Below, piece after piece: positions 1 to 64,000 of a DNA stretch of 64,000 nt. Origin of the DNA: Lachnospiraceae bacterium 28-4 (GTDB taxonomy: Bacteria; Bacillota; Clostridia; Lachnospirales; Lachnospiraceae). The translations under genes and the position numbers were made by a program. The notes beneath the pieces are model-generated. The model was not told the DNA's origin, ran no database searches, and was given only the letters and a program-made list of their open reading frames with translations. The stretch is taken from the NCBI GenBank assembly GCA_000403275.2, contig KE159598.1, positions 1,349,722-1,413,721 on the forward strand, read 5' to 3'. How positions within the stretch are numbered: the first letter of the stretch is position 1; the number at the start of each line of letters is the position of its first letter.

Positions 1-142
1 AAGTACGGGTAAAAATATCCCATTGTTCCCTGTCTTTTCTAAGTTCCTTGTCCGACAAAGGTTTCTTGGCAAAGGGGCAATAAGAACAATGATAGTTACA
101 GCTTTTCAGGCTGCCCCTATAGAGTACCGTGCGACCGTCCAT
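1..142 (-). CDS. STM4011 family radical SAM protein (5' part only)
   Basis: Only the first 47 codons are in the window; the rest lies to the left. The ATG at 142-140 follows a GGGAGG ribosome binding site and overlaps the end of the STM4012-like gene by 26 bp in another frame. The N-terminus has the radical SAM signature C-x3-C-x2-C (C15, C19, C22) inside SLKSCNYHCSYCPFAKK, which would hold the [4Fe-4S] cluster that cleaves S-adenosylmethionine. The very early position of the cysteines and the partnership with an STM4012-like gene point to the STM4011 family. The substrate is unknown. The family call rests on motif and context; the radical SAM assignment itself is firm. Confidence 0.75.
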   Translation of the reverse strand, partial: MDGRTVLYRGSLKSCNYHCSYCPFAKKPLSDKELRKDREQWDIFTRT

Positions 143-1457
143 ACATTTCCTCCCATTCTTCCATCGCCTTTTGTATCCCGGGGGAAATCAGCCGGGGGCC
201 TAAAAAATCAGAAAGACCGAGTCCTGTCTGCGTCAAAGCAAGGAACTTTCCCCTGCCTTTCTCTTGCACCTTTTTTTCCTGACTGTCATTCCACCGAACC
301 CATCCCTCTTCCATCCAGTCTTGTAAAACAGGAAAGTCTTCCATGAGCCCGCTTCCAAAACAGCTCTCATACTTTTGGATATCCACCCCCGGATATATCA
401 GTAAATGCCGGATCAGATAACGGCGTTGTATTTCTTCTTCAGACAGCAGAATCCCATGCCTCACATCGGTAAAATCCACCGTTTTTTCATACTCCTCCAG
501 CCGTTTGAGACATTCTTTCCCGGTAATGGCATACGGGCTGCAAAAATGAAGTTTCCCTACGTAACTTCTTCCTCCGCACCCCAAAGCGAGAGAAGTTCCC
601 AGACCGCATTCGGAAAATTCCCTTTTTCCGCCCCGCCGTACAAACCGCCGCATAGAATCCTGGCGGAAGCCTTCCCCCCGCAGGAAACCGCTGGCTTCCC
701 GGTATTGTAAATAAGCGGCTTCCGCATCCGGCACCACTCTGGCGCGCTCCATGCGGACGCCATGCTTCACATATAAGGGATACAAAAAGATTTCGTCCGG
801 CGCAAAAGTAAGGGCTTCTTTCAGGGAAGCAAGCAGACTTGTTACCGTCTGCCCGGGAACCCCGTAAATAAAATCCACATTGACACAGGGAAAACCATAA
901 GTCTTTATCAGTCCCAATGCCTCTCTGGCCTGCTTCGCTCCATGCCGTCTGCCCAGAACCGAAAGTTCCTGATCCGAAAAGCTTTGGATCCCCATGCTCA
1001 CCCTTGTCACGCCTTCCCGCACCAAAATCTCCAATTTTTTCCGGTTTGTCTGATTGGGCGCGGTCTCTATCACGATTTCCCTGCCTTTTTCCAGACAAAA
1101 ATATTTCTTTAAGCAATCGAAAACACGCTCCATCTGCCCTTCCCCAAGCAAAAGCGGCGTACCTCCGCCAATCGTAAGTTCCGAAAATTCCGCAGCATAA
1201 GGGGACAATAACTTTTCGTATTGCGCACATTGCCTCTCCACCGCATCCAAATACCGGCGGATGGACTCCTCCCCCTGACCGGTCACTGAAAATAAATTGC
1301 AATAACCGCATTTCTCCTGGCAAAATGGGATATGAAGATATAACCCATGTCCTTTTCCGGCCAAAAGCGGGGCGTATTCCTTTAAGGAAACCCCGGATAA
1401 GGGACGGTATGCTGTTTTATGCGGATAACTATACATATATTGTTGATATGGATTCAT
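117..1457 (-). CDS. STM4012 family radical SAM protein (HemW-like)
   Basis: A 446-residue radical SAM enzyme related to HemN/HemW coproporphyrinogen dehydrogenases. C46, C50 and C53 form the CxxxCxxC cluster motif after LYLHIPF. A GGGTP motif near residue 110 and a VNVDFIYGVPGQT segment match the SAM-binding barrel, and a HemN C-terminal-like region follows around 350-400. I chose the ATG at 1457 because GGGGAGGTG lies just upstream; a longer reading to 1493 has no ribosome binding site. The start overlaps the stop of the small HTH gene in an ATGA, so the two are probably translationally coupled. In this cassette the role is more likely maturation of an unknown product than heme synthesis. 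That is inference from neighbours. Confidence 0.85.
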   Translation of the reverse strand: MNPYQQYMYSYPHKTAYRPLSGVSLKEYAPLLAGKGHGLYLHIPFCQEKCGYCNLFSVTGQGEESIRRYLDAVERQCAQYEKLLSPYAAEFSELTIGGGTPLLLGEGQMERVFDCLKKYFCLEKGREIVIETAPNQTNRKKLEILVREGVTRVSMGIQSFSDQELSVLGRRHGAKQAREALGLIKTYGFPCVNVDFIYGVPGQTVTSLLASLKEALTFAPDEIFLYPLYVKHGVRMERARVVPDAEAAYLQYREASGFLRGEGFRQDSMRRFVRRGGKREFSECGLGTSLALGCGGRSYVGKLHFCSPYAITGKECLKRLEEYEKTVDFTDVRHGILLSEEEIQRRYLIRHLLIYPGVDIQKYESCFGSGLMEDFPVLQDWMEEGWVRWNDSQEKKVQEKGRGKFLALTQTGLGLSDFLGPRLISPGIQKAMEEWEEMYGRSHGTL

Positions 1458-1630
1458 TCGGACACCTCCCCGGACAGCCAAACCACATAGCATAGTATAA
1501 CATTGACCTCCGCCATTTCCGACTTAATCGTCCTCGAACTGACCGCCAGCTTTTTCCCTAATTCATCCGCCGTCAACGGATCATCGCTTCCTGCCAGTTG
1601 ATAGATGATATTATCGACCCTCACTTTCAT
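1454..1630 (-). CDS. Small helix-turn-helix protein, 58 aa (possible remnant)
   Basis: This ORF begins at an ATG 20 bp inside the end of the HAD gene and ends in an ATGA overlap with the STM4012-like start, so it fills the gap exactly. Residues 1-41 read like the N-terminal winged HTH of PRD/BglG or DeoR-type regulators (TADELGKKLAVSSRTIKSEM is the recognition-helix region). The last 15 residues (VNVILCYVVWLSGEV) are hydrophobic and do not continue the domain. It may be a genuine microprotein regulator or the stump of a longer regulator whose 3' end was lost. The tight coupling on both sides favours translation being kept. No family assignment beyond HTH is possible. Confidence 0.5.
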   Translation of the reverse strand: MKVRVDNIIYQLAGSDDPLTADELGKKLAVSSRTIKSEMAEVNVILCYVVWLSGEVSE

Positions 1631-2414
1631 CCGTTTCCCCCATCATATGCATCAGGCATTCTTTCATGTTGGCAAAACCTCTTTTGGCATATTGCTTTAA
1701 GCCGTCACAGCCACTTGTAATATAATACCCGTGATACGCCCTAATCATAGATAAGTCGTTGAGCGCATCGCCTATAACAGCGATTTGATCCGGGCGGTAA
1801 TATTCCTCAATCCACCGCACCCCCGTCTCCTTGCTGACTCCATATGCCGTCACATCGATGACATCCTTATTGCAGTGGAACGATAAGCGTCCGTCAAATA
1901 ACCGGGCAAGTTCCTCTGCCAGCAGTTCCGCCGCCTGGCCGGATTCATTTTTAATAAAAAAGGAGATCACTGTCATCTGCCGGAAGGCTTCCTCCGTCAA
2001 CGATTCTACCCGCATGTTTTTTCTTTCCGAATCGCTGATATTCTGCCCATTGTCATATAAAATACCCGACGCTTCCAAACCGGCCGCTCCGAAGCAGACA
2101 ACTTTTTTCTCTTTCATGACATCCGCCAGCTGCGCGGCAGTCTCATGGCTGATTTCACGAACATAGAGCAGTTGCGAATCCCGGCTCCATATCACGCTTC
2201 CATTCTGGGCAATCAAAAAATCTATCTCGATTCCATACTTCTTAAGCTCCAGATCTATCATGCCCTTGGAACGTCCTGTAACGATTCCGAACAGATTGCC
2301 TCTTTCCCTGAATTCGTCAATCGCTTCTTTGTCTCTCTTTTCTACCGTCGGCTCTTTTTCTTTATCGGAATACTGTTTTAATGTTCCGTCATAATCAGAT
2401 GCTAAAAGTTGCAT
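1611..2414 (-). CDS. Cof-type HAD-IIB family phosphatase
   Basis: A 267-residue haloacid dehalogenase-superfamily hydrolase. The N-terminal DYDGTL gives the nucleophile and acid/base aspartates (D7, D9), IVTGRS is motif II, and GDALNDLSM near residue 216 is the Mg-binding motif IV. The central cap region fits subclass IIB (Cof/YbiV type), which typically dephosphorylates small phosphorylated sugars or cofactors. It sits inside the radical SAM cassette, between the STM4013-like hydrolase and the small HTH gene, with short gaps or overlaps on both sides. A phosphorylated intermediate in that pathway is therefore possible. Specificity cannot be read from the sequence. Confidence 0.88.
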   Translation of the reverse strand: MQLLASDYDGTLKQYSDKEKEPTVEKRDKEAIDEFRERGNLFGIVTGRSKGMIDLELKKYGIEIDFLIAQNGSVIWSRDSQLLYVREISHETAAQLADVMKEKKVVCFGAAGLEASGILYDNGQNISDSERKNMRVESLTEEAFRQMTVISFFIKNESGQAAELLAEELARLFDGRLSFHCNKDVIDVTAYGVSKETGVRWIEEYYRPDQIAVIGDALNDLSMIRAYHGYYITSGCDGLKQYAKRGFANMKECLMHMMGETDESEGR

Positions 2415-2448
2415 AGCTATTATCCTTTCTGGTTTCGCAACCGGTTAT

Positions 2449-3342
2449 TTATAAGAAAAAATGTTTATAAGGGATAGTATCTACTGCAGGATGATGAATG
2501 CCGTGGAATTGGCAGCCGTCCTCGCCGTAACAGGTTCCATGATCCGAACAGCATATCACAAAAGTATCCCCCCGCCGTTCTTTCCATCCGTCAAACAATC
2601 TTCCCAGTTCGCCGTCCACATAGCGCAAAGCCGCCGCATGGCTCGCCATATCGTCATGGGATGCACCATCCAAATAGAAATAATTGGGATAATGGATGGC
2701 GTCCACGTTTAAATAGAGGAAAATATGTGTTTCTTTTTCCGCAGCCTCCATCTTTTTCAGAATAAAATCCACCTGATTTTTCGTACTGTCTTTGATCGGG
2801 CAGCCAAAGGAAGGGTTCCAGTAGCTCTTTTTGAAAAAGCCAGGGAATACCTTTCCAATATCCGAACGTTTGTCAAAAAAAGAAACGCCTCCTACGCACC
2901 ATGTGTCATAGCCATCCTTCGCCAGCCCTTCCATAATCGTACTGCCGGAAAATCCATAGGCCCCTTCGGGCGTCTTCTTTCCAAGGCCGACAGCTTTGGG
3001 GAAAAATAACATTTCCCGATCTGCCAAATTTTTAGCGTCATATCGGCAAGGCAAAAACCCCGCAAACATGGCGTGATGGGAAGGATAAGTAAAATTGCCC
3101 GGCGCCTGGCATTTTTCCCATAAGCCATACCTGTTTAATACCGGAGTACTTCCGGCCTTTTCCTCCTGCACCGCCACATCATAGCGCAGCGTATCCAGGC
3201 AGACAAACAAAATATCGCAGCTTCCCACCACTCGATTCATATCCACCGAAGGTTTCTTCCGCTCTTTGCCTGAAAGAAACAAACGGAAGGGAACCTCTTT
3301 TTCCGTTATCTTTTCTGTCGTTCTTTCCGTATTTTCTTTCAT
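2449..3342 (-). CDS. STM4013/SEN3800 family hydrolase (sulfatase-like)
   Basis: A 297-residue member of the alkaline phosphatase/sulfatase superfamily. The metal site and nucleophile are visible as LDTLRYD (D50, T51), so the nucleophile is threonine rather than the formylglycine cysteine of true sulfatases. A C-terminal SDHGT (D267, H268) and GIHH (H283, H284) supply the other metal ligands. There is no signal peptide, so it should act in the cytoplasm. Size, threonine nucleophile and placement beside STM4012-, STM4014- and STM4015-like genes support the STM4013 family. The expected reaction is hydrolysis or transfer of a phosphate or phosphonate-like ester. The substrate is unknown. Confidence 0.82.
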   Translation of the reverse strand: MKENTERTTEKITEKEVPFRLFLSGKERKKPSVDMNRVVGSCDILFVCLDTLRYDVAVQEEKAGSTPVLNRYGLWEKCQAPGNFTYPSHHAMFAGFLPCRYDAKNLADREMLFFPKAVGLGKKTPEGAYGFSGSTIMEGLAKDGYDTWCVGGVSFFDKRSDIGKVFPGFFKKSYWNPSFGCPIKDSTKNQVDFILKKMEAAEKETHIFLYLNVDAIHYPNYFYLDGASHDDMASHAAALRYVDGELGRLFDGWKERRGDTFVICCSDHGTCYGEDGCQFHGIHHPAVDTIPYKHFFL

Positions 3343-3404
3343 ATTTGTTCTCCTTTATTGACATTCCGCGCATTGCCGCAATTTTCTTTCCAGCAGCACC
3401 CGGC

Positions 3405-4454
3405 TTACTTCCCGCCCCCGGAAATCCATTGCTTCATGATTTCCGCCTGATGGCCGTAAATTATATTTTGATGGTAAATATCCTGGTAAATCAAATCCCC
3501 CTGGGCGTTCATCTCAATAATCCTCGGCTTTAAGCTTCCTTTTTCCAGCAGAATATCGATCCCCGCACTTCTAAGCCCCGTAAAGCATCCCATAGCTTTT
3601 CTGCATATCTCCCCCACTGAGTCCAGTACCAGAGCCGGAAGCCCCAGCATTCCCGCCTCCATCGGATGGTTATTCAGATGCAGATTGGTAATCGGCCCTT
3701 TGGAAAGCCTGGCCAAAAGAAAATCCACTTCATTTTCCTGCACCACTGCCCGTAAATCATAAGAATATCCCTCATATTCCTCCTTCGCATACCACCGTTC
3801 CACAATACAGTCCAGACTAAGAAGCCGGTCCAGCAAAGACACTGTCTCTCCCGGCTTCGAAAAACGGCGGAGCCGTTTTGTATTCACAAGGCCGATGCCT
3901 TCCTGTTCCAGCGAACAGGTATAAAGCATCATCCGCCCGGTACGGGGCTGCCAGCGGAAAGCCGATACCCCTGCTGCCCCGGAACCGTTTACCGGTTTAA
4001 TAAAAACTTGATGAATGCCACACCTTTCCATCATTTCCAAAAGCGTTTCAACTGACAGGCGGTTCGGCGCCTCCTCTTCCGCTGCTTCCAGGCTTTCCGT
4101 CACCGGAAGCCCGTTCTGCTTCAACTTCTTTTTGCAAGCCCTCTTATCCAACAGTTCTGCGATCGCCGAAGGGTGATTAAAATATTCTATCTTACAAGCA
4201 TCGGCCGCCTTTGCCAATTTGTCCAATTTCTTTTTATAATCGTCTGTCAGACTGTCCAGTTCTTCCAGGAAACAGCTTTTCCAAAACGGCGGGTCAATTT
4301 TTAGAAACAATTCCGTTTCTGTCAAACTTTCCCACTGCCTTTCCCAATCATTCCAATCGGCAAAGCAAATAGGCAGGCCTGCCTTTTTTGCCGCCTGCCT
4401 AAAATAATCGGTTCGCTTTGTATCCGCATTCCCCAGAAGCGCTGTCTGCCTCAT
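3405..4454 (-). CDS. STM4014 family protein (ATP-grasp-like)
   Basis: A 349-residue cytoplasmic protein. FIKPVNGSGAAGVSAFRW in the middle resembles the ATP-grasp lysine and flexible glycine loop, and the C-terminal IIEMNAQGDLIYQ matches the E-x-N metal-binding end of ATP-grasp ligases. Such enzymes join a carboxylate to an amine or thiol via an acyl phosphate. The N-terminus has no secretion signal. Its start overlaps the STM4015-like stop in an ATGA, indicating translational coupling. A role in ligating or modifying a product made with the radical SAM partners is likely but unproven. The STM4014 label comes from the conserved gene order. Confidence 0.78.
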   Translation of the reverse strand: MRQTALLGNADTKRTDYFRQAAKKAGLPICFADWNDWERQWESLTETELFLKIDPPFWKSCFLEELDSLTDDYKKKLDKLAKAADACKIEYFNHPSAIAELLDKRACKKKLKQNGLPVTESLEAAEEEAPNRLSVETLLEMMERCGIHQVFIKPVNGSGAAGVSAFRWQPRTGRMMLYTCSLEQEGIGLVNTKRLRRFSKPGETVSLLDRLLSLDCIVERWYAKEEYEGYSYDLRAVVQENEVDFLLARLSKGPITNLHLNNHPMEAGMLGLPALVLDSVGEICRKAMGCFTGLRSAGIDILLEKGSLKPRIIEMNAQGDLIYQDIYHQNIIYGHQAEIMKQWISGGGK

Positions 4455-5332
4455 TCCGTCAGCATGGCATTCATATAGATTTCGCCCTTGTATTCATCCG
4501 GTTCATTCTTCTCGGATACGTCTACTTCCATGGGCATCCCCTCTAATTTTCCTGCCATATCATCGGTCAAATAATGATAATGGACATCCAGTTTCTTTAT
4601 GTTCGGATAAGAAGGAAGTTTCTCCAATAACAACGCTCCCCCTTTATCGGTCAAAGTACCGTTGGACAAATCCAGTGTATGAATCCGTCCCATAAATTTG
4701 CTCTCTAACACTGTCTTTGCGATATCATCCTGTATCTCGCTGTCCACGATGCCCAAATAAGTAAGATCGGGGAAATCCGCTTTTTCCAGCAGTTCTTTTA
4801 TCGTATCCACGTCCCCGTCAAATCCATAATCTTCAATCCCGATATAAAGCAGCAGCTTTTTCAAATGGGGAAGCTTCGCCTCCTGAACGGAGCGGATCAC
4901 CGACACCGGAAGTCCGCCGCAGATAATCGTCAGCGATTCCAGCCCTTCATGGCAGATTTCTCCTAATTCCAAATCCGTACTGCCTTTGATTGTCAATGCT
5001 TTCAGCTGCGGCATAGCTGCCCAAAGCTTGCTGTAATTTCCTTGTATGATCCACGATACTTCGCATTCCTCATAATCCATATCGCCGATAAAAAGTTCCT
5101 CAATATGGGAAAACTTTTCCTTATTCTCCGTGATCCCGTCCAGGATCTCCTGACAGCTGTCCTCCCAAGTATCTCCCCAATCGCCGATAACCAGCCCAGT
5201 CAGCCCGGGGAAATCAGGATCTGCCAAAATATCCTCCACCATGCTGTCCGTTCCTTTGCCTTGCTCTTCGTACTCCTCATAGCTATAGGCATATTTTTTT
5301 GTTTTTTTGTCGTTTTCCAGTCCTTCTTTCAT
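4451..5332 (-). CDS. STM4015 family leucine-rich-repeat protein
   Basis: A 293-residue acidic protein and the first gene of the cassette. Residues about 45-260 carry degenerate leucine-rich repeats (LTGLVIGDW, IEELFIGDM, LKALTIKG, LESLTIICGG, LKKLLLYIG, LTYLGIVDS, IHTLDLSNG, IKKLDVHYHY), a scaffold typical of protein or peptide binding. There is no signal peptide or membrane segment. An STM4015-like LRR protein next to two radical SAM proteins, an ATP-grasp and a sulfatase-fold enzyme is the recognisable STM4011-4015 arrangement. It could be the substrate-binding platform of the pathway; that is a guess from fold and context. Confidence 0.82.
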   Translation of the reverse strand: MKEGLENDKKTKKYAYSYEEYEEQGKGTDSMVEDILADPDFPGLTGLVIGDWGDTWEDSCQEILDGITENKEKFSHIEELFIGDMDYEECEVSWIIQGNYSKLWAAMPQLKALTIKGSTDLELGEICHEGLESLTIICGGLPVSVIRSVQEAKLPHLKKLLLYIGIEDYGFDGDVDTIKELLEKADFPDLTYLGIVDSEIQDDIAKTVLESKFMGRIHTLDLSNGTLTDKGGALLLEKLPSYPNIKKLDVHYHYLTDDMAGKLEGMPMEVDVSEKNEPDEYKGEIYMNAMLTE

Positions 5333-5370
5333 TTTTTTCTCATTCCTTCGCGCTTTTTTAATTTATTCTT

Positions 5371-5399
5371 ATTTTATCATATCAGATAGTACAAGTAAA
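5371..5399 (-). promoter_or_regulatory. Probable promoter of the STM4015-STM4011 operon
   Basis: On the minus strand TTTACT (5399-5394) and TAAAAT (5376-5371) are separated by exactly 17 bp. The -10 box is preceded by TATGA in an AT-rich stretch and lies 39 bp upstream of the STM4015-like start. This is a reasonable sigma-A match immediately after the end of the BlaR1-like gene. No terminator separates that gene from this promoter, so read-through is possible. Confidence 0.45.
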
Positions 5400-5405
5400 T
5401 TTATT

Positions 5406-7193
5406 TTATTTGTCCGGTTCATCCGCATCCCCCAGCAGTTCAATCACTTCCGCCTCGGTCATATAAGCAACATCTGTGATTTTATTATTTGTATCGCGGA
5501 CAATTTTGATATTGACCGTTCCTTTTGGGTTCATATTCAGCGTATAAAAGGCTTGGTTGGGGCGGATATCTAAAAAGATATTGACAAGCTGTCCTTGGTA
5601 ATAATAATCCTTTCCATCCATTGCAACGCCCACAGCCTGGTATTCCGCCGCCTGAGCTTCGGCCCATTCTTTCTCCTGCTTTTCTTTCAGTTCGTCAAAT
5701 TCCCCGCCCCGGTTCAGCTTATCAAACAAAATGGATTGAAATGCCCGGTTTCCATCTTCCAAAGCCCTGTCCAGCCAAAGTTCCAGCTCCGCATCATCCA
5801 TGCAATCCGTCAAAATAGAGAAAAACGCCATATCTCCAGCGGCATATACTTTTTCAGCAAAGTCGGTAAACAGAGAAGAATTTTCGTCAAGTCCCCGCAC
5901 AGCGACAGAAAAAAACGAACAGTCCCCATCTGTATAGAGCCTTTCAAGCCATTTCTTTTGAATGTTTTCATCCAGCCGGGGAAAAGTGATTTCAAACAGC
6001 GGCAAACTGTCGGCCTGATAGTACTGCTCCGCCTGAACCGCATAATCCTTGCCGCTTGTGCCTGTGTTCCCTTGTGCGGGAATTTTATCCACAGCCATCT
6101 GAGCCTTGTCTGCTGTGTGGTCAACTGCTGCGGCAACAGGGTAAACGCCGACAAAAGCCGCCCCAAATACCACGCACAGCGTCAGCACACCGGTCAAAAA
6201 GCGTATCGCCGTCGACTTTCTCTTAAAATTCATGATTGCCTTTATCCTCTCTTTCAATAGTTTTTTATTTCCGCTTAAAGTAACTGTTCCGAGATTTTCC
6301 TTGTATCTTCCAACTCCCGCCATAGCGTCAAGCAAGGTTTTTCCATAGTCCTGCACGCTGCCGCTCTCCATTTTAGCAAGAACTGCCTCATCACAGGAAA
6401 ACTCACAAGCCTTTGCAATTTCCCGGCTCATAAGATGAACTAGCGGATTAAACCAATGCAGGCAGACGGTAACTTGAACCAGCCATTTATAGAACATATC
6501 CCGCCGCTTATAGTGCGCTAGTTCATGCAGGATGATATAGCGCAGATCCTTTTCAGGAATATCCGCGCCGGGCAGTACAATACATGGATGGAAAAATCCA
6601 ATCAACAATGGGGAAGAAACCAATGGATTGACACATAATTCCATCGGCTTTTTAATGCCCGACTGCTCCGCAACAATAGAAAGCTGGTCTAACCGCCCAA
6701 TATCGGAAACCGGGGTTAATCCAGCTTTGATATAGCGTATAAAGTCCTGGTAGATTGTTATTTTCCGTATCAGTAAACCCAGCGCAACCACCAGCCAAAC
6801 CAGCCAAATATAATTTATCAGCATCGTCCCAATATCTTGAACTAGGCGGGCAGCCGCTGCATCATCTGACAGACTGCTCACAGTTTTATTGCGCTGTTCC
6901 ACCCCAACAGCCGAAGTAAGATTGCCTCCTGGAGCGTTTAGTGGGAACTGAAGCTGCGGCGGTAAAAGAGCCGCCTGGGATATTGCCTGATCGACAGCCT
7001 GATACGCCTTCCCCATCAGGCTTACTTCCGGCCCGAACGGGAGCAGCAGCCGCAAAACAACAACAATCCAAATATAATACTGCCATTGCCGACTGATTTT
7101 GTCTTTCAGAAGTCGTTCTCCCAATAGCAGAACCAGAATAAGCAATCCGCCGGAAGCTGACATGGACAGGAAGGTTTTCAAAACTTCGTTCAT
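5406..7193 (-). CDS. BlaR1/MecR1-type M56 metallopeptidase sensor
   Basis: A 595-residue membrane sensor protease. N-terminal membrane segments (about 15-25, 38-52, 125-143) flank a cytoplasmic zinc protease with HELAH (H223, E224, H227) and a downstream SCDEA (E269) metal ligand, followed by a further membrane span near 333-355. The external C-terminal part of about 240 residues is not the penicillin-binding domain of BlaR1. It is acidic, with two repeat-like WLERLYTDGD / WLDRALEDGN units. It forms a TAATG overlap with the upstream repressor gene. The expected role is to sense an extracellular signal and then cleave or trigger cleavage of the BlaI-like repressor. The signal is unknown. Confidence 0.88.
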   Translation of the reverse strand: MNEVLKTFLSMSASGGLLILVLLLGERLLKDKISRQWQYYIWIVVVLRLLLPFGPEVSLMGKAYQAVDQAISQAALLPPQLQFPLNAPGGNLTSAVGVEQRNKTVSSLSDDAAAARLVQDIGTMLINYIWLVWLVVALGLLIRKITIYQDFIRYIKAGLTPVSDIGRLDQLSIVAEQSGIKKPMELCVNPLVSSPLLIGFFHPCIVLPGADIPEKDLRYIILHELAHYKRRDMFYKWLVQVTVCLHWFNPLVHLMSREIAKACEFSCDEAVLAKMESGSVQDYGKTLLDAMAGVGRYKENLGTVTLSGNKKLLKERIKAIMNFKRKSTAIRFLTGVLTLCVVFGAAFVGVYPVAAAVDHTADKAQMAVDKIPAQGNTGTSGKDYAVQAEQYYQADSLPLFEITFPRLDENIQKKWLERLYTDGDCSFFSVAVRGLDENSSLFTDFAEKVYAAGDMAFFSILTDCMDDAELELWLDRALEDGNRAFQSILFDKLNRGGEFDELKEKQEKEWAEAQAAEYQAVGVAMDGKDYYYQGQLVNIFLDIRPNQAFYTLNMNPKGTVNIKIVRDTNNKITDVAYMTEAEVIELLGDADEPDK

Positions 7194-7573
7194 TATTGTC
7201 CTTCCCCTTTCTCCAGCAGCTTTTTCAATTCCTCATATTCCTCGTCTGCCAGCAGGTCGCCTAAAATCAAATTGGAAACCAGTCCTTTTACGCTTCCCTC
7301 ATAAATCTTATCCAGAAAATTTTTCGTCTGCGCTGTCTGGTATTCCGTTTCAGAAATGAGCGTGGTATATTCGTTACGGCGGCCAATTTTCCTGGCACTC
7401 AAAAAGCCCTTGTTCATCAGCCGTGACAACAGTACAATCAGGGTATTCTTTTGACACGGCTTTCCCTTTGCCGCCAGCCCGTCCATGATATAGGGGAACA
7501 AGGACACCTCCTCCGGGTTTCCCCACACAATTTTCATAATTTCAAGTTCGGCATCAGAAAGTTGCTGTATCAC
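7193..7573 (-). CDS. BlaI/MecI/CopY family transcriptional repressor
   Basis: A winged-helix repressor of about 126 residues (QLSDAELEIMKIVW, then KNTLIVLLSRLMNKGFLSARKIGRRNEYT). I take the GTG at 7573 as start because GAGGAGG lies 8 bp upstream. A longer reading from 7633 would begin inside the promoter. The C-terminal helices (EEYEELKKLLEKGEG) serve dimerisation in this family. It is co-transcribed and translationally coupled with the M56 sensor protease just downstream, the usual two-gene arrangement in which proteolysis relieves repression. Dyads overlapping its own promoter suggest autoregulation. Confidence 0.9.
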   Translation of the reverse strand: MIQQLSDAELEIMKIVWGNPEEVSLFPYIMDGLAAKGKPCQKNTLIVLLSRLMNKGFLSARKIGRRNEYTTLISETEYQTAQTKNFLDKIYEGSVKGLVSNLILGDLLADEEYEELKKLLEKGEGQ

Positions 7574-7589
7574 GGGTTTAACCTCCTCA

Positions 7590-7644
7590 ATGTATAACAT
7601 GGTGTTGACAACAGAAATATAACACACTGTCATCCTTTTGTCAA
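7590..7644 (-). promoter_or_regulatory. blaI-like promoter with two dyad operators
   Basis: Minus-strand -35 TTGACA (7644-7639) and -10 TATATT (7621-7616) are 17 bp apart. Just downstream of the -10 lie two short palindromes, TGTTGTCAACA at 7613-7603 and ATGTTATACAT at 7600-7590. Both are placed where a BlaI-type repressor would block initiation. The promoter match is strong; which dyad is bound is inference. Confidence 0.7.
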
Positions 7645-7713
7645 TCCCACTTTTGCCGGAGAAGCCAGTAAAGATAATATTGTTTTCTCATCCCCTCCTT
7701 AATCCAGCATCCG

Positions 7714-8394
7714 TCAATCAAATAGAATCTCATCCACCGTCACGAATTCATACCCTTCCTTCTGCAGTTCATCCACTACTTCCAGTGCAGCCGTCACTGT
7801 GGATGGATAATAATCGTGCATCAAAATAATATCATTTTCCCCCACTTTGGATATGATTTTCTGTTCAATGCGTTCCACATTTGTCGAACACCAGTCCAGC
7901 GGATCTATCGTCCAAAATATGGGAAACATGTTCAATTCCGTTTCAAAAGATTTATCCCAGCTTCCATAGGGAGGACGCACATAAATGACCTCCTCGCCGG
8001 TAATGCCCGTTATGATCTCATTTGTTTTAATCAGCTCTTCCTTAAAAACTTCCTTATTCCCCGATCTCAGCTGGATATGGCTATAAGTATGATTGCCGAT
8101 GAGGTGGCCCTCCTCACTCATCCTCTTAATCACCTCCGGATGCAGTTCTGCATGCGCGCCTGTCACAAAAAACGTGGCTTTTACCCCACGTTTTTTCAAA
8201 CCGTCCAACAACTGCTCCGTATAATAAGGATGGGGGCCGTCGTCAAAAGTCAATGCAATCTTCTTTTCCCCGGATTCCTCTAATGTCTTGCCAAAAACCG
8301 GAAATCCTCCCTTCTCCCGATAGCCGATCACACAAACGGCCGCCAGCAAAAGCAGCAAAATAATACAGGATAATATTCTTTTTTTCCAATTCAT
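7714..8394 (-). CDS. Polysaccharide deacetylase, membrane-anchored
   Basis: A 226-residue carbohydrate esterase family 4 (NodB homology) protein. One N-terminal membrane segment or uncleaved signal (about 7-24) puts the enzyme outside the cell. Motif 1 is TFDDGP (D51, D52), motif 2 NHTYSH (H102, H106), motif 3 RPPYGSWD near 140, motif 4 DPLDW near 163 and motif 5 LMHD near 192, so all catalytic and metal-binding residues are present. Likely substrates are peptidoglycan N-acetylglucosamine or another surface glycan. It follows the BlaI/BlaR1-like pair with no obvious terminator between, which makes cell-wall stress control plausible. Confidence 0.9.
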   Translation of the reverse strand: MNWKKRILSCIILLLLLAAVCVIGYREKGGFPVFGKTLEESGEKKIALTFDDGPHPYYTEQLLDGLKKRGVKATFFVTGAHAELHPEVIKRMSEEGHLIGNHTYSHIQLRSGNKEVFKEELIKTNEIITGITGEEVIYVRPPYGSWDKSFETELNMFPIFWTIDPLDWCSTNVERIEQKIISKVGENDIILMHDYYPSTVTAALEVVDELQKEGYEFVTVDEILFD

Positions 8395-8448
8395 ACTGCG
8401 GACTCTCTTTTTTACCTTATCCCATATATATGCAAAGCCAATGCTTCC

Positions 8449-8802
8449 TTATTCCTGCTGCTTTTTATATAATTTCAGATAAACTTTTCCTTCTTCTTTT
8501 CGTATTTCGGCCTTATCAATCATCATACCGACCAACAATAATTGTTCCGTGTCTTCCGGTTCTCCCGAACCTGCCAATTCCCAATAAACATCTTTCATCC
8601 CGTCGTTTTTCGGGCAATTCAGATCCTTCTCCATCTGTTCCAATTTATATTCATTTTCCGGCCGGTAATTCGCCTGAAAATCAATGACCACATTTTTTCC
8701 ATCCTCTTCGATTCCTGACCGAATCTTGTCTGCTCCCAGGGCAAAGAAAAATAAAGTAAGTTCCTCTACTATTCTCGCTATTTTTTTCCTCTCGTGAATC
8801 AT
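8449..8802 (-). CDS. Conserved hypothetical protein, 117 aa
   Basis: I do not recognise this family. It is a small soluble protein with alternating helix and strand character (IARIVEELTLFFFALGADKIRSGIEEDGKNVVIDFQ), rich in acidic residues and without cysteine clusters or membrane segments. Its ATG directly follows the stop codon of the DUF1576 membrane protein, so the two are almost certainly translated together. A cytoplasmic partner of that membrane protein is a reasonable guess. Confidence 0.7.
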   Translation of the reverse strand: MIHERKKIARIVEELTLFFFALGADKIRSGIEEDGKNVVIDFQANYRPENEYKLEQMEKDLNCPKNDGMKDVYWELAGSGEPEDTEQLLLVGMMIDKAEIRKEEGKVYLKLYKKQQE

Positions 8803-10089
8803 TTATTTTTCCTTCTCCTTTTCTGATTTTCTTCCCCTTAAATATTTCATAAAGCTTTCCGTTATGGGTACCATAATCACCGCCACCCAACCAGCGCTGA
8901 ATCCATTATTATACAAATTCAAGCCGCCGTACATCTGGCCGGTACACATCACCACCGCTGCATGGAGAAACCCGGCGACTATGCCCGCCAACGGACCGAA
9001 CTGTCCGGCGATCGGTGACAGCCCTGCGGAAAAAATTGCCGCCAGCTGGATACCTGGCGTATCCGGCGAAAATATGGTAAACAGTGTGGATATGTATACG
9101 CCCGCCAGTACGGGAAGATAATTTTTGATATGCACGCCAAACGCTGAAAATCCGAAAACCGCCAGTATAGCCCCTACCACCGGCCCCGAAAAATCACCGC
9201 CCGTCAATATGATATAGATTTCACAGAAAATACCTACCAGGCCCATATTCATAAGCGTCGGCCCCACTCCATCCATAAGGACAAAGTCGGTGACTGTCCG
9301 CCCGGAATGTTTCATAATCTTCCCTATGCTGTCCGCCTTTTTTCCGCTCATCATAAAGCCCAATAAGACCGTAATGAAAAAATAAAAAAATAAGCCGGCT
9401 CCGATCTTAACGCTCTGTCCGCTTTTCCATATCATCACCGAATCGCTTTCCATTCCAAAGGCGCGCAAAAGGCTCACCATAATAAAAGCCAGTATTCCGC
9501 CGGAAAAACCTACATTAAACAGATTATACCCCATGTGCATAGACGCCGTATGTATGGACAGGGGAGGCAATATAAATCCTATAGCGATTCCGATCGCCGC
9601 CGCCAGCACAAGATTGACCGGACGGCTGAAAGGAAACAAAAATACCAATTCTGTAATCAAAGGCGCAAGGCAGGTGCCAAACAGCGCCGTATAAATATAA
9701 CGGTTCAACTTTGTCTTGTGCAATCTGGCATACAAAGCCGTACCCAGAATGACCGGCAGGATATTGACCGGATTCTTTCCCCACAGCCCGTATCCTGCGT
9801 TCATAAACAATGCCGCCACCGTCAGCCCGGTGAAAGGGATTTTCTCGGTAATAATAAAGAAAATACTGATTCCCATGACAAGGGCGGCATTTAAAAATGC
9901 CGCTCCATAACCGGCCAGCTCAAAATAATCCGTGATCAGCGCATCTCTGGATACGATGATCAGCCAGATTCCTTCCGCCAGCCTGGTAAAATTTCCGATA
10001 AACGCTGCAACTCCGAAAAGCAAAATCATGGAAAAGATACTGAAAAGTTTCAACTCTTTCCCCGAGATACGTTTCAGCCATTTTTCCAT
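8803..10089 (-). CDS. DUF1576 family multi-pass membrane protein
   Basis: A 428-residue integral membrane protein with roughly ten to twelve hydrophobic segments from residue 15 to 415 (for example FSIFSMILLFGVAAFIG, FLNAALVMGISIFFII, IGAGLFFYFFITVLLGF). It has glycine- and proline-rich loops and a charged C-terminal tail. The pattern matches the DUF1576 family found in Clostridia, whose function is not established; a transport or channel role is suggested only by topology. It is followed without a gap by a 117-residue soluble protein and preceded by the V4R gene 16 bp away, so it probably belongs to the operon that starts at the DUF4250 or clpB side. Confidence 0.75.
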   Translation of the reverse strand: MEKWLKRISGKELKLFSIFSMILLFGVAAFIGNFTRLAEGIWLIIVSRDALITDYFELAGYGAAFLNAALVMGISIFFIITEKIPFTGLTVAALFMNAGYGLWGKNPVNILPVILGTALYARLHKTKLNRYIYTALFGTCLAPLITELVFLFPFSRPVNLVLAAAIGIAIGFILPPLSIHTASMHMGYNLFNVGFSGGILAFIMVSLLRAFGMESDSVMIWKSGQSVKIGAGLFFYFFITVLLGFMMSGKKADSIGKIMKHSGRTVTDFVLMDGVGPTLMNMGLVGIFCEIYIILTGGDFSGPVVGAILAVFGFSAFGVHIKNYLPVLAGVYISTLFTIFSPDTPGIQLAAIFSAGLSPIAGQFGPLAGIVAGFLHAAVVMCTGQMYGGLNLYNNGFSAGWVAVIMVPITESFMKYLRGRKSEKEKEK

Positions 10090-10105
10090 CGCTCCTCCTC
10101 CCTGG

Positions 10106-10645
10106 TCAACCCTCTTTCAACACTCTTGCATCAAAGCGGCACACATCGCTTCCGTTCGCCCAACAGTCTATTTCCGTCACTACATACTCCTTTTGCGTGT
10201 ATGCTTTTAATATGCCGGCAATAAATCCTTCGTCATAATTACATACCGTTTCTCCGAAGTCAGGAAAACCGGAACAATCCAAATCTTCTCCCACCGTCAA
10301 TACCGCATGCCCTGTCTGTACATCGAATTTTTCCACCCGCAGCATACCGACTTTATAATCCAGCAATTTCTGCTGAAGCTGCCCTAAAAAGTCATTCAGC
10401 ATCAAACTGCCGTCCAAATTTCTTTGATAAAATTCCCTGCCGGCTTTCTCTCCGGCAGTTCGGAATATTTGAATCATGCGCTCTTTCCCAACCATCTCAA
10501 TCAAAGTATCCCTGATCGAATACTCAAACATCCTGTAAAAAGCTACCGGCATCTCTTCGCCAAGCTTTCTTCTTCCCTCTTCAATACTGAAAATTGCATC
10601 CCACATCAGAAATTCCTTTTCTTCTCCGCTTCCATTCTTTCCCAT
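10106..10645 (-). CDS. V4R (4-vinyl reductase) domain protein
   Basis: About 179 residues. The protein resembles V4R-domain proteins, small-molecule-binding modules related to bacteriochlorophyll synthesis protein BchJ and to sensory regulators: an alpha-helical N-terminus (AFYRMFEYSIRDTLIEMVG), then a beta-rich half ending in the typical CWANGSDVCRFDARV, with a cysteine that may ligand a metal or cofactor. I chose the ATG at 10645, which has AGGAATC upstream. Starts at 10660 or 10588 are also possible, and the longest reading to 10702 overlaps the preceding gene. It lies 31 bp after the RACo-like gene, so it may sense or stabilise a corrinoid- or methyl-transfer-related ligand. That link is inferred. 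Confidence 0.72.
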   Translation of the reverse strand: MGKNGSGEEKEFLMWDAIFSIEEGRRKLGEEMPVAFYRMFEYSIRDTLIEMVGKERMIQIFRTAGEKAGREFYQRNLDGSLMLNDFLGQLQQKLLDYKVGMLRVEKFDVQTGHAVLTVGEDLDCSGFPDFGETVCNYDEGFIAGILKAYTQKEYVVTEIDCWANGSDVCRFDARVLKEG

Positions 10646-10676
10646 ATTGATTCCTGCCATTTCATATACTATTATA

Positions 10677-12260
10677 TCATATATCGCCTTGCTGAATATC
10701 AAAATTCATATAATCTACATATATTTTATCGAATTCCGGTTCTTCCGCCAGCTGGAATGCCTCTACCTTTCCGGCAAAACTCTCCAGCCCGTCCAAAATA
10801 TCCAAATCCAAAATATTTTCTTTTCCGCCGTTCTTCTTTGCCCTTTCCCTTTCTAATAAGCGTATGCCGGCAAGGGAAGTATTCCCTACTGCCTCCGCCT
10901 TTTCCATCCATTCCAACGGTATCAGGCCGATTCCTGCCGCCGCCTTTTTATCGAGATAAAAGCCAAATCCCCCGGCTATGTATACCTTTTCTATCTCTTC
11001 ATATCTCTCAATATCCAGATGTTTCATTAAAAAATGGATTCCGGCCCGTACGGCGGCTTTCGCCATTTGAATATCCCGGACATCCTCTTGAAAAATCCGC
11101 GCTCTGATGCCCGATGTCACTTCTGGCATCAGCTTCATTTCGATTCCAGTTTCAAAATACGGTTCCATCATCAAACCCGTCTCGTCGATGATTCCCCGTT
11201 CCAAAAGAGAGGCCACGGCAAATATCCGTTCCGTTCCACTCATCCCTCCCGCTCCTCTTCCTTCAAAAGCGGGTCCTGCCGCGGCTGCCGTAGCCGCTGC
11301 TTGGTTTCCGTTGCCCATGACCATCTCCGCATTCGTTCCCAGATCCAAAAACAGCCATTTTTCACTTTTTTCCTGCTGGCAAAGGCCACAAGCGTATAAC
11401 CCGGAAACAATATCTCCGCCCACAAATGCCGAGATCCCGGGTACCAGTATGGTTGGCACTCCCAGCCAATTTGTTCCGTCTCTTTTTATATTCATCGGTA
11501 TAAATGGGCTTTTTCCCAATGATTCCACCGGATATCCCATAAACAAATGCCCCATCACCGTATTGGCCGACAAAAATATATGTTCCAGCCTACAGGTTCC
11601 ATCATTCTCCACATTTTCTGTCATTTTCTTTATTCCATCCGCCAGGACGTCTCTTACCAGCTTCCGAAGAATTTCCCCATTGCCTTCCATTCCCGCCCTT
11701 ATCCTTGAAATCACATCCGTCCCGTAAATTTTTTGGGGATTCAGACAGGTAAACGTATCCAGAATATATCCTGATCCCGCTTCGAGCAACTGCATGGCTA
11801 TCGTTGTGGTTCCTATATCCGCTACTGCCACTGTCTTCCTATCGTTCTTCCTGTTATGACTTCTCTTATCCGCTCCGCCTTCACTCTCCTCCGGCATATC
11901 CGGTGAGCTGGAAACCGTCAGTATATCCAACTGTCTTTCTTTGATAAATGCGGTTGTCACTTTGCAGTCTTTCAAAGGTTTTGCGGTACAGGCGAGCCGG
12001 TATCCGTCCCTTAATTGTTGCGGATGAAGCACTGCCCTGTCCGTCTGCGTGGGAAACGGCGCATATCCGCAAAACCTTACCAGGCATCTTCCACACTTTC
12101 CCAGACCACCACAAAGGGAAGGCAAAGAAATTCCGCCCTCCCATAGTGTATGCAGCAATGTCTTGTTCCTGTCATGAAACAATTCTGTCCTTTTTTCTTC
12201 CGCTTTTGATATCACTGTTACTTTGATCTGTTCAGACAAATTGGTTTTTCTCCTCGTCAT
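10677..12260 (-). CDS. RACo-like ferredoxin/ASKHA corrinoid activation protein
   Basis: A 527-residue protein of the reductive activator of corrinoid proteins type (DUF4445). The N-terminal plant-type [2Fe-2S] ferredoxin domain has C50, C56, C59 and C91 (CGGLGKCGRC). The C-terminal part is an ASKHA-fold ATPase, with VAVADIGTTTIAMQL near 143 and LDLGTNAEMVMGNGNQ near 303. In this family ATP hydrolysis drives one-electron reduction of inactive cob(II)alamin in methyltransferase corrinoid proteins. No corrinoid protein or methyltransferase is in this window. The ATG at 12260 lacks a ribosome binding site; a TTG at 12239 behind GAGGAG is an alternative start. Both overlap the DUF4250 gene. Confidence 0.85.
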   Translation of the reverse strand: MTRRKTNLSEQIKVTVISKAEEKRTELFHDRNKTLLHTLWEGGISLPSLCGGLGKCGRCLVRFCGYAPFPTQTDRAVLHPQQLRDGYRLACTAKPLKDCKVTTAFIKERQLDILTVSSSPDMPEESEGGADKRSHNRKNDRKTVAVADIGTTTIAMQLLEAGSGYILDTFTCLNPQKIYGTDVISRIRAGMEGNGEILRKLVRDVLADGIKKMTENVENDGTCRLEHIFLSANTVMGHLFMGYPVESLGKSPFIPMNIKRDGTNWLGVPTILVPGISAFVGGDIVSGLYACGLCQQEKSEKWLFLDLGTNAEMVMGNGNQAAATAAAAGPAFEGRGAGGMSGTERIFAVASLLERGIIDETGLMMEPYFETGIEMKLMPEVTSGIRARIFQEDVRDIQMAKAAVRAGIHFLMKHLDIERYEEIEKVYIAGGFGFYLDKKAAAGIGLIPLEWMEKAEAVGNTSLAGIRLLERERAKKNGGKENILDLDILDGLESFAGKVEAFQLAEEPEFDKIYVDYMNFDIQQGDI

Positions 12261-12414
12261 AATGATAATTTATCAAAGCCAGCCTTTCTTCGATCATTTC
12301 CCTGCTGACCTCCATGTCCTCGCACATCTTTTCCAGGCTGCCGTAATAATCCCTCAGCTTCAGATTCGTATAGCTTAAAAGCATCACCGGATCTTTTGGA
12401 AGCATATATTCCAC
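12232..12414 (-). CDS. DUF4250 domain protein
   Basis: A 60-residue protein with the hallmark DUF4250 pattern: LPKDPVMLLSYTNLKLRDYY near the start and YHYDEEKNQFV at the end. The family is widespread in Clostridia and has no known function. It overlaps the RACo-like gene downstream and begins 9 bp after the end of clpB, so all three may be on one transcript. Its conserved aspartates and HTH-like helices could support nucleic-acid or metal binding, but nothing in the sequence decides this. Confidence 0.85.
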   Translation of the reverse strand: MEYMLPKDPVMLLSYTNLKLRDYYGSLEKMCEDMEVSREMIEERLALINYHYDEEKNQFV

Positions 12415-12423
12415 CCCTTTCGC

Positions 12424-15012
12424 CTAATTCCTTCTGGCTGTTCCCACCAACATCCCGTTTTGTACGGATATCTCTATCACATCCTTTGCTCTTACTTTAT
12501 CGGCAAGTATCAGCTTCGCCGAAAGGGTTTCCACATATTTCTGTATATAGCGCTTCAACGGCCTTGCCCCGTATACCGGATCATAGGCGTTTTCCACAAT
12601 GAATTTTTCCGCTTCCGGTAAAATCTCAATGCGAAGCTCCCTGTCCGCAAGCCGCCTGTTCAAATCTTCCACGATCAAATGGACAATGCCCCCGATATCT
12701 TCTTTTGTCAAAGGTTTAAAAAGTATCGTTTCATCCAGCCTGTTTAAAAATTCCGGACGGAAATGGGCGCGGAGTTCATTCATTACCAGTCCTTCCGCTT
12801 CACCAGCGATACTTCCGTCATCGCTGATTCCTTCCAGCAGATATCCGGCCCCGATATTCGAAGTCATGATCAGAATCGTATTTTTAAAATCCACCGTTCG
12901 GCCCTGGGAATCCGTAATCCGTCCATCATCCAGCACTTGTAAAAGCACGTTGAACACATCGGGATGGGCCTTTTCTATTTCATCGAATAATACGACCGAA
13001 TACGGTTTTCTTCTGACGGCTTCCGTCAGCTGCCCGCCCTCTTCGTAACCTACATATCCGGGAGGCGCTCCGATCAGCCGGGATACGGAATATTTTTCCA
13101 TATATTCGCTCATATCGATGCGTACCATATTATTCTCATCGTCAAACAGAGAAGCTGCCAGTGCCTTAGCAAGCTCTGTTTTTCCAACTCCTGTAGGGCC
13201 CAGGAAAAGGAAAGACCCGATCGGTTTTGCCGGATCTTTTATTCCGGCTTTGGAACGGATGATCGCCTCCGTCACTTTTGTAACGCCTTCTTCCTGCCCG
13301 ATGACCCGTTTATGCAGTTCTTCGTCCAGATGCAGCGTTTTATTCCGTTCGCTTTCCGTCAGTTTTGCCACCGGAATACCTGTCCACCGGGAAATGATTT
13401 TTGCGATCTCCTCATCGCTGACACTCTCGTGAACTAAGGATAAATCTTCATTTTTTACCCTGTTTTCTTCTATTTCCAACTGTTTTTTCAAAGCGGGCAG
13501 TCTTCCATAACTCAGTTCTGCCGCCTTTTCCAGATTTCCTTCCCTTTGGGCAATCTGTATCTCGCCGTTTATGCTTTCGATCTGTTCCCTCAGCTTAGAA
13601 AGTTTTTCGACCGACGCTTTTTCATTATCCCATTGGGCTTTTCTGTTATTGAATTCTTCTTTCCATTCCGCTAACTCTTTTTGAAGAGAAGCCAGCCTTT
13701 CCTGGCTGAGTCTGTCATCTTCCTTTTTTAATGCCGCTTCTTCAATTTCCATCTGCATGATCTTGCGCTGCAGTTCATCCAATTCCGTAGGCATCGAATC
13801 CAGTTCCGTCTTTATAAGCGCACAGGCCTCATCCACCAGATCGATCGCCTTATCGGGCAGAAAACGATCCGAAATATAACGATGGGACAAAGCAGCCGCG
13901 CTCACTAAAGCGTTATCCATGATTTTTACGCCGTGGTATACTTCATACCGTTCTTTTAATCCCCTTAAAATGGAAATGGTATCTTCCACCGTAGGTTCTT
14001 CCACCATCACCGGCTGGAACCGGCGTTCCAATGCGGCGTCCTTTTCAATATACTGCCTGTATTCATCCAAAGTGGTAGCGCCGATGCAATGCAGCTCCCC
14101 TCTTGCCAGCATAGGCTTAAGCATATTGCCCGCATCCAATGCACCGTCCGTCTTGCCGGCTCCTACGATTGTATGAAGCTCATCAATAAATAGAATAATC
14201 TGCCCGTCGCTGTTTTTTACGTCTTCCAGCACGGCCTTCAAACGCTCTTCAAACTCACCCCTGTACTTCGCTCCCGCTACCAGCGCTCCCATATCCAGAG
14301 CGAATATCTTTTTATCCTTTAATCCCTGCGGCACGTCCCCCCGTACAATACGCTGGGCCAGCCCTTCTACTACCGCTGTTTTTCCGACGCCCGGTTCTCC
14401 GATGAGAACAGGATTGTTTTTCGTCTTTCTGGAAAGAATACGAATAATATTACGTATCTCGCTATCCCTGCCAATCACAGGATCCAGCTTCTGATTTCTT
14501 GCTTTCTCCACCAGTTCCTGCCCATATTTCTCCAGGGTGTCATACGTAGCCTCCGGATTATCGGAAGTCACTCTCTGGTTTCCTCTGACTGTGGAAAGCG
14601 CCTGAAGGAAACGCTCTCTTGTGATCCCGTATTCACGGAATATTTCTTTTATTTCTTTATTAGGATGCTTTAACATGGAAAGGAACAGATGCTCCACGGA
14701 AACATATTCGTCTCCCAGCTGCTTTGCTTCGTCTTCCGCCGCGATCAATACTTGGTTTAAGTCTTTTCCTACATAAACCCTTCCTCCCTGCACTTTCACA
14801 CGCTTCTGCAGCGCCGCTTCCGCACGGTTCAGAAAATGTTCCTTTTGAATCTCCATTTTTTCAATCAATTTCAAAATCAGGCTGTCTTCAACGGTTAAAA
14901 GACTGTACAGGAGATGCTCCTGCTCTATTTCCTGATTGCCATACTCATAGGCGAGCTTCTCGCACTGTTCCACCGCCTGCATGGATTTTTGGGTAAATTT
15001 TGATATATTCAT
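12424..15012 (-). CDS. clpB: ATP-dependent chaperone ClpB
   Basis: An 862-residue Hsp100 disaggregase of full length. It has the N-terminal Clp_N repeats (1-145), first AAA+ domain with GEPGVGKT near 204, the middle coiled-coil domain (about 405-520, rich in E/K/L) that contacts DnaK, second AAA+ domain with GPTGVGKT near 601, and the C-terminal small domain ([23 protein letters not shown]). ClpB threads aggregated proteins through its hexameric pore in the cytoplasm. The ATG at 15012 is preferred over 15018 because GGAG lies 5 bp upstream. A sigma-A-like promoter and a partly decayed CIRCE-like site lie about 80-120 bp upstream, at the edge of a probable mobile insertion. Confidence 0.97.
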
Positions 15013-15089
15013 AAGCACTCCTCTCTGCCGTCTTGTTTGTAGTATATCCGGCTTCCTTTTACTTATTATCTTTCTTTTGTTCTATATGA

Positions 15090-15132
15090 ACTATAACACC
15101 GATTACTAGCAGAGTCAATAGGTGAGTGCTAA
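15090..15132 (-). promoter_or_regulatory. clpB promoter with CIRCE-like half site
   Basis: Minus-strand TTGACT (15118-15113) and TATAGT (15095-15090) are 17 bp apart. Overlapping them is TTAGCACTC (15132-15124), a perfect left arm of the HrcA operator CIRCE, then a 9-bp spacer and CTCTGCTAG (15114-15106). The right arm keeps only TGCTA of GAGTGCTAA. The layout indicates heat-shock control by HrcA, or the remains of it. The left arm is inside a 23-bp repeat that recurs at 16874-16896. Confidence 0.6.
15110..15132. repeat. 23-bp direct repeat, copy 1 (island boundary)
   Basis: This copy reads CAGAGTCAATAGGTGAGTGC plus TAA on the plus strand and matches 16874-16896 at 22 of 23 positions in the same orientation. 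The two copies bracket 1,741 bp holding mob- and toxin-antitoxin-type genes, as expected for the att sites or target duplication of an integrated element. This copy contains the -35 box of clpB and the intact arm of its CIRCE-like site. Confidence 0.7.
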
Positions 15133-15172
15133 TTATTTTGGTTATTTTTTGCAACCCAGTGTTTATGTGGGT

Positions 15173-15386
15173 TTACGGGTTCTGAAATTTCTGAAAAATG
15201 TCCAATAATAAGGGCTGTACCCTACTCATACCCCATTTGTGAAAAATTGGGGGTATGGCTTCGTCTCTGATTTCATCAGATAACGATTTCTTCTCGCTCA
15301 TCGTCATCCTGAATATTTAATATGGCTTTCATCAAGTATTCTAAGGTCTGTGGAGTAATAAAAACCTGAAATCGATAAATTACCAT
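15173..15386 (-). other. Two overlapping micro-ORFs and a hairpin inside the island
   Basis: No standard gene occupies 15133-15523. Two short minus-strand frames are open: 15386-15276 (36 residues, starting MVIYRFQVFITPQTLEYL) and 15301-15173 (42 residues, starting MSEKKSLSDEIRDEAIPP). Neither has a clear ribosome binding site, and they may be pieces of one frameshifted gene. The second frame spans an inverted repeat, CATACCCC at about 15219-15226 against GGGGTATG at about 15250-15257. I see no recognisable family. Decayed mobile-element sequence is the most likely reading. Confidence 0.3.
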
Positions 15387-15523
15387 TTTAATCATATACT
15401 TTTCAGATCATTTATTGTTTTACCTCTCAAATAAACTGCAAATATTTATACAAAACTGGTAATTATCATTGATAGCAAGCTCTTAATCTTTTCCATCTCC
15501 AATAATAATTCTATTTTATCATC

Positions 15524-15817
15524 TTATTTATATATATGGGAATTACTATTTTTTACTATCTGATTGATATTCACACCTATTTTGTTTGTCTCATTCCGCA
15601 TTCGCATCAGTCCTAATTTTATTTTTCTACTCCTCAAATGCTCCAACTGGTTCAGGCGCAAATAGCGGATATATTTAATTTCATTCATATCTTTCTCCTT
15701 GGAACATTCCATTAAAAGTTTTGCTGTCTCTTGTGTCACTTTACAATGCTTCCGTATCACGTTTTCGTCTTTTGTTCCTGACATAGTCAATGCCAATCTT
15801 ATAAAGCTGTTCCTCAA
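15524..15817 (-). CDS. MobC-like mobilisation (relaxosome) protein
   Basis: A 97-residue protein starting at TTG 15817 behind an AGGTG site. The C-terminal part (NETNKIGVNINQIVKNSNS) matches the IG-x-N-x-NQI-x-R/K-x-x-N signature of MobC-type plasmid mobilisation proteins, and the middle (KYIRYLRLNQLE) resembles the preceding helix. MobC assists a relaxase at oriT during transfer. No relaxase gene is present, so this is a leftover of a mobilisable plasmid or integrative element. It lies between the 23-bp direct repeats. Codon use is more A/T-rich than in the flanking housekeeping genes. Confidence 0.6.
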   Translation of the reverse strand: MRNSFIRLALTMSGTKDENVIRKHCKVTQETAKLLMECSKEKDMNEIKYIRYLRLNQLEHLRSRKIKLGLMRMRNETNKIGVNINQIVKNSNSHIYK

Positions 15818-15920
15818 TCTTCTTCACCTTTCCTCTGATTTTCTCAAAAAAAATAAGGACTACCCAAGCACGTATACTTGAATAACCCTTACTCCACATT
15901 GAAATCACTACATTAGATAA

Positions 15921-16124
15921 TTAAATCCTTATTCCTTTTCCCCTATGAGGATGACTTTTCGCATAGGCAGACGCTTCCTCGCTGACCTGATTCAAACCCA
16001 TTATACCAAAATATTTCTTTTCTTGGGAATCACTATAAATTTTGTCGGCAACTACGCCTATGGAACTTTCACCGCAGGACACTGATATGCCCGTCATACA
16101 AAACAAAAAGGACTGAAAAATCAA
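15921..16124 (-). CDS. Unrecognised 67-aa ORF in the island
   Basis: I do not recognise the product. The N-terminal 20 residues are hydrophobic (MIFQSFLFCMTGISVSCGES), the rest is polar and ends SHPHRGKGIRI. It begins shortly after the YgiT-like antitoxin stop. No good ribosome binding site is visible. It may be a fragment of a larger mobile-element gene rather than a functional protein. Confidence 0.3.
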   Translation of the reverse strand: MIFQSFLFCMTGISVSCGESSIGVVADKIYSDSQEKKYFGIMGLNQVSEEASAYAKSHPHRGKGIRI

Positions 16125-16162
16125 TCCTTTTATACTGTCTTATTTTATTTGTCGCAATTCCA

Positions 16163-16390
16163 TCATGCAGCACTGCTATAATTTACAATAGAAATTTCCT
16201 GTGTAAACTGTCTCGCCTGTTCCGTGATCTGTTCCAGCCTTTTAATAACATCCCCTGTATAGATAATCTCGTTACATTCTGTACATTTATAGCAAGGAAC
16301 ATTCCGCACAATTAAAAGGCAATTTCCCAAATCTGTTACACTTGTTGTATATCCCTTTTCCGCTTTTGCACCACATTCCATACATACCAT
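16163..16390 (-). CDS. YgiT-type zinc-finger antitoxin
   Basis: A 75-residue protein with two CxxC pairs (C3/C6 and C36/C39, plus C33) in the YgiT/MqsA zinc-finger arrangement: MVCMECGAK ... VPCYKCTECNEII. A helical C-terminus rich in Q and E follows (VIKRLEQITEQARQF). Such proteins usually serve as antitoxins and bind their own promoter. It starts 2 bp after the DUF4258 gene stop, forming a toxin-first operon, as is common for this pair type. Both genes lie within the 23-bp-repeat island. Confidence 0.8.
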   Translation of the reverse strand: MVCMECGAKAEKGYTTSVTDLGNCLLIVRNVPCYKCTECNEIIYTGDVIKRLEQITEQARQFTQEISIVNYSSAA

Positions 16391-16392
16391 GA

Positions 16393-16707
16393 TTAGCTCC
16401 CCTTTCTCGTCTTAAAATCATTTTCCCATATATCAGGATCGGGAAAATATGCAGTTATTAAATATATAAAATCTGTATCGAAACTTACTACAATATGAAT
16501 ATATTGTGAATTAACAGAAAATCCTAATATCAAACAGCTTGGTAATGGCTTATCGTCTTCATATTGCTTGATAATCTCACCTGTATCAATACCGTTTATA
16601 ATGTCATCAACATTTATATTCCGTTCATATAAACGGATTCTAGCGTGTTCCGTTATTGCTATGTTGCCAAGCTGATTTAATGCCTTCAACTGTTCTATTG
16701 TTATCAT
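16393..16707 (-). CDS. DUF4258 domain protein (putative toxin)
   Basis: A 104-residue DUF4258 protein. The signature is ITEHARIRLYERNI followed by DDIINGIDTGEIIKQYEDDKP and a beta-rich half (IHIVVSFDTDFIYLITAYFPDPDIWENDFKTRK). The H-x-R-x-R-x-x-E-R core and the final W-x-x-D-F are typical. DUF4258 proteins commonly pair with YgiT-type zinc-finger proteins and are thought to be RelE-fold RNase-like toxins. Toxicity is not shown for this one. A TATAAT at 16742-16737 on the minus strand upstream is a plausible -10 box, with no clear -35. Confidence 0.75.
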   Translation of the reverse strand: MITIEQLKALNQLGNIAITEHARIRLYERNINVDDIINGIDTGEIIKQYEDDKPLPSCLILGFSVNSQYIHIVVSFDTDFIYLITAYFPDPDIWENDFKTRKGS

Positions 16708-16873
16708 TTTACACCAACTTTTCCATTGATATTTTTATTATAACAGATTACTCAATCTTTTAAAACCCTTTTATTACCTATGTTTGATGAAGCCTCATAA
16801 AAACAGCAAGGTACCGAAAAGTGCCATTTTACGGGCTTTACAAAACCTGATAAAGTAAGATCATCACGTCTCC
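16708..16873 (-). other. Island segment with no gene; degenerate coding-like stretch
   Basis: The minus strand is open for about 36 codons ending near 16748 (frame reading SGFVKPVKWHFSVPCCFYEA), without a start or ribosome binding site. It looks like a decayed gene fragment carried by the island. Apart from the toxin-antitoxin promoter near 16737-16742, nothing else is recognisable. Confidence 0.3.
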
Positions 16874-16896
16874 CAGAGTCAATGGGTGAGTGCTAA
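16874..16896. repeat. 23-bp direct repeat, copy 2 (in acyltransferase 3' end)
   Basis: This copy matches 15110-15132 at 22 of 23 positions, same orientation. Here it encodes the last codons of the acyltransferase (VLALTH-stop), with the stop codon inside the repeat. A site at the 3' end of a gene is a classic place for site-specific integration, because the coding end is rebuilt by the duplicate. Confidence 0.7.
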
Positions 16897-17898
16897 AACT
16901 TTTATTAAAATTTTCGTAACAGCTATAAAAACCACTCCTAATATAAATGTCAATAATGTATACAAAACTGCAAGGATAAAGTCGTTTGCATGGATATGTA
17001 CGATCAGTTTAACGACCTGATTCCGAATCATATCTTCTGTCAGATAAATTCCGAAAACCGTATCTCCCACAACAAGGATTGCCTTTTCCAGTCTGGCAGA
17101 ATACCGATGCCCTGCATCCATGCTTTTTATGAAGCCGAATATCCCAAAACTGATCATTGGCGTTAAACATTGTATGGCATCCATGAAATCTCCATTCAAA
17201 TCCGCATTCTTCGCAAAAATCAAACATGCAGACACGATCACACATAATGGCAAAATTGCCGTCAAGCTATATTTTAATGCGTTTTTTCTATAATTATGGC
17301 AGGGTTCTTTATCAATCCAGTATCCCAACAAGGGATAAAGAAAAACTGACGGCAGAAGAAATATACTGCTATTGATGAAACAACCGGAAAAATACCCGAA
17401 CATAGTAAGTACACTGCTTACACAACTAAGACCAAATAAATACCTGTAGTCCTGATCCTTCATCCCGGAAACTATCTTCCGAAGCAAAGGAAGCAAGAGT
17501 AAAAATCCCAGATACAGATACAAATACCAATAGGTTTCCAGCTTTGGACTGCTGTAAATATTGTTCCACCAGCCCCTGACAGACAGCTCCGCCTTTCCCG
17601 TTCTGACATAACGGAAGTACTGTATGCTTCCCCAAAACAAAATAATTCCCACATACCTGACAATCCGCCTTGAGAACAGATACCTGTAATCCTCTTCCTT
17701 TCCAAGCAGCGTCGCCCCTGAGATCATCAGAAAAATAGGCACTGCCGTTTTGCAGACTGGTATCATCAGCACTGACAGATAGTAGGAACAAGCATCGGAT
17801 GTATACTGGTATAAAGTAAAACCCAGCTCCCTTGTATGATTATAAATGACCAGTATGATCGCTATAATCCTTAAACATTCAATATATGTTTTTTTCAT
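16879..17898 (-). CDS. Acyltransferase 3 family membrane protein
   Basis: A 339-residue multi-pass protein of the acyltransferase 3 (OafA/WecH-like) family. The first helix carries ECLRIIAIILVIYNHTREL, whose histidine corresponds to the conserved H of the family, followed by about nine further membrane spans. These enzymes move acetyl or other acyl groups from the cytoplasm onto surface polysaccharides or lipids. The gene starts 21 bp after the end of the Mor-like pseudogene and ends inside a 23-bp repeat bordering the toxin-antitoxin island. It lies between clpB and proB in an accessory patch, so horizontal acquisition is likely. Confidence 0.85.
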   Translation of the reverse strand: MKKTYIECLRIIAIILVIYNHTRELGFTLYQYTSDACSYYLSVLMIPVCKTAVPIFLMISGATLLGKEEDYRYLFSRRIVRYVGIILFWGSIQYFRYVRTGKAELSVRGWWNNIYSSPKLETYWYLYLYLGFLLLLPLLRKIVSGMKDQDYRYLFGLSCVSSVLTMFGYFSGCFINSSIFLLPSVFLYPLLGYWIDKEPCHNYRKNALKYSLTAILPLCVIVSACLIFAKNADLNGDFMDAIQCLTPMISFGIFGFIKSMDAGHRYSARLEKAILVVGDTVFGIYLTEDMIRNQVVKLIVHIHANDFILAVLYTLLTFILGVVFIAVTKILIKVLALTH

Positions 17899-17919
17899 AA
17901 ATTTAAAGTTTCCTATCTT

Positions 17920-18249
17920 TCATTCCATTTCATTTTCTTTCCGTCGCTTGCTTAGCATGCCTTCTATTACTCTTGCAGAATATCCCCCTGCTCTTGCTAT
18001 CTTAGCCCTTTCACGCCTGTCAGGCTCATTTTTCGCAAGATCTGCAATAAACTCTGCACGATACAGTCTCATAGGACAGTCGATCTTATCCCCATGAAAA
18101 TGCGTATACAGCTTGAGCATGGCATCCCGCCCAATCAGTTCAAACAGTTCCAGATAACTGTCATTTAAAGCCTCCGCCTCGTTCCCTTCCACATGAAAAG
18201 CCTAATAGACAATCTTGTCATTGATATGATTAAAATCAATGTTTACCAC
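17920..18249 (-). pseudogene. Mor/HTH-like regulator interrupted by in-frame TAG
   Basis: A strong AGGAGGTG site (18262-18255) precedes a GTG start at 18249, then 15 codons (VVNIDFNHINDKIVY) and a TAG at 18204-18202. The same frame stays open for another 94 codons to 17920. The distal part (LFELIGRDAMLKLYTHFHGDKIDCP ... KIARAGGYSARVIEGMLSKR) resembles Mor-family or ParB-like HTH regulators from mobile elements. Either a nonsense mutation inactivated the gene, or translation restarts at the GTG at 18192 to give a 90-residue product. I favour a recent pseudogene. It would have been the first gene of the acyltransferase transcript. Confidence 0.6.
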
Positions 18250-18343
18250 CTTCTCACCTCCTGTCAAAGCAAAGTATAGCAGTTACAAATGACATAAATC
18301 CAATCTCAAAGAGGCTATTATTTTGCATAACAAATTGCATGTA

Positions 18344-18385
18344 TTTGATATAACATAAACTGCATACAATTTATGTTATATCAAA
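18344..18385. repeat. 16-bp perfect inverted repeat, AT-rich
   Basis: TTTGATATAACATAAA at 18344-18359 and its exact complement at 18370-18385 are separated by 10 bp. It lies between the proB terminator and the Mor-like gene. It has no U-tract typical of a terminator on either strand, so an operator or recombination site is possible. Function unknown. Confidence 0.6.
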
Positions 18386-18396
18386 TGCAAATTAAT

Positions 18397-18428
18397 AAGG
18401 AGTATCCTGCCTATCCAGAATACTCCTT
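18397..18428 (-). terminator. Terminator hairpin after proB
   Basis: AAGGAGTAT and ATACTCCTT form a 9-bp stem with a 14-nt loop about 47 bp beyond the proB stop, followed on the minus strand by ATTAATTTG. The run of T is weak, but position and stem fit a factor-independent terminator that ends the oxidoreductase-proB operon. Confidence 0.6.
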
Positions 18429-18474
18429 GTTAAACCATCCTCTATTATTCATTGTACAAAAATTTTATGAACCA

Positions 18475-19365
18475 TTACCCATGCATCTTCTCCACAAACT
18501 CAGGAAGATCAAAATAGGTCTTTCTATTGCCCACAAACAAAGTACCGATCTCCTGTCCGTCCAAAATACGATGCAGAACCTTAATATCCTTACTGTTTGC
18601 GATTACCATATCGATATTGGAGCTGGTCGCGATCTTTGCCGCAACCAGTTTCGTATTCATTCCTCCTGTTCCCACATCGCTGCCGGTAGAAGGCTTGCCC
18701 ATTTCCATCAGTTCTTCGCTCAGATCTTCCACTACATGGATAAACTCAGCATCTTTATTTTTCCTCGGATCGTCCGTATAAAGCCCGTCGATATCCGAAA
18801 GAAGAATCAGAAGATCTGCCCCCACCAAAGCGGCCACGATAGCGGAAAGGCTGTCATTATCCCCGAATTCGATCTCATAAGTAGCCACGGTATCGTTCTC
18901 ATTTACAATAGGAACAACGCCCAGTTTAAACAGCTCGGAAAAGGTATTATGCGCATTATACCGGTTCAGATTATCCACTATGGTATTCTTCGTCATTAAT
19001 ATCTGTGCCGCCACCTGATTATATTCCGCAAAAATTTTCTGGTATATCATCATCAGCCTCGCCTGTCCCACCGCTGCACAGGCCTGTTTCTCGGCAATCG
19101 TTTTCTCTCCGAGCCGGCCGCAGTCTTTCATATGCACCGCCTTTTTTCCAACGGCGATCGCTCCTGAAGTCACCAGAACCACATCTTTCCCCTTATTGCG
19201 CATGTCGCATATTTCTCTGACAAGGACATCCAGTTTCGTATAATCCAAATCTCCCGTTTCCGGGTGCTGGAGGGAGGAAGAGCCAATCTTTACAACGATC
19301 CTCTTCTTATCCCTCAAACGATCTCTGAATTCCTCTCTTGTTTCCATCTGATCCATGTATATCAA
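18475..19365 (-). CDS. proB: Glutamate 5-kinase (short form, no PUA domain)
   Basis: A 296-residue amino-acid kinase catalysing ATP-dependent phosphorylation of glutamate, the first step of proline synthesis. RIVVKIGSSSL (about 22-32), VTSGAIAVG near 66, IVNENDTVA near 153 and a glycine-rich GTGGMNTK near 230 are the nucleotide and glutamate sites. It ends after the kinase domain and lacks the roughly 80-residue PUA domain of longer ProB proteins. The start is a TTG overlapping the upstream stop behind AGAGGAG, or the ATG at 19356. proA is not adjacent, which is unusual; a terminator follows instead. Confidence 0.92.
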   Translation of the reverse strand: MIYMDQMETREEFRDRLRDKKRIVVKIGSSSLQHPETGDLDYTKLDVLVREICDMRNKGKDVVLVTSGAIAVGKKAVHMKDCGRLGEKTIAEKQACAAVGQARLMMIYQKIFAEYNQVAAQILMTKNTIVDNLNRYNAHNTFSELFKLGVVPIVNENDTVATYEIEFGDNDSLSAIVAALVGADLLILLSDIDGLYTDDPRKNKDAEFIHVVEDLSEELMEMGKPSTGSDVGTGGMNTKLVAAKIATSSNIDMVIANSKDIKVLHRILDGQEIGTLFVGNRKTYFDLPEFVEKMHG

Positions 19366-21122
19366 AACACTCCTCTCTGTCCGTATTCTTCCAAAGCTTT
19401 ATATTCCTTTGCAATCTGTTCTGCCGTCCGTATACCGTCCATAGCCGCCGACATGATACCTCCCGCATAGCCCGCTCCTTCTCCGCACGGGTACAGTCCT
19501 GCGATTTCCGACTGCCCTCCCTCATTCCTGTGAATGCGTACCGGGGATGATGTCCTGCTTTCTACCCCGGACAGAATCACTTCCTCCGCTGCAAAGCCTG
19601 GAATCTTCCTGTTAAAATGCTCCATCCCCTCCACAAAAGCAAGGTTCAGCGCATCGGGCATAATATTATGGACTTTGCCGAACTTCCATTTCCCCTTTAT
19701 CTGAGGGGTATATCTGTCATAAAAAAATTCCTCTGTTTTCCATCCGCCGCCTTGCAGCTCCCGGCTCGTTTCATTCTCCCCTGCCTTCTCCAGAACCGCC
19801 TTTTTAAAATCTCCGTAATATTCCACCGGGACGCTTCCTTCTCCGATCTCATAAGCTCTCTTTTCCAGCATCCGCTGAAACTCTATTCCTCCCAGCGGGC
19901 CCATGCTGCCGTAATCTTCTGCGTTGACGGAAACGATAACCGCGCTGTTGGCATTTTCTCCTTCCCTGCCGCTATAACTCATGCCGTTTACCGCCAGCCC
20001 TCCTTTTTCGGAAGAAGCGTTTACTACATAACCGCCAGGACACATACAAAACGAATAGACGCCCCGTCCCTCTTTGGTCTGTGACGCTACTTTGTAAGAT
20101 GCCGGCGGCAGATCTTCCGGATATTCCGCCCCGTACTGCGACCGGTCAATCAAATCCTGCGGATGTTCCACCCTCAGTCCTACCGCAAATGACTTTGCTT
20201 CCATGGGTACCCTGTTCCTGTACAGCATCTCGAAAGTATCTCTGGCGCTATGTCCGATCGCCATCACCACCACTTCCGCCTCGATTCTTTCTTTTACAAA
20301 TTCCTCTTTGCCGCTTTCTTTGTTTTCCACACGTTTTTCTGTTTCCAGCCCCCGGATCTTTCCTCCCTCTATGTACAGATCCGTCACCTTTGTACCAAAA
20401 CGGACCTCCCCGCCGTTCGCAAGAATAACCTCCCTCATATTTTTCACAACCTCAGTTAAAATATCCGTACCAATATGCGGTTTTCCATCATATAAAATAT
20501 GTTGCGGCGCACCTGCGGAAACAAAAATGGACAAAGCTTCTTTGTTTCTTCCATCCTTATCTTTTACCAGCGTATTCAACTTGCCATCCGAAAAAGTGCC
20601 GGCTCCTCCCTCTCCGAACTGTACGTTGCATTCCTCATCCAGCTTTCCCGTTTTCCAGAATTCTTCTACCTTTTTGCATCTTTTCTCCACTTCCATTCCC
20701 CGTTCCAGCAAAACAGGCCGATAGCCGTGGATGGCCAGCATATACCCGCAGAACAGCCCGGCCGGCCCTGTTCCCACGATCACCGGCCTGTGTCCCATGC
20801 TTTTGTTTCCCGGAGACGGAAATCTATACTTGACCGGATTTACAAGACTCACCTGTCCTTCCTTTACTCTCCTGATCACATCCCGTTCTTTCAGCCCGTC
20901 CACATCCACCGTATAGGAATAAAAAATGTCCGGTTTTTTCCTCGCATCGATAGAACGCTTTATAATTTCAAAGGTAAACGTATCCTTCTCTTTCAACCGA
21001 AGCTGTTTCCTGATTTTGCTTTCCAGCAGCTTTCTCTCCCATTCCGGAACAGCTTTATATTCCGGGTTATATTTTTCTTTTTCCTTCCCGGCCCTTATTT
21101 TGATTTGATTCATTCGGATCAT
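19362..21122 (-). CDS. NAD(P)/FAD-dependent oxidoreductase (FAD-dependent dehydrogenase family)
   Basis: A 586-residue flavoprotein. After a basic N-terminal domain (MIRMNQIKIRAGKEKEKYN ...) come the Rossmann FAD motif RPVIVGTGPAGLFCGYMLA near 135, an E-x-G-A-GTFSDGKL region, and a C-terminal LYPCGEGAGYAGGIMSAAMDG typical of this uncharacterised dehydrogenase family. I chose the ATG at 21122. It makes an ATGA overlap with the upstream gene and has GGGAGG about 10 bp before; the longer frame from 21221 lies inside that gene. It is coupled at both ends, to the BaiN-like oxidoreductase and to proB. The substrate is unknown. Confidence 0.85.
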   Translation of the reverse strand: MIRMNQIKIRAGKEKEKYNPEYKAVPEWERKLLESKIRKQLRLKEKDTFTFEIIKRSIDARKKPDIFYSYTVDVDGLKERDVIRRVKEGQVSLVNPVKYRFPSPGNKSMGHRPVIVGTGPAGLFCGYMLAIHGYRPVLLERGMEVEKRCKKVEEFWKTGKLDEECNVQFGEGGAGTFSDGKLNTLVKDKDGRNKEALSIFVSAGAPQHILYDGKPHIGTDILTEVVKNMREVILANGGEVRFGTKVTDLYIEGGKIRGLETEKRVENKESGKEEFVKERIEAEVVVMAIGHSARDTFEMLYRNRVPMEAKSFAVGLRVEHPQDLIDRSQYGAEYPEDLPPASYKVASQTKEGRGVYSFCMCPGGYVVNASSEKGGLAVNGMSYSGREGENANSAVIVSVNAEDYGSMGPLGGIEFQRMLEKRAYEIGEGSVPVEYYGDFKKAVLEKAGENETSRELQGGGWKTEEFFYDRYTPQIKGKWKFGKVHNIMPDALNLAFVEGMEHFNRKIPGFAAEEVILSGVESRTSSPVRIHRNEGGQSEIAGLYPCGEGAGYAGGIMSAAMDGIRTAEQIAKEYKALEEYGQRGVF

Positions 21123-22405
21123 TCCCGCTGCCTCCCATTTTTCTTTTCCGTCTTCCCGCCCTGCTTTTGGCAGCGCTGTGCGGCGCTCTTTCCTGCAATA
21201 TAGCCGCTGGTCCACGCCCATTGCAGATTATAACCGCCGCATCTCCCGTCTACATCCAATATTTCTCCTGCAAAAAATATGCCAGGCCTCTTTTCCGATT
21301 CCAGGTTCTGCGTCACTTCGTCCAATTCCACGCCGCCCGCCGTTACCTGCGCATGGTCAAAAGAGTTTGCCGCATCAATATGTACCCATAGTTCTTTATA
21401 GCCATATAATAATTTCTTTAACCGCTTTTCCCCAAGCCTTCCGGCTTCATCCGCCGGCTTATGCCCTGCTTCCTTTATCATCATCAGATTTATCTTTTTA
21501 TTGGCAAGCCCAAGCAAAAACTCCTCTAAAGTCCTGTCATATGCATTCTCCATCCTTTGTCCGCACATCTCCTCAAACTCCTGCCTGTCCATTTGAGGCA
21601 GTAAATCAATGGATACTGCTGCCGCCTTTCCTTCTTCTATTAAATATGCCGCCTGGCGGCTCAACTGGAAAACAGGAATGCCCGATATCCCATAATCCGT
21701 AAACTGCACTTCTCCTTCTTCTTCCTGTAAAAGTTCCCTGATACCGCCTTTTTTTTCCTCATATAATCCGATCTTCGCCTGGCATCTGACTCCGGCTGTT
21801 ATTTTCAGGAAATGATCTTTACATCTTAACTGGACAAGCGCGGGAACGACCGGCCTGATACGGTGTCCCAGCTTCCGGGCAAGCGCGAATCCGTCTCCGT
21901 TTGATCCCGTCTTCGGTGCCGCGCACCCGCCGCATGCGAGTATGACCGCATCATGTTCTGCCTTTTCCGTTCCGAAATACACGGTCCACAAACCGTTCCC
22001 TTTTTCATTGCCAATCCTTTTCACATCAGCGCACAGTTCCGTCTTCACACCGCTTCGCCTCATTTCCATCCGCAGTATCTCCAGCACTGCAGACGCCTGT
22101 TCCGGCCACGGATACAAATATCCTCCTTTATCCTTCACCAGCATCCCGGCCCTTATGAAAAAATCCACCGCATCCTCTACCGAAAACCGGTCAAAAAAAA
22201 CTTTTAATTTTTTCCTGTCTCCATAATAATGCCGCTCACTGAAATCCCGATTGGAAAAATTGCACTTCCCGTTTCCGGTGACTAATATTTTTTTCCCCAC
22301 TCTGTCATTCTTTTCATATACCGTCACTTTCGCGCCAAGCCTGGCCGCTGTTACCGCCGCCATCATTCCCGACGCGCCCCCGCCGATTACCGCCACTCTT
22401 CCCAC
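21119..22405 (-). CDS. BaiN/HI0933-like FAD oxidoreductase
   Basis: A 428-residue flavoprotein of the HI0933/YhiN family. The FAD-binding GxGxxG is VIGGGASGMMAA at residues 6-17, then KILVTGNGKCNFSN near 39 and the C-terminal FFAGEILDVDGRCGGYNLQWAWTSGYIAG, both diagnostic. Some relatives (BaiN) reduce bile-acid intermediates in gut Clostridia, but the family is broad and no specificity is visible. It starts at a GTG behind AGGAGG. It is the first gene of a tight three-gene operon with a second FAD oxidoreductase and proB. Confidence 0.88.
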   Translation of the reverse strand: MGRVAVIGGGASGMMAAVTAARLGAKVTVYEKNDRVGKKILVTGNGKCNFSNRDFSERHYYGDRKKLKVFFDRFSVEDAVDFFIRAGMLVKDKGGYLYPWPEQASAVLEILRMEMRRSGVKTELCADVKRIGNEKGNGLWTVYFGTEKAEHDAVILACGGCAAPKTGSNGDGFALARKLGHRIRPVVPALVQLRCKDHFLKITAGVRCQAKIGLYEEKKGGIRELLQEEEGEVQFTDYGISGIPVFQLSRQAAYLIEEGKAAAVSIDLLPQMDRQEFEEMCGQRMENAYDRTLEEFLLGLANKKINLMMIKEAGHKPADEAGRLGEKRLKKLLYGYKELWVHIDAANSFDHAQVTAGGVELDEVTQNLESEKRPGIFFAGEILDVDGRCGGYNLQWAWTSGYIAGKSAAQRCQKQGGKTEKKNGRQRE

Positions 22406-22474
22406 GATCCGCTCCTCCTGCTAAAACGCTGGTGTTATCATACCATACCCTACATTCCGTGACAAGCGTGTATG

Positions 22475-22841
22475 AATCTTAGCCATAAAAATCAAATTTT
22501 ATAAGGGTCATGGAGGAGGGAAACAAATGGGGCGGGACAGACTGGGAGGGGCTGACGGAAGAGCCGGTTTTCTGCCATTGCGTACAATCAGTAATTTCAC
22601 TTATGAAATGGTCGATCACCAGAGTGAAACCGCTAGGGACAGCGGTTTCAGGAAGCATAGGCACGGATGCCGTTGCTTCCGGCTCGTCCGGTTAGATACC
22701 TTATATCCATTTCATTTGTGAAATCTGATTGGAAGCTCCGGCAGAAAACCGGCCCTTCCGTCAGCCCCTCCCAGTCTGTCCCGACCCATTTGTTTCCCTC
22801 CTCCATGGCGCTTATAAAAATTGATTTCCATGAATCTTAGC
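22475..22841. repeat. Long inverted-repeat element E1 with 9-bp flanking duplication
   Basis: The element spans 22484-22832 and fills the gap between the BaiN-like gene and the gene ending at 22837. Its ends are CAT(AA/GG)AAATCAA inverted repeats followed by TTTTATAAG. The arms (22484-22575 and 22741-22832) pair almost throughout, and an inner conserved stem pairs 22585-22614 with 22695-22739. The apex carries two hairpins, 22625-22650 and 22651-22680. The 9-bp AATCTTAGC flanks it on both sides (22475-22483 and 22833-22841) as a direct repeat, as expected of a target-site duplication. It encodes no plausible protein and is homologous to the element at 55151-55506. Confidence 0.8.
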
Positions 22842-23469
22842 TGGAATAAGACTCCAGAAAATTATAAAGTTCCTCCTCCGTAGCAATATATTTATTCTGT
22901 ATAATCTCCTGCTTCAACGCATCCGGCAGGGAATCCAGCATAATATTAGTATTCATATAAACTGTCCTCAGGTCATCGCAGTATACTACCACATAATTTT
23001 TTTCGTTCACCAGATAAAAGCTCGTACATAATTCCTTGAAAATATAGCTCTTGCGGATCACCACTCTCTCTTTGGAAAAGGAAACGACCTCGACGCTGAC
23101 AAAACCAAGTTCCTGATCCGTTAAAGAAGGGGATTGCTGGTACAATTCCATTTCTTTTACAAAACGCTGCCGGTTCATGCCGATATATTTATCCGGCGTT
23201 TTCCATTTCGTTTCCACCGAAGTGCCTTTTTGCAGATCCACTTCCTCAATAATATACTGTGTATCAGCGCTGATCACCTGTTCTTCTTCCAGCGCCGTAG
23301 GAATAACTTGTGGTTCCCCCTCTGCGGCGCTGCTTTTTTCCTCTATTTCCATTTGCCGGAATTTCCCCGGATAAAATTCTTCCTCTAATTTCATATGGGA
23401 ATAAAACCCCAAAGCATACATTCCCATAGGCATAATAAAAAAAAGACTGACACGTTTTACAAATCTCAT
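22837..23469 (-). CDS. Membrane-anchored conserved hypothetical protein
   Basis: 210 residues with one N-terminal membrane segment (about 5-22, VSLFFIMPMGMYALGFY) and a soluble outer domain. The C-terminal half (SLTDQELGFVSVEVVSFSKERVVIRKSYIF ... YVVVYCDDLRTVYMNTNI) recalls BofC-like domains of sporulation proteins, but I cannot assign it firmly. The ATG at 23469 is chosen because AAAGGAG precedes it. It is followed, 4 bp after its stop, by the palindromic element E1, whose flanking duplication includes its last codons. It lies downstream of a SpoVB-like flippase. Confidence 0.65.
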   Translation of the reverse strand: MRFVKRVSLFFIMPMGMYALGFYSHMKLEEEFYPGKFRQMEIEEKSSAAEGEPQVIPTALEEEQVISADTQYIIEEVDLQKGTSVETKWKTPDKYIGMNRQRFVKEMELYQQSPSLTDQELGFVSVEVVSFSKERVVIRKSYIFKELCTSFYLVNEKNYVVVYCDDLRTVYMNTNIMLDSLPDALKQEIIQNKYIATEEELYNFLESYSS

Positions 23470-23544
23470 AGCGATTTCTCCTTTGTAAACAGTATCAGCC
23501 AAATTTTATGAAATTATTCTCCAAAGTATCCCAATTCCACAGCT

Positions 23545-25194
23545 TTACAGCAGGCGCATCCTCTCAGCCAGAACGATAATAACCCTTCCGCCCGGCATAT
23601 CCTCCAGCTCATCCTCCCTGATTCCCCTCAACAAGATCATCAACACCAGATAAATCAACATGCACACAACAATACATACAAAGAACGTAATGATCCCGCC
23701 GGCCCAGGAAATCATCACTTTACTGAGTAACATTCCCACAAGTCCGGAAACTGCCGCTGCGGCCGTTGTCACTCCAAAAGTACGCAGCCATTCCGGGGAA
23801 TACTGCATATATTGGACGATTCCGATAAAACCAGTGATGCAGACCACAAGCCAGAACACTAAAAGCCCCAGAGCCACGGCTATGATCCCAAGCTTTGTAC
23901 TGCTTATCAAAACAAATAAAAATATAAGATGTATGAGAAAAGCAGCCAAACCGCCTAAAATAACCATCCTGATTTTGCGTATCCTCTGCATCAGAAGCAT
24001 AAGAAAATATCCAAAGGTAAAAAATACGATCACTCCAGAACCCGTCTGCAATAATTTTACTGCCGTATCCTGGTCTCCGGTAAACAGCATTTTTACGATA
24101 GGTTCCGCCAGCACCGCCACCCATACGGCGCATGGAATCGTTAAAACGGCCAGGTTATGTATTGCGCTTCCGATCCGGTATTTTACTTCCCCATATTCCT
24201 GTTTGTCATACATCTGGGCGATCCTTGGTATCACCAAAACAGCGGACATCGTGCAGATAATCGCTACAATACCTGTCACCACACTGTATTTTCCATAATA
24301 TACGCCCCAATGGGCCACCCTGATGCCTCCCTTATCCTGCTTATTCATTGCATAATTAAAAACTCTTTGATCCACCAGATAATGGATATTATAAAGCAAG
24401 GCACAGATCATATACGGCAGCGCGGCAGAAAAGAATGTGGAAATAACCTGTCCGTTAGATTCCACGTATTTCGCGGTATCATTCATAAGCTGCTGTTTAA
24501 AAGTCCCCGCATAGATCAGCCTGATCAATATTATATGAAGAATTCCGATAGCGCATGCAACGGACACCCCTATGGAAGCCCCCATCGCTCCATAAGCGGC
24601 GGCATATTCCGTATTTCTGAGCAGCGCCGCCACTTTTTCTCCATAGGAAAACGATGCGGCAGCCAGCAAAAGCCCGGCCACAAGCATAACGAACTTTTCC
24701 AGCAACCGGGAATGTATGGTGGGCATCATGGCTCCCATCCCCTGCAAATACCCGCGCATCACTCCTAACAACCCTGACAGCAAAATGGCAGGAGCTATTG
24801 CCGCGATAGCCAGATACCCCCGGTACTCCAATATAAATGTCTGTGCGATAAATTCCGAAAAGAAAAACACAAACAACGTCATCAAAGCGCTGAACAATAT
24901 GGTAAAAACCAAAGCGCTTTGATATATTTTTCTGGCACTCTTATACATATCCCTTTTGGCTCTGTATTTTACCAGGATCGCCACAGCTTTTGAAATCCCA
25001 TAACACATCATTGCGCTGGAAACCATAAATATTTCCATAGCGGGGGCAAAAAAGCCGACTCCTTTATCCCCGATCATGCGCGACAAAGGAATACGGAACA
25101 CGAACCCGACCAGCCCGGCCATCAGCCCGACACCAAGCACCCATTCCCTTCTTTTTCCCCTGCCTGTCTTTTTTACTTTTGTATTCTGCATCAT
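23545..25194 (-). CDS. SpoVB/MurJ-like polysaccharide flippase (MOP superfamily)
   Basis: A 549-residue membrane protein with about 14 transmembrane segments, of the polysaccharide biosynthesis (PST/MurJ) branch of the MOP exporters. The N-terminal LMAGLVGFVFRIPLSRMIGDKGVGFFAPAMEIF is the typical SpoVB/YtgP opening. Such proteins flip lipid-linked precursors of peptidoglycan or spore cortex across the membrane. Its position beside ybeY, phoH, yqfD and yqfC, a block associated with sporulation in Firmicutes, supports a spore or cell-wall role. The exact substrate cannot be told. Confidence 0.87.
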   Translation of the reverse strand: MMQNTKVKKTGRGKRREWVLGVGLMAGLVGFVFRIPLSRMIGDKGVGFFAPAMEIFMVSSAMMCYGISKAVAILVKYRAKRDMYKSARKIYQSALVFTILFSALMTLFVFFFSEFIAQTFILEYRGYLAIAAIAPAILLSGLLGVMRGYLQGMGAMMPTIHSRLLEKFVMLVAGLLLAAASFSYGEKVAALLRNTEYAAAYGAMGASIGVSVACAIGILHIILIRLIYAGTFKQQLMNDTAKYVESNGQVISTFFSAALPYMICALLYNIHYLVDQRVFNYAMNKQDKGGIRVAHWGVYYGKYSVVTGIVAIICTMSAVLVIPRIAQMYDKQEYGEVKYRIGSAIHNLAVLTIPCAVWVAVLAEPIVKMLFTGDQDTAVKLLQTGSGVIVFFTFGYFLMLLMQRIRKIRMVILGGLAAFLIHLIFLFVLISSTKLGIIAVALGLLVFWLVVCITGFIGIVQYMQYSPEWLRTFGVTTAAAAVSGLVGMLLSKVMISWAGGIITFFVCIVVCMLIYLVLMILLRGIREDELEDMPGGRVIIVLAERMRLL

Positions 25195-25215
25195 ATCTTA
25201 TTGTCCCTTATTCGT

Positions 25216-25719
25216 TCATTTCTCCCGGGTAATTCCCAGTTTTTCCAGTATAGCCCGCTGCTTTTCCTCCATTTCTCCGGCTTCCGCCTCTTCCATGTGA
25301 TCATATCCGCACAGATGCAGCATACTATGCGTCACCAGAAAAGCAAGCTCACGCAGCTGGCTATGTCCATAACATTCCGCCTGCTCTTTTACTTTATCTA
25401 CAGACAGAATAATATCCCCCAGCAGCAGTTCTCCGCTGTCCGGGTCAAAATAATCCGCCTCGCTTTCCTCCACCTGCGAAAAATCAGAAGGTTGTCCATA
25501 TTCAATATTCGGAAAAGAAAGCACGTCCGTCGCCCGGTCTATTCCGCGGTACTCCCGGTTATATCCTCTGATGCCCTCATTATCCGTCAAAAGCACATTG
25601 ACCGACGCCTCATAAGGGCAGCCTTCCTCCTCCAGCACAGTCTCCATGACCTGACGAACCAGCCGCTGAACGTCAAAGGAAAAATTAGCATCCGTTTCAT
25701 TTTCCACATAGGAAGTCAT
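25216..25719 (-). CDS. ybeY: Endoribonuclease YbeY
   Basis: A 167-residue rRNA maturation factor. The zinc-binding signature H-x3-H-x5-H is present as HSMLHLCGYDH near residues 140-150, and RATDVLSFP near 60-70 is the conserved upstream motif. YbeY acts in 16S rRNA 3'-end processing and 70S quality control in the cytoplasm. The gene overlaps the phoH stop by 4 bp, the standard ybeY-phoH coupling. Confidence 0.95.
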   Translation of the reverse strand: MTSYVENETDANFSFDVQRLVRQVMETVLEEEGCPYEASVNVLLTDNEGIRGYNREYRGIDRATDVLSFPNIEYGQPSDFSQVEESEADYFDPDSGELLLGDIILSVDKVKEQAECYGHSQLRELAFLVTHSMLHLCGYDHMEEAEAGEMEEKQRAILEKLGITREK

Positions 25720-26735
25720 GATCTGTACCCCTTTCTCCGGCTTTCTTTCTCTCTTACCCGTCTTTGATTTTTCTCCGCCGATTTCTCATAATCTTCGTAT
25801 GCCATAACAATCTTCTGCACCAAGGGATGCCTTACCACATCTTTGCTGGTCAGGCTGCAAAAAGCAATATCTTCTATTTTTCCAAGCACCTGCATCGCCA
25901 CATCCAATCCTGACTTTGTCCCCGGCACCAAATCCTTCTGAGATCTGTCGCCGGTAACAACAACCTTGGAGCCAAATCCGATACGGGTTAAAAACATTTT
26001 CATCTGTGCCGGCGTAGTATTCTGCGCCTCATCCAAAATAATAAAGGCATTATCCAGCGTCCGCCCCCTCATATACGCCAGCGGAGCCACCTCTATCAGC
26101 CCTTTTTCCATATTCCTTGCAAAACTCTCCGCTCCCATAATCTGATACAGCGCGTCATACAGCGGCCTTAAATAAGGGTCTACTTTGCTCTGCAAATCTC
26201 CTGGCAGAAATCCCAGTTTCTCCCCGGCTTCTATGGCCGGCCTTGTCAGAATAATCCGCCCTACCTCTTCCCTCTTAAAAGCAGTAATCGCCATCGCCAT
26301 TGCGAGATAAGTTTTTCCCGTTCCCGCAGGGCCCAGCCCGAAAACAATCATACGGTTCCTGATGGCATCCACATATTGTTTCTGTCCCAGCGTTTTCGGT
26401 TTGACCGGTTTTCCAAGAACCGTATGACATATACAGTCTTTATCTATTTCAACGAGTGCGTCTTCCTTATTTTCCATCTCCATCATAATCGCATAATTGA
26501 CATTCTGTTCCTGAATGACATTTCCTCTCTTTGATAGTTCCGCGAGCTGGCGGACGATATTCCCTGCCCGTGCCACTGCTGCTGCCGCCCCGGTTATCTT
26601 CACCGTTCCGTCTCTATTGATAATTGTTACCTTGCAATCATTTTCTATCTTCCGAATATAATTGTCATAAGATCCGAAAATATTCTGCATATGTTCTGCC
26701 GGAACATCAATCCGGCTTTCCACTCTGTCTGTCAC
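25716..26735 (-). CDS. PhoH family ATPase
   Basis: A 339-residue PhoH-like protein: N-terminal KH-like segment (CKVTIINRDGTVKITGAAAAV), then a P-loop ATPase with GPAGTGKTYLA near 136, a Walker B FIILDEAQNTTPAQMK near 230 and VTGDRSQKD. PhoH-like proteins are thought to be RNA helicase- or nuclease-associated ATPases linked to YbeY function. It sits in the conserved order yqfC-yqfD-phoH-ybeY, with a 15-bp gap to yqfD and an overlap with ybeY. Confidence 0.93.
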   Translation of the reverse strand: MTDRVESRIDVPAEHMQNIFGSYDNYIRKIENDCKVTIINRDGTVKITGAAAAVARAGNIVRQLAELSKRGNVIQEQNVNYAIMMEMENKEDALVEIDKDCICHTVLGKPVKPKTLGQKQYVDAIRNRMIVFGLGPAGTGKTYLAMAMAITAFKREEVGRIILTRPAIEAGEKLGFLPGDLQSKVDPYLRPLYDALYQIMGAESFARNMEKGLIEVAPLAYMRGRTLDNAFIILDEAQNTTPAQMKMFLTRIGFGSKVVVTGDRSQKDLVPGTKSGLDVAMQVLGKIEDIAFCSLTSKDVVRHPLVQKIVMAYEDYEKSAEKNQRRVREKESRRKGYRS

Positions 26736-26750
26736 TGAAAAACTCCCTGC

Positions 26751-27992
26751 CTATTCTTCCCCGACTATTATGGCAACGTTTTTTCCTGTTTTCTCCACAA
26801 TCTGAAAATCCATATTCATCTGCCATTTTTTTTGATTCTTATTTATTGTAACATTTTTTTTAATTATTTGTACCCCTTTTTCCTCCAAACTTTCGATATA
26901 TTTTATTAATTTTTCAGAAAATATCGCTTTTACTTCCTTTTCTGTATAAATGTTATCCATAACAATATATTCCCTGTTCACGCTCTTCCCATAATAAAAC
27001 GGCAGATAGAAGTTTTCCAGAAGTTTTACCTGCTTTTTATCCGTTATTTTATCATAATTTTCATATTTAATCTTCCCCATGCGGAATACCAAATCTTTAT
27101 CCATAATGGAGAGAAGCATTTCCCTTTTTTCCTCTCCCGTATATTCCTTTTTTTCATAATGCAAAGGAAGTTCCTCTTTCTTCCTCAACTGTCTTCGGAT
27201 ATAAACATCTGCATCCGCGTCATAATATTGATAAAACTTTACAGTAGCATCCTCATTATATACCGGTACGCTTCCCGAAACCAGAATATCCCCTTTTTTT
27301 ACCTCCATGCCCACGGACACCTGCGGCACTCCCTGCCTTGTCACCATGTTCACAATGACCCCGTCCTCTTCCGCGACCAGATCGGAGCCGAATTCACTTT
27401 TCGCAGTTTTGATCTCCTCCTGCTCTGCTGCATCTCCCATTTTTTCTCCGCCTGTATCCACCTCATTTTCCCTCACCTGTATCACCAAACGCGTACCGTC
27501 TATTCTGGCGGAAGTCCATGTAACGATCTCAAAATCCTGCCGTATTTTTTTCTCCAGTTCCTCGATATCCACCTTGCTTCTTTTCATGCCCACATAAACA
27601 TTATGATTCCTCAGGAAGTCCATAAAAATATCTTCGGAAATAGAATAATTTCCGCTAATATCCACTGCCCATATAAATGTGGACATCCACATCCAAAAAA
27701 CCAGGCTTCCTAATAAACCGATCAGAAAAATTTTTCTTTTTTTCATCCTGGGTATAAAAAAAGGTAGTCCACAACGTTCCTGTATGGCTACCTTTGTCCC
27801 TGTTTTCTTTACAATTCCTTTCAGCTTTCTGAATCCGCTGACCGTAATGCACATCGTATAATATTCTCCCTGATTTTTAATGTCCCAAAGCAGAATATCG
27901 TGATTGCTGCACAGATTCATAAACCGCTCCGGGGAATATCCCCATACTCTGATGCAGACATAACCCTTTAAATATTGTATAAATTGAAGCAT
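26751..27992 (-). CDS. yqfD: Sporulation protein YqfD
   Basis: A 413-residue protein with an N-terminal cytoplasmic domain, one membrane segment near 90-110 (IFLIGLLGSLVFWMWMSTFIWAVDISGN) and a large extracytoplasmic part with a POTRA-like beginning (YSISEDIFMDFLRNHNVYVGMKRSKVDIEELEKKI). This matches YqfD, which is needed for efficient sporulation and is expressed in the mother cell. It lies 62 bp downstream of yqfC, the usual pair. The YqfD call rests on topology, motifs and context. Confidence 0.9.
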   Translation of the reverse strand: MLQFIQYLKGYVCIRVWGYSPERFMNLCSNHDILLWDIKNQGEYYTMCITVSGFRKLKGIVKKTGTKVAIQERCGLPFFIPRMKKRKIFLIGLLGSLVFWMWMSTFIWAVDISGNYSISEDIFMDFLRNHNVYVGMKRSKVDIEELEKKIRQDFEIVTWTSARIDGTRLVIQVRENEVDTGGEKMGDAAEQEEIKTAKSEFGSDLVAEEDGVIVNMVTRQGVPQVSVGMEVKKGDILVSGSVPVYNEDATVKFYQYYDADADVYIRRQLRKKEELPLHYEKKEYTGEEKREMLLSIMDKDLVFRMGKIKYENYDKITDKKQVKLLENFYLPFYYGKSVNREYIVMDNIYTEKEVKAIFSEKLIKYIESLEEKGVQIIKKNVTINKNQKKWQMNMDFQIVEKTGKNVAIIVGEE

Positions 27993-28054
27993 ATCTTATC
28001 CCCTCTACCTTCCATTGCACATCTCGGCCTCAGGTGCCTCTCCACCCGCGCATT

Positions 28055-28360
28055 TTATCCGTTATGATAACGGACGCATTCGATACAGCCTGTGATCTTC
28101 ATATCCTCGTTGGTGTAATAATCAATCGTCATTCTTTTCCCCACGATGCTGATCTGGCAAGTCTTTCCCTGCAATACGATCGCCTCCGGCGAATATTCCA
28201 GAATTCCTTTATAATTTTCGACAAAAACGTCCTTATTTCCCGTCACCGTCACAATAGAAGCTCCCAACATGGAATCTTTTGGGAGCTTTAAGGATTCCAC
28301 GATAATCTCTTTTTTTCTTTCCAGTTTTTGCTTTCCGGTCAATTTTTTGTTTCTCATCAT
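28055..28360 (-). CDS. yqfC: Sporulation protein YqfC
   Basis: A 101-residue small protein (SLKLPKDSMLGASIVTVTGNKDVFVENYKGILEYSPEAIVLQG), matching the YqfC family found next to yqfD in spore formers. No ribosome binding site is obvious before the ATG. The upstream 30 bp are very AT-rich and include CATATATT, a loose likeness to a SigE -10 box. Its mechanism is unknown; context supports a mother-cell sporulation role. Confidence 0.85.
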   Translation of the reverse strand: MMRNKKLTGKQKLERKKEIIVESLKLPKDSMLGASIVTVTGNKDVFVENYKGILEYSPEAIVLQGKTCQISIVGKRMTIDYYTNEDMKITGCIECVRYHNG

Positions 28361-28449
28361 GGAATAATATATGTTTCATTTTATGAAAGAATACTATTTT
28401 TCTTTTTCTCTTTTATATAATTGCTTTTAACACCTGTTCCCTTTCGCCC

Positions 28450-28929
28450 TCACTTATGATATGGTTCTCCAGAAATAATACGATATCCCCTGTATATTTG
28501 TTCTGCCAGTAAAACACGAACCAGCTGGTGTGGAAATGTCATATCCGAAAAGCTGATTTTCTCATCCGCCCGCTGCGATACCTTTTCATGAAGCCCGAGG
28601 GAACCGCCGATAATAAACTGGATATGGCTTGTTCCGTAAGTTGCCAGTTTTTCTATCTTTCGGGCAAAAGCAATGGAATCCATCTTCTGCCCCTGTATCT
28701 CGAGAGTCACCACGTGGGCGTCTTCCCTGACATGTTTCAGAATGCGCAAAGCCTCTTTCTCTTTGATCTGGTTATCCAAAGCCTCTCCCGCTTTATCGGG
28801 GGTTTTTTCGTCTTCCACTTCTATCGTTTCAAAGCGGCAGTATTTTCCGAGCCGTTTCGCATATTCTGCCAGGGCGTCGCGGTAAAATTTCTCTTTTATT
28901 TTCCCTACCGCTATAATCGTTATCTTCAT
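28450..28929 (-). CDS. rlmH: 23S rRNA (pseudouridine1915-N3)-methyltransferase RlmH
   Basis: A 159-residue SPOUT methyltransferase. MKITIIAVGKIKEKFYRDALAEYAKRL at the N-terminus and FIIGGSLGLHEKV followed by LVRVLLAEQIYRGYRIISGEPYHK at the C-terminus are diagnostic; the latter forms the trefoil-knot SAM site. It methylates pseudouridine 1915 in helix 69 of 23S rRNA. The gene is of normal full length and precedes yqfC by 89 bp. Confidence 0.96.
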   Translation of the reverse strand: MKITIIAVGKIKEKFYRDALAEYAKRLGKYCRFETIEVEDEKTPDKAGEALDNQIKEKEALRILKHVREDAHVVTLEIQGQKMDSIAFARKIEKLATYGTSHIQFIIGGSLGLHEKVSQRADEKISFSDMTFPHQLVRVLLAEQIYRGYRIISGEPYHK

Positions 28930-28961
28930 TACGGTTCGCTCCTCACCGTTTTCCGGCCATT

Positions 28962-29828
28962 TTATTTTCTCCCTTTCTCCTGCTCAAAAATCAAAGGATA
29001 ATAATCGTCTACAAAGGCATCTAAAAATCCTTCGTCCAGATTCAGAAACTGATGGGAGATCATTGCCTTCATCTTATCCGTTCTCCTGAAATACTTGATC
29101 TCCTCTCCGGTCTCCCCTTCCGGAAAAAGATCTTTATCCAGGCTTTCCGCAGTCAAATGATCCGAACACCAATTTTTGATCTCGCTCGTCAAACTGCTTT
29201 CCGATTCCGCTTTTACTTTCAATGACCGGGAAGAGCGGATGGACAGAATTCCCATAACAAAAAACAGAAGGAACAATGCGCCTGTTACGGAGCATATCAT
29301 ATACTTATTCATGAGGCCCGCCGGAAGCCTGAGAATATCCGCCAATATCAATCCGATCGCCGCCAGGCCGATCCCTCCGACCACTACCAGCATATAGCCG
29401 GAAGAACGATTTTCTTCCGCCTGTTTCGCACTGTCTATATATATCCCTGTATATGTAGGTGTTTCCGCATTGCCGGCGGTACTTTCCGCGGTGCTTTCCG
29501 TAGTATCGCCGTCCGCGGCTTCCAACGCCTCTTTTTCTTTTCCTGCCTTCTGCTGTAAAAAAATTTTTACGGCCATGGAAGCTTTCTGTCGTTCTTCGTC
29601 CCCGATATACAGCTCATATACCCCTTCTTTTTCATCCTTTTCCACCCTTACGGTCTCCAGGTGGTTATAGGCAAGGAATCTTCCCAGTTCTTCCATCTGC
29701 GACTGGTCACCGAAAATCAGCGGACTGCCTTCTGTTCTCTCCAAGCTTTCCACCAGTTCTATCCCGCAGTCGGCACAGACTTTTATTCCTTCCCTGTATT
29801 CGTTTTTGCATTTTGGACACCAAGGCAT
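28962..29828 (-). CDS. Zinc-ribbon membrane protein (DUF2007-like)
   Basis: 288 residues. An N-terminal zinc ribbon (C4-P-x-C7 and C17-x2-C20) is followed by a DUF2007-like domain (about 45-90, LAYNHLETVRVEKDEKEGVYELYIGDEE), a low-complexity acidic linker (TTESTAESTAGNAE), two membrane segments (about 144-162 and 175-195) and a C-terminal cytoplasmic domain. No function is known. Its leader contains the 78-bp structured repeat that also precedes folD, ending 10 bp before the ATG, with GAGG between. That makes post-transcriptional control likely. Confidence 0.75.
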   Translation of the reverse strand: MPWCPKCKNEYREGIKVCADCGIELVESLERTEGSPLIFGDQSQMEELGRFLAYNHLETVRVEKDEKEGVYELYIGDEERQKASMAVKIFLQQKAGKEKEALEAADGDTTESTAESTAGNAETPTYTGIYIDSAKQAEENRSSGYMLVVVGGIGLAAIGLILADILRLPAGLMNKYMICSVTGALFLLFFVMGILSIRSSRSLKVKAESESSLTSEIKNWCSDHLTAESLDKDLFPEGETGEEIKYFRRTDKMKAMISHQFLNLDEGFLDAFVDDYYPLIFEQEKGRK

Positions 29829-29838
29829 CTCTTACCTC

Positions 29839-29916
29839 ATTTCTGCGCGGCTTTTGTCTCAACTTTGTTGGAACTGCGTATTATCAAGTTTGTGGATGCC
29901 GCGCAAACACAAACTT
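29839..29916 (-). promoter_or_regulatory. Structured 5' leader motif, copy 1 (zinc-ribbon gene)
   Basis: A 78-bp minus-strand segment ending 10 bp before the start codon at 29828. It is 67 of 78 identical to the leader of folD (36149-36226). AAGTTTGTG and CACAAACTT form a 9-bp hairpin whose loop contains TGCGCGGC. That octamer is complementary to GCCGCGCA at the 3' end, right next to the ribosome binding site, so an H-type pseudoknot is possible. A regulatory RNA is inferred; a small mobile repeat is the alternative. Confidence 0.65.
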
Positions 29917-29965
29917 AGGATTGAAAACTTTTCACTTTCAGCCTTTTTCCCTGCTTCCGGTCTGT

Positions 29966-31078
29966 TTATTTTGCAGCGGATATCAAACCATCCACTCCCT
30001 GATTCTTATTGGCCTTCTCCGCCATCCACTGATAATTATCCACATTTGTCGCTTCAACAATGACCGGGTATTGGCCTTTGCTGTCTTTCTCACCCATCGC
30101 CTGCCATACTCCGTCTTTTGCCGTACCGTTCCATTCTTTGGAATTACCGTCGCTATAATAATTGGTAATATAAATTTCTCCATGGTAAAGGCCGTTTTTA
30201 AAGTTTCCAATAAAATTGCGGTTATAACCCACATTTACTTCCAGATTTTCATCAATAAAATCATAATGTTCCGCGCCATCCCCATTTGGCAGGTCGTTAG
30301 CCCATGTACCGGAATAGCTGTGCTGCAAATAAATACTGTCCTTTGCTTTTGCATTCTGGTCATAGGCGTAAAATTTGATCCACATACCGTTTCCGCTTCT
30401 GACGCCGTTTTTCCATTCTCCATAATAATATTGGTTATCCGTATACATTGCGAGTCCCATGCCGTTCGGCCGTTTGCTCTCATCCGTATCCCCGTAATAA
30501 TAATATTTTGTCGTTCCGCTCAATTTTTCAGAAGCCGCCCGGTATCTTGGCAGATAAGCAAGATCTTCCACCGCTGCCATATTTCCTGCTTCCCAATACC
30601 CTTTCATTTCCGACATCTGTCTGGATAAGTCGATCTCTACCGCCGCAAGATCCTCTCCTGCTTCCTTCTGCCATTTTGCCGTTTTTTTCTGCCCTTCTTC
30701 AGAATCCTGTTTCCCGGCTTCCTCTTCCATAATCGATTGTTCCTGAGTCTCCTCCTGCTCCTCCACGACTACAGCGGGTTCCTCTTCCGCGGTAACTTCT
30801 TTTTCCTCCTGCTTTTCAGGTTCTTCTTTTTTCTCCGCTTCTTCCGATTTCTCCGTTTCCTTCGGAATGCTGTCCTGTTTTTCGATGTCCTGGGCAGTCA
30901 CGCTCTGTTGCTGGGAGGCATTGGCATATTCCATAATATCCTCCTGTAACATAGTATTCGTGTCCTGGCTGTTTCTTTTATTCAAAGCATATATAATAAC
31001 GCTGATCCCACAGACGATTAAAATAAGAACAACAGCGATTCCCACTGTCAGCAGTTTTGCCTTATTATTATCTTTCAT
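29966..31078 (-). CDS. MORN-repeat protein, membrane-anchored
   Basis: 370 residues from the ATG at 31078 (GAGGG upstream). An N-terminal membrane segment (about 9-28, LLTVGIAVVLILIVCGISVIIYA) is followed by a long Glu/Lys/Gln-rich, probably disordered stretch (about 60-150) and then MORN repeats (YYGEWKNGVRSGNGMW, YSGTWANDLPNGDG, FIGNFKNGLYHGEI, WNGTAKDGVW). MORN repeats are short beta-hairpins that often mediate contact with proteins or membranes. The protein should face outward with the repeats at the end. Function unknown. It is followed by the zinc-ribbon gene's structured leader. Confidence 0.82.
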   Translation of the reverse strand: MKDNNKAKLLTVGIAVVLILIVCGISVIIYALNKRNSQDTNTMLQEDIMEYANASQQQSVTAQDIEKQDSIPKETEKSEEAEKKEEPEKQEEKEVTAEEEPAVVVEEQEETQEQSIMEEEAGKQDSEEGQKKTAKWQKEAGEDLAAVEIDLSRQMSEMKGYWEAGNMAAVEDLAYLPRYRAASEKLSGTTKYYYYGDTDESKRPNGMGLAMYTDNQYYYGEWKNGVRSGNGMWIKFYAYDQNAKAKDSIYLQHSYSGTWANDLPNGDGAEHYDFIDENLEVNVGYNRNFIGNFKNGLYHGEIYITNYYSDGNSKEWNGTAKDGVWQAMGEKDSKGQYPVIVEATNVDNYQWMAEKANKNQGVDGLISAAK

Positions 31079-31091
31079 ATCGGTAATTCCC

Positions 31092-31397
31092 TCATTTCTT
31101 CTCTTTAAAATCCAGGCATGTCCTGCCTGTAGTAACACCCTTTATATAATTTCCCGCTTCCACATGGGCCGGATGCGTCTGATAAGCCCCCAGAGCTTCC
31201 TCCGATTCAAAAACGGAAACCAGGCCAATATCTTTATTGCCGGAGGATAAACTGTCGGTAATTACTTCCAAAGACACCACGCCTTCCACCTGATCCCTTA
31301 CGCCCTCCAGCTTCTCTTTGATTTTTGCCGCAGCTTCCTTTTTTTCCGCTTCTGCCAAACCTTCTTTCCAATTCCATAATACGATATGATGTACCAT
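31092..31397 (-). CDS. Dabb family (dimeric alpha-beta barrel) protein
   Basis: 101 residues from the ATG at 31397, chosen for the GGAGGG site just upstream. VHHIVLWNWKEG at the start and ESEEALGAYQTHPAHVEAGNYIK are the signature of the stress-responsive A/B-barrel (Dabb) family, small dimers with a ferredoxin-like fold. Some act in catabolism or stress, but most have no known activity. A TGGTATAAT extended -10 (31455-31450 on the minus strand) lies about 50 bp upstream, so it starts a transcript that continues into the MORN gene 13 bp downstream. Confidence 0.85.
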   Translation of the reverse strand: MVHHIVLWNWKEGLAEAEKKEAAAKIKEKLEGVRDQVEGVVSLEVITDSLSSGNKDIGLVSVFESEEALGAYQTHPAHVEAGNYIKGVTTGRTCLDFKEKK

Positions 31398-31449
31398 AAT
31401 TTCCCTCCGTATTTTCACCTTATGACATGCGTATACATCAGTATGCTTC

Positions 31450-31458
31450 ATTATACCA
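31450..31458 (-). promoter_or_regulatory. Extended -10 promoter of the Dabb-MORN transcript
   Basis: The minus strand reads TGGTATAAT (31458-31450), an extended -10 element 53 bp upstream of the Dabb start. No good -35 hexamer is present 17 bp further up, which is acceptable for extended -10 promoters. A TATAC-rich inverted stretch lies just downstream. Confidence 0.4.
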
Positions 31459-31503
31459 TGCCTGTCTTTAATTTAAAGATATAAATTTTATTAATTGTTT
31501 CTT

Positions 31504-31540
31504 AAAAATGCCTTTATATCCTAAGATACAAAGGCATTTC
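31504..31540 (-). terminator. Terminator after nfnB
   Basis: AAATGCCTTT and AAAGGCATTT form a GC-containing stem with a short loop (extended by TATC/GATA pairing) 18 bp beyond the nfnB stop. TTTTTAAG follows on the minus strand. It is a textbook factor-independent terminator closing the nfnA-nfnB operon. Confidence 0.85.
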
Positions 31541-31557
31541 CAATCGGAAACCCGCAG

Positions 31558-32955
31558 TTATTTATTCTTCAAGTATTTATCAATTCCTTTTGCCCCAGCC
31601 TTTCCGGCTCCCATGGCAAGAATCACGGTAGCCGCCCCGGTAACGGCATCACCGCCGGCATAAACGCCCTCTTTTGTCGTTTTGCCAAATTCCTCGTCCG
31701 CTACAATGCATTTCCATTTATTTGTTTCCAGTCCGCTCGTAGTCGCGGAGATCAGCGGATTGGGAGAGGTCCCCAGAGACATAATGACCGTATCCGCCTC
31801 GATAATAAATTCCGAATCCGGTTTTACTACCGGCCTTCTTCTTCCGGATTCATCCGGCTCGCCCAGTTCCATCCTGACACATTTCATGCCGCATACCCAT
31901 CCGTTTTCGTCGGCAAGAATCTCCACCGGATTTGTCAGAAGGTCAAAAATGATACCTTCTTCTTTTGCGTGGTGAACTTCCTCCACCCTTGCCGGGAGTT
32001 CTTCTTCGCTTCTTCTATATACGATATGCACTTCCGCGCCAAGGCGCAGCGCGGTTCTCGCCGCATCCATCGCTACATTGCCGCCGCCCACGACCGCCAC
32101 TTTTTTTCCTCTCATAATGGGAGTGGAAGCTTCCTCCTGAAACGCTTTCATTAAATTGCTTCTCGTCAAATATTCATTGGCAGAAAATACTCCGTTAGCC
32201 TGTTCTCCCGGTATGCCCATAAATTTGGGCAATCCTGCGCCGGAACCGATAAATACCGCGTCAAAGCCTTCCTCTTCCAGCAGTTCGTCAATCGTTACCG
32301 ATTTGCCTACCACTACGTTTGTTTCTATCGTCACTCCTAAAGATTTTACGTTTTCAATCTCTTTGGCAACCACATCCTCTTTAGGAAGACGGAATTCCGG
32401 AATCCCATAAACCAATACGCCGCCAGGCTCATGCAAAGCCTCAAAGATCGTCACCTCATATCCCATCTTTGCCAAGTCTCCCGCACAGGTAAGTCCTGCC
32501 GGACCGGAACCGATCACGGCTACTTTTTTGCCGTTTTTCTTTTCCGCACCAACCGGTTTTATTCCGTTTTCCCTGGCCCAGTCTGCAACAAAGCGCTCCA
32601 GCTTTCCAATGGAAACGGGTTCTCCTTTTATACCGCGGATGCATTTTCCTTCGCACTGGCTTTCCTGAGGACACACTCGCCCGCATACTGCCGGAAGGGC
32701 GCTGGCTTCGCTGATCACCTGATATGCCGCCTCGATATCCCCTCCCTTTACTTTTTCAATAAATCCGGGAATATCGATCGCTACCGGACATCCCTTCACG
32801 CACTGCGCATTTTTACAATTAATGCACCTGCCCGCTTCTTCCATCGCTTCTTCTTTATTGTATCCAAGGCACACTTCCTCAAAATTGGCAGCGCGCACTT
32901 TCGCATCCTGTTCACGTACAGGTACCTTCTTTAATACGTCCATACTAATAACCAT
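31558..32955 (-). CDS. NfnB-type subunit / glutamate synthase small-subunit-like oxidoreductase
   Basis: 465 residues. An N-terminal ferredoxin-like Fe-S domain (CINCKNAQCVKGCPV near 43-57, then CGRVCPQESQCEGKC near 91-105) is followed by two Rossmann domains (AVIGSGPAGLTCAGDLA near 149, VAVVGGGNVAMDAARTA near 288). The family is annotated either as homotetrameric NADPH glutamate synthase or as the large subunit of NfnAB. Its 9-bp spacing behind an NfnA-like gene favours the electron-bifurcating NADH-dependent reduced ferredoxin:NADP+ oxidoreductase, which balances NADH, NADPH and ferredoxin in anaerobes. Confidence 0.85.
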   Translation of the reverse strand: MVISMDVLKKVPVREQDAKVRAANFEEVCLGYNKEEAMEEAGRCINCKNAQCVKGCPVAIDIPGFIEKVKGGDIEAAYQVISEASALPAVCGRVCPQESQCEGKCIRGIKGEPVSIGKLERFVADWARENGIKPVGAEKKNGKKVAVIGSGPAGLTCAGDLAKMGYEVTIFEALHEPGGVLVYGIPEFRLPKEDVVAKEIENVKSLGVTIETNVVVGKSVTIDELLEEEGFDAVFIGSGAGLPKFMGIPGEQANGVFSANEYLTRSNLMKAFQEEASTPIMRGKKVAVVGGGNVAMDAARTALRLGAEVHIVYRRSEEELPARVEEVHHAKEEGIIFDLLTNPVEILADENGWVCGMKCVRMELGEPDESGRRRPVVKPDSEFIIEADTVIMSLGTSPNPLISATTSGLETNKWKCIVADEEFGKTTKEGVYAGGDAVTGAATVILAMGAGKAGAKGIDKYLKNK

Positions 32956-32964
32956 GCCTTTCTC

Positions 32965-33843
32965 TCAACCGCAGTTACCGCATCCGCCATGATGGGTGCT
33001 GCCCTCTTTTTCCTTCAAAACTGCCCTGCCTTCCGCTGTCTTATACATCTGCTGGCGTTTCATCGCCTGGTCAAAATCCACCTTATGACCATCAAATTCC
33101 GGCCCGTCCACACAGGCGAACTTCACTTCCCCGTCCACTGTCACGCGGCATGCCCCGCACATTCCGGTGCCGTCCACCATAATAGGATTCAGGCTTACTA
33201 CGGTTGGTATCCCGAGTTCCTCCGTCATTTTGCAGACAAATTTCATCATAATCATAGGGCCTATAGCTACGCACACGTCATAATGCTTTCCCTCTTCCAC
33301 CAAATCTTTGATCGTCTGCGTCACCATACCGCTTCTGCCATAAGAACCATCATCCGTGGTAACATAAAGGTTTCCGGCCACTTCCGACATTTCTTTTTCC
33401 AAAATCAGCAGATCCTTCGTTTTTGCTCCCACGATGACATCCGCTTCTATTCCTTTTTCCTTCAGCCACTTTACCTGGGGATATACGGGAGCTGTGCCTA
33501 CGCCTCCTGCTACGAAAAGAATACTTTTTTTCTTCAATTCCTCCAATGATTCGTGTACAAACTCGGAAGGGCAGCCCAAAGGCCCCACAAAATCATGGAA
33601 GCAATCCCCTGCCTTCAGTTCCGCCATTCTTACCGTTCCTGCCCCCACGGTCTGGAACACGATCGTTACCGTTCCTTTTTCCCTGTCATAATCGCAGATT
33701 GTCAGGGGTATCCTTTCCCCCTCTTCATCTGTCCTGACAATAATAAACTGCCCCGGCTCGCACCGCTTCGCAATACGCTTTGCTTCTACCTCCATAAGGT
33801 AAATATTCGCTGCCAGCTCTTTTACCTCCAAAATCTTGTACAT
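32965..33843 (-). CDS. NfnA-type subunit (sulfide/dihydroorotate dehydrogenase-like FAD, 2Fe-2S)
   Basis: A 292-residue ferredoxin-NADP reductase-type subunit. The FAD domain has RCEPGQFIIVRT and IPLTICDYD (about 30-52), the NAD domain has FVAGGVGTAPVYPQ near 110, and a C-terminal [2Fe-2S] cluster is given by CGACR ... CVDGPEFDGHKVDF (about 226-252). It ends with HHGGCGNCG. The domain order matches NfnA and the sulfide dehydrogenase beta subunit. It is paired directly with the NfnB-like gene; the complex would confurcate electrons between NADH, ferredoxin and NADP+. Confidence 0.86.
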   Translation of the reverse strand: MYKILEVKELAANIYLMEVEAKRIAKRCEPGQFIIVRTDEEGERIPLTICDYDREKGTVTIVFQTVGAGTVRMAELKAGDCFHDFVGPLGCPSEFVHESLEELKKKSILFVAGGVGTAPVYPQVKWLKEKGIEADVIVGAKTKDLLILEKEMSEVAGNLYVTTDDGSYGRSGMVTQTIKDLVEEGKHYDVCVAIGPMIMMKFVCKMTEELGIPTVVSLNPIMVDGTGMCGACRVTVDGEVKFACVDGPEFDGHKVDFDQAMKRQQMYKTAEGRAVLKEKEGSTHHGGCGNCG

Positions 33844-33858
33844 TTTATTCCTCCTTCC

Positions 33859-35304
33859 TTAAATATCCACTAATACGATTTTTCCCTCTTCGTCATATGT
33901 AACGCGACAAGCTTTTCCATCCTGGATATTCACGCCGTATATGCGTTCCGTCCTCGTCTGTATTCCGGTTGCGTCTTCATAATATTCATAAATAATGTAA
34001 TAATCCCCGTTTTCACCGATTCGCATCACGGAATTCAGCTTATACACATTGTGTCCGCTCATTCCGCGCATATTTCCTTCCGCGTCCAGCAGGACATCCG
34101 CATGGATCAACGCCTGAACTACATTGGAAACTGCCATATCCACCGTAATATCCGTTTGCAGCCTTAACTGGTAATTACGAATAATGACATCGCTGGCAAC
34201 TCCTTCCTCACTTATGGCGATAAACTTATAAACCGATTTCCCCAACGGCATCGGAACGGCGGAAGTATACTGGATGCTGCCTGCCGTCGGATCTGAGCCG
34301 TCTGTCGTATAATAAATCGTACAATCTTCCGCCGCTTCTGCCGCGATCATATATGGTTCGTAATAATCCCCGCTGTATACAGATACTTCCGGCGCAGCAG
34401 GAACAAGCACATCTATCGTATAAGTATTCGTAACGACCTCGCTCCGAATGCCATAATCATTGATAAAACACGCCTTTACCGTATACTCTCCTGTTTCCAG
34501 GAAAATAGGAGCCGTATATACCTCGCTGTTTTCATCCGGTGTACTTTGATCCAGCGTATAATATATCTTGCCGGAAGTATTGGCACTCAGTTTTAAAGGC
34601 AGAACTTCTTCATAATTTCCCCCCACAAAGCTGAATTCCGGCGGTTTTGCAATGAATTGCTGAAATGCATTCACAATATTATCATCGCTGCAGTGAAGCA
34701 GCAGTTCATTGATCGCCTGATAATTTCCCAATTTGCTATATATGGCTATTATTTTGTCATATGCCCTTTCCAGGTCTTCCTCCGGATAGCGCTCTTCTTC
34801 CCTTACTATTTCCATTAGCGTATAAATCGCCGGCTCATCTTTTCCCTGAATATAGTAATAATCGGCCATAAGAAAGAGAATCTCGCCGTCTCCCTGATCC
34901 AGTTCATGTGCTTTTTCCAGATAGGTGATTGCCTGTACATATCTTTCCGCCTTCGCGCATTCTTTTGCTTTCCCAATCTGATAGGGTACGGAATAATTCC
35001 TGTACCAGTGAATTCCGCCAATTCCTACGCCAGCCGTAAAAATGCAGAAAAGAATAGCTGCTATGATCCATCCGTTTCTTATTCTTTTTTTTCCGGCAAG
35101 CCGCCCCTTCTTACTGTCCTTTCTTGCTTCTTCCAGCTTGGGCATCTCTTCCTGCGCCAGTTCTACAAGAAGGGTGGACAATGTCTCATTCATCTCTTTT
35201 TCGATTTCAGGCTCAAAATCCGGCACGATGCGAAATTCTTCCCCGCAATTATCGCAATATAAGTGGCCCTCTGTCCACTCATATCCGCATTTTGGACATT
35301 TCAT
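33859..35304 (-). CDS. Zinc-ribbon/TPR protein with beta-sandwich repeats
   Basis: 481 residues. The start MKCPKCGYEWTEGHLYCDNCGEEF is a zinc ribbon. A membrane segment follows near 75-97 (IIAAILFCIFTAGVGIGGIHWY), then TPR-like helices (about 105-220), and two chitobiase C-terminal-like (CHB_HEX) beta units (ISANTSGKIYYTLDQSTPDENS and AAEDCTIYYTTDGSDPTAGS). The C-terminal part has a PepSY-like look. The N-terminus faces the cytoplasm and the repeats the outside. No function is known. It overlaps the folD stop by 4 bp, so it is translationally coupled to folD. Confidence 0.8.
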   Translation of the reverse strand: MKCPKCGYEWTEGHLYCDNCGEEFRIVPDFEPEIEKEMNETLSTLLVELAQEEMPKLEEARKDSKKGRLAGKKRIRNGWIIAAILFCIFTAGVGIGGIHWYRNYSVPYQIGKAKECAKAERYVQAITYLEKAHELDQGDGEILFLMADYYYIQGKDEPAIYTLMEIVREEERYPEEDLERAYDKIIAIYSKLGNYQAINELLLHCSDDNIVNAFQQFIAKPPEFSFVGGNYEEVLPLKLSANTSGKIYYTLDQSTPDENSEVYTAPIFLETGEYTVKACFINDYGIRSEVVTNTYTIDVLVPAAPEVSVYSGDYYEPYMIAAEAAEDCTIYYTTDGSDPTAGSIQYTSAVPMPLGKSVYKFIAISEEGVASDVIIRNYQLRLQTDITVDMAVSNVVQALIHADVLLDAEGNMRGMSGHNVYKLNSVMRIGENGDYYIIYEYYEDATGIQTRTERIYGVNIQDGKACRVTYDEEGKIVLVDI

Positions 35305-36137
35305 AAATACATCTCCACACAGTTATTCATCAGCATCGCTATCGTCATAGGTCCTACCCCTCCCGGCACAGGCGTAATTGCGCTGCATACCGGCGCAACG
35401 TCATCATAATCCACATCGCCGCATAGCTTGTTTTCCGCATTCCGGTGAATACCCACATCAATAACGACAGCTCCCTCTTTTACATATTCCTTCGTAATCA
35501 TTTTCGGTTTTCCCACAGCCACGATCAAAATATCCGCCCGCTTCGTCACTTCTTTCAAATTTCTCGTTTTAGAATGGGCTATTGTAACCGTTCCGTTTTC
35601 ACGCAAAAGCAATAATGCCATCGGTTTTCCAACAATATTGCTCCTGCCGACCACAACGCATTCCTTTCCGGCGATCTCAATGCCGGAACGTTTCAGAAGC
35701 TGTATGATTCCTGCCGGTGTACAAGATACGAAGCCCGGCTGTCCGATACAGAGCCTTCCCACGCTCTCAGGATGAAAACCATCCACATCTTTTTCTGGCC
35801 GGATCGCTTCGATTACCGTATTTTCATCGATATGGGACGGAAGCGGCAGCTGAACCAATATCCCGTTCACATCTTCTCTCCCGTTCAATTCCTCAACAAG
35901 CGCAAGCAATTCTTCCTGCGTGGTTTCTTCCTCCAGTTCATAGGCCAGGGAACGGATGCCGATATAGGCACACGCCTTTTTTTTGTTTCCTACATATACG
36001 CTGGAAGCCGGATCCTTTCCCACCTGTATAACGGCAAGAGTGGTTTTTATGCCTTTTTCTCCCATTGCCGCTACCTTTTCCTTCAGCTCTTCTTTTATCT
36101 GCGCCGATATTTTTTTCCCATCTATGATATTCGCCAT
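35301..36137 (-). CDS. folD: Bifunctional methylene-THF dehydrogenase / methenyl-THF cyclohydrolase
   Basis: A 278-residue one-carbon enzyme interconverting 5,10-methylene-, 5,10-methenyl- and 10-formyl-tetrahydrofolate with NADP(H). YVGNKKKACAYIGI (catalytic Lys near 56), the Q-L-P-L-P motif near 98, DVDGFHPESVGRL near 120, VVGRSNIVGKPMALLLL near 163 and PGGVGPMTIAML near 260 are diagnostic. I use the ATG at 36137 (GGAAAG upstream); the frame extends to 36197 but that part is the structured leader motif. It lies between fhs and a zinc-ribbon/TPR gene, forming a folate one-carbon pair with fhs. Confidence 0.96.
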   Translation of the reverse strand: MANIIDGKKISAQIKEELKEKVAAMGEKGIKTTLAVIQVGKDPASSVYVGNKKKACAYIGIRSLAYELEEETTQEELLALVEELNGREDVNGILVQLPLPSHIDENTVIEAIRPEKDVDGFHPESVGRLCIGQPGFVSCTPAGIIQLLKRSGIEIAGKECVVVGRSNIVGKPMALLLLRENGTVTIAHSKTRNLKEVTKRADILIVAVGKPKMITKEYVKEGAVVIDVGIHRNAENKLCGDVDYDDVAPVCSAITPVPGGVGPMTIAMLMNNCVEMYL

Positions 36138-36148
36138 TTTTTCTTTCC

Positions 36149-36226
36149 ATTTCTGCGCGGCTTTTGCCTCAGCTTTATTGATGCAGCGTATTCGCAAGTT
36201 TGTGGATGCCGCACAGACACAAACTT
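36149..36226 (-). promoter_or_regulatory. Structured 5' leader motif, copy 2 (folD)
   Basis: The second copy of the 78-bp leader, ending 11 bp before the folD start with the ribosome binding site in between. The 9-bp AAGTTTGTG/CACAAACTT stem is unchanged. The loop octamer is TGTGCGGC instead of TGCGCGGC, which still pairs with GCCGCGCA through a G-U pair. It does not resemble the known tetrahydrofolate riboswitch. Confidence 0.65.
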
Positions 36227-36253
36227 GGATTTTACTTCCGCAACGCTCCCCGC

Positions 36254-37924
36254 TTAAAACAGTCCGGTGATTACTCCATCCTCGCTTACATCAATCCTCA
36301 CTGCCGCCGGTTCCTTCGGCAGCCCCGGCATTGTCATGACAGCACCCGTCAATACTACCACAAATCCTGCCCCTGCCGATACGTACATCTCCCTCACATT
36401 AACCGTAAATCCTTCCGGCCTTCCCAAAAGATCCGGATCATCCGATAAGGAATACTGGGTCTTTGCCATACATACCGGAAGATTTCCAAAGCCGAGAGAT
36501 TCCAGCTGTTTCATTTGTTTTTGGGCCGCTGCCCCATAGCTCACCCCGGCCGCTCCATAAATTTCTTTTGCTACCGTTTCTATCTTTTCCTGTAAAGAAA
36601 GAGCATCCTCATATAAGACATGGAAATTACTTTCCTTCTTTTCCAACGTTTCCAATACCTTTTCGGCCAGCGCAATACCTCCCTCGCCGCCCTTTTCCCA
36701 TACTTGGGAAATGGCAAATTCACAGCCTCTTTTTTCGCAAAAATCTCTTACGAACCCAATTTCCTCCCCGGTATCTGTCAGGAAAGAATTTAACGTCACT
36801 ATTACCGGTACGCCGTATTTCTGTAAATTTTCTATATGCTTTTCCAGATTGGCAATCCCTTTCTCCAAAGCCTCCCGGTTTTCCTTGCCAAGATCCTGCT
36901 TCGCCACGCCGCCGTTATATTTCAAAGCCCGCACCGTAGCTACCAGAACTGCGGCATCCGCTTTCAGCCCGCCGATGCGGCATTTAATATCGAAAAATTT
37001 CTCCGCGCCGAGATCCGCGCCAAATCCCGCTTCCGTCACGACATAATCCGCCATCTTCAAAGCCGCTTTCGTCGCCCTTACGGAATTGCAGCCATGCGCG
37101 ATATTTGCAAAAGGCCCTCCGTGTACTAAAACGGGCGTATGTTCCAAAGTCTGTATCAGATTGGGCTTCAAGGCATCTTTTAGGAGCGCCGCCATAGCGC
37201 CCACTGCCTGTAGATCGCCGGCAGTCACCGGCTTTCCCTCATAGTTATAAGCAACGACCATTCTTCCCAGCCGTTGTTTCATATCTTCCATATCTTCCGC
37301 CAGGCAAAGCACTGCCATGATCTCGGATGCCACGGTTATCACAAAATGATCTTCCCTTACCGTACCGTCCATTTTGCTTCCAAGTCCCACCACCACATTG
37401 CGGAGTACTCTGTCGTTCATATCCAGGCATCTTTTCCATACGACCTGGCGGGTATCTATGCCAAGTGTATTCCCCTGCTGAATATGATTATCCAGCATGG
37501 CGGCCAGCAAATTGTTGGCAGAAGTGATCGCATGAAAATCTCCGGTAAAATGCAGATTCAGATCTTCCATCGGTACTGCTTGGGCATAACCGCCTCCTGC
37601 CGCACCGCCTTTCAACCCAAAGCAGGGGCCAAGAGAAGGTTCCCGCAAAGCGATGACCGCTCTCTTTCCCATCTTCCCGAGCGCCTGGCCAAGCCCTACG
37701 CTGGTAGTCGTCTTTCCCTCTCCTGCCGGAGTCGGATTGATCGCCGTTACAAGAATCAACTTTCCTTCCGGATCGCCCTTTCTTTTTTCCAAATACGAAT
37801 CCGAAATCTTTGCCTTATATTTCCCGTACAACTCCAAATCATCCGCATCGATCCCAAGCTTTGCCGCCACTTCCGTAATCGGCTCCATCACCGCCTCCTG
37901 GGCAATCTGAATATCTGTTTTCAT
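36254..37924 (-). CDS. fhs: Formate-tetrahydrofolate ligase
   Basis: A 556-residue ATP-dependent 10-formyl-THF synthetase of full length. The ATP loop is [18 protein letters not shown] near 68-85, followed by [22 protein letters not shown] near 94-115, which binds substrate, and the conserved [14 protein letters not shown] near 270. It activates formate for the folate pathway, used in purine synthesis and, in acetogens, the Wood-Ljungdahl methyl branch. It is next to folD; ftsK/spoIIIE ends 3 bp before its start. Confidence 0.97.
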
Positions 37925-37927
37925 AAT

Positions 37928-40684
37928 TTATTCCCTTTCCTCTGTCAGCTGTTCAAATTCTTCCATACTCATCAGGACTTTTCTCGGTTTCGTTCCTTCC
38001 TCTTCGCCGACGACTCCTGCCTCGCATAGCTGATCCATAATGCGAGCCGCACGGTTAAAACCGATCTTCAACACTCTTTGCAGCATACCAATAGACGCTT
38101 TCTCTTTCTCGATGATGATTCTTCCCGCCTCCGTAAAATATTGATCCCGTCCGCCTCCTTCGCTGTTTCCTCCGGGAACGGATCCGGCTCCTGCATCGAT
38201 CGTCTGTATTTTCTCCTGTACGTCTTCACTGTATATGTTTCCGATGGCCTGATTTTTCAGGAAATCCACTACATCCGATACCTCAGAATCAGAAACAAAT
38301 GCCCCCTGTATCCTGGCCGGTTTCGGATAGCCCTGGGGATAAAAGAGCATATCTCCCTTTCCAAGCAGCTTCTCCGCCCCGTTCATATCCAATATGGTAC
38401 GGGAATCCACACCGCTTGATACGGCAAAGGCTACGCGGCTCGGCATGTTCGCCTTAATCAATCCGGTGATAACATCCACCGAGGGCCGCTGGGTGGCGAT
38501 AATCAAGTGTATCCCCGCCGCCCTGGCCAACTGGGCCAGACGGCAAATGGATTCTTCCACTTCCCCCGGAGACACCATCATAAGATCCGCAAGTTCGTCC
38601 ACGATAATAACAATCTGCGGCATCTTCCCCGGAGCATCTCCTCCTTTCATGGATTCTACTGCTTTATTATATCCTTTCAGATCTCTTACGTTAAAATCCG
38701 CAAATTTTTTGTATCGTTCCGTCATCTCCGCCACGCCCCAATGAAGGGCCGCCGCCGCTTTCTTCGGATCCGTTACCACAGGGATCAGCAAATGGGGAAT
38801 TCCGTTATATACGCTCAGTTCCACCACCTTCGGGTCCACCATAATCAGCTTTACATCATCAGGATGGGCTTTATATAAAATACTCATAATCAGCGTATTG
38901 ATGCATACGGACTTTCCTGATCCGGTGGAACCTGCGATCAGCATATGGGGCATCTTCGCAATATCCGCCACCACTGTTTTCCCTCCGATATCCTTGCCCA
39001 CTGCAAAAGACAGGTTGGAAGGAAAGGACTGAAATTCCCCGGACTCCAGCAAATCCCTGAGAGGCACCGCCGAATTCTCTTTATTCGGTACCTCGATGCC
39101 CACCGCCGCTTTTCCCGGTATCGGGGCTTCGATTCTGATATCCGTAGCCGCCAGATTCAGTTTAATATCATCCGCCAGTCCTACGATCTTGCTCACCTTC
39201 ACGCCCTGCTCCGGCTGCAGCTCATATCTCGTAACTGTAGGCCCCTGGCTGATATCCGTGATCGTTACTCTCACCCCAAAAGTGGCAAGCGTCTTCTGCA
39301 AATGGATCGCCGTTTCCTTTAATTGCGTGGAAGAAGCAGCATTTCCTTTGTTTTCCCCCTTTTTTAATAAATTTAAAGAAGGGAACATATATTTTTTCGG
39401 TACTGCCTCTTTCTTATTCTGTATTTCCATATCCTGCGGCGTCTTCTTTTCGTCCGCCGCCCTGGAGCTGTTCTCCGGCAGCCTTGCCTCAGGCCTGATT
39501 CTTGTATTTCTGTTGGAGTTCTGCTCCCTTATCTCTTCTCCCGCCGGTATTTCCATCGGTACTTCCGTCGGTATTTCCGTCGGTTCTATTCTGTAAGCTT
39601 CCGTCTCCTGCCTTTTTTCTTCCTCCATTCCCTCTGTGCGCCCATTCGCCGTAATATGTATTCTGTCATATTCGCTGGAATGGAGTCCTGCGCTGCTTTC
39701 CACACTCCTGACAGCAATATTTTCCATAAGGGCATTGGTTTCGCTGGCCACATTTGCTGTCTGCGCTCCGTCTCGGTCCAAATCATTCAGTATAATCTCG
39801 TGAATGTCATCCCTGACAGATGCAGCTTCCGCTTCTTCTATCGTCACAGCGCCCTTTTCCACTTCTTTTTTCGGTTTTTTCTTTTCTGTGGAAAGCGTTG
39901 TATCCAACATTACGCCGGACACTTTTTTATCCATTCGGAGTATCTTCTCGTCTTCTTTTTCCTCTTCCATAATGCGCCTGTTCTCTTCTCTCTTCCGGCG
40001 CATCTCCTGCTGTTCCTGTCTCCTCTGCTGCGCCCGCTCTCTCCGGGCATAGGTTTCCTCCCTTGTCCTCTCATAAACTTTTTGTCCGCCGGTCTTCACC
40101 CCTCTGACAAAAGATTTCTCGGTCAAAATGACGAGACAGATTACTGTCAGCACAACCAGCAGAAGCACCGTGCCTACCATGGACAGGGAACGGAAACTAA
40201 GGAATGCCAGCGTTCCAGCCAACACCCCGCCTCCGCTATGGTTTTGGCTGCATCTTTCATAAATTTCCTTTACCTGATAAACGGAATTCTCATTCCAGGC
40301 CCCCGCCGCCAGATCACATACCATTCCGATAATCAGGAACAAAATCACTGCCGCCGCCAGCTTCCCTGCGGCGATCATGCTTCCCCTGTTGGAAATGCCG
40401 AAAGCCACCGCCAGGAACAGCAAGATGGGGGCAATATAGGCGGGAATACCCAACAAGCCGAACATGACATCGCTTATGATATTCCCTGCCGTTCCTACTA
40501 TTCCAAAATTACATAAGAATAAAAAAACTGCCAGCGCAAATACGCCAATCAGTACCGCTTCATTTTTAATTGCACTATCTATGGGCTTGGCCTGTCTGGT
40601 TCTTCTGCCGTTTCTGCCAGCCCCGGATCTTCCCGGCGTTTTTTTCCGCCCTGATCCGCTTCTCTTCCTCTGTCCGGATGCCAT
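37928..40684 (-). CDS. DNA translocase FtsK/SpoIIIE
   Basis: A 918-residue DNA pump. Four N-terminal membrane helices (about 40-195) are followed by a long charged linker (about 200-450), then the motor with Walker A GSTGSGKSVCINT near 575 and Walker B IVIIVDELADLMM near 675. The C-terminal winged-helix gamma domain is about 850-918 (IGMLQRVLKIGFNRAARIMDQLCEAGVV). Motors of this type move chromosome ends through the septum in division or sporulation. I cannot decide between the FtsK-like and SpoIIIE roles from sequence. It lies upstream of fhs and downstream of tepA, an order common in this group. Confidence 0.95.
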   Translation of the reverse strand: MASGQRKRSGSGRKKTPGRSGAGRNGRRTRQAKPIDSAIKNEAVLIGVFALAVFLFLCNFGIVGTAGNIISDVMFGLLGIPAYIAPILLFLAVAFGISNRGSMIAAGKLAAAVILFLIIGMVCDLAAGAWNENSVYQVKEIYERCSQNHSGGGVLAGTLAFLSFRSLSMVGTVLLLVVLTVICLVILTEKSFVRGVKTGGQKVYERTREETYARRERAQQRRQEQQEMRRKREENRRIMEEEKEDEKILRMDKKVSGVMLDTTLSTEKKKPKKEVEKGAVTIEEAEAASVRDDIHEIILNDLDRDGAQTANVASETNALMENIAVRSVESSAGLHSSEYDRIHITANGRTEGMEEEKRQETEAYRIEPTEIPTEVPMEIPAGEEIREQNSNRNTRIRPEARLPENSSRAADEKKTPQDMEIQNKKEAVPKKYMFPSLNLLKKGENKGNAASSTQLKETAIHLQKTLATFGVRVTITDISQGPTVTRYELQPEQGVKVSKIVGLADDIKLNLAATDIRIEAPIPGKAAVGIEVPNKENSAVPLRDLLESGEFQSFPSNLSFAVGKDIGGKTVVADIAKMPHMLIAGSTGSGKSVCINTLIMSILYKAHPDDVKLIMVDPKVVELSVYNGIPHLLIPVVTDPKKAAAALHWGVAEMTERYKKFADFNVRDLKGYNKAVESMKGGDAPGKMPQIVIIVDELADLMMVSPGEVEESICRLAQLARAAGIHLIIATQRPSVDVITGLIKANMPSRVAFAVSSGVDSRTILDMNGAEKLLGKGDMLFYPQGYPKPARIQGAFVSDSEVSDVVDFLKNQAIGNIYSEDVQEKIQTIDAGAGSVPGGNSEGGGRDQYFTEAGRIIIEKEKASIGMLQRVLKIGFNRAARIMDQLCEAGVVGEEEGTKPRKVLMSMEEFEQLTEERE

Positions 40685-40744
40685 ATCTCATCCTCCGTTT
40701 CTGAATCCGCCTGTTTTAACTTATATAGTATAGCATCTGGTCGG

Positions 40745-41476
40745 TTACTTGTCACCAATCATTTCATGCAGATGCTGCATTGCCTCTTTGATTCCCCCCA
40801 CTTCGTTGATAATTCCTTCGTTGACGGCTTCCTGCCCTACCAATATCGTTCCCACATCCTTTGTCAGTACTCCGGTCTCCATCATCAGCTCTTCCAGCCT
40901 CGTCTTGCTTATCTTGCAATGACTGCATACAAATCCCGTGATCCGATTCTGTATTTGCTTAAAATAGTCAAAGGTCTGCGGGACGCCGATCACCATGCCA
41001 TTCATCCTCACCGGATGGATCACCATCGTTCCCGTAGGCACAATATAGGAATAATCAGTGCTTGCCGCAATCGGGACGCCGATGGAATGGCTTCCTCCAA
41101 GTACCAGCGACACCGTGGGCTTGCTCAAAGAAGCTATCATCTCCGCAATGGCCAGCCCCGCTTCCACATCCCCGCCCATGGTGTTGAGCAGGATCAGAAG
41201 TCCATCCACTTCACAGCTGTCTTCGATCGCCGCCAATTCCGGCAAGATATGCTCGTATTTGGTCGTTTTGGAAGTGCCGTTCAGATTATCATGTCCTTCC
41301 ACTTCTCCAATAATGGTAATGAGATGGATTTTATGTTTTTTATCGTTCTTATCCAGCGTGACCTGGCCGGTATTTTCGATCCGGTCCTCCCGGTGTTTTT
41401 CCTCCTCTGTCTTTTTCCCCTCGTTCTTTTCCTTTGTATCCGCATTTTTTGTATTCTTTGATTTCTGATTTCCCAT
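40745..41476 (-). CDS. tepA: TepA-like ClpP-fold serine protease
   Basis: A 243-residue ClpP-class protein. After a charged N-terminus, NTMGGDVEAGLAIAEMIASL and LGGSHSIGVPIAAS (catalytic-type Ser of GGSHSIG) give the active-site region, with HPVRMNG further on. This matches the translocation-enhancing protein TepA/YmfB, which lies next to ftsK/spoIIIE in many Firmicutes. The start at 41476 is preferred because GGAGG lies 5 bp before it; 41488 has none. It probably degrades signal peptides or small proteins in the cytoplasm. Confidence 0.88.
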   Translation of the reverse strand: MGNQKSKNTKNADTKEKNEGKKTEEEKHREDRIENTGQVTLDKNDKKHKIHLITIIGEVEGHDNLNGTSKTTKYEHILPELAAIEDSCEVDGLLILLNTMGGDVEAGLAIAEMIASLSKPTVSLVLGGSHSIGVPIAASTDYSYIVPTGTMVIHPVRMNGMVIGVPQTFDYFKQIQNRITGFVCSHCKISKTRLEELMMETGVLTKDVGTILVGQEAVNEGIINEVGGIKEAMQHLHEMIGDK

Positions 41477-41562
41477 GTAAACCTCCATACCAAAATTTTA
41501 TGATTATGATTTCAGTCTTTAGTTTGTATAGTAATACGGTTTTTATACAAGCGAACACAATA

Positions 41563-43047
41563 TTAAATATCAAAATCGTCCGATTCATCCACCGGAACAT
41601 CGAACTTCATTTTATCCCATTCCACCAGCCGGTCGAAATCCATTTCCCGCCGCACATGTTTTTTCGGAAGGGGGAGAGGATTTTCAATCAGTTTCACCCC
41701 TGTTGTCTTTTCCTCCTCTTCCTCGTCCGCCTGATCCATGTCTTCCAGAACAAGATCCGGTACCTTTGCCTTCACCGGCTGCCCCGGCTCCCGGCAGACG
41801 CCCATGGAAGCTATTCCCAATCCCGCCGGAACGGCCCATGCGAACGCAAAAAGTACATGATAGCCAAACGGACCCGAAAGCCCTATATGGAATGCGGCTG
41901 CCGCCAGCAAAAGAAGGGTCCATACCTCAGGCTCCTGTCTCCGCTCTTTGCGGAACCAGAAACCGGCTGCCATAAGCATATTTCCAAAACAAAGAGCCGA
42001 TCCAATGAACGGATCGCTTTCCGGCCCGGACAGAATCCATGCGCTTCCTCTCCAGGAATACAATCCGAGCCATGTATTCCATATGCTCTCTAATGAAAGA
42101 CCGGATAGCGCGGCATCCAATGCGAGGCAGAAAACCATGCCTCCCGCAGCTCCCAGCAGACAGAAAAGAAGTTCCTTGCCGCTGTCCCGCCGCTTTTCTT
42201 TCCGCGCCTCCTCTTCCCCGTCCTCTTTCTTCGCTTTTTTTATGCAGAGCCAGCCAGCAAACAAAGACAAAAGCCAGCCTGAAATATCAAGAAAGCCCAT
42301 GACTCCGATATAAATTCCCGCCAGCAAAAAAGCAATGCGGGAACCTGTTCTCCCTTTCGCCATTCCGCATTGCCCGATTAGAAAAACACCCAAGGCCCAT
42401 AGGAAAAAATAAAATGTTTCCGGCTCCAGCTCATATATTTTCCCCGTATAAGATGGCAAAAATGCCAGAATTGCCACACTCCAAAAAGCTTCCGTCTTCC
42501 CGGCCATCCTTCGGATTCCCAAATAAAGCAGCAACAACGACAATGCCTGAAGCGCCGCCTGCAGCACCAGTCCGGCCGCTGCCTTATTGCCGCTGAAAGA
42601 AAATAGCGTTGAAAGAACCGCCGCATAACAATAAGAAGCGCCATGAGCAAGACTTGGCACTCCTCCCGCATTGTTTATAAAAGCCATATCATAATATATA
42701 CTGTCCTTTGGTACACCAGTATTTTTTAATAACTGCATCCGGTAAGCAACAGATGCCGCCAATAAACATACCACTGAAAAAATTTCCAAAGCCTGTCGGA
42801 AACGCGCACTTTTCCACACCTTTCCTTCCGAAACCATTCCTGCAAATATGCCGGCCGTTTTATGTCCGGCAAACCAGCAGACCACCGCCAAAACCGCAGC
42901 CAGGAAAACCAGGCTTACAGCCGTATACTGGTTGCCCCTCAACAGCGCAGCACTTGCCGCAGGCAGATAAGCTGCGGCAAATGCTGCCGTAATGATCACA
43001 AAAGACATCCATTCCAGATAACTGAACCATGTTTTTCTCATTCCCAC
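41563..43047 (-). CDS. Polytopic membrane protein, glycosyltransferase-39-like
   Basis: 494 residues with about ten to eleven membrane spans between 15 and 425, and a cytoplasmic acidic C-terminal tail (about 430-494) ending in REMDFDRLVEWDKMKFDVPVDESDDFDI. Tail sequences of this type occur in clostridial glycosyltransferase-like membrane proteins. The pattern of loops (GASYCYAAVLSTLFSFSGNKAAAGL, ELEPETFYFFLWALGVF) resembles GT-C/PMT-family enzymes using lipid-linked sugars, but I do not see the catalytic DE motif clearly. The substrate is unknown. It lies between metY and tepA. Confidence 0.65.
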   Translation of the reverse strand: MGMRKTWFSYLEWMSFVIITAAFAAAYLPAASAALLRGNQYTAVSLVFLAAVLAVVCWFAGHKTAGIFAGMVSEGKVWKSARFRQALEIFSVVCLLAASVAYRMQLLKNTGVPKDSIYYDMAFINNAGGVPSLAHGASYCYAAVLSTLFSFSGNKAAAGLVLQAALQALSLLLLYLGIRRMAGKTEAFWSVAILAFLPSYTGKIYELEPETFYFFLWALGVFLIGQCGMAKGRTGSRIAFLLAGIYIGVMGFLDISGWLLSLFAGWLCIKKAKKEDGEEEARKEKRRDSGKELLFCLLGAAGGMVFCLALDAALSGLSLESIWNTWLGLYSWRGSAWILSGPESDPFIGSALCFGNMLMAAGFWFRKERRQEPEVWTLLLLAAAAFHIGLSGPFGYHVLFAFAWAVPAGLGIASMGVCREPGQPVKAKVPDLVLEDMDQADEEEEEKTTGVKLIENPLPLPKKHVRREMDFDRLVEWDKMKFDVPVDESDDFDI

Positions 43048-43069
43048 GTAACCTCCATGCTGCCGCGGT

Positions 43070-44353
43070 TTATACTTTATCCAACGCCTGTTTCAGATCT
43101 TCGATAATGTCATTCTTATTTTCAATCCCTACCGAAAGGCGAATCAAATCGGGAGCAACTCCCGCTTCCACGAGCTGCTGGTCATTCATCTGCCTGTGGG
43201 TATGGCTTGCCGGATGCAGGATGCTGGTACGGGCATCCGCTACATGGGTTACGATAGCAGCAAGCTGCAAATGATCCATCATTTCGGCCGCCGCTTCCCT
43301 TCCGCCCTTTAAGCCGAAAGAAACAACGCCGCAAATTCCATCCGGCATATATTTTTTCGCACGTTCGTAATACCGGTTTCCTTCCAGCCCCGGATAATTC
43401 ACCCAGGCCACTTTTTCATGTTTTTCCAGATAAGAAGCTACGGCCAGGGCATTTTCACAATGCCTCGGCACACGTAAATGCAAGGTTTCCAGGCCTACAT
43501 TCAGCAAGAATGCATTCTGCGGCGACTGGGCCGCCCCGAGATCCCGCATCAGCTGGGTAGTTGCCTTAGTGATATAAGCCAGCTTCCCGAATTTTTCCGT
43601 ATAAGTAATCCCATGATAAGAATCATCCGGCATGCAAAGTCCCGGATATTTGCCCGGGTATTTCCCCCAGTCAAAATTGCCGGAATCCACGATGGCTCCG
43701 CCTACGCACATGGCATGTCCATCCATATATTTCGTTGTAGAATGAGTCACGATATCCGCCCCCCATTCAAAAGGCCTGCAATTTATAGGCGTCGCAAAAG
43801 TATTATCCACAATAAGGGGAACCTGATGGGCATGCGCCGCTTTAGCAAATTTTTCGATATCCAGCACTACCAGCGCCGGATTGGCGATGGTTTCCGCCAG
43901 CATGCATCTCGTATTATCCTGGAATGCCTTATGCAGTTCTTCTTCCGAAGCATCAGGATCCACCACCGTGCAGTCGATTCCCATCTTTTTCATTGTCACC
44001 ATTAGGAGGTTAAACGTCCCCCCGTACACAGTGGAAGACATGACCACATGGGAACCGGCCTCGCAAATATTAAAAACCGCGTAATAATTCGCCGCCTGTC
44101 CGGAAGAAGTGAGCATAGCAGCCACCCCGCCTTCCAGTTCGCATATCTTCTGCGCAACGAATTCATTCGTCGGGTTTTGCAGCCTGGTATAAAAAAATCC
44201 GCTTTCCTCCAGATCAAACAGTCTGCCCATCTGTTCCGAAGTCTCATATTTAAATGTGGTACTCTGATAAATCGGAAGCACTCTTGGTTCCCCATTCTTC
44301 GGTTTCCATCCTGACTGGATGCATATCGTTTCCTTTTCATACTTTCCGTTCAT
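43070..44353 (-). CDS. metY: O-acetylhomoserine aminocarboxypropyltransferase (sulfhydrylase)
   Basis: A 427-residue PLP enzyme of the Cys/Met metabolism family. The pyridoxal lysine lies in THSTTKYMDGHAMCVGGAIVD near 206, preceded by LIVDNTFATP near 180, and RLSVGIEN closes the protein. MetY condenses O-acetylhomoserine with sulfide or methanethiol to give homocysteine or methionine. Length and motifs favour MetY over cystathionine gamma-synthase. There are only 35 bp to yebC upstream, so no SAM riboswitch or T-box fits between them. Confidence 0.92.
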   Translation of the reverse strand: MNGKYEKETICIQSGWKPKNGEPRVLPIYQSTTFKYETSEQMGRLFDLEESGFFYTRLQNPTNEFVAQKICELEGGVAAMLTSSGQAANYYAVFNICEAGSHVVMSSTVYGGTFNLLMVTMKKMGIDCTVVDPDASEEELHKAFQDNTRCMLAETIANPALVVLDIEKFAKAAHAHQVPLIVDNTFATPINCRPFEWGADIVTHSTTKYMDGHAMCVGGAIVDSGNFDWGKYPGKYPGLCMPDDSYHGITYTEKFGKLAYITKATTQLMRDLGAAQSPQNAFLLNVGLETLHLRVPRHCENALAVASYLEKHEKVAWVNYPGLEGNRYYERAKKYMPDGICGVVSFGLKGGREAAAEMMDHLQLAAIVTHVADARTSILHPASHTHRQMNDQQLVEAGVAPDLIRLSVGIENKNDIIEDLKQALDKV

Positions 44354-44388
44354 TTCATACCCTCCGTTTTCTTATACACATGGCCGGA

Positions 44389-45117
44389 CTATTCGTTCCA
44401 GTTATGGTAAACTGCCTGTACATCATCGTCATCGTCCAGCAGATCCAGCGTTTTCTGTAAATTTTTCACCGCCGCCTCATCCGTCAGATCCACATAATTC
44501 TGCGGAATCATCGTTACCTCCGCAGATATCATGGCAATGCCCGCCTCGCTCAATGCTTTGTTCACTTCGTCAAAGCTGTCAGGATCGGTCAAAATCTCAA
44601 AGCTGTCCTCTTCTTCCGAAAAATCTCCCGCCCCGGCATCCAGCGCTATCATCATCAGATCATCCGCCTCCATGGAACATTCCTCCTTGTCGATGATGAT
44701 CTGCCCTTTCTTATCAAACATGAAAGACACGCACCCGGGCGTACCGATGCTTCCCTGTCCTTTCGTAAAGGCATTTCTGATATTTGCCGCCGTGCGGTTC
44801 TGGTTATCGGTCAGAGCATCCACGATAATTGCAATACCCCCCGGCCCGTATCCTTCATAAGTCACATATTTGTAATTCACGTTTCCTACATCGCCGGCCG
44901 CTTTTTTGATTCCGCGCTCGATCGTATCGTTCGGCATATTGTTGGCTTTTGCCTTTGTAATGACCTGGGCAAGCTTAAAGTTATTGGCCGGATCCGGCCC
45001 TCCCTCTTTTACCGCAACGGCGATCTCTCTGCCGATTATAGTAAAAATCTTTCCCTTGGCCGCATCATTTTTTTCCTTCTTATGTTTTATATTTGCAAAT
45101 TTTGAATGTCCAGACAT
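44389..45117 (-). CDS. YebC/PmpR family regulator
   Basis: A 242-residue protein with MSGHSKFANIKHKKEKNDAAKGKIFT at the N-terminus and GYGPGGIAIIVDALTDNQNRTAANIRNAFTKGQG in the middle, both diagnostic of the YebC/TACO1 family. Some members bind DNA as regulators. Others act on ribosomes translating difficult proline motifs. It ends in an acidic tail (DLLDDDDDVQAVYHNWNE). It starts 3 bp after the CorC-like gene. Confidence 0.94.
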   Translation of the reverse strand: MSGHSKFANIKHKKEKNDAAKGKIFTIIGREIAVAVKEGGPDPANNFKLAQVITKAKANNMPNDTIERGIKKAAGDVGNVNYKYVTYEGYGPGGIAIIVDALTDNQNRTAANIRNAFTKGQGSIGTPGCVSFMFDKKGQIIIDKEECSMEADDLMMIALDAGAGDFSEEEDSFEILTDPDSFDEVNKALSEAGIAMISAEVTMIPQNYVDLTDEAAVKNLQKTLDLLDDDDDVQAVYHNWNE

Positions 45118-45120
45118 AAT

Positions 45121-46533
45121 TTAACTCTCCTTTTTACTGTTATTTTCTTCCGCCTCGTCCTCTTCCGGCTCCGGCGGTTTTATCTTTGTCACTAACACGC
45201 TTTGTATCATTTTGTTTTCTACCGATAATATTTTAAAATTATAACCGTCCACATCGATATCAAAATCTTCGTCTTCTTCGGGAATCTTATCCAATTTGGA
45301 AATCAGAAAACCGTTTAACGTTTCAAACTCTTCTTCCTCAAAAGATATGTCAAAACGTTCTTCCAATTCTTCCAGCGGAGTTTTTCCTTCTATAATATAT
45401 TCGTCCGCATTGTCCGTGGCCTCGATATGCTCTTCGTCTTCGTCGTACTCGTCCAGAATATTTCCTACGATCTCCTCCAGGATATCTTCCATGGCAAGCA
45501 GTCCCGAGGTTTGTCCATACTCATCCACCACGATCACCATCTGCGTCTTGGTAGACTGCATCATCTGAAACAGCGCATCAATATTCTTTGTTTCCGGAAT
45601 AAATGCCGCTTCCCTCAGCAGTCCTTCTATTTCCTTTACCGGGAGATCCTTGCCCTCTTCTCCCTCTCCAAAGGCATGCATACGCATCGCATCGCGCAAA
45701 TGAAGAATTCCTATAATATGATCCAGATTTTCCTCATATACGGGAAACCTGCTGTTATTGTTATCCAGCATGAACTCTACCGCCTCTTTCAGCGGCATAT
45801 TCCCCTCCACGGCTACGATCTGATTTCTGTGGGTCATAATATCATGAGCTTCCTTGTCCCCAAATTCAAAAATGTTCGTAATCATTTCCGCTTCGGTAGC
45901 TAACAAAACTCCCTGTTCATGGCCTTCATTCACCATTGAAATGATTTCTTCTTCCGTCACATCCGATAAGCCGTCGTCCACTTTCATTCCAAACAAACGC
46001 AATATTCCGTTTACACTTACCGTCACAAGTCCTGTAAAGGGCGAAAGCGCCTTCATAACGTAATATACCGGATTGATGCATATATACGCCCACTTCTCCG
46101 GATATCTGGCCGCCAGCTTTTTCGGAAGCAGAACCCCAAAGGTCAATAATATGTAAGTGAGTACCGCCACCGCGAAAACAAGGGTAACCGCACCCGTAAT
46201 CCCAGCTCCTATCGCTACCGCTTCCGGAGAATCCGGTTTCACATAAATCTCCAGCAGCCTTCTCATCCCCCTGATCCAGATGCCAAGATAAAAACTACCC
46301 ATAACAATATTGATCAGCGTCACGATCAGCTGCACCATATTCACATATTTCGCCGGTTCTTCTATGATTGCAGCCAGCCGGCGGGATTTTTTATCGTTTT
46401 CCTCCCTGGCCTTCCTTTCAATATCCTTAATATTCAGGCTGTTGATCGCTGAACCGAACCCGTAAAAAAACATATCGGTCAGAATAAGCACTGCAAATAA
46501 AATCATACTGGCAGTAGGCCCGCCATCGTCCAT
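45121..46533 (-). CDS. CNNM/CorC-HlyC family transporter with CBS domains
   Basis: 470 residues: an N-terminal CNNM/DUF21 membrane domain (about 5-190, four helices), two CBS domains (about 205-330, with IMTHRNQIVAVEGNMPLKEAVE and VKEIEGLLREAAFIPETKNIDALF ... VVDEYGQTSGLLAMEDILEEIVG), and a C-terminal CorC/HlyC domain (about 345-450). Such proteins are Mg2+/cation exporters or regulators; the CBS pair binds ATP. The upstream gap of about 500 bp is occupied by palindromic element E2. Confidence 0.92.
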   Translation of the reverse strand: MDDGGPTASMILFAVLILTDMFFYGFGSAINSLNIKDIERKAREENDKKSRRLAAIIEEPAKYVNMVQLIVTLINIVMGSFYLGIWIRGMRRLLEIYVKPDSPEAVAIGAGITGAVTLVFAVAVLTYILLTFGVLLPKKLAARYPEKWAYICINPVYYVMKALSPFTGLVTVSVNGILRLFGMKVDDGLSDVTEEEIISMVNEGHEQGVLLATEAEMITNIFEFGDKEAHDIMTHRNQIVAVEGNMPLKEAVEFMLDNNNSRFPVYEENLDHIIGILHLRDAMRMHAFGEGEEGKDLPVKEIEGLLREAAFIPETKNIDALFQMMQSTKTQMVIVVDEYGQTSGLLAMEDILEEIVGNILDEYDEDEEHIEATDNADEYIIEGKTPLEELEERFDISFEEEEFETLNGFLISKLDKIPEEDEDFDIDVDGYNFKILSVENKMIQSVLVTKIKPPEPEEDEAEENNSKKES

Positions 46534-46604
46534 AATCCCATCTCCTTTTATCTATCCAAAATATAAGACCTAAAGAATCACAGTAAACTATACCATTTAA
46601 AGCC

Positions 46605-47017
46605 CCGGCAGTCAAGCGTCACGGAAATCAATTTTGGAAGTCCGGAGCATGGCAGGGCGGGTTTTGGCACCACCGGCAGCACCGGGCGGAAGCGGGACAG
46701 GACAGGCTGCCCATGGATTTCCATGCCGGTGCCAAGCAAAAGAAGATCTAAATAATACGCCAAAAAACAAACAGCAAGGCGCAAACATCCACGACACCAA
46801 AACCACGCAAAGAGCCGACATGGCGAAACACCCACGGCACCAAACGGCGGATACCGGAACACAAGAATAAGAAAAAAACACATCCCCCCAAAAAACAAAA
46901 GAAATCCATGGGCAGCCTGTCCTGTCCCGCTTCCGCCCGGTGCTGCCGGTGGTGCCAAAACCCGCCCTGCCATGCTCCGGACTTCCAAAATTGATTTCCG
47001 TGACGCTTGACTGCCGG
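46605..47017. repeat. Long inverted-repeat element E2 with perfect 117-bp arms
   Basis: 46605-46721 and 46901-47017 are exact reverse complements over 117 bp, with a 179-bp loop. Core ends at 46620-46640 and 46982-47002 read CACGGAAATCAATTTTGGAA inward, close to the ends of E1 and E3. The loop is A- and C-rich on the plus strand, with two similar units (CACGGCACC and CACGACACC stretches) and CATGCCGGTGCC. The element lies between the mazF stop and the CorC-like start. Open frames across it in several directions are a by-product of the palindrome and are not genes. No flanking direct repeat was found. Confidence 0.85.
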
Positions 47018-47031
47018 AGCCGGACATTTTC

Positions 47032-47388
47032 TTATGTACTCTGGCAAAACAGGCCCAGTTCCAGGCTGATTAGTAATCCTTCGTTTACTCTATCCATAAT
47101 TTCACTGTCCAAATGGCATACTTTATCCTTAAGCCGCCTTTTATCAATAGTCCTTAACTGTTCCAGCAGGATCACCGAGTCCTTGACCATATCATACTCA
47201 TCCGCATTCAGCTCGATATGGGTGGGAAGCTTCGCCTTATTCAGCTTCGAAGTAATGGCAGCGCAAATCACTGTAGGGCTGTGCTTATTCCCCACGTCAT
47301 TCTGTATGATCAATACCGGCCTAACGCCTCCCTGTTCCGAACCGATCACCGGCCGCAAATCCGCATAATAAATATCTCCACGTTTCAT
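47032..47388 (-). CDS. MazF/PemK (EndoA-type) mRNA interferase
   Basis: A 118-residue toxin-family endoribonuclease. [30 protein letters not shown] is the MazF signature with the catalytic R-P-V region, followed by TVICAAITS and [15 protein letters not shown]. It cleaves mRNA at short sequence motifs when free of its antitoxin. I chose the ATG at 47388 behind AAGGGTG. In Firmicutes this gene usually follows alr and a small ribbon-helix-helix antitoxin. Here it starts 68 bp after the alr stop and I see no room for a full antitoxin gene, so the partner must be elsewhere or absent. Confidence 0.9.
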
Positions 47389-47455
47389 TTTTATCACCCT
47401 TCATTTAAACTTTTATGGCTAAATTATTGCCAGTTTATCTGAAGATATTCAATTC

Positions 47456-48637
47456 CTATTCAAAATCCCGAAAATAATCCTTTGCCGCCGTTATTTTTCC
47501 CGATTTCAAATAAATGCGGGGAACTCTTTTCCCAATACAACAGGCAAGTTCATAGTTAAACCGCCCTGACAGTTCCCCTAACTCTTCCATGGTAATCCGT
47601 TCTTTCCCTTCTTTTCCGATCAAAGTCACCACATCCCCCTCCGCCGTACCTGGGATATCCGTCACATCTATCATAAACTGATCCATGCATATTTTTCCGA
47701 CAACCGGAGCCTTTTTCCCATGAACAAGGACATATCCTTTATTGGAAAGCCCTCTCGGATACCCATCCGCATACCCTACCGGAACGGTAGCTATTTTCAT
47801 TTTTTTCCCGGCTGTAAAAGAACCCCCATATCCGATTTCCGTCCCCGGTTCCACCTCTTTCATGTATACGATACAGCTTTTCAGCTCCATAACCGGCCTT
47901 AAATCCACGATATCCTTTGCTGTCTCTTCGGAAGGCCACAGGCCATAGAGAGCGATGCCGGCCCGCACAGCGTCCATATCCGCCTCTCTCATTTCCAAAG
48001 CCGCCGCGCTGTTGGAGCAGTGGCAAAATGGGACGCGGTATCCCGTTTCTTTTTCCACTTTCCTTACAAAATCCTGAAACAAGGACAGTTGGCGTCCGGC
48101 AGGTTCCTTATCCTTCTCGTCAGCCTTTGCAAAATGAGTAAAAATTCCTTCTATTTTTATTCCCGGCGTCTGCAATGCCCGCTTTACGAATGCGATCCCT
48201 TCTTCGTCCGCATAAATGCCGATCCGCGACATTCCCGTGTCCACCTTTATGTGAACCGTCGCCTCCTTCCCCGTCTCTCCCGCCGCTCTTGCCAGTTGTT
48301 CCAGCGTATCCTGGCGAAACACGGTGATCCTTATGTCATTTTCGATCATTTCTTTATAATGATGAGGAAATGCATATCCCAAAGATAATATGGGCTTACT
48401 GATCCCTGATTTTCTCAAAATAACAGCTTCTTCTTCCGTAGCGGCGGCAAACCCCCAGATCTCCCCAAGCGCTTCCAATTCCTTCGCCGCCGGAACGGCT
48501 CCATGCCCATATCCGTCCGCCTTGACGACTCCGATCATCTTCGTTCCCTGATTCAATGCTGAAACCATTCCTTCCGCGTTCGCGCGGAGAGCATCCAAAT
48601 CAACCGTTGCATATACCCTGCCGTATTTTTCCGTCAT
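47456..48637 (-). CDS. alr: Alanine racemase
   Basis: A 393-residue PLP enzyme making D-alanine for peptidoglycan. The lysine motif VVKADGYGHG near 40 carries PLP, RPVMELKSCI and EPGTEIGYGGSFTA (catalytic Tyr) are present, and GKICMDQFMIDVT near 310 is typical. I use the ATG at 48637, which overlaps the upstream stop (ATGA) and has GGGAG just before it; the frame extends to 48679 without a better site. Coupled to the NAD(P)HX repair gene and followed by mazF, a common Firmicute order. Confidence 0.95.
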   Translation of the reverse strand: MTEKYGRVYATVDLDALRANAEGMVSALNQGTKMIGVVKADGYGHGAVPAAKELEALGEIWGFAAATEEEAVILRKSGISKPILSLGYAFPHHYKEMIENDIRITVFRQDTLEQLARAAGETGKEATVHIKVDTGMSRIGIYADEEGIAFVKRALQTPGIKIEGIFTHFAKADEKDKEPAGRQLSLFQDFVRKVEKETGYRVPFCHCSNSAAALEMREADMDAVRAGIALYGLWPSEETAKDIVDLRPVMELKSCIVYMKEVEPGTEIGYGGSFTAGKKMKIATVPVGYADGYPRGLSNKGYVLVHGKKAPVVGKICMDQFMIDVTDIPGTAEGDVVTLIGKEGKERITMEELGELSGRFNYELACCIGKRVPRIYLKSGKITAAKDYFRDFE

Positions 48638-50202
48638 TTCACTCCCATACCTTTCCGCTTTGTGACGCTTCCCAGGCATTCGACCACATCTCCTGCCATT
48701 AACGCATATCTCCCTTTTTGTTCCGCTGCCCGGTCTCCCGCCGCTCCATGGATATATACGCCGAGAACCGCCGCCTGTTCTTCTTCCATTCCCTGAGCCA
48801 GAAGCCCACCGATCATCCCGGCCAGCACATCGCCCATGCCCGCAGTGCCCATACCGTCATTGCCGGACGTATTCATATATATTTCTTTTTTCCCCGGAAC
48901 AGCGACTACTGTTCTGGCATCCTTGCATACTACAACGCATCCGTATCTATCAGCCAGTTCTTTCGGCTTATCAAAAATATCCTTTTTTGTCTCTTCCAAC
49001 GAACATCCATACAGTCTGGCAAATTCCGCAAGATGGGGAGTGAGAATGATCCTCCTCCTGCCATCCCCCGTTCCTTCTTTCTCCAAGCAGCCTTGCAGCT
49101 CCGGATTTTTAGCCAGCAGGTTTAGTCCGTCGGCATCGATGACCAGCGGTCTCTTTTCTCCTGTCAATACTTGTTTTAATATGGCGTATGCCTTTTCGCC
49201 CATTCCTATGCCGGGGCCTATGACAATACAGTCCGCCCACCGCATCCCTTCCCCCAATATGTTATGCAGTTTCTCTGTAATCTCTCCTTCCGCTTCGTAA
49301 GTGGAAAGAAGAGCCTCCGGCACACCCGACTGGATCATCACCCGGTTTTCTTCCGGCGTTACTACCTTTACCATCCCGGCGCCCATCCGGTAAGCCGCCT
49401 TGGCGCAAAGTTCACATGCACCGCTCATATTCACGCTTCCCGCGATTACAAGAACTTTTCCGAAAGTTCCTTTATTGCCTCCTCTGCTCCGGCAGGGCAT
49501 CCCATATCCCGCATCCCCTGTATAAGTATATATCCCCGGAATTCTTTTTAAAAAACTTTCCTTCGTGATTCCGATATCTTTGCAAACAATCTCTCCGCAA
49601 TATTCGTTCCCCGGATACAATATATGCCCCGGCTTTCTCCATCCGAAAGTCACCGTCAGATCTGCCTTCACCGCCTCCCCCATCCTCCGGCCGCTATCCG
49701 TATGGATGCCGGAGGGAATATCCATGGAACAGACAAAAGCCCCGCTTTCGTTTATTTTACGGGCTGCTGCCGCAAATCCCCCCTCCAGTTCCCTTGACAG
49801 CCCAATCCCGAACAAAGCATCCACAATAATATCATATTCCTTATCTATGATTTTGCTTTGCAAGGGACATCCATATTTATCGATAATTCTTATTTGCTCT
49901 TCCGTCTCCCTGCTGCATTTTTCCCTCTTTCCTGCCAAATAAAAATCCACCGAAAATCCTCGCTGTCTTAAAATCCTGCCGGCTGCAATGCCATCCCCGC
50001 CGTTATTCCCGCTACCCGCCGCTACAAGCACGCGCCCTCCGTGCGGAAATCTGGCTTCGATTTCCTCTGCTGCGGCAAGGGCGGCTCTTTCCATGAGAAC
50101 CAGCGAAGGAACACCAAAATATTCTATCGTATTTTTATCGTATTCTTTCATCTCCTCTGCGGAAACAAGATATTCCTTTTCCAGCCATTCTCTTTTTTCC
50201 AT
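48634..50202 (-). CDS. nnr: Bifunctional NAD(P)H-hydrate epimerase / ADP-dependent dehydratase
   Basis: A 522-residue repair enzyme. The N-terminal YjeF_N epimerase domain (about 1-215) has VLVAAGSGNNGGDGIAAGRIL, and the C-terminal ribokinase-like dehydratase (about 230-522) has GKVLVIAGSVNMSGA, VIDADGLN near 357 and NDGMGTAGMGDVLAGMIGGLL near 450. Together they convert damaged NADHX/NADPHX back to NAD(P)H using ADP or ATP. The ATG at 50202 is preferred over 50214 because GGAGG lies 5 bp upstream. It overlaps alr in an ATGA, so the two are coupled. Confidence 0.93.
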   Translation of the reverse strand: MEKREWLEKEYLVSAEEMKEYDKNTIEYFGVPSLVLMERAALAAAEEIEARFPHGGRVLVAAGSGNNGGDGIAAGRILRQRGFSVDFYLAGKREKCSRETEEQIRIIDKYGCPLQSKIIDKEYDIIVDALFGIGLSRELEGGFAAAARKINESGAFVCSMDIPSGIHTDSGRRMGEAVKADLTVTFGWRKPGHILYPGNEYCGEIVCKDIGITKESFLKRIPGIYTYTGDAGYGMPCRSRGGNKGTFGKVLVIAGSVNMSGACELCAKAAYRMGAGMVKVVTPEENRVMIQSGVPEALLSTYEAEGEITEKLHNILGEGMRWADCIVIGPGIGMGEKAYAILKQVLTGEKRPLVIDADGLNLLAKNPELQGCLEKEGTGDGRRRIILTPHLAEFARLYGCSLEETKKDIFDKPKELADRYGCVVVCKDARTVVAVPGKKEIYMNTSGNDGMGTAGMGDVLAGMIGGLLAQGMEEEQAAVLGVYIHGAAGDRAAEQKGRYALMAGDVVECLGSVTKRKGMGVK

Positions 50203-50264
50203 TCCGTCCTCCATTCCCGATGCAATGCAATGCTATGCATTAAAATACTGATTCTTAATGCGCT

Positions 50265-50299
50265 AAAAATGCGTCAAAAACACTGTTCTGACGCATTTT
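50265..50299 (-). terminator. Terminator after the coiled-coil gene
   Basis: AAAATGCGTCA and TGACGCATTTT form an 11-bp stem with a 12-nt loop, followed on the minus strand by a T. It starts 5 bp after the stop of the gene at 50304. This is a clear factor-independent terminator, so the nnr-alr-mazF operon starts anew downstream. Confidence 0.85.
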
Positions 50300-50303
50300 C
50301 TCT

Positions 50304-50996
50304 TTATGCTTTCTTAACCTCAATTTTATTTTTTTCGGAATCCGCCCTTCTTCTGGCCGCTTTTTCCGCCTGGGCTTTCTTCCGTTCTTCCGGGTTATAT
50401 TTCATATCAAATATTTCTATCACTTCTGCGCCAAAAATATCGTGCATATAGGAATACAGGTCGAAAACCGTCTTCTCGCTCTCTCCCTTTCGGATCAGCT
50501 TCTTTTTGATTTCCACTCTTATTCCTTTGACCCATTCGTCGATTCCGTCGATCTCCCTTGTATTTTCAACGATTCTCTGATAACAGATATCCATCGTGAT
50601 CAGCATCAGCCTGTAATTGATCTTATCAATTTCCTCCGGCAGCAACTTCAATTCCCTGGCATAATCCTCCAGTTTTTCATTGCACTCGCTGATCAAGCGT
50701 CTCTTATCCTCCATCTTTTTTTCCTCGGCCGCGCCCGGGTTCCCGCCCGCCGAATCCGCCAATTCCATAATTTCAGACATCAGCCTTTTTTTCAGCTTCC
50801 GTATTTCCTTTGATTCCGTATTGAGTTTCCCCTGTCTTCTGATCAGTTCATTTAATTTCTCTTCTCCCCGCCGTACTTCTGCCGGTATCTCGGTCTGCGC
50901 CTGTGTAAAAAGCTGATGCCACTTGTTATCCAGTGTCAGCAGCGGAATCTTTTTTCCGGCCAGCGCTTCCCTGAATGCATTCTCTGAACGCGCCAT
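50304..50996 (-). CDS. Coiled-coil conserved hypothetical protein
   Basis: 230 residues, highly charged, with long helices (about 45-140: RRGEEKLNELIRRQGKLN, RKLKKRLMSEIMELAD) and a C-terminal region GAEVIEIFDMKYNPEERKKAQAEKAARRRADSEKN. No membrane segment or catalytic motif is visible. The family is common in Clostridia beside rex, but I know no function. It starts 25 bp after the rex stop and ends at a strong terminator, so rex and this gene form a two-gene operon. Confidence 0.8.
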   Translation of the reverse strand: MARSENAFREALAGKKIPLLTLDNKWHQLFTQAQTEIPAEVRRGEEKLNELIRRQGKLNTESKEIRKLKKRLMSEIMELADSAGGNPGAAEEKKMEDKRRLISECNEKLEDYARELKLLPEEIDKINYRLMLITMDICYQRIVENTREIDGIDEWVKGIRVEIKKKLIRKGESEKTVFDLYSYMHDIFGAEVIEIFDMKYNPEERKKAQAEKAARRRADSEKNKIEVKKA

Positions 50997-51021
50997 AACA
51001 ACACCTATGCCTTTCTGTCCG

Positions 51022-51660
51022 TCATTTTTCCTTCTGAAATCTGCTAATATTATAAGACAGCTTCATCAGACTGTCGGACAGATGGACATTTTCCACCTGT
51101 ACCCCCTCCGGCACTTTCAAATCCACATGGGCAAAATTCCAAATACCCTTGATACCGCACCGGATCAGTTTTTCCGCAACTTCCGCCGCTTCACTCTTCG
51201 GGATGGTAAGCACTGCAATGTCAATATGATTGTCCAGTACATACTGTTCCATGCACTCCATAGACTGCACTTCGATTCCTCTTATTTTTTTTCCGCAGAG
51301 TAACGGATTATTGTCGAAGATTCCCTGAAACAAGAAACCGCGCCGCTCAAAATTCATATAATTTGCGAGCGCCTGCCCCAAGTTGCCCGCCCCGATAATG
51401 ATCAGATCATATTTCCGGTCGAGTCCGAGAATCTTGCCGATTTCCTCATAGAGAAATTCTACATTATACCCGTATCCCTGCTGGCCAAAACCGCCAAAAT
51501 TATTTAAGTCCTGCCTGATCTGCGAAGCAGTGACCTGCATGATATCGCTCAACTCCTGTGAGGATACCCTCTCTGTCCCTTCATCCTTAAGCTCGCCCAG
51601 ATATCTGAAATACCGAGGCAGACGGCCAATAACCGCCTGTGAAATTTCCTTCTCTTCCAC
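51022..51660 (-). CDS. rex: Redox-sensing transcriptional repressor Rex
   Basis: A 212-residue NADH/NAD+-responsive repressor. The N-terminal winged helix (VIGRLPRYFRYLGEL ... VSSQELSDIMQVTASQIRQDLNNFGGFGQQGYGYNV) binds DNA. The Rossmann domain with IIGAGNLGQALANY near 90 binds NADH. Rex typically controls fermentation and NADH-reoxidation genes. Its own promoter carries a Rex-box-like dyad, suggesting autoregulation. Divergent to the ABC-F gene. Confidence 0.96.
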   Translation of the reverse strand: MEEKEISQAVIGRLPRYFRYLGELKDEGTERVSSQELSDIMQVTASQIRQDLNNFGGFGQQGYGYNVEFLYEEIGKILGLDRKYDLIIIGAGNLGQALANYMNFERRGFLFQGIFDNNPLLCGKKIRGIEVQSMECMEQYVLDNHIDIAVLTIPKSEAAEVAEKLIRCGIKGIWNFAHVDLKVPEGVQVENVHLSDSLMKLSYNISRFQKEK

Positions 51661-51693
51661 GGTGCTGCCCCCTATATTAGTAATTTCTTATTT

Positions 51694-51722
51694 ATTATAT
51701 AAGACTGTTAAAATAATGTCAA
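51694..51722 (-). promoter_or_regulatory. rex promoter with Rex-box-like dyad
   Basis: Minus-strand TTGACA (51722-51717) and TATAAT (51699-51694) at 17-bp spacing are a full consensus pair. The stretch TTGACATTATTTTAACAG (51722-51705) matches the Rex consensus TTGTTAAN4TTAACAA in most of both half-sites and overlaps the -35 and spacer, so Rex binding would block its own promoter. Confidence 0.65.
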
Positions 51723-51729
51723 ATGAATG

Positions 51730-51758
51730 TTGACAGCATGTTTCCTACTGGGTAAAAT
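51730..51758 (+). promoter_or_regulatory. Promoter of the ABC-F gene
   Basis: TTGACA at 51730-51735 and TAAAAT at 51753-51758 are 17 bp apart on the plus strand. The site is back to back with the rex promoter, the two -35 boxes being 7 bp apart. A Rex dimer at the neighbouring dyad could affect both, but the dyad lies outside this promoter's core. Confidence 0.65.
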
Positions 51759-51803
51759 GGATGGGTATTATTGTTACTATCATCGTTTCAGGAGGAATTC
51801 AGG

Positions 51804-53762
51804 ATGATACTGTCATGCCAGAACATTTGTAAATCATTTCATGAAAAAAAAATACTGCAAAATGTTTCTTTTCATATAGAGGAGTACGACAAAGCCGCTA
51901 TCGTTGGAATCAACGGGGCAGGGAAAACGACCCTGCTCCGTATTATCGTGGGAGAACTTTCCGCCGACGCAGGGAACGCTGTCCTTTCCAAAAACAAAAG
52001 CCTGGGATATCTCTCCCAGAATCAGTCCGTAGACAGCCGCAACTCTATCTACGACGAACTTCTCACCGTCAAACAGGAGTTAATTGACCTGGAAAAACGG
52101 ATCCGCGAAACGGAGCAGCGCATGAAATCCCTCTCCGGCGAAGAGCTGGAACGCCTGATGGAGTCCTATACCCTTCTCACCCATCAGTTCGAATCAAACG
52201 GAGGCTATACCTACCGCAGCGAACTGGTCGGCGTGTTAAAAGGACTTGGTTTTTTGGAGGAAGAATTCTCCAAATCCGTTTCCACCCTTTCCGGAGGCCA
52301 AAAAACACGGGTAGCCCTCGGCAAGCTGCTGCTTCAAAAACCGAATCTGATTATATTGGACGAGCCCACGAACCATCTGGATATGTCCTCCATCGCCTGG
52401 CTGGAAACCTATCTGCTGAATTACAAAGGGGCGGTCATGATCGTCTCCCATGACCGCTATTTTCTGGACCGTATTTCCAATAAAATCATCGAAATCGACC
52501 AGACCAAAGCGACCACATTTCTTGGCAACTACAGCGATTATGCCGTAAAAAAAGAAGCGCTGCGCGCTGCGCAGATCAAAGCCTATATGAACCAGCAGCA
52601 GGAAATCAAGCACCAGGAAGAAGTCATCGCAAAACTAAAATCTTTCAACCGGGAAAAATCCATCAAACGGGCGGAAAGCCGGGAAAAGATGCTGGATAAA
52701 ATAGAACGCCTGGAAAAACCTTCCGAAGCCCGCACCGACATGCATATTTCCCTGGAACCAAAATATGTCAGCGGAAACGACGTCCTTTTTATCGAAAACC
52801 TGTCCAAATCCTTTGGCCCGCTGCACTTGTTCCATGATATCGGTTTTGAACTGAAAAGAGGAGAACATGTAGCTGTCATCGGCGATAACGGCACGGGAAA
52901 AACCACCATATTAAAGATCATCAACGGGCTGCTCGATCCTGACTGCGGCTCCATCCGCACGGGAACTAATGTGCATATCGGTTATTACGACCAGGAACAC
53001 CATGTCCTCCATACGGAAAAAACGCTGTTTGAGGAAATTTCCGACGACTATCCGGCACTGACCAACACGGAGATCCGCAATACGCTCGCCGCTTTCCTCT
53101 TTACCGGGGAAGATGTATTTAAGCGCATCGGAGATATCAGCGGCGGGGAACGGGGCAGGGTTTCCCTCGCCAAACTCATGCTGTCGGAATCCAATTTCCT
53201 TATCCTCGACGAGCCTACGAACCATCTGGATATCGCTTCCAAAGAAATCCTGGAAGACGCGCTCAACAGCTATTCCGGCACCGTGCTTTATGTTTCCCAT
53301 GACCGTTATTTTATCAACCGCACCGCCAGCCGCATTTTGGAATTATCCGGCGGCAGCCTGACGAATTATCTTGGAAACTACGACTATTATCTGGAAAAAA
53401 AGCAGGAAAAAGCTGCCGTTTCCGCCGGATCTGCCCAAAGCGACGCGCCCCATAGCAGCGCTGCCTCCCTTAATAATAGCGCTAACGGCAGCGCGGAAAA
53501 AGAATCGTCGGCCAAATTAAACTGGCTGGAACAGAAAGAACAGCAAGCCAGACAGCGGAAAAAGGCAAATGAAATAAAGCGGATCGAGGAACGGATCGAA
53601 ACGCTGGAAAACAGAAATGCGGAAATCGACAGCCTGATGGCAAAGCCGGATATTTGCACGAATGTGGCAAAGCTCCAGGAACTTTCCAAAGAAAAGAATG
53701 AAGTTCAAAACGAACTCGACAGCCTGATGGAACGATGGGAAGCCCTGGAATCGGAAACATAG
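51804..53762 (+). CDS. ABC-F family ATPase (YdiF/Uup-like)
   Basis: The only clear plus-strand gene. 652 residues with two fused ABC domains and no membrane part. Domain 1 has GINGAGKTTLL near 36 and LSGGQKTRVALGKLLL near 155; domain 2 has GDNGTGKTTIL near 361 and ISGGERGRVSLAKLML near 450. A charged linker sits between them and a coiled coil lies at the C-terminus (about 570-650). ABC-F proteins act on the ribosome E-site to help translation or give antibiotic protection. This one resembles housekeeping YdiF/Uup types rather than known resistance factors. I use the ATG at 51804 with AGGAGG upstream. Confidence 0.92.
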   Translation: MILSCQNICKSFHEKKILQNVSFHIEEYDKAAIVGINGAGKTTLLRIIVGELSADAGNAVLSKNKSLGYLSQNQSVDSRNSIYDELLTVKQELIDLEKRIRETEQRMKSLSGEELERLMESYTLLTHQFESNGGYTYRSELVGVLKGLGFLEEEFSKSVSTLSGGQKTRVALGKLLLQKPNLIILDEPTNHLDMSSIAWLETYLLNYKGAVMIVSHDRYFLDRISNKIIEIDQTKATTFLGNYSDYAVKKEALRAAQIKAYMNQQQEIKHQEEVIAKLKSFNREKSIKRAESREKMLDKIERLEKPSEARTDMHISLEPKYVSGNDVLFIENLSKSFGPLHLFHDIGFELKRGEHVAVIGDNGTGKTTILKIINGLLDPDCGSIRTGTNVHIGYYDQEHHVLHTEKTLFEEISDDYPALTNTEIRNTLAAFLFTGEDVFKRIGDISGGERGRVSLAKLMLSESNFLILDEPTNHLDIASKEILEDALNSYSGTVLYVSHDRYFINRTASRILELSGGSLTNYLGNYDYYLEKKQEKAAVSAGSAQSDAPHSSAASLNNSANGSAEKESSAKLNWLEQKEQQARQRKKANEIKRIEERIETLENRNAEIDSLMAKPDICTNVAKLQELSKEKNEVQNELDSLMERWEALESET

Positions 53763-53770
53763 AAAAACAT

Positions 53771-53821
53771 AAAAAGCTGGCGCAGCCGGAATCAATACCG
53801 TCCCGCTGCGCCAGCCTTTAT
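53771..53821 (+). terminator. Terminator between ABC-F gene and icd
   Basis: GCTGGCGCAGC (53776-53786) and GCTGCGCCAGC (53805-53815) form a perfect 11-bp stem with an 18-nt loop. A-rich sequence precedes it and CTTTATTAT follows it, so it can work for both converging genes: the ABC-F gene on plus and icd on minus. Confidence 0.85.
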
Positions 53822-53871
53822 TATCATTGATAAGAAACTACACCCAAAAACACATAGATTCTTCCCTGTTC

Positions 53872-55077
53872 TTACATGGACTCCAAAGTTCTTCTGATCT
53901 CTTTAATAAAGTCCCCGCTGTTTAATACCGTTACATCCTCCAGCGAAGTGATCAGTGCCAGGTCTTTCGTCATTTTTCCTGCCTCTATCGTCGCCAGCGT
54001 GGCTTTTTCCAGCTTGTCCGCAAACTCCGCCAGCTCATTGATTCCGTCCAGTTCCCCTCTCTTGCGCAGAGCGCCGGTCCATGCGAAAATCGTCGCCACC
54101 GAATTCGTGGAAGTCTCCTCCCCTTTCAAATGTTTATAATAATGCCTTTGTACGGTTCCGTGGGCCGCTTCGTATTCATAGACTCCCGTAGGCGAAACGA
54201 GGACGGAGGTCATCATTGCCAAAGAACCGAAGGCCGAAGAAACCATATCGCTCATTACATCCCCGTCATAATTTTTGCATGCCCAAATAAAACCGCCCTT
54301 TGCTTTCATCACCCTTGCTACGATATCATCGATCAGGCTGTAGAAATACTCGATTCCCGCTTCTTCAAATTTTTCTTTATATTCCTTGTCGTAGATCTCC
54401 TGGAAAATATCCTTGAAATCATGGTCGTATTTCTTAGAGATCGTATCCTTCGCCCCGAACCAAAGATCTTGTTTGGTATCCAGCGCATAGTTAAAGCAAG
54501 CCCTTGCAAAGCTTCCGATCGAATCATCCGTATTATGTACGCCCTGCAAGATACCGGCTCCCCGGAATTCATGAACTGTTTCCTTTGAAACGGTTCCGTC
54601 TTCCGCCGTAAAGACAAGTTCTGCTTTTCCCGCTCCCGGAACCTTAATTTCTACATTTTTATAAATATCACCATAGGCATGACGGGCGATCGTAATTGGC
54701 TTCTCCCAGTTTTTCACGCAAGGCTCGATCCCCCTGACTACGATAGGCGCGCGGAATACGGTTCCGTCCAATATCGCACGGATCGTCCCATTCGGGCTTT
54801 TCCACATTTCTTTCAGCTGGTATTCCGTCATACGGGCAGCATTGGGCGTAATCGTCGCACACTTCACGGCAACTCCGTATTTCTTCGTAGCCTCCGCCGA
54901 ATCTACTGTCACCTGGTCGTCCGTTTCATTACGGTGTTCCAGGCCGAGATCGTAATATTCCGTCTTTAAATCGATAAAAGGCAGAAGCAATTCATCCTTG
55001 ATCATCTGCCAGAGTATTCTCGTCATCTCGTCTCCGTCCATCTCCACCAGCGGAGTTATCATTTTAATCCTGTCCAT
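53872..55077 (-). CDS. icd: NADP-dependent isocitrate dehydrogenase
   Basis: 401 residues of the eukaryote-like type II isocitrate dehydrogenase. [23 protein letters not shown] at the start, [19 protein letters not shown] near 93-111 (substrate site), and [27 protein letters not shown] near 270 (metal-binding aspartates) are diagnostic. It makes 2-oxoglutarate and NADPH from isocitrate, probably for glutamate synthesis in an incomplete TCA cycle. Its upstream gap is filled by palindromic element E3, so its promoter must lie within about 70 bp of the ATG or inside the element. Confidence 0.95.
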
Positions 55078-55150
55078 ATCTTTCCTCTATGCTCCTTTCC
55101 TTTATTTTTCTATTATATTTTATTTGCTGCTATATGACAAGGAAAACAGG

Positions 55151-55506
55151 TACGGAAATTAATTTTGATAAGCGTTACGGCGGAGGGCGGCCAAAAGGGG
55201 CGGAAGCAGCTAGGAAAGGGGCTGGCGGGGAGCTGGTTTTCTGCTGGAGCTTCCAATCAGATTTCACTAATGAAATGGATATATGGTATCCAGCTGATCG
55301 GGTCGGAAGCAAGCGGCTTCCATGCCGCTGCTTCCTGACATTGCCATCCATGGCAATGTCACCCTGCATTTTCGACCATTTCATAAGTGAAATTGCTGAT
55401 TGGAAGCAACAGCAGAAAAACCAGCTCCCCGCCAGCCCCTTTCCCAGCTGCTTCCGCCCCTTTTGGCCGCCCTCCGCTATGGTACTTATTAAAATTGATT
55501 TCCTTG
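55151..55506. repeat. Long inverted-repeat element E3, homologous to E1
   Basis: A 356-bp element whose ends read (TAC/CAA)GGAAATYAATTTTNATAAG inward. The long arms pair with each other and are G-rich/C-rich but differ in sequence from E1. The inner conserved boxes are 55246-55290 (43 of 45 identical to E1) and 55373-55402 (29 of 30 identical). The boxes pair with each other. The apex has two hairpins, 55305-55335 and 55336-55361, at the same places as in E1 but with different, still complementary stems. It is inverted relative to E1. It lies 39 bp after the GntR stop and upstream of icd. No protein is encoded and no clear target duplication was seen. Confidence 0.82.
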
Positions 55507-55545
55507 GAAAATGGATGGCAGACATCGAAATGGATTGCCAGGATG

Positions 55546-56274
55546 TCAAGGCTTGTCCTTCTCTTCGGTTCCTGGATTTTCTTCCCCTTCTGCCGGGTAA
55601 ATATGGTACAAGCCATTTTTTACCATATTGTCATAGGCATTGATCATATGTTCATGGGCCAGTTCTTCCGCCCGTCTCCCGTCTTTGGCCTTAATCGCCT
55701 CCATGATCTGGCGGTGTTCATCGTTGGATCGTTTCCCTCTTCCTCCATTGGACAGCGTTTTTTTTCTGACACGGAGTACATATTCATGAAAATCCACTAA
55801 CAGCCTTTCCAACTGTCTGCTGTTGCATGCTTCATATAAAATATGGTGGAAACGGTTGTCCAGGTCCGCCATCTGATCCAAATGTCCCTTGGACGCATGA
55901 AAATCCGCCAGATACACGTTTTCCTCCAGTTCTTCCAACTGCATTTCCGTTATATGTTCCGTCGCCCATCTCGCGCAAAGCCCTTCCAGCAAAGAGCGGA
56001 TCATATAAATATCCTGTACATCTTTTGCCGTGATTCCCGTTACATATGCGCCTTTATTGGGAATGATCTGAATCAGACCTTCTAATTCCAGCTGGCGGAA
56101 AGCTTCTCTTACGGGAGTCCTGCTTACCCCCAGTTCTTCCCCGATGGCAACCTCTTTCAACTCTTCATGATCCTTATATTTCCCGCTTAAAATGTCCGCT
56201 CTTAACTTGCTGAATACTCTTCCCCTTAAAGAATACTTATCCGTTACTTCCTGCTTCAAATTATAATTGCCCAT
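55546..56274 (-). CDS. GntR (FadR subfamily) transcriptional regulator
   Basis: 242 residues. The winged helix at about 15-85 (LRGRVFSKLRADILSGKYKDHEELKEVAIGEELGVSRTPVREAFRQLELEGLI) is followed by an all-helical FCD ligand-binding domain (about 95-225) with metal-ligand histidines likely in RFHHILYE and DEHRQIMEAI. Effectors in this subfamily are carboxylic acids. The ATG at 56274 has GGAG just before it; 56307 and 56295 are possible upstream starts. A palindrome in its promoter suggests autoregulation. Targets are not evident; icd is the next gene beyond E3. Confidence 0.9.
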   Translation of the reverse strand: MGNYNLKQEVTDKYSLRGRVFSKLRADILSGKYKDHEELKEVAIGEELGVSRTPVREAFRQLELEGLIQIIPNKGAYVTGITAKDVQDIYMIRSLLEGLCARWATEHITEMQLEELEENVYLADFHASKGHLDQMADLDNRFHHILYEACNSRQLERLLVDFHEYVLRVRKKTLSNGGRGKRSNDEHRQIMEAIKAKDGRRAEELAHEHMINAYDNMVKNGLYHIYPAEGEENPGTEEKDKP

Positions 56275-56334
56275 TTTCTCCACACTTCCCATCATACCGG
56301 CATTCAAAATTTTTTCTATGCATTATCAGGTATA

Positions 56335-56363
56335 ATTGTATGCAATCATACGATAAGTGTCAA
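56335..56363 (-). promoter_or_regulatory. gntR promoter with palindromic operator in the spacer
   Basis: Minus-strand TTGACA (56363-56358) and TACAAT (56340-56335) are 17 bp apart. Between and overlapping them is the perfect palindrome GTATGATTGCATAC (56351-56338), extended to TCGTATGATTGCATACAA, a good match to FadR-type GntR operators (GT-N-AC layout). Autorepression is the likely use. Confidence 0.7.
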
Positions 56364-56374
56364 TATAATTTTTA

Positions 56375-57307
56375 TTAAATGCGGATCAGTCTGCCAACAT
56401 TGATCATGCCCCACCCCTGCTTCGTCCAAGGTTCATGCATATCCGTGGCGCTATAATTGATCTTTCGTTTCACCTGTTCGTTGGACAGCTCCGGATATTT
56501 TTGCAGCAGCAAAGCTGCAGCCCCCGATACGATAGGCGTTGCCATGGAAGTACCGCTCTTTTTCAGATAAGCATTGCGGTATCCCCGGAAAGAGGGGCGG
56601 CAAGCCGCATTGCATGATATAATATCCGTTCCGGGAGCCACTACATCCGGCTTTTTCACCGCATAAGGGGACGGCCCCCTGCCCGAATAGCTTTCGCACA
56701 AAGAACTTTTGCCGGAATAAAAGCTGCCGTCGTGGCATCCTACCGTAATTACTCTTTTACTGGAACCAAGGGGGGATAACGTCATAGGGTCGGGCCCCAT
56801 ATTCCCCGCAGCGCATACCACCACAATGCCGCTTTTCCATGCCTCGTCCACGATTTCCAGCAATTCCTGCATTCTTTCTTCATTCTCGATATGGCCGATT
56901 CCGATAGAAATATTTAGTACACGGATGCGGTATTTGTTCCTGTTTTCCAATACCCATTCCACGCCCCGGTACATATCGTCCATATTGCCATCGCCGTTCC
57001 GGTCCAATACCTTCCCAACGATCATCCGGCACCATGGGCATATTCCTTTATACATTCCGCCGGAAACTTTTCCGCTTCCCCCTATACATCCCGCTACATG
57101 GGTTCCATGGCCGCTGTCGTCATACGCGTTCTTTTCTCCGCGGAGAAAATCATAAAATGCATCCACTCTTCCGGCAAAATCCGGATGGGCGCTGATTCCG
57201 GTATCAAGCAATGCTACCCTGACCGCATTTTCCCTTGAAAAATTTCTTCCCCTGCAAGAATCCACCACTTCGTCCGTACAACCAATCTGCTGTCTGACAC
57301 GAAACAT
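56375..57307 (-). CDS. S8 family (subtilisin-like) serine peptidase, no signal peptide
   Basis: A 310-residue subtilase with the whole catalytic triad: VALLDTGISAHPDF (Asp near 35), GHGTHVAGCIGGSG (His near 67) and SGTSMATPIVSGAAALLL (Ser near 252), plus the oxyanion Asn in CAAGNMGPDP near 168. There is no N-terminal signal or long propeptide, so it is probably an intracellular serine protease, or secreted by another route. It follows a large leucine-rich surface-protein gene. Its ribosome binding site GGGAG lies inside the 3' arm of a 13-bp hairpin that ends 1 bp before the start codon. Confidence 0.9.
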   Translation of the reverse strand: MFRVRQQIGCTDEVVDSCRGRNFSRENAVRVALLDTGISAHPDFAGRVDAFYDFLRGEKNAYDDSGHGTHVAGCIGGSGKVSGGMYKGICPWCRMIVGKVLDRNGDGNMDDMYRGVEWVLENRNKYRIRVLNISIGIGHIENEERMQELLEIVDEAWKSGIVVVCAAGNMGPDPMTLSPLGSSKRVITVGCHDGSFYSGKSSLCESYSGRGPSPYAVKKPDVVAPGTDIISCNAACRPSFRGYRNAYLKKSGTSMATPIVSGAAALLLQKYPELSNEQVKRKINYSATDMHEPWTKQGWGMINVGRLIRI

Positions 57308-57308
57308 A

Positions 57309-57350
57309 AACCGCTCCCGGCTTTTTAATTAATTTATGCCGGGAGCGGTT
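57309..57350 (-). promoter_or_regulatory. Hairpin sequestering the S8 peptidase ribosome binding site
   Basis: AACCGCTCCCGGC and GCCGGGAGCGGTT form a perfect 13-bp, GC-rich stem with a 16-nt loop (57309-57321 and 57338-57350). On the minus strand the second arm holds GGGAG six bases before the ATG at 57307. There is no U-tract. It may act as a terminator for the preceding gene or as a translational block. Confidence 0.6.
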
Positions 57351-57430
57351 ATTCGTTACTGTTTACAAAGTGATCCGTATCTTATCATTTTTCTGTTCGA
57401 CAGTGAAACTAATATCGATTCTGTAAATAC

Positions 57431-60016
57431 TTAATTGCAAATCCCATAAACCGAAAAATGATTCGCCTGGAATTGCACGCACTGCTGTCCATTCACCGTT
57501 ACCACGCTGGCTTCCACTCTCTCCAGCTGTCCGTCTCCGTCCAGGCAAACGACTTTCAGTCCTTCTGCCAGCACTCCGTTTGGCTTGGGAATCGTAATCG
57601 TCATCCGCTGTCTGCCCAGCTTCGTGATCGGAATCCCACTGGCCGCATCATACAACTTGATATCATAAGCCTGGAGGCTCTTCAACTGACCGCCGGAAAC
57701 CGCCCTGCGGTAAGCGTTGCTTATGATCCCTCCTGCCTCGCTGTTATCGCTGATACGCAGAATATAATTTTCCTGGCCTCCTGCAATCTGTGCGGTAACT
57801 TCCGGCTGTCCCGGAAGGGTACTGCTGCTGACCTCCACGGTTACGGTTCCTTCTTCTCCCCCGCTTTCCGTTCCCAGAAGATATTCCATCTCTTCTTGTC
57901 CTGCCAGATCATAAGGTTTTCCATATACAAGCACTTGCTTTGGCAAAGTCCTGCTGTTGACGTCTCCCGGCTGGAGCATACAATATTTTACCTTTAATAT
58001 GCCCGGAGTATCGCCGTCTGCCGTTTGTTCCACGCTGCACACCAATCCGCGATAGCCTCCCGCATCATAATCCAGCACCGTCCCCGCTATATCCGCAGCC
58101 GTGATGCCGCCGTCCACAACGGCGATCCTTATATCTTTCAGCGCTGCATCCCTATATTTATCGTTGACATAATGAGTTGCCGTTTTTTCATAGGACGCCT
58201 CCGGCAGCTTCGTTCCGAGAAATACCGCGTTCTTTGTCCGTTCTTCCTTTCCCGAATTGGTCATATCAAAAGCTCTCAGACCTACTTTTTTTACATATGC
58301 CGGAATCTTGACTGTACTGAGCGGACATCCTTCAAACGCTCTGTCTCTGATCTCCTCCAAATAATCCCCGCCCGATATACTGGTTAAACTGCTGCACCCG
58401 GCAAACGCGTCCTCACCGATCACCGTGACGCTGGAGGGCAGGATCACTCCCGTAATTCTCGTATTTCCTTTAAAAGCTTCCGCACCGATCTGCTTTACGC
58501 CGTCCGGTATTCTGATCTGGCTTCCCATTCCGCCATAAGCAATCAAAATCCCGTCTCCTACTACCGTAAACGGATTCGCCCTGTCGCTTCCACGGTTTTT
58601 GATCCATTTCGTTTCCGCAAAAGCCGATGGTTCTATCTCCGTAACCGTAGATGGTATCTCAACATCTGCCAGGTCATCGCAATGGTAAAACGCTCCATAG
58701 CCGATAGACGTAACCCCTTCGGGAATCGATATGGAAGTAAGTCCCGACCTTGCAAAAGAGAATTCTCCGATTTCCTTGATTCCCTCCGGTATCTGATAAT
58801 CCTTAAGTCCGCTGTTCTTATAATACGCCTGTGCGGCGATCTTTTCATTATCCACGATCGTATATTTTATAAAAGTATTCTGTCCGCTCCCTGCCATGAT
58901 CTCCGCCGCTGCGGAAGTCTGCGCCGTTTCCTCTCCGGTATCCGGCCGTTCATTTCCTGAAAGCACTTTAGACTGGCTGTTGTCCATAAAAATAACCGCA
59001 TTGCCACCTACAATCGTGCTTTGTCCCAGAAGCTTTTCCCCTGTACTGTTTTCTCCCGAATTCTCGCCGGGCTCCACACCATCTTCGTTATTGCCATCCG
59101 TTCCCGAAGCGATATCCTGATATTCTGCACTGGCCACATTGGATTTATCCCTCTGTGCCTCGTATTCTGCCGCCACAGAGCCGGCCTCTGCGATAATTTT
59201 CAGCTTCGGGCATCCATCGAAAGCCGTCTGATGAATACTCTCCACCGACATAGGAATCTCTGTTTCTCCCAGATTGATGCAGTCCGCAAAAGCTTTTATA
59301 CCAATACGCCGCAAAGAATAAGGAAAAGAAACTTTCTCCAAGCTTGTACAACCTGTAAAACCATAATCCGGTATCGATGTCACATTGCTTCCAAAGTAAA
59401 CCCTTTCCAGCTTCCGGCATCCCCAGAACGCATTGTTCCTGATCGTCTTTACGGTGGAGGGCATCCGGTAAACGGCACCCTCATATCCAGGGAGCATCGC
59501 GTATACAATCGTTTTATCCTTGCTGTATACTACCCCGTCTTCGTAAGACAAATCTTCGTTATATATGCTGATGCTCATGGAAGACAGGGAATGGCAGTCC
59601 GCAAACACGCCCGTTCCCAGTTTCCGCACTTTTTTTCCAAGTTTAACAGACCTCAAATTGCTGCATCCGCTGAATGCTCCGTTGCCGATCGTCGTCACCG
59701 TATCAGGAATAGATATGCTCTCCAGCGAAGTACATCCACTAAACGCATTGTAGTCAATATCCTCCACATAACCGGGAATCTCCACCTTCACCAGCTCAGT
59801 ATGGCCTGTAAACGCTTCTTTTCCAATATGTTTCACAGACGTGGGAATAGACACGGCGCTAGCCGTGCCTGTATACTTTACCAAGGTATCTCCCTTCATC
59901 TGGAAATCCGACGACGAAGCGGAAGCTGCCTTCACATCCGGCAGAGAAAACCCGGCGGCTGCCGCTGCAATACACAGCAGCAACACACCAGTCAAAATCC
60001 TTATTTTTCTAATCAT
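57431..60016 (-). CDS. Secreted BspA-like leucine-rich-repeat protein
   Basis: 861 residues. A signal peptide covers about 1-31 (LTGVLLLCIAAAAAGFSLPDVKAA). Two blocks of LRR_5 (BspA/Treponema-type) repeats, about 50-275 and 400-610, have the consensus AFxGCxxLxxVxIPxxVxxIGxxAF. An acidic Asn/Gly/Glu linker separates them. The last 200 residues include a domain (RISDNSEAGG ... IKLYDAASGIPIT ... QCVQFQANHFSVYGICN) also found in the neighbouring 1300-residue protein. There is no membrane anchor or sortase motif, so it is probably released or held non-covalently. Such repeats often mediate adhesion. It starts at an ATG behind GGGGGAG. Confidence 0.87.
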   Translation of the reverse strand: MIRKIRILTGVLLLCIAAAAAGFSLPDVKAASASSSDFQMKGDTLVKYTGTASAVSIPTSVKHIGKEAFTGHTELVKVEIPGYVEDIDYNAFSGCTSLESISIPDTVTTIGNGAFSGCSNLRSVKLGKKVRKLGTGVFADCHSLSSMSISIYNEDLSYEDGVVYSKDKTIVYAMLPGYEGAVYRMPSTVKTIRNNAFWGCRKLERVYFGSNVTSIPDYGFTGCTSLEKVSFPYSLRRIGIKAFADCINLGETEIPMSVESIHQTAFDGCPKLKIIAEAGSVAAEYEAQRDKSNVASAEYQDIASGTDGNNEDGVEPGENSGENSTGEKLLGQSTIVGGNAVIFMDNSQSKVLSGNERPDTGEETAQTSAAAEIMAGSGQNTFIKYTIVDNEKIAAQAYYKNSGLKDYQIPEGIKEIGEFSFARSGLTSISIPEGVTSIGYGAFYHCDDLADVEIPSTVTEIEPSAFAETKWIKNRGSDRANPFTVVGDGILIAYGGMGSQIRIPDGVKQIGAEAFKGNTRITGVILPSSVTVIGEDAFAGCSSLTSISGGDYLEEIRDRAFEGCPLSTVKIPAYVKKVGLRAFDMTNSGKEERTKNAVFLGTKLPEASYEKTATHYVNDKYRDAALKDIRIAVVDGGITAADIAGTVLDYDAGGYRGLVCSVEQTADGDTPGILKVKYCMLQPGDVNSRTLPKQVLVYGKPYDLAGQEEMEYLLGTESGGEEGTVTVEVSSSTLPGQPEVTAQIAGGQENYILRISDNSEAGGIISNAYRRAVSGGQLKSLQAYDIKLYDAASGIPITKLGRQRMTITIPKPNGVLAEGLKVVCLDGDGQLERVEASVVTVNGQQCVQFQANHFSVYGICN

Positions 60017-60069
60017 AGGCTCCCCCTGTAACTAAACCGCTCCATCCGTTCTCAGACTGACCTGTCATT

Positions 60070-63000
60070 TTAAGCCGCCTTTACCTTGGGCTGCTTTTTA
60101 TCCTTCTTGCAGAACAAGATAATGGAAATACATGCCAGCCCCATTGCCAGGAACCATTTCGGATGAATCGGATCTCCGGTCTTAGGCGTTGCATCAATCA
60201 AACCTTCTGTCAGGTTGCCCTTATCCACATAGATCGTATACGGCGAGAAATGGGTCGCGGTAAACTGTACGCAAGGTACGCCGTCGATTGTCGTAAACTT
60301 CGTCGCCAAATCCTCCAGTCTGCCGTTCACTACGCTTGCCGCCCTGTTGTTGCCGGCATATTGTATCAATCCATCCGGTAATGGGAGCGTAATATCCACG
60401 CTGATGCCGGATACGTCAGTAATCTTTGTCTGTCCCGTAGAATCATAGAGACTGATATCCATAGGCAGATAAGCGATATTGTTCAAATTGCCATATTTTC
60501 CTTCCAATGCGGCGATAACTGCAGCCGTGGCCTGGGCATCATCCGTAATTCTGACTACATAATTATCCGATGAACCGTTCACGTTGGCCGATGCCAAGCC
60601 GGTATTAGAAATACCGCTCTTATTTACATCCACCGTCGTCGTCGAGTTCCTGCGCGCACTTCTGGAATTGCTGCTTACCGAAGAAGTATCATTCTTAAAG
60701 TTGGCCGTGATCTCAACATTATTGGCCGGCATCGTAAAGGTCGTCGATATCGCCGTCTGGTTCACGAACCCTACTCCGTTGGAAGAACTGGTCCATTTGT
60801 CGAATACCGTGCCGTCCGCCCTTGCATAAGCATTGATCGGTACGATTGTACCCGCCGTATAATCGCCGGAGCCGCTTCCTCCATTTACCGTCACCTTGTA
60901 CTTGGTGGCATTTTCGGATACGGAGTCTTTATCTTTATCTTTGTCCTTGTCGTTATTGCTTCCATTTCCACCGGAATTGCCCGGATTGTTGGAATCGCCC
61001 GGTTTATTCGGATCGTCCGGATTATTCGGATCATCTGGGTTCGTGCTGCCGCCCGCTGTATACACCGCAAAGATATCCCAATCCCTTGTTACGTTTTTCC
61101 ATCCATCGGAAGACCAAGCCGAGAAAGTATATCCTTCCTTCGTCGGATGCGCCGGTTCTATCGCGCTTTCCCCTTCTTTGACTTCCTGCGTCTTTCCTAT
61201 CACAGTCTTCAAATCAGAATCTGTATAGAACGTTACATAATACATGCCTTCTGTTCTGTCCGAATACTGCGCATAAATATCCACGTTGCCTTTAATTTCC
61301 GTATAAGCTCTGTCCCAGCCAATAAATACTTTCCCATCTACCGCCATTGCATCACGGGAAGGCGGCACTGCGTCCTTGCCTTCTTCTACCTGCTGCGTAT
61401 AATCCTTCATTTCCTCTTTATTGATATCGAAGAAACGAACGGTATACGTATTCGCTCCAATCTTTTCGTACATTGCCCAGATCGGCATAGGCACAAGAAT
61501 GGGATTGATATCTTTCGGGTCTGGCTGCCAATGGGAGAACCGATATCCTTCTGCCGTATGATCCGGTATATCCAGTATGGTCAGTTCCAGATTATCTCCT
61601 TTCAGGATGCGTTTCACATCATACTGTTTCGGATTGCTCGGATCCACTGCATCCATCAGCGGAATTTCAATGCTTCCTCTCATGTCTGCATTTTCTTTTA
61701 CTGTAATATAATCATAAAGGGAGGCATATTCATCCGCATTGCTTCCCAGCGTAGTAACAAAGTTAAACGGATTTCTGTCTGCTTTCGGCTTCCCGTAAGA
61801 GCCATCTTCATTTCTCGGCACCTTTGCAAAAGCATCATTCGCTATTGACGCTATACTATCAGGAATCATTACCTGGTATAAGCTGTGTGTATTCCAAAAC
61901 GATCCGTTCTGTATCGTCTTGATCGTATTCGGCAATATAACATTATTCAGATTCTTTGATTCTGCAAAGCACCGCTCCGGTATCGTCGTCACTACTGAAG
62001 TAGACAAGTCAACCTCGCGAATATTCGGACAATCCATAAAAGCTTCCGGCGCTATCTCTTTTATTCCACTCAGCTCATCCGGCCCTACTCCCATGGAACC
62101 AACTACGGAAGGATTTCCTCTCCCTGGGAGGCATTGCACAATTTTTGTTTTCGCTCCGCTGCCATCTATGCCATAAATCACACCTGTGTCAGTCGTAAAA
62201 TACGGATTGGAATTAAACTTAACTTCCGATAAAATATCACATCCGCTGAAAGGCCTGAGTCCCAGCGTTGCCGTATCGCTTCCGACTTCCGCATATTCCA
62301 GCTTAGGGCATTCATCAAACGCATAATTCCCTATTGCCGCCGCACCGCTTATATAAGCCTTCGTCAGTTCCGGCATCCATCCAAATGTATAAGGATCAAT
62401 ATTTACAATGCTCTTTGTCGTAAGAGTTTTTACATCTTTTGCCGGCCCCACATAAGGTATTTCATTTGGGTCAGCCGGGTCGTCCGGACCGTTCGAGCCA
62501 TACAAATCGGATTGCATTGGATGTCTCACTGGTGCCGCAACTGTATTTCCGCTGACCGTCAGGCCGGAAAACAGCCCTTCTTTAATGCGCGTAACGCCAG
62601 TTGGAATTACGATGTTTTCCACACTATTGACCATATTTACCTGGTTTTCCGATGAGCCTGAACCAGTTCCTGCCCCAGTTACCTCCTGTTCCAGTTCCTG
62701 TGACATATATGGATAACGATACAGCGTGGAAGAAGTACTGCCTGCCGGTTTGTAAGCTCCTTCATAACTCGAATCCACTTTAAATCCATTTTTCAAATCA
62801 TCCATGGTCGGAAAATGCAGTAATTCCGCTCCTGCCGTTTCCGGACGATCCGCGCTGCCCGGATTGTATCTTACAGTCAGATTCGTAGGTATTCCGCTGT
62901 AATAGGTGATATACGACAGCTTCTGTTTCCCTGCGTTAATTTTGGATGTCGCTTTCATCGCATATTTAAAAGGTTCCGTGTTCGTTCCGTCATCCTTCTC

Positions 63001-64000
63001 AATCGCACCAGTAAAGCTTAAAAATGGTTTTGCCGCAGACGACAGGAAAGTAGTATCGGTACAGGTATTCCGTGTGCCATTATGTGCAATATCATCTATA
63101 ACCTGTGTGGCAAAAGCATTCGCACCAATACTTGTGATTTTTGTTGCATCGTTAAAAACAATATGCTTTAAATTATGACTGCCCTGAAATGCTCCCGGAC
63201 CAATAGTTTCCACAGACTTTGGAATCACTATTTTTTCAATATAACAATTATTATCAAAACTTCCTGCTTCTATTCCCAATATGCCAACCGGCCCCACCTG
63301 GTCGGGCATATTGATCTCAGGTACATGTTTATTGACAATATTGCCATCCGGATCCTCAATCTGGAACTTAATTAAATTCCCTGCTTTATTTACCTGGAAT
63401 ACTAATCCAACCTTATCCAGCGCGCCAGGATCCTTCTCATATCCTAAGCCATCCTCTACAATCTCATATCTATCATCATTTAAGTATTTAAAACAAATAT
63501 GATTTACGTTCGCCATATTATGTACTGGCGTCTTAATGGAACCCGAATTACTCGTATATCCAGGTCCTTCAAAATAAAAGTCTTCTCCTACTTCTTTCTT
63601 AAATTCTTCGATTCCATAATTACCGTCAACAGTTCCTCCACTAGATGCATCTGACACAAAATTCAACGTTGTGCTGAACGTCTTTATATATTTCAAGTTT
63701 GTGCATCCGTTCACAGTGGAAAGATGAAAGTTATTACTATTTGCTGTATCATTTCCGCCTGCCGTCCCCTCTGCCCCATTATAAGAAGCAGGCAATATCA
63801 ATTCTTCTAACAAAGAACAGTTTTCGAAGGCTCTATATCCTATTCTCTTTAAATTACAGCCTAAGCCGCTCTTTTCATCTGTTGTCATCACTACTTTTGT
63901 TAATTTTTTGCAATTCTGAAAACAAAAATCACCAATGGCTTCCAATGCAACAGGAAGTTCAATAGACTGCAATAAATCGCAATTTGCAAAAGCACCGGCT
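60070..64000 (-). CDS. Large BspA-like LRR surface protein, 5' end off window
   Basis: The frame is open through the right edge (AGAFANCDLLQSIELP is a continuing repeat), so the true start is outside. The visible ~1,309 residues hold LRR_5 repeats (to about 800), then two or three Listeria-Bacteroides (InlB B-type) repeats (about 870-1010: FIGWDRAYTEIKGNVDIYAQY, TFSAWSSDGWKNV). A Pro/Asp/Asn linker with a DKDKDKDKD tract follows, then a divergent repeat (VTVNGGSGSGDYTAG ... ITANFKND), the shared C-terminal domain and PKTGDPIHP-hydrophobic helix-KKDKKQPKVK. The last part is a sortase-type anchor with a TG variant of LPXTG, placing the protein on the cell wall. Likely an adhesin. Confidence 0.88.
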   Translation of the reverse strand, partial: AGAFANCDLLQSIELPVALEAIGDFCFQNCKKLTKVVMTTDEKSGLGCNLKRIGYRAFENCSLLEELILPASYNGAEGTAGGNDTANSNNFHLSTVNGCTNLKYIKTFSTTLNFVSDASSGGTVDGNYGIEEFKKEVGEDFYFEGPGYTSNSGSIKTPVHNMANVNHICFKYLNDDRYEIVEDGLGYEKDPGALDKVGLVFQVNKAGNLIKFQIEDPDGNIVNKHVPEINMPDQVGPVGILGIEAGSFDNNCYIEKIVIPKSVETIGPGAFQGSHNLKHIVFNDATKITSIGANAFATQVIDDIAHNGTRNTCTDTTFLSSAAKPFLSFTGAIEKDDGTNTEPFKYAMKATSKINAGKQKLSYITYYSGIPTNLTVRYNPGSADRPETAGAELLHFPTMDDLKNGFKVDSSYEGAYKPAGSTSSTLYRYPYMSQELEQEVTGAGTGSGSSENQVNMVNSVENIVIPTGVTRIKEGLFSGLTVSGNTVAAPVRHPMQSDLYGSNGPDDPADPNEIPYVGPAKDVKTLTTKSIVNIDPYTFGWMPELTKAYISGAAAIGNYAFDECPKLEYAEVGSDTATLGLRPFSGCDILSEVKFNSNPYFTTDTGVIYGIDGSGAKTKIVQCLPGRGNPSVVGSMGVGPDELSGIKEIAPEAFMDCPNIREVDLSTSVVTTIPERCFAESKNLNNVILPNTIKTIQNGSFWNTHSLYQVMIPDSIASIANDAFAKVPRNEDGSYGKPKADRNPFNFVTTLGSNADEYASLYDYITVKENADMRGSIEIPLMDAVDPSNPKQYDVKRILKGDNLELTILDIPDHTAEGYRFSHWQPDPKDINPILVPMPIWAMYEKIGANTYTVRFFDINKEEMKDYTQQVEEGKDAVPPSRDAMAVDGKVFIGWDRAYTEIKGNVDIYAQYSDRTEGMYYVTFYTDSDLKTVIGKTQEVKEGESAIEPAHPTKEGYTFSAWSSDGWKNVTRDWDIFAVYTAGGSTNPDDPNNPDDPNKPGDSNNPGNSGGNGSNNDKDKDKDKDSVSENATKYKVTVNGGSGSGDYTAGTIVPINAYARADGTVFDKWTSSSNGVGFVNQTAISTTFTMPANNVEITANFKNDTSSVSSNSRSARRNSTTTVDVNKSGISNTGLASANVNGSSDNYVVRITDDAQATAAVIAALEGKYGNLNNIAYLPMDISLYDSTGQTKITDVSGISVDITLPLPDGLIQYAGNNRAASVVNGRLEDLATKFTTIDGVPCVQFTATHFSPYTIYVDKGNLTEGLIDATPKTGDPIHPKWFLAMGLACISIILFCKKDKKQPKVKAA

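Follow-up and report, generated by a model that had tools for sequence, protein, structure and literature searches.

Palindromic mobile repeats and the TwoAYGGAY motif

Computational claims of conserved RNA structure rest mainly on covariation between paired positions. The TwoAYGGAY RNA motif (Rfam RF01731), two GGA-loop hairpins on a long stem, was defined through such covariation and is described as an RNA of unknown function. In the accessible part of one study, its loops are proposed as CsrA-binding sites that act as RNA (PMC4333381). Published accounts of the motif, in the portions available and with the discovery paper (PMC2864571) represented without its supplement, give no terminal repeats, target duplications or mobile-element copy number, features that the family described below does have.

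Several kinds of mobile or symmetric repeats also invite comparison. MITEs are short, multicopy elements with terminal inverted repeats and a target duplication of fixed length. REPs are far shorter than the palindromes considered here, and REP/REPIN elements make no target duplication and depend on a Y1 transposase to move. Two papers, in the portions available, deal with inverted repeats of yeast and E. coli and report that template switching homogenises the repeats by copying one arm off the other, which produces apparent compensatory changes (PMC8604942), and that quasipalindrome correction likewise copies arm off arm (PMC7202029). Literature searches for comparable palindromic mobile elements, judged by their listings, gave nothing relevant.

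We analysed a window of 64,000 nucleotides from Lachnospiraceae bacterium 28-4 (contig KE159598.1), the whole stretch to which the positions below refer, together with the genome that holds it and those of relatives. Two elements in this window, E1 and E3, represent a multicopy mobile element that inserts with a 9-bp target duplication. What is new here is the finding that TwoAYGGAY forms the middle of a mobile element, one whose inverted ends are 16 bp long and whose insertion duplicates 9 bp of the target. The family resembles MITEs in size, copy number, ends and duplication (9 bp here) and differs from them in being palindromic over its entire length, around a conserved Y; unlike in REP/REPIN systems, the palindrome itself moves and leaves a 9-bp target duplication.

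The account that we consider probable is that of a short, non-coding, MITE-like element whose Y centre is TwoAYGGAY and whose symmetry is kept by fold-back DNA copying. A transposase would act in trans on the 16-bp ends, and DNA synthesis would repeatedly copy one arm off the other, by fold-back or template switching or when a folded strand is repaired. Both arms would thus evolve in concert and look compensated, and the copying would at times overshoot into host flank. The same process would explain the arms generally and the tip hairpins in part. The conserved loops and junction would probably be a recognition site, and the loop of hairpin B a landing pad for an IS4-family insertion sequence. 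Quasipalindrome correction or template switching would here act on a mobile family and would yield the sort of covariation by which RNA families are defined.

Two elements with a TwoAYGGAY centre

E1 (22484-22832, plus strand) and E3 (55151-55506, with the motif on the minus strand) are class-B TwoAYGGAY mobile inverted-repeat elements, recognised by their inverted arms and their RF01731 matches and, in E1, by the fold. Both had been delimited correctly in a sequence-only reading of the window, and its identities of 43/45 and 29/30 for two boxes common to the elements were reproduced. The shared ends that it reported hold for three of the four: these fit GGAAATYAATTTTNATAAG, while the left end of E1 (plus strand) reads CATAAAAATCAAATTTTATAAG. 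Measured against the 16-bp end CACGGAAATCAATTTT, the left terminal inverted repeat of E1 (22484-22499, plus) has four mismatches and the right one (22817-22832, minus) has one.

Between its ends, E1 carries a TwoAYGGAY three-way junction (22578-22738, plus; cmscan RF01731) that includes hairpin B (P2; 22625-22650, plus), in which a 10-bp stem, TGAAACCGCT/AGCGGTTTCA, closes the loop AGGGAC. The corresponding stem of E3, whose core three-way junction lies at 55247-55409 (minus; cmscan RF01731), is TGACATTGCCA/TGGCAATGTCA, so that the sequence differs and self-complementarity is kept. Folded as single-stranded DNA, E1 adopts a Y in which long arms lead to a pair of hairpins at the apex; the fold has -146.5 kcal/mol, where 100 shuffles give -45.2 +/- 4.6 kcal/mol (z = -21.9), and a repeat finder independently recovered the arms of both elements. 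The shared ends and boxes, this fold and the multicopy matches given below bear out a real family of Y-shaped inverted-repeat elements with covarying stems. At 18340-18389 the repeat finder also reported an inverted repeat apart from these elements, with arms of 23 nt and a loop of 4 nt.

E1 is flanked by a perfect target-site duplication of 9 bp, AATCTTAGC, with identical copies at 22475-22483 and 22833-22841; the right copy holds the stop codon of a mechanical ORF at 22837-23502 (minus). The 9-mers beside E3, GAAAACAGG on the left (55142-55150) and GAAAATGGA on the right (55507-55515), agree at 6/9 positions and form a putative, degraded target duplication.

Identity and distribution of the tip

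The sequence-only reading knew of no named family for this design, a view that is not supported, as the tips of E1 and E3 match RF01731 at 81.3 and 87.3 bits (cut-off 43), over the full model length, positions 1-168. Under default filters the Rfam search reports E3 alone. MIR533 and Cis8 were rejected as Rfam identities, since their scores lie below the cut-off. Set against the consensus AYGGAY, the loops are AGGGAC and ACGGAT in E1 and ATGGAT and ATGGAA in E3, one exact and one variant in each. Both elements thus carry two GGA motifs in hairpin loops, as in CsrA-sequestering sRNA.

The element is also far from confined to two copies, a prospect that the sequence-only reading had raised: its own genome has at least 62 RF01731 matches over the cut-off, a lower bound, since the list omits E1 as well as four complete copies that were located by their ends (L109, L112, L120 and L121). 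With the own genome counted each time, 12 of the 16 genomes in the genus have matches over the cut-off, as do, under stricter filters, 43 of 299 in the family and 27 of 391 in the class. Among genome contigs, a stretch of 20 bases from the class-B box matched just four, all belonging to a single Lachnospiraceae metagenome-assembled genome, in a search from which records of the own genome were possibly excluded. E3 had no match in plasmid or phage records, and one 20-mer had no exact match in viral contigs. In the own genome, some cores lie in pairs of opposite orientation, with starts ~330-435 bp apart (C3:653045/653430, C1:1195130/1195564, C2:131313/131680, C1:1031191/1031554 and C3:333495/333827).

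Target duplications and empty sites

The 16-bp end could be located on both sides, with at most five mismatches, in 44 of 67 own copies, which form the testable set; the other 23 have no recognisable end on one or both sides and were left out of the duplication test. In the 44 copies, left and right flanking 9-mers mismatch at a rate of 0.477, compared with 0.742 in shuffled pairings (z = -11.0). The signal peaks exactly at length 9, other lengths giving at most z = -4.2. Twelve copies have 9-mers with at most two mismatches, where shuffles average 0.36 and reach a maximum of 3; the 9-mers of the remaining 32 differ at three or more positions.

Empty sites were found in a sister species. G009 lacks both E2, a third element described below, and E3. 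At the E3 site it aligns up to window position 55148 and again from 55546, with four bases between, so that 39 bases to the right of E3 are missing along with the element and the empty site is imprecise. For E1, both flanks could be aligned in six of nine relatives' loci examined, and the element is present in none of them; at this site, G008 has a fragment of the E1 box and G009 another gene.

Some elements have the same ends without an intact tip, namely E2 and several in G004. Nine of 12 stretches are short elements of 52-116 bp, and 9-mers with at most two mismatches flank seven of the 12; they are no proof of tip-free mobility, because later deletion would keep the duplication. Five incomplete elements of the own genome (L105, L107, L108, L110 and L116) consist of one end and an arm, some with part of the tip, followed by host sequence. 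They break off at the conserved box around ATTTCACTNATGAAAT or at the box that partners it, or close by, which looks like a preferred breakpoint.

Covariation in the arms

Arm pairs were counted on the GGA-loop strand in 61 of the 67 own copies (L010 and L061-L065 were left out). The local alignment of the arms understates mismatch, and 398 of 6130 pairs (6.5%) are not Watson-Crick. The stems therefore change mostly with compensation, and change without it, which the earlier reading had named as evidence against its view, is limited to this minority. The aligned arm is free of mismatches in six of the 61 copies, and other copies have many.

An RNA fold would tolerate G-U pairs and not A-C pairs. 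In the arms the two are about equally frequent, at 133 G-U and 153 A-C of the 6130 pairs (p = 0.26). Class B alone gives 87 of each, and a mixed-orientation count of 139 and 147 leads to the same conclusion. Evolution through G-U intermediates should, moreover, favour transitions. Between the 25 closest disjoint pairs of copies, two-sided arm changes comprise 107 transitions and 126 transversions, beside 159 one-sided changes. The one-sided arm mismatches are of transition type in 286 cases and of transversion type in 112; the difference between this ratio and the two-sided one is unpredicted by simple copying of point mutations, and saturation or misalignment may explain it.

Because G-U is about as frequent as A-C, because two-sided transversions are about as frequent as transitions, and because palindromes enter host flank (see below), the covariation of the arms does not look RNA-like. 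Its original interpretation as selection on structure is thus not supported for the long arms; in the tip, selection may play a part. A catalogued RNA family sits in a mobile element, and its arm covariation is better explained by arm-to-arm copying of DNA. Counts of G-U and A-C, two-sided transversions and flank overshoot together make a simple test that could be used on other repeat-derived RNA families.

The arms could instead belong to a DNA cruciform that is bound by a protein, with purifying selection rather than copying keeping them complementary. Similar numbers of G-U and A-C in the arms, and the rarity of both in hairpin B, are also expected from selection on pairing at the DNA level, and the conserved boxes and loops fit a bound structure. 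Yet this explanation accounts neither for the frequent two-sided transversions nor for the palindromes that reach into host flank, and the copies do have arm mismatches. We regard it as rather unlikely, and fold-back copying remains the preferred reading of the arms.

The tip hairpins

Tips were compared in a set of 157 copies, from which four relatives' loci (L068, L076, L077 and L081) had been left out beforehand. The model fits well on either strand: to agree with the reference of their class, 45 of 65 class-A copies and 9 of 92 class-B copies had to be turned. A MAFFT alignment of the tips over both classes was set aside because it misaligned the classes. Loops and junction are conserved, and the GGA loops recur across genera, partly as a product of how the copies were found.

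Hairpin B was counted in 147 of the 157 copies, the ten with fewer than six Watson-Crick pairs in their best hairpin being left out. Its sequence varies, and 1267 of 1323 pairs are Watson-Crick, the rest being 6 G-U, 4 A-C and 46 others; some of the counted hairpins are P3, and picking hairpins for at least 6/9 Watson-Crick pairs favours good pairing. Mismatches are about five times rarer in hairpin B than in the arms. Copying at one rate fails to explain the tip, because transition-type mismatches in the own copies are rarer in hairpin B (5/558) than in the arms (286/6130; p = 2e-6). The low mismatch may reflect quicker correction in a short hairpin, genuine constraint or, to some extent, how hairpins were picked. 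When both tip hairpins are counted in 96 copies (61 of the 157, with low class scores, were left out), G-U exceeds A-C by 24 to 7, and 13 of the 24 G-U come from two P3 pairs of class B, where hairpin P3 has a G-U excess of 16 to 3. The basal helices have 34 G-U and 62 A-C, or 34 and 31 once a single class-A column, mostly A-C, is removed.

These counts bear on a rival view of the tip as a structured RNA, perhaps a GGA-loop small RNA that sequesters CsrA. The covariation would then come from selection on the RNA fold, and the element would be a mere carrier. Rfam catalogues TwoAYGGAY as RNA, and CsrA sites have been proposed for its loops in the accessible part of the study cited above (PMC4333381). 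The conservation of the GGA loops and junction across genera, with the reservation about how copies were found, and the better pairing of hairpin B than of the arms also speak for an RNA, and the G-U excess in the tip hairpins would fit some RNA selection. Against this, hairpin B covaries with almost no G-U. Such near absence would be unusual for an RNA stem and points to DNA there. The arms lack the RNA bias, both strands match the model well, and some same-end elements (E2 and several in G004) do without an intact tip. An RNA role as the source of the covariation therefore seems improbable.

Palindromes reaching into host flank

Fold-back copying would be expected to leave traces outside the element where it overshoots, and E2 (46620-47002) carries such a trace. 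This element has the same 16-bp ends as E1 and E3, a different centre without a TwoAYGGAY match, and a position inside a longer palindrome reported by the repeat finder (46579-47043). The centre is poor in T, with 9 T in the 162 bases of 46739-46900 (plus strand). A mechanical ORF over E2 (46578-47027) has no Pfam match, and a PemK/MazF-like toxin gene (PF02452; 47032-47397, minus) adjoins the element.

The native host flank to the left of E2, CCGGCAGTCAAGCGT (46605-46619), has its first 14 bases at the empty site of G009. The flank to the right, ACGCTTGACTGCCGG (47003-47017), is an inverted copy of 46605-46619, and neither G009 nor G003 has it at the empty site. Of the left flank, G009 has CCGGCAGTCAAGCG, as does G004 with two mismatches; its inverted right copy is absent at the E2 site in G009 and G003, and in G004 the place is taken by another insert. 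Host sequence has therefore been copied inverted across E2, that of one side being written in inverted form on the other. The comparison with outgroups was made for E2 alone.

Among the 44 testable copies, the palindrome runs 12 bp into the flank with at most four mismatches in four (L018, L039, L030 and L043), whereas shuffled pairings average 0.20 and none of 5000 runs reaches four. The count becomes 5/45 with E2 added by hand, whose flank palindrome extends over 12 bases without a mismatch; the extension of L030 is AT-rich and weak. Insertion into pre-existing host hairpins, with the inverted flanks ancestral and no copying involved, would account for these four copies and E2, but it is very improbable, as the E2 site in G009 has the left half alone, G003 also lacks the right half, and the flanks as a set match directly and not inverted.

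Candidate transposases and elements with other ends

MITEs have autonomous partners as a point of comparison; for the E1/E3 family, no autonomous element with matching ends was found among PF06782 and PF01609 transposases and unpaired end sites. The enzyme acting in trans on the CACGGAAATC ends would be a DDE-type transposase. An ISLre2-like (UPF0236) element was considered as mobiliser: two copies in the own genome, L122 and L123, have 9-bp duplications (by eye; GCATAAACA and CAGATTTGT), but their ends are GATAGCGTAAG. Two more DDE_Tnp_1 insertion sequences were set aside because their ends, ACTCAAACTTCCCAC and AGGGGCTGTCGGG, do not match. L104, a stretch between two ends 3.5 kb apart, was rejected as a transposon, as it has host genes inside.

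In relatives, the tip lies inside inverted repeats with other outer sequences (by eye). In G013, a 348-bp element that holds the core shares its end, AATGTCATTAACTTAAG, with many short elements; this genome has 288 matches to that end, and several of the short elements have 9-bp duplications (by eye). The short elements of G013 (for example L225-L254) are very abundant, with ~186 and ~206 bp between outer ends. From the different outer ends around the tip in relatives and in G013, it follows that the tip may be a module, carried by elements that different transposases serve.

An insertion sequence in the hairpin loop

The own genome has seven full copies of an IS4-family insertion sequence (NF033592, 175.2 bits, cut-off 115), and five of these (L272, L278, L279, L280 and L281) lie in the hairpin-B loop of TwoAYGGAY elements. 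The chance of five in seven is negligible if ~80 target copies are assumed. The loop insertions are bounded by a 10-bp duplication, for example CCATCCATGG; the remaining two full copies are at CGGAGGAAGG and GGCAGGAACC, and an eighth, partial copy (L010) has the same junction at one end. As a mobiliser of the E1/E3 family this element was rejected, since its ends, TAATGTCATTAAGTTAG, differ, and it is better seen as a visitor. An orphan Rfam family is now tied both to a mobile element and to the target of an insertion sequence.

We propose tentatively, and with somewhat more doubt than confidence, that TwoAYGGAY is primarily the DNA tip of widespread palindromic transposons that rewrite their own symmetry by fold-back copying. 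In different genomes, elements that differ in their terminal repeats would have acquired the tip, and its loop would be a landing pad for insertion sequences. If this is true, the covariation used to define TwoAYGGAY as an RNA is a by-product of DNA synthesis. REP palindromes offer a parallel for the loop: according to the available text of PMC1525189, IS1397, ISKpn1 and further insertion sequences, the IS4 family included, use them as specific landing sites. In G004, an end similar in sequence to that of the IS4-family element lies at a P3 loop (L319).
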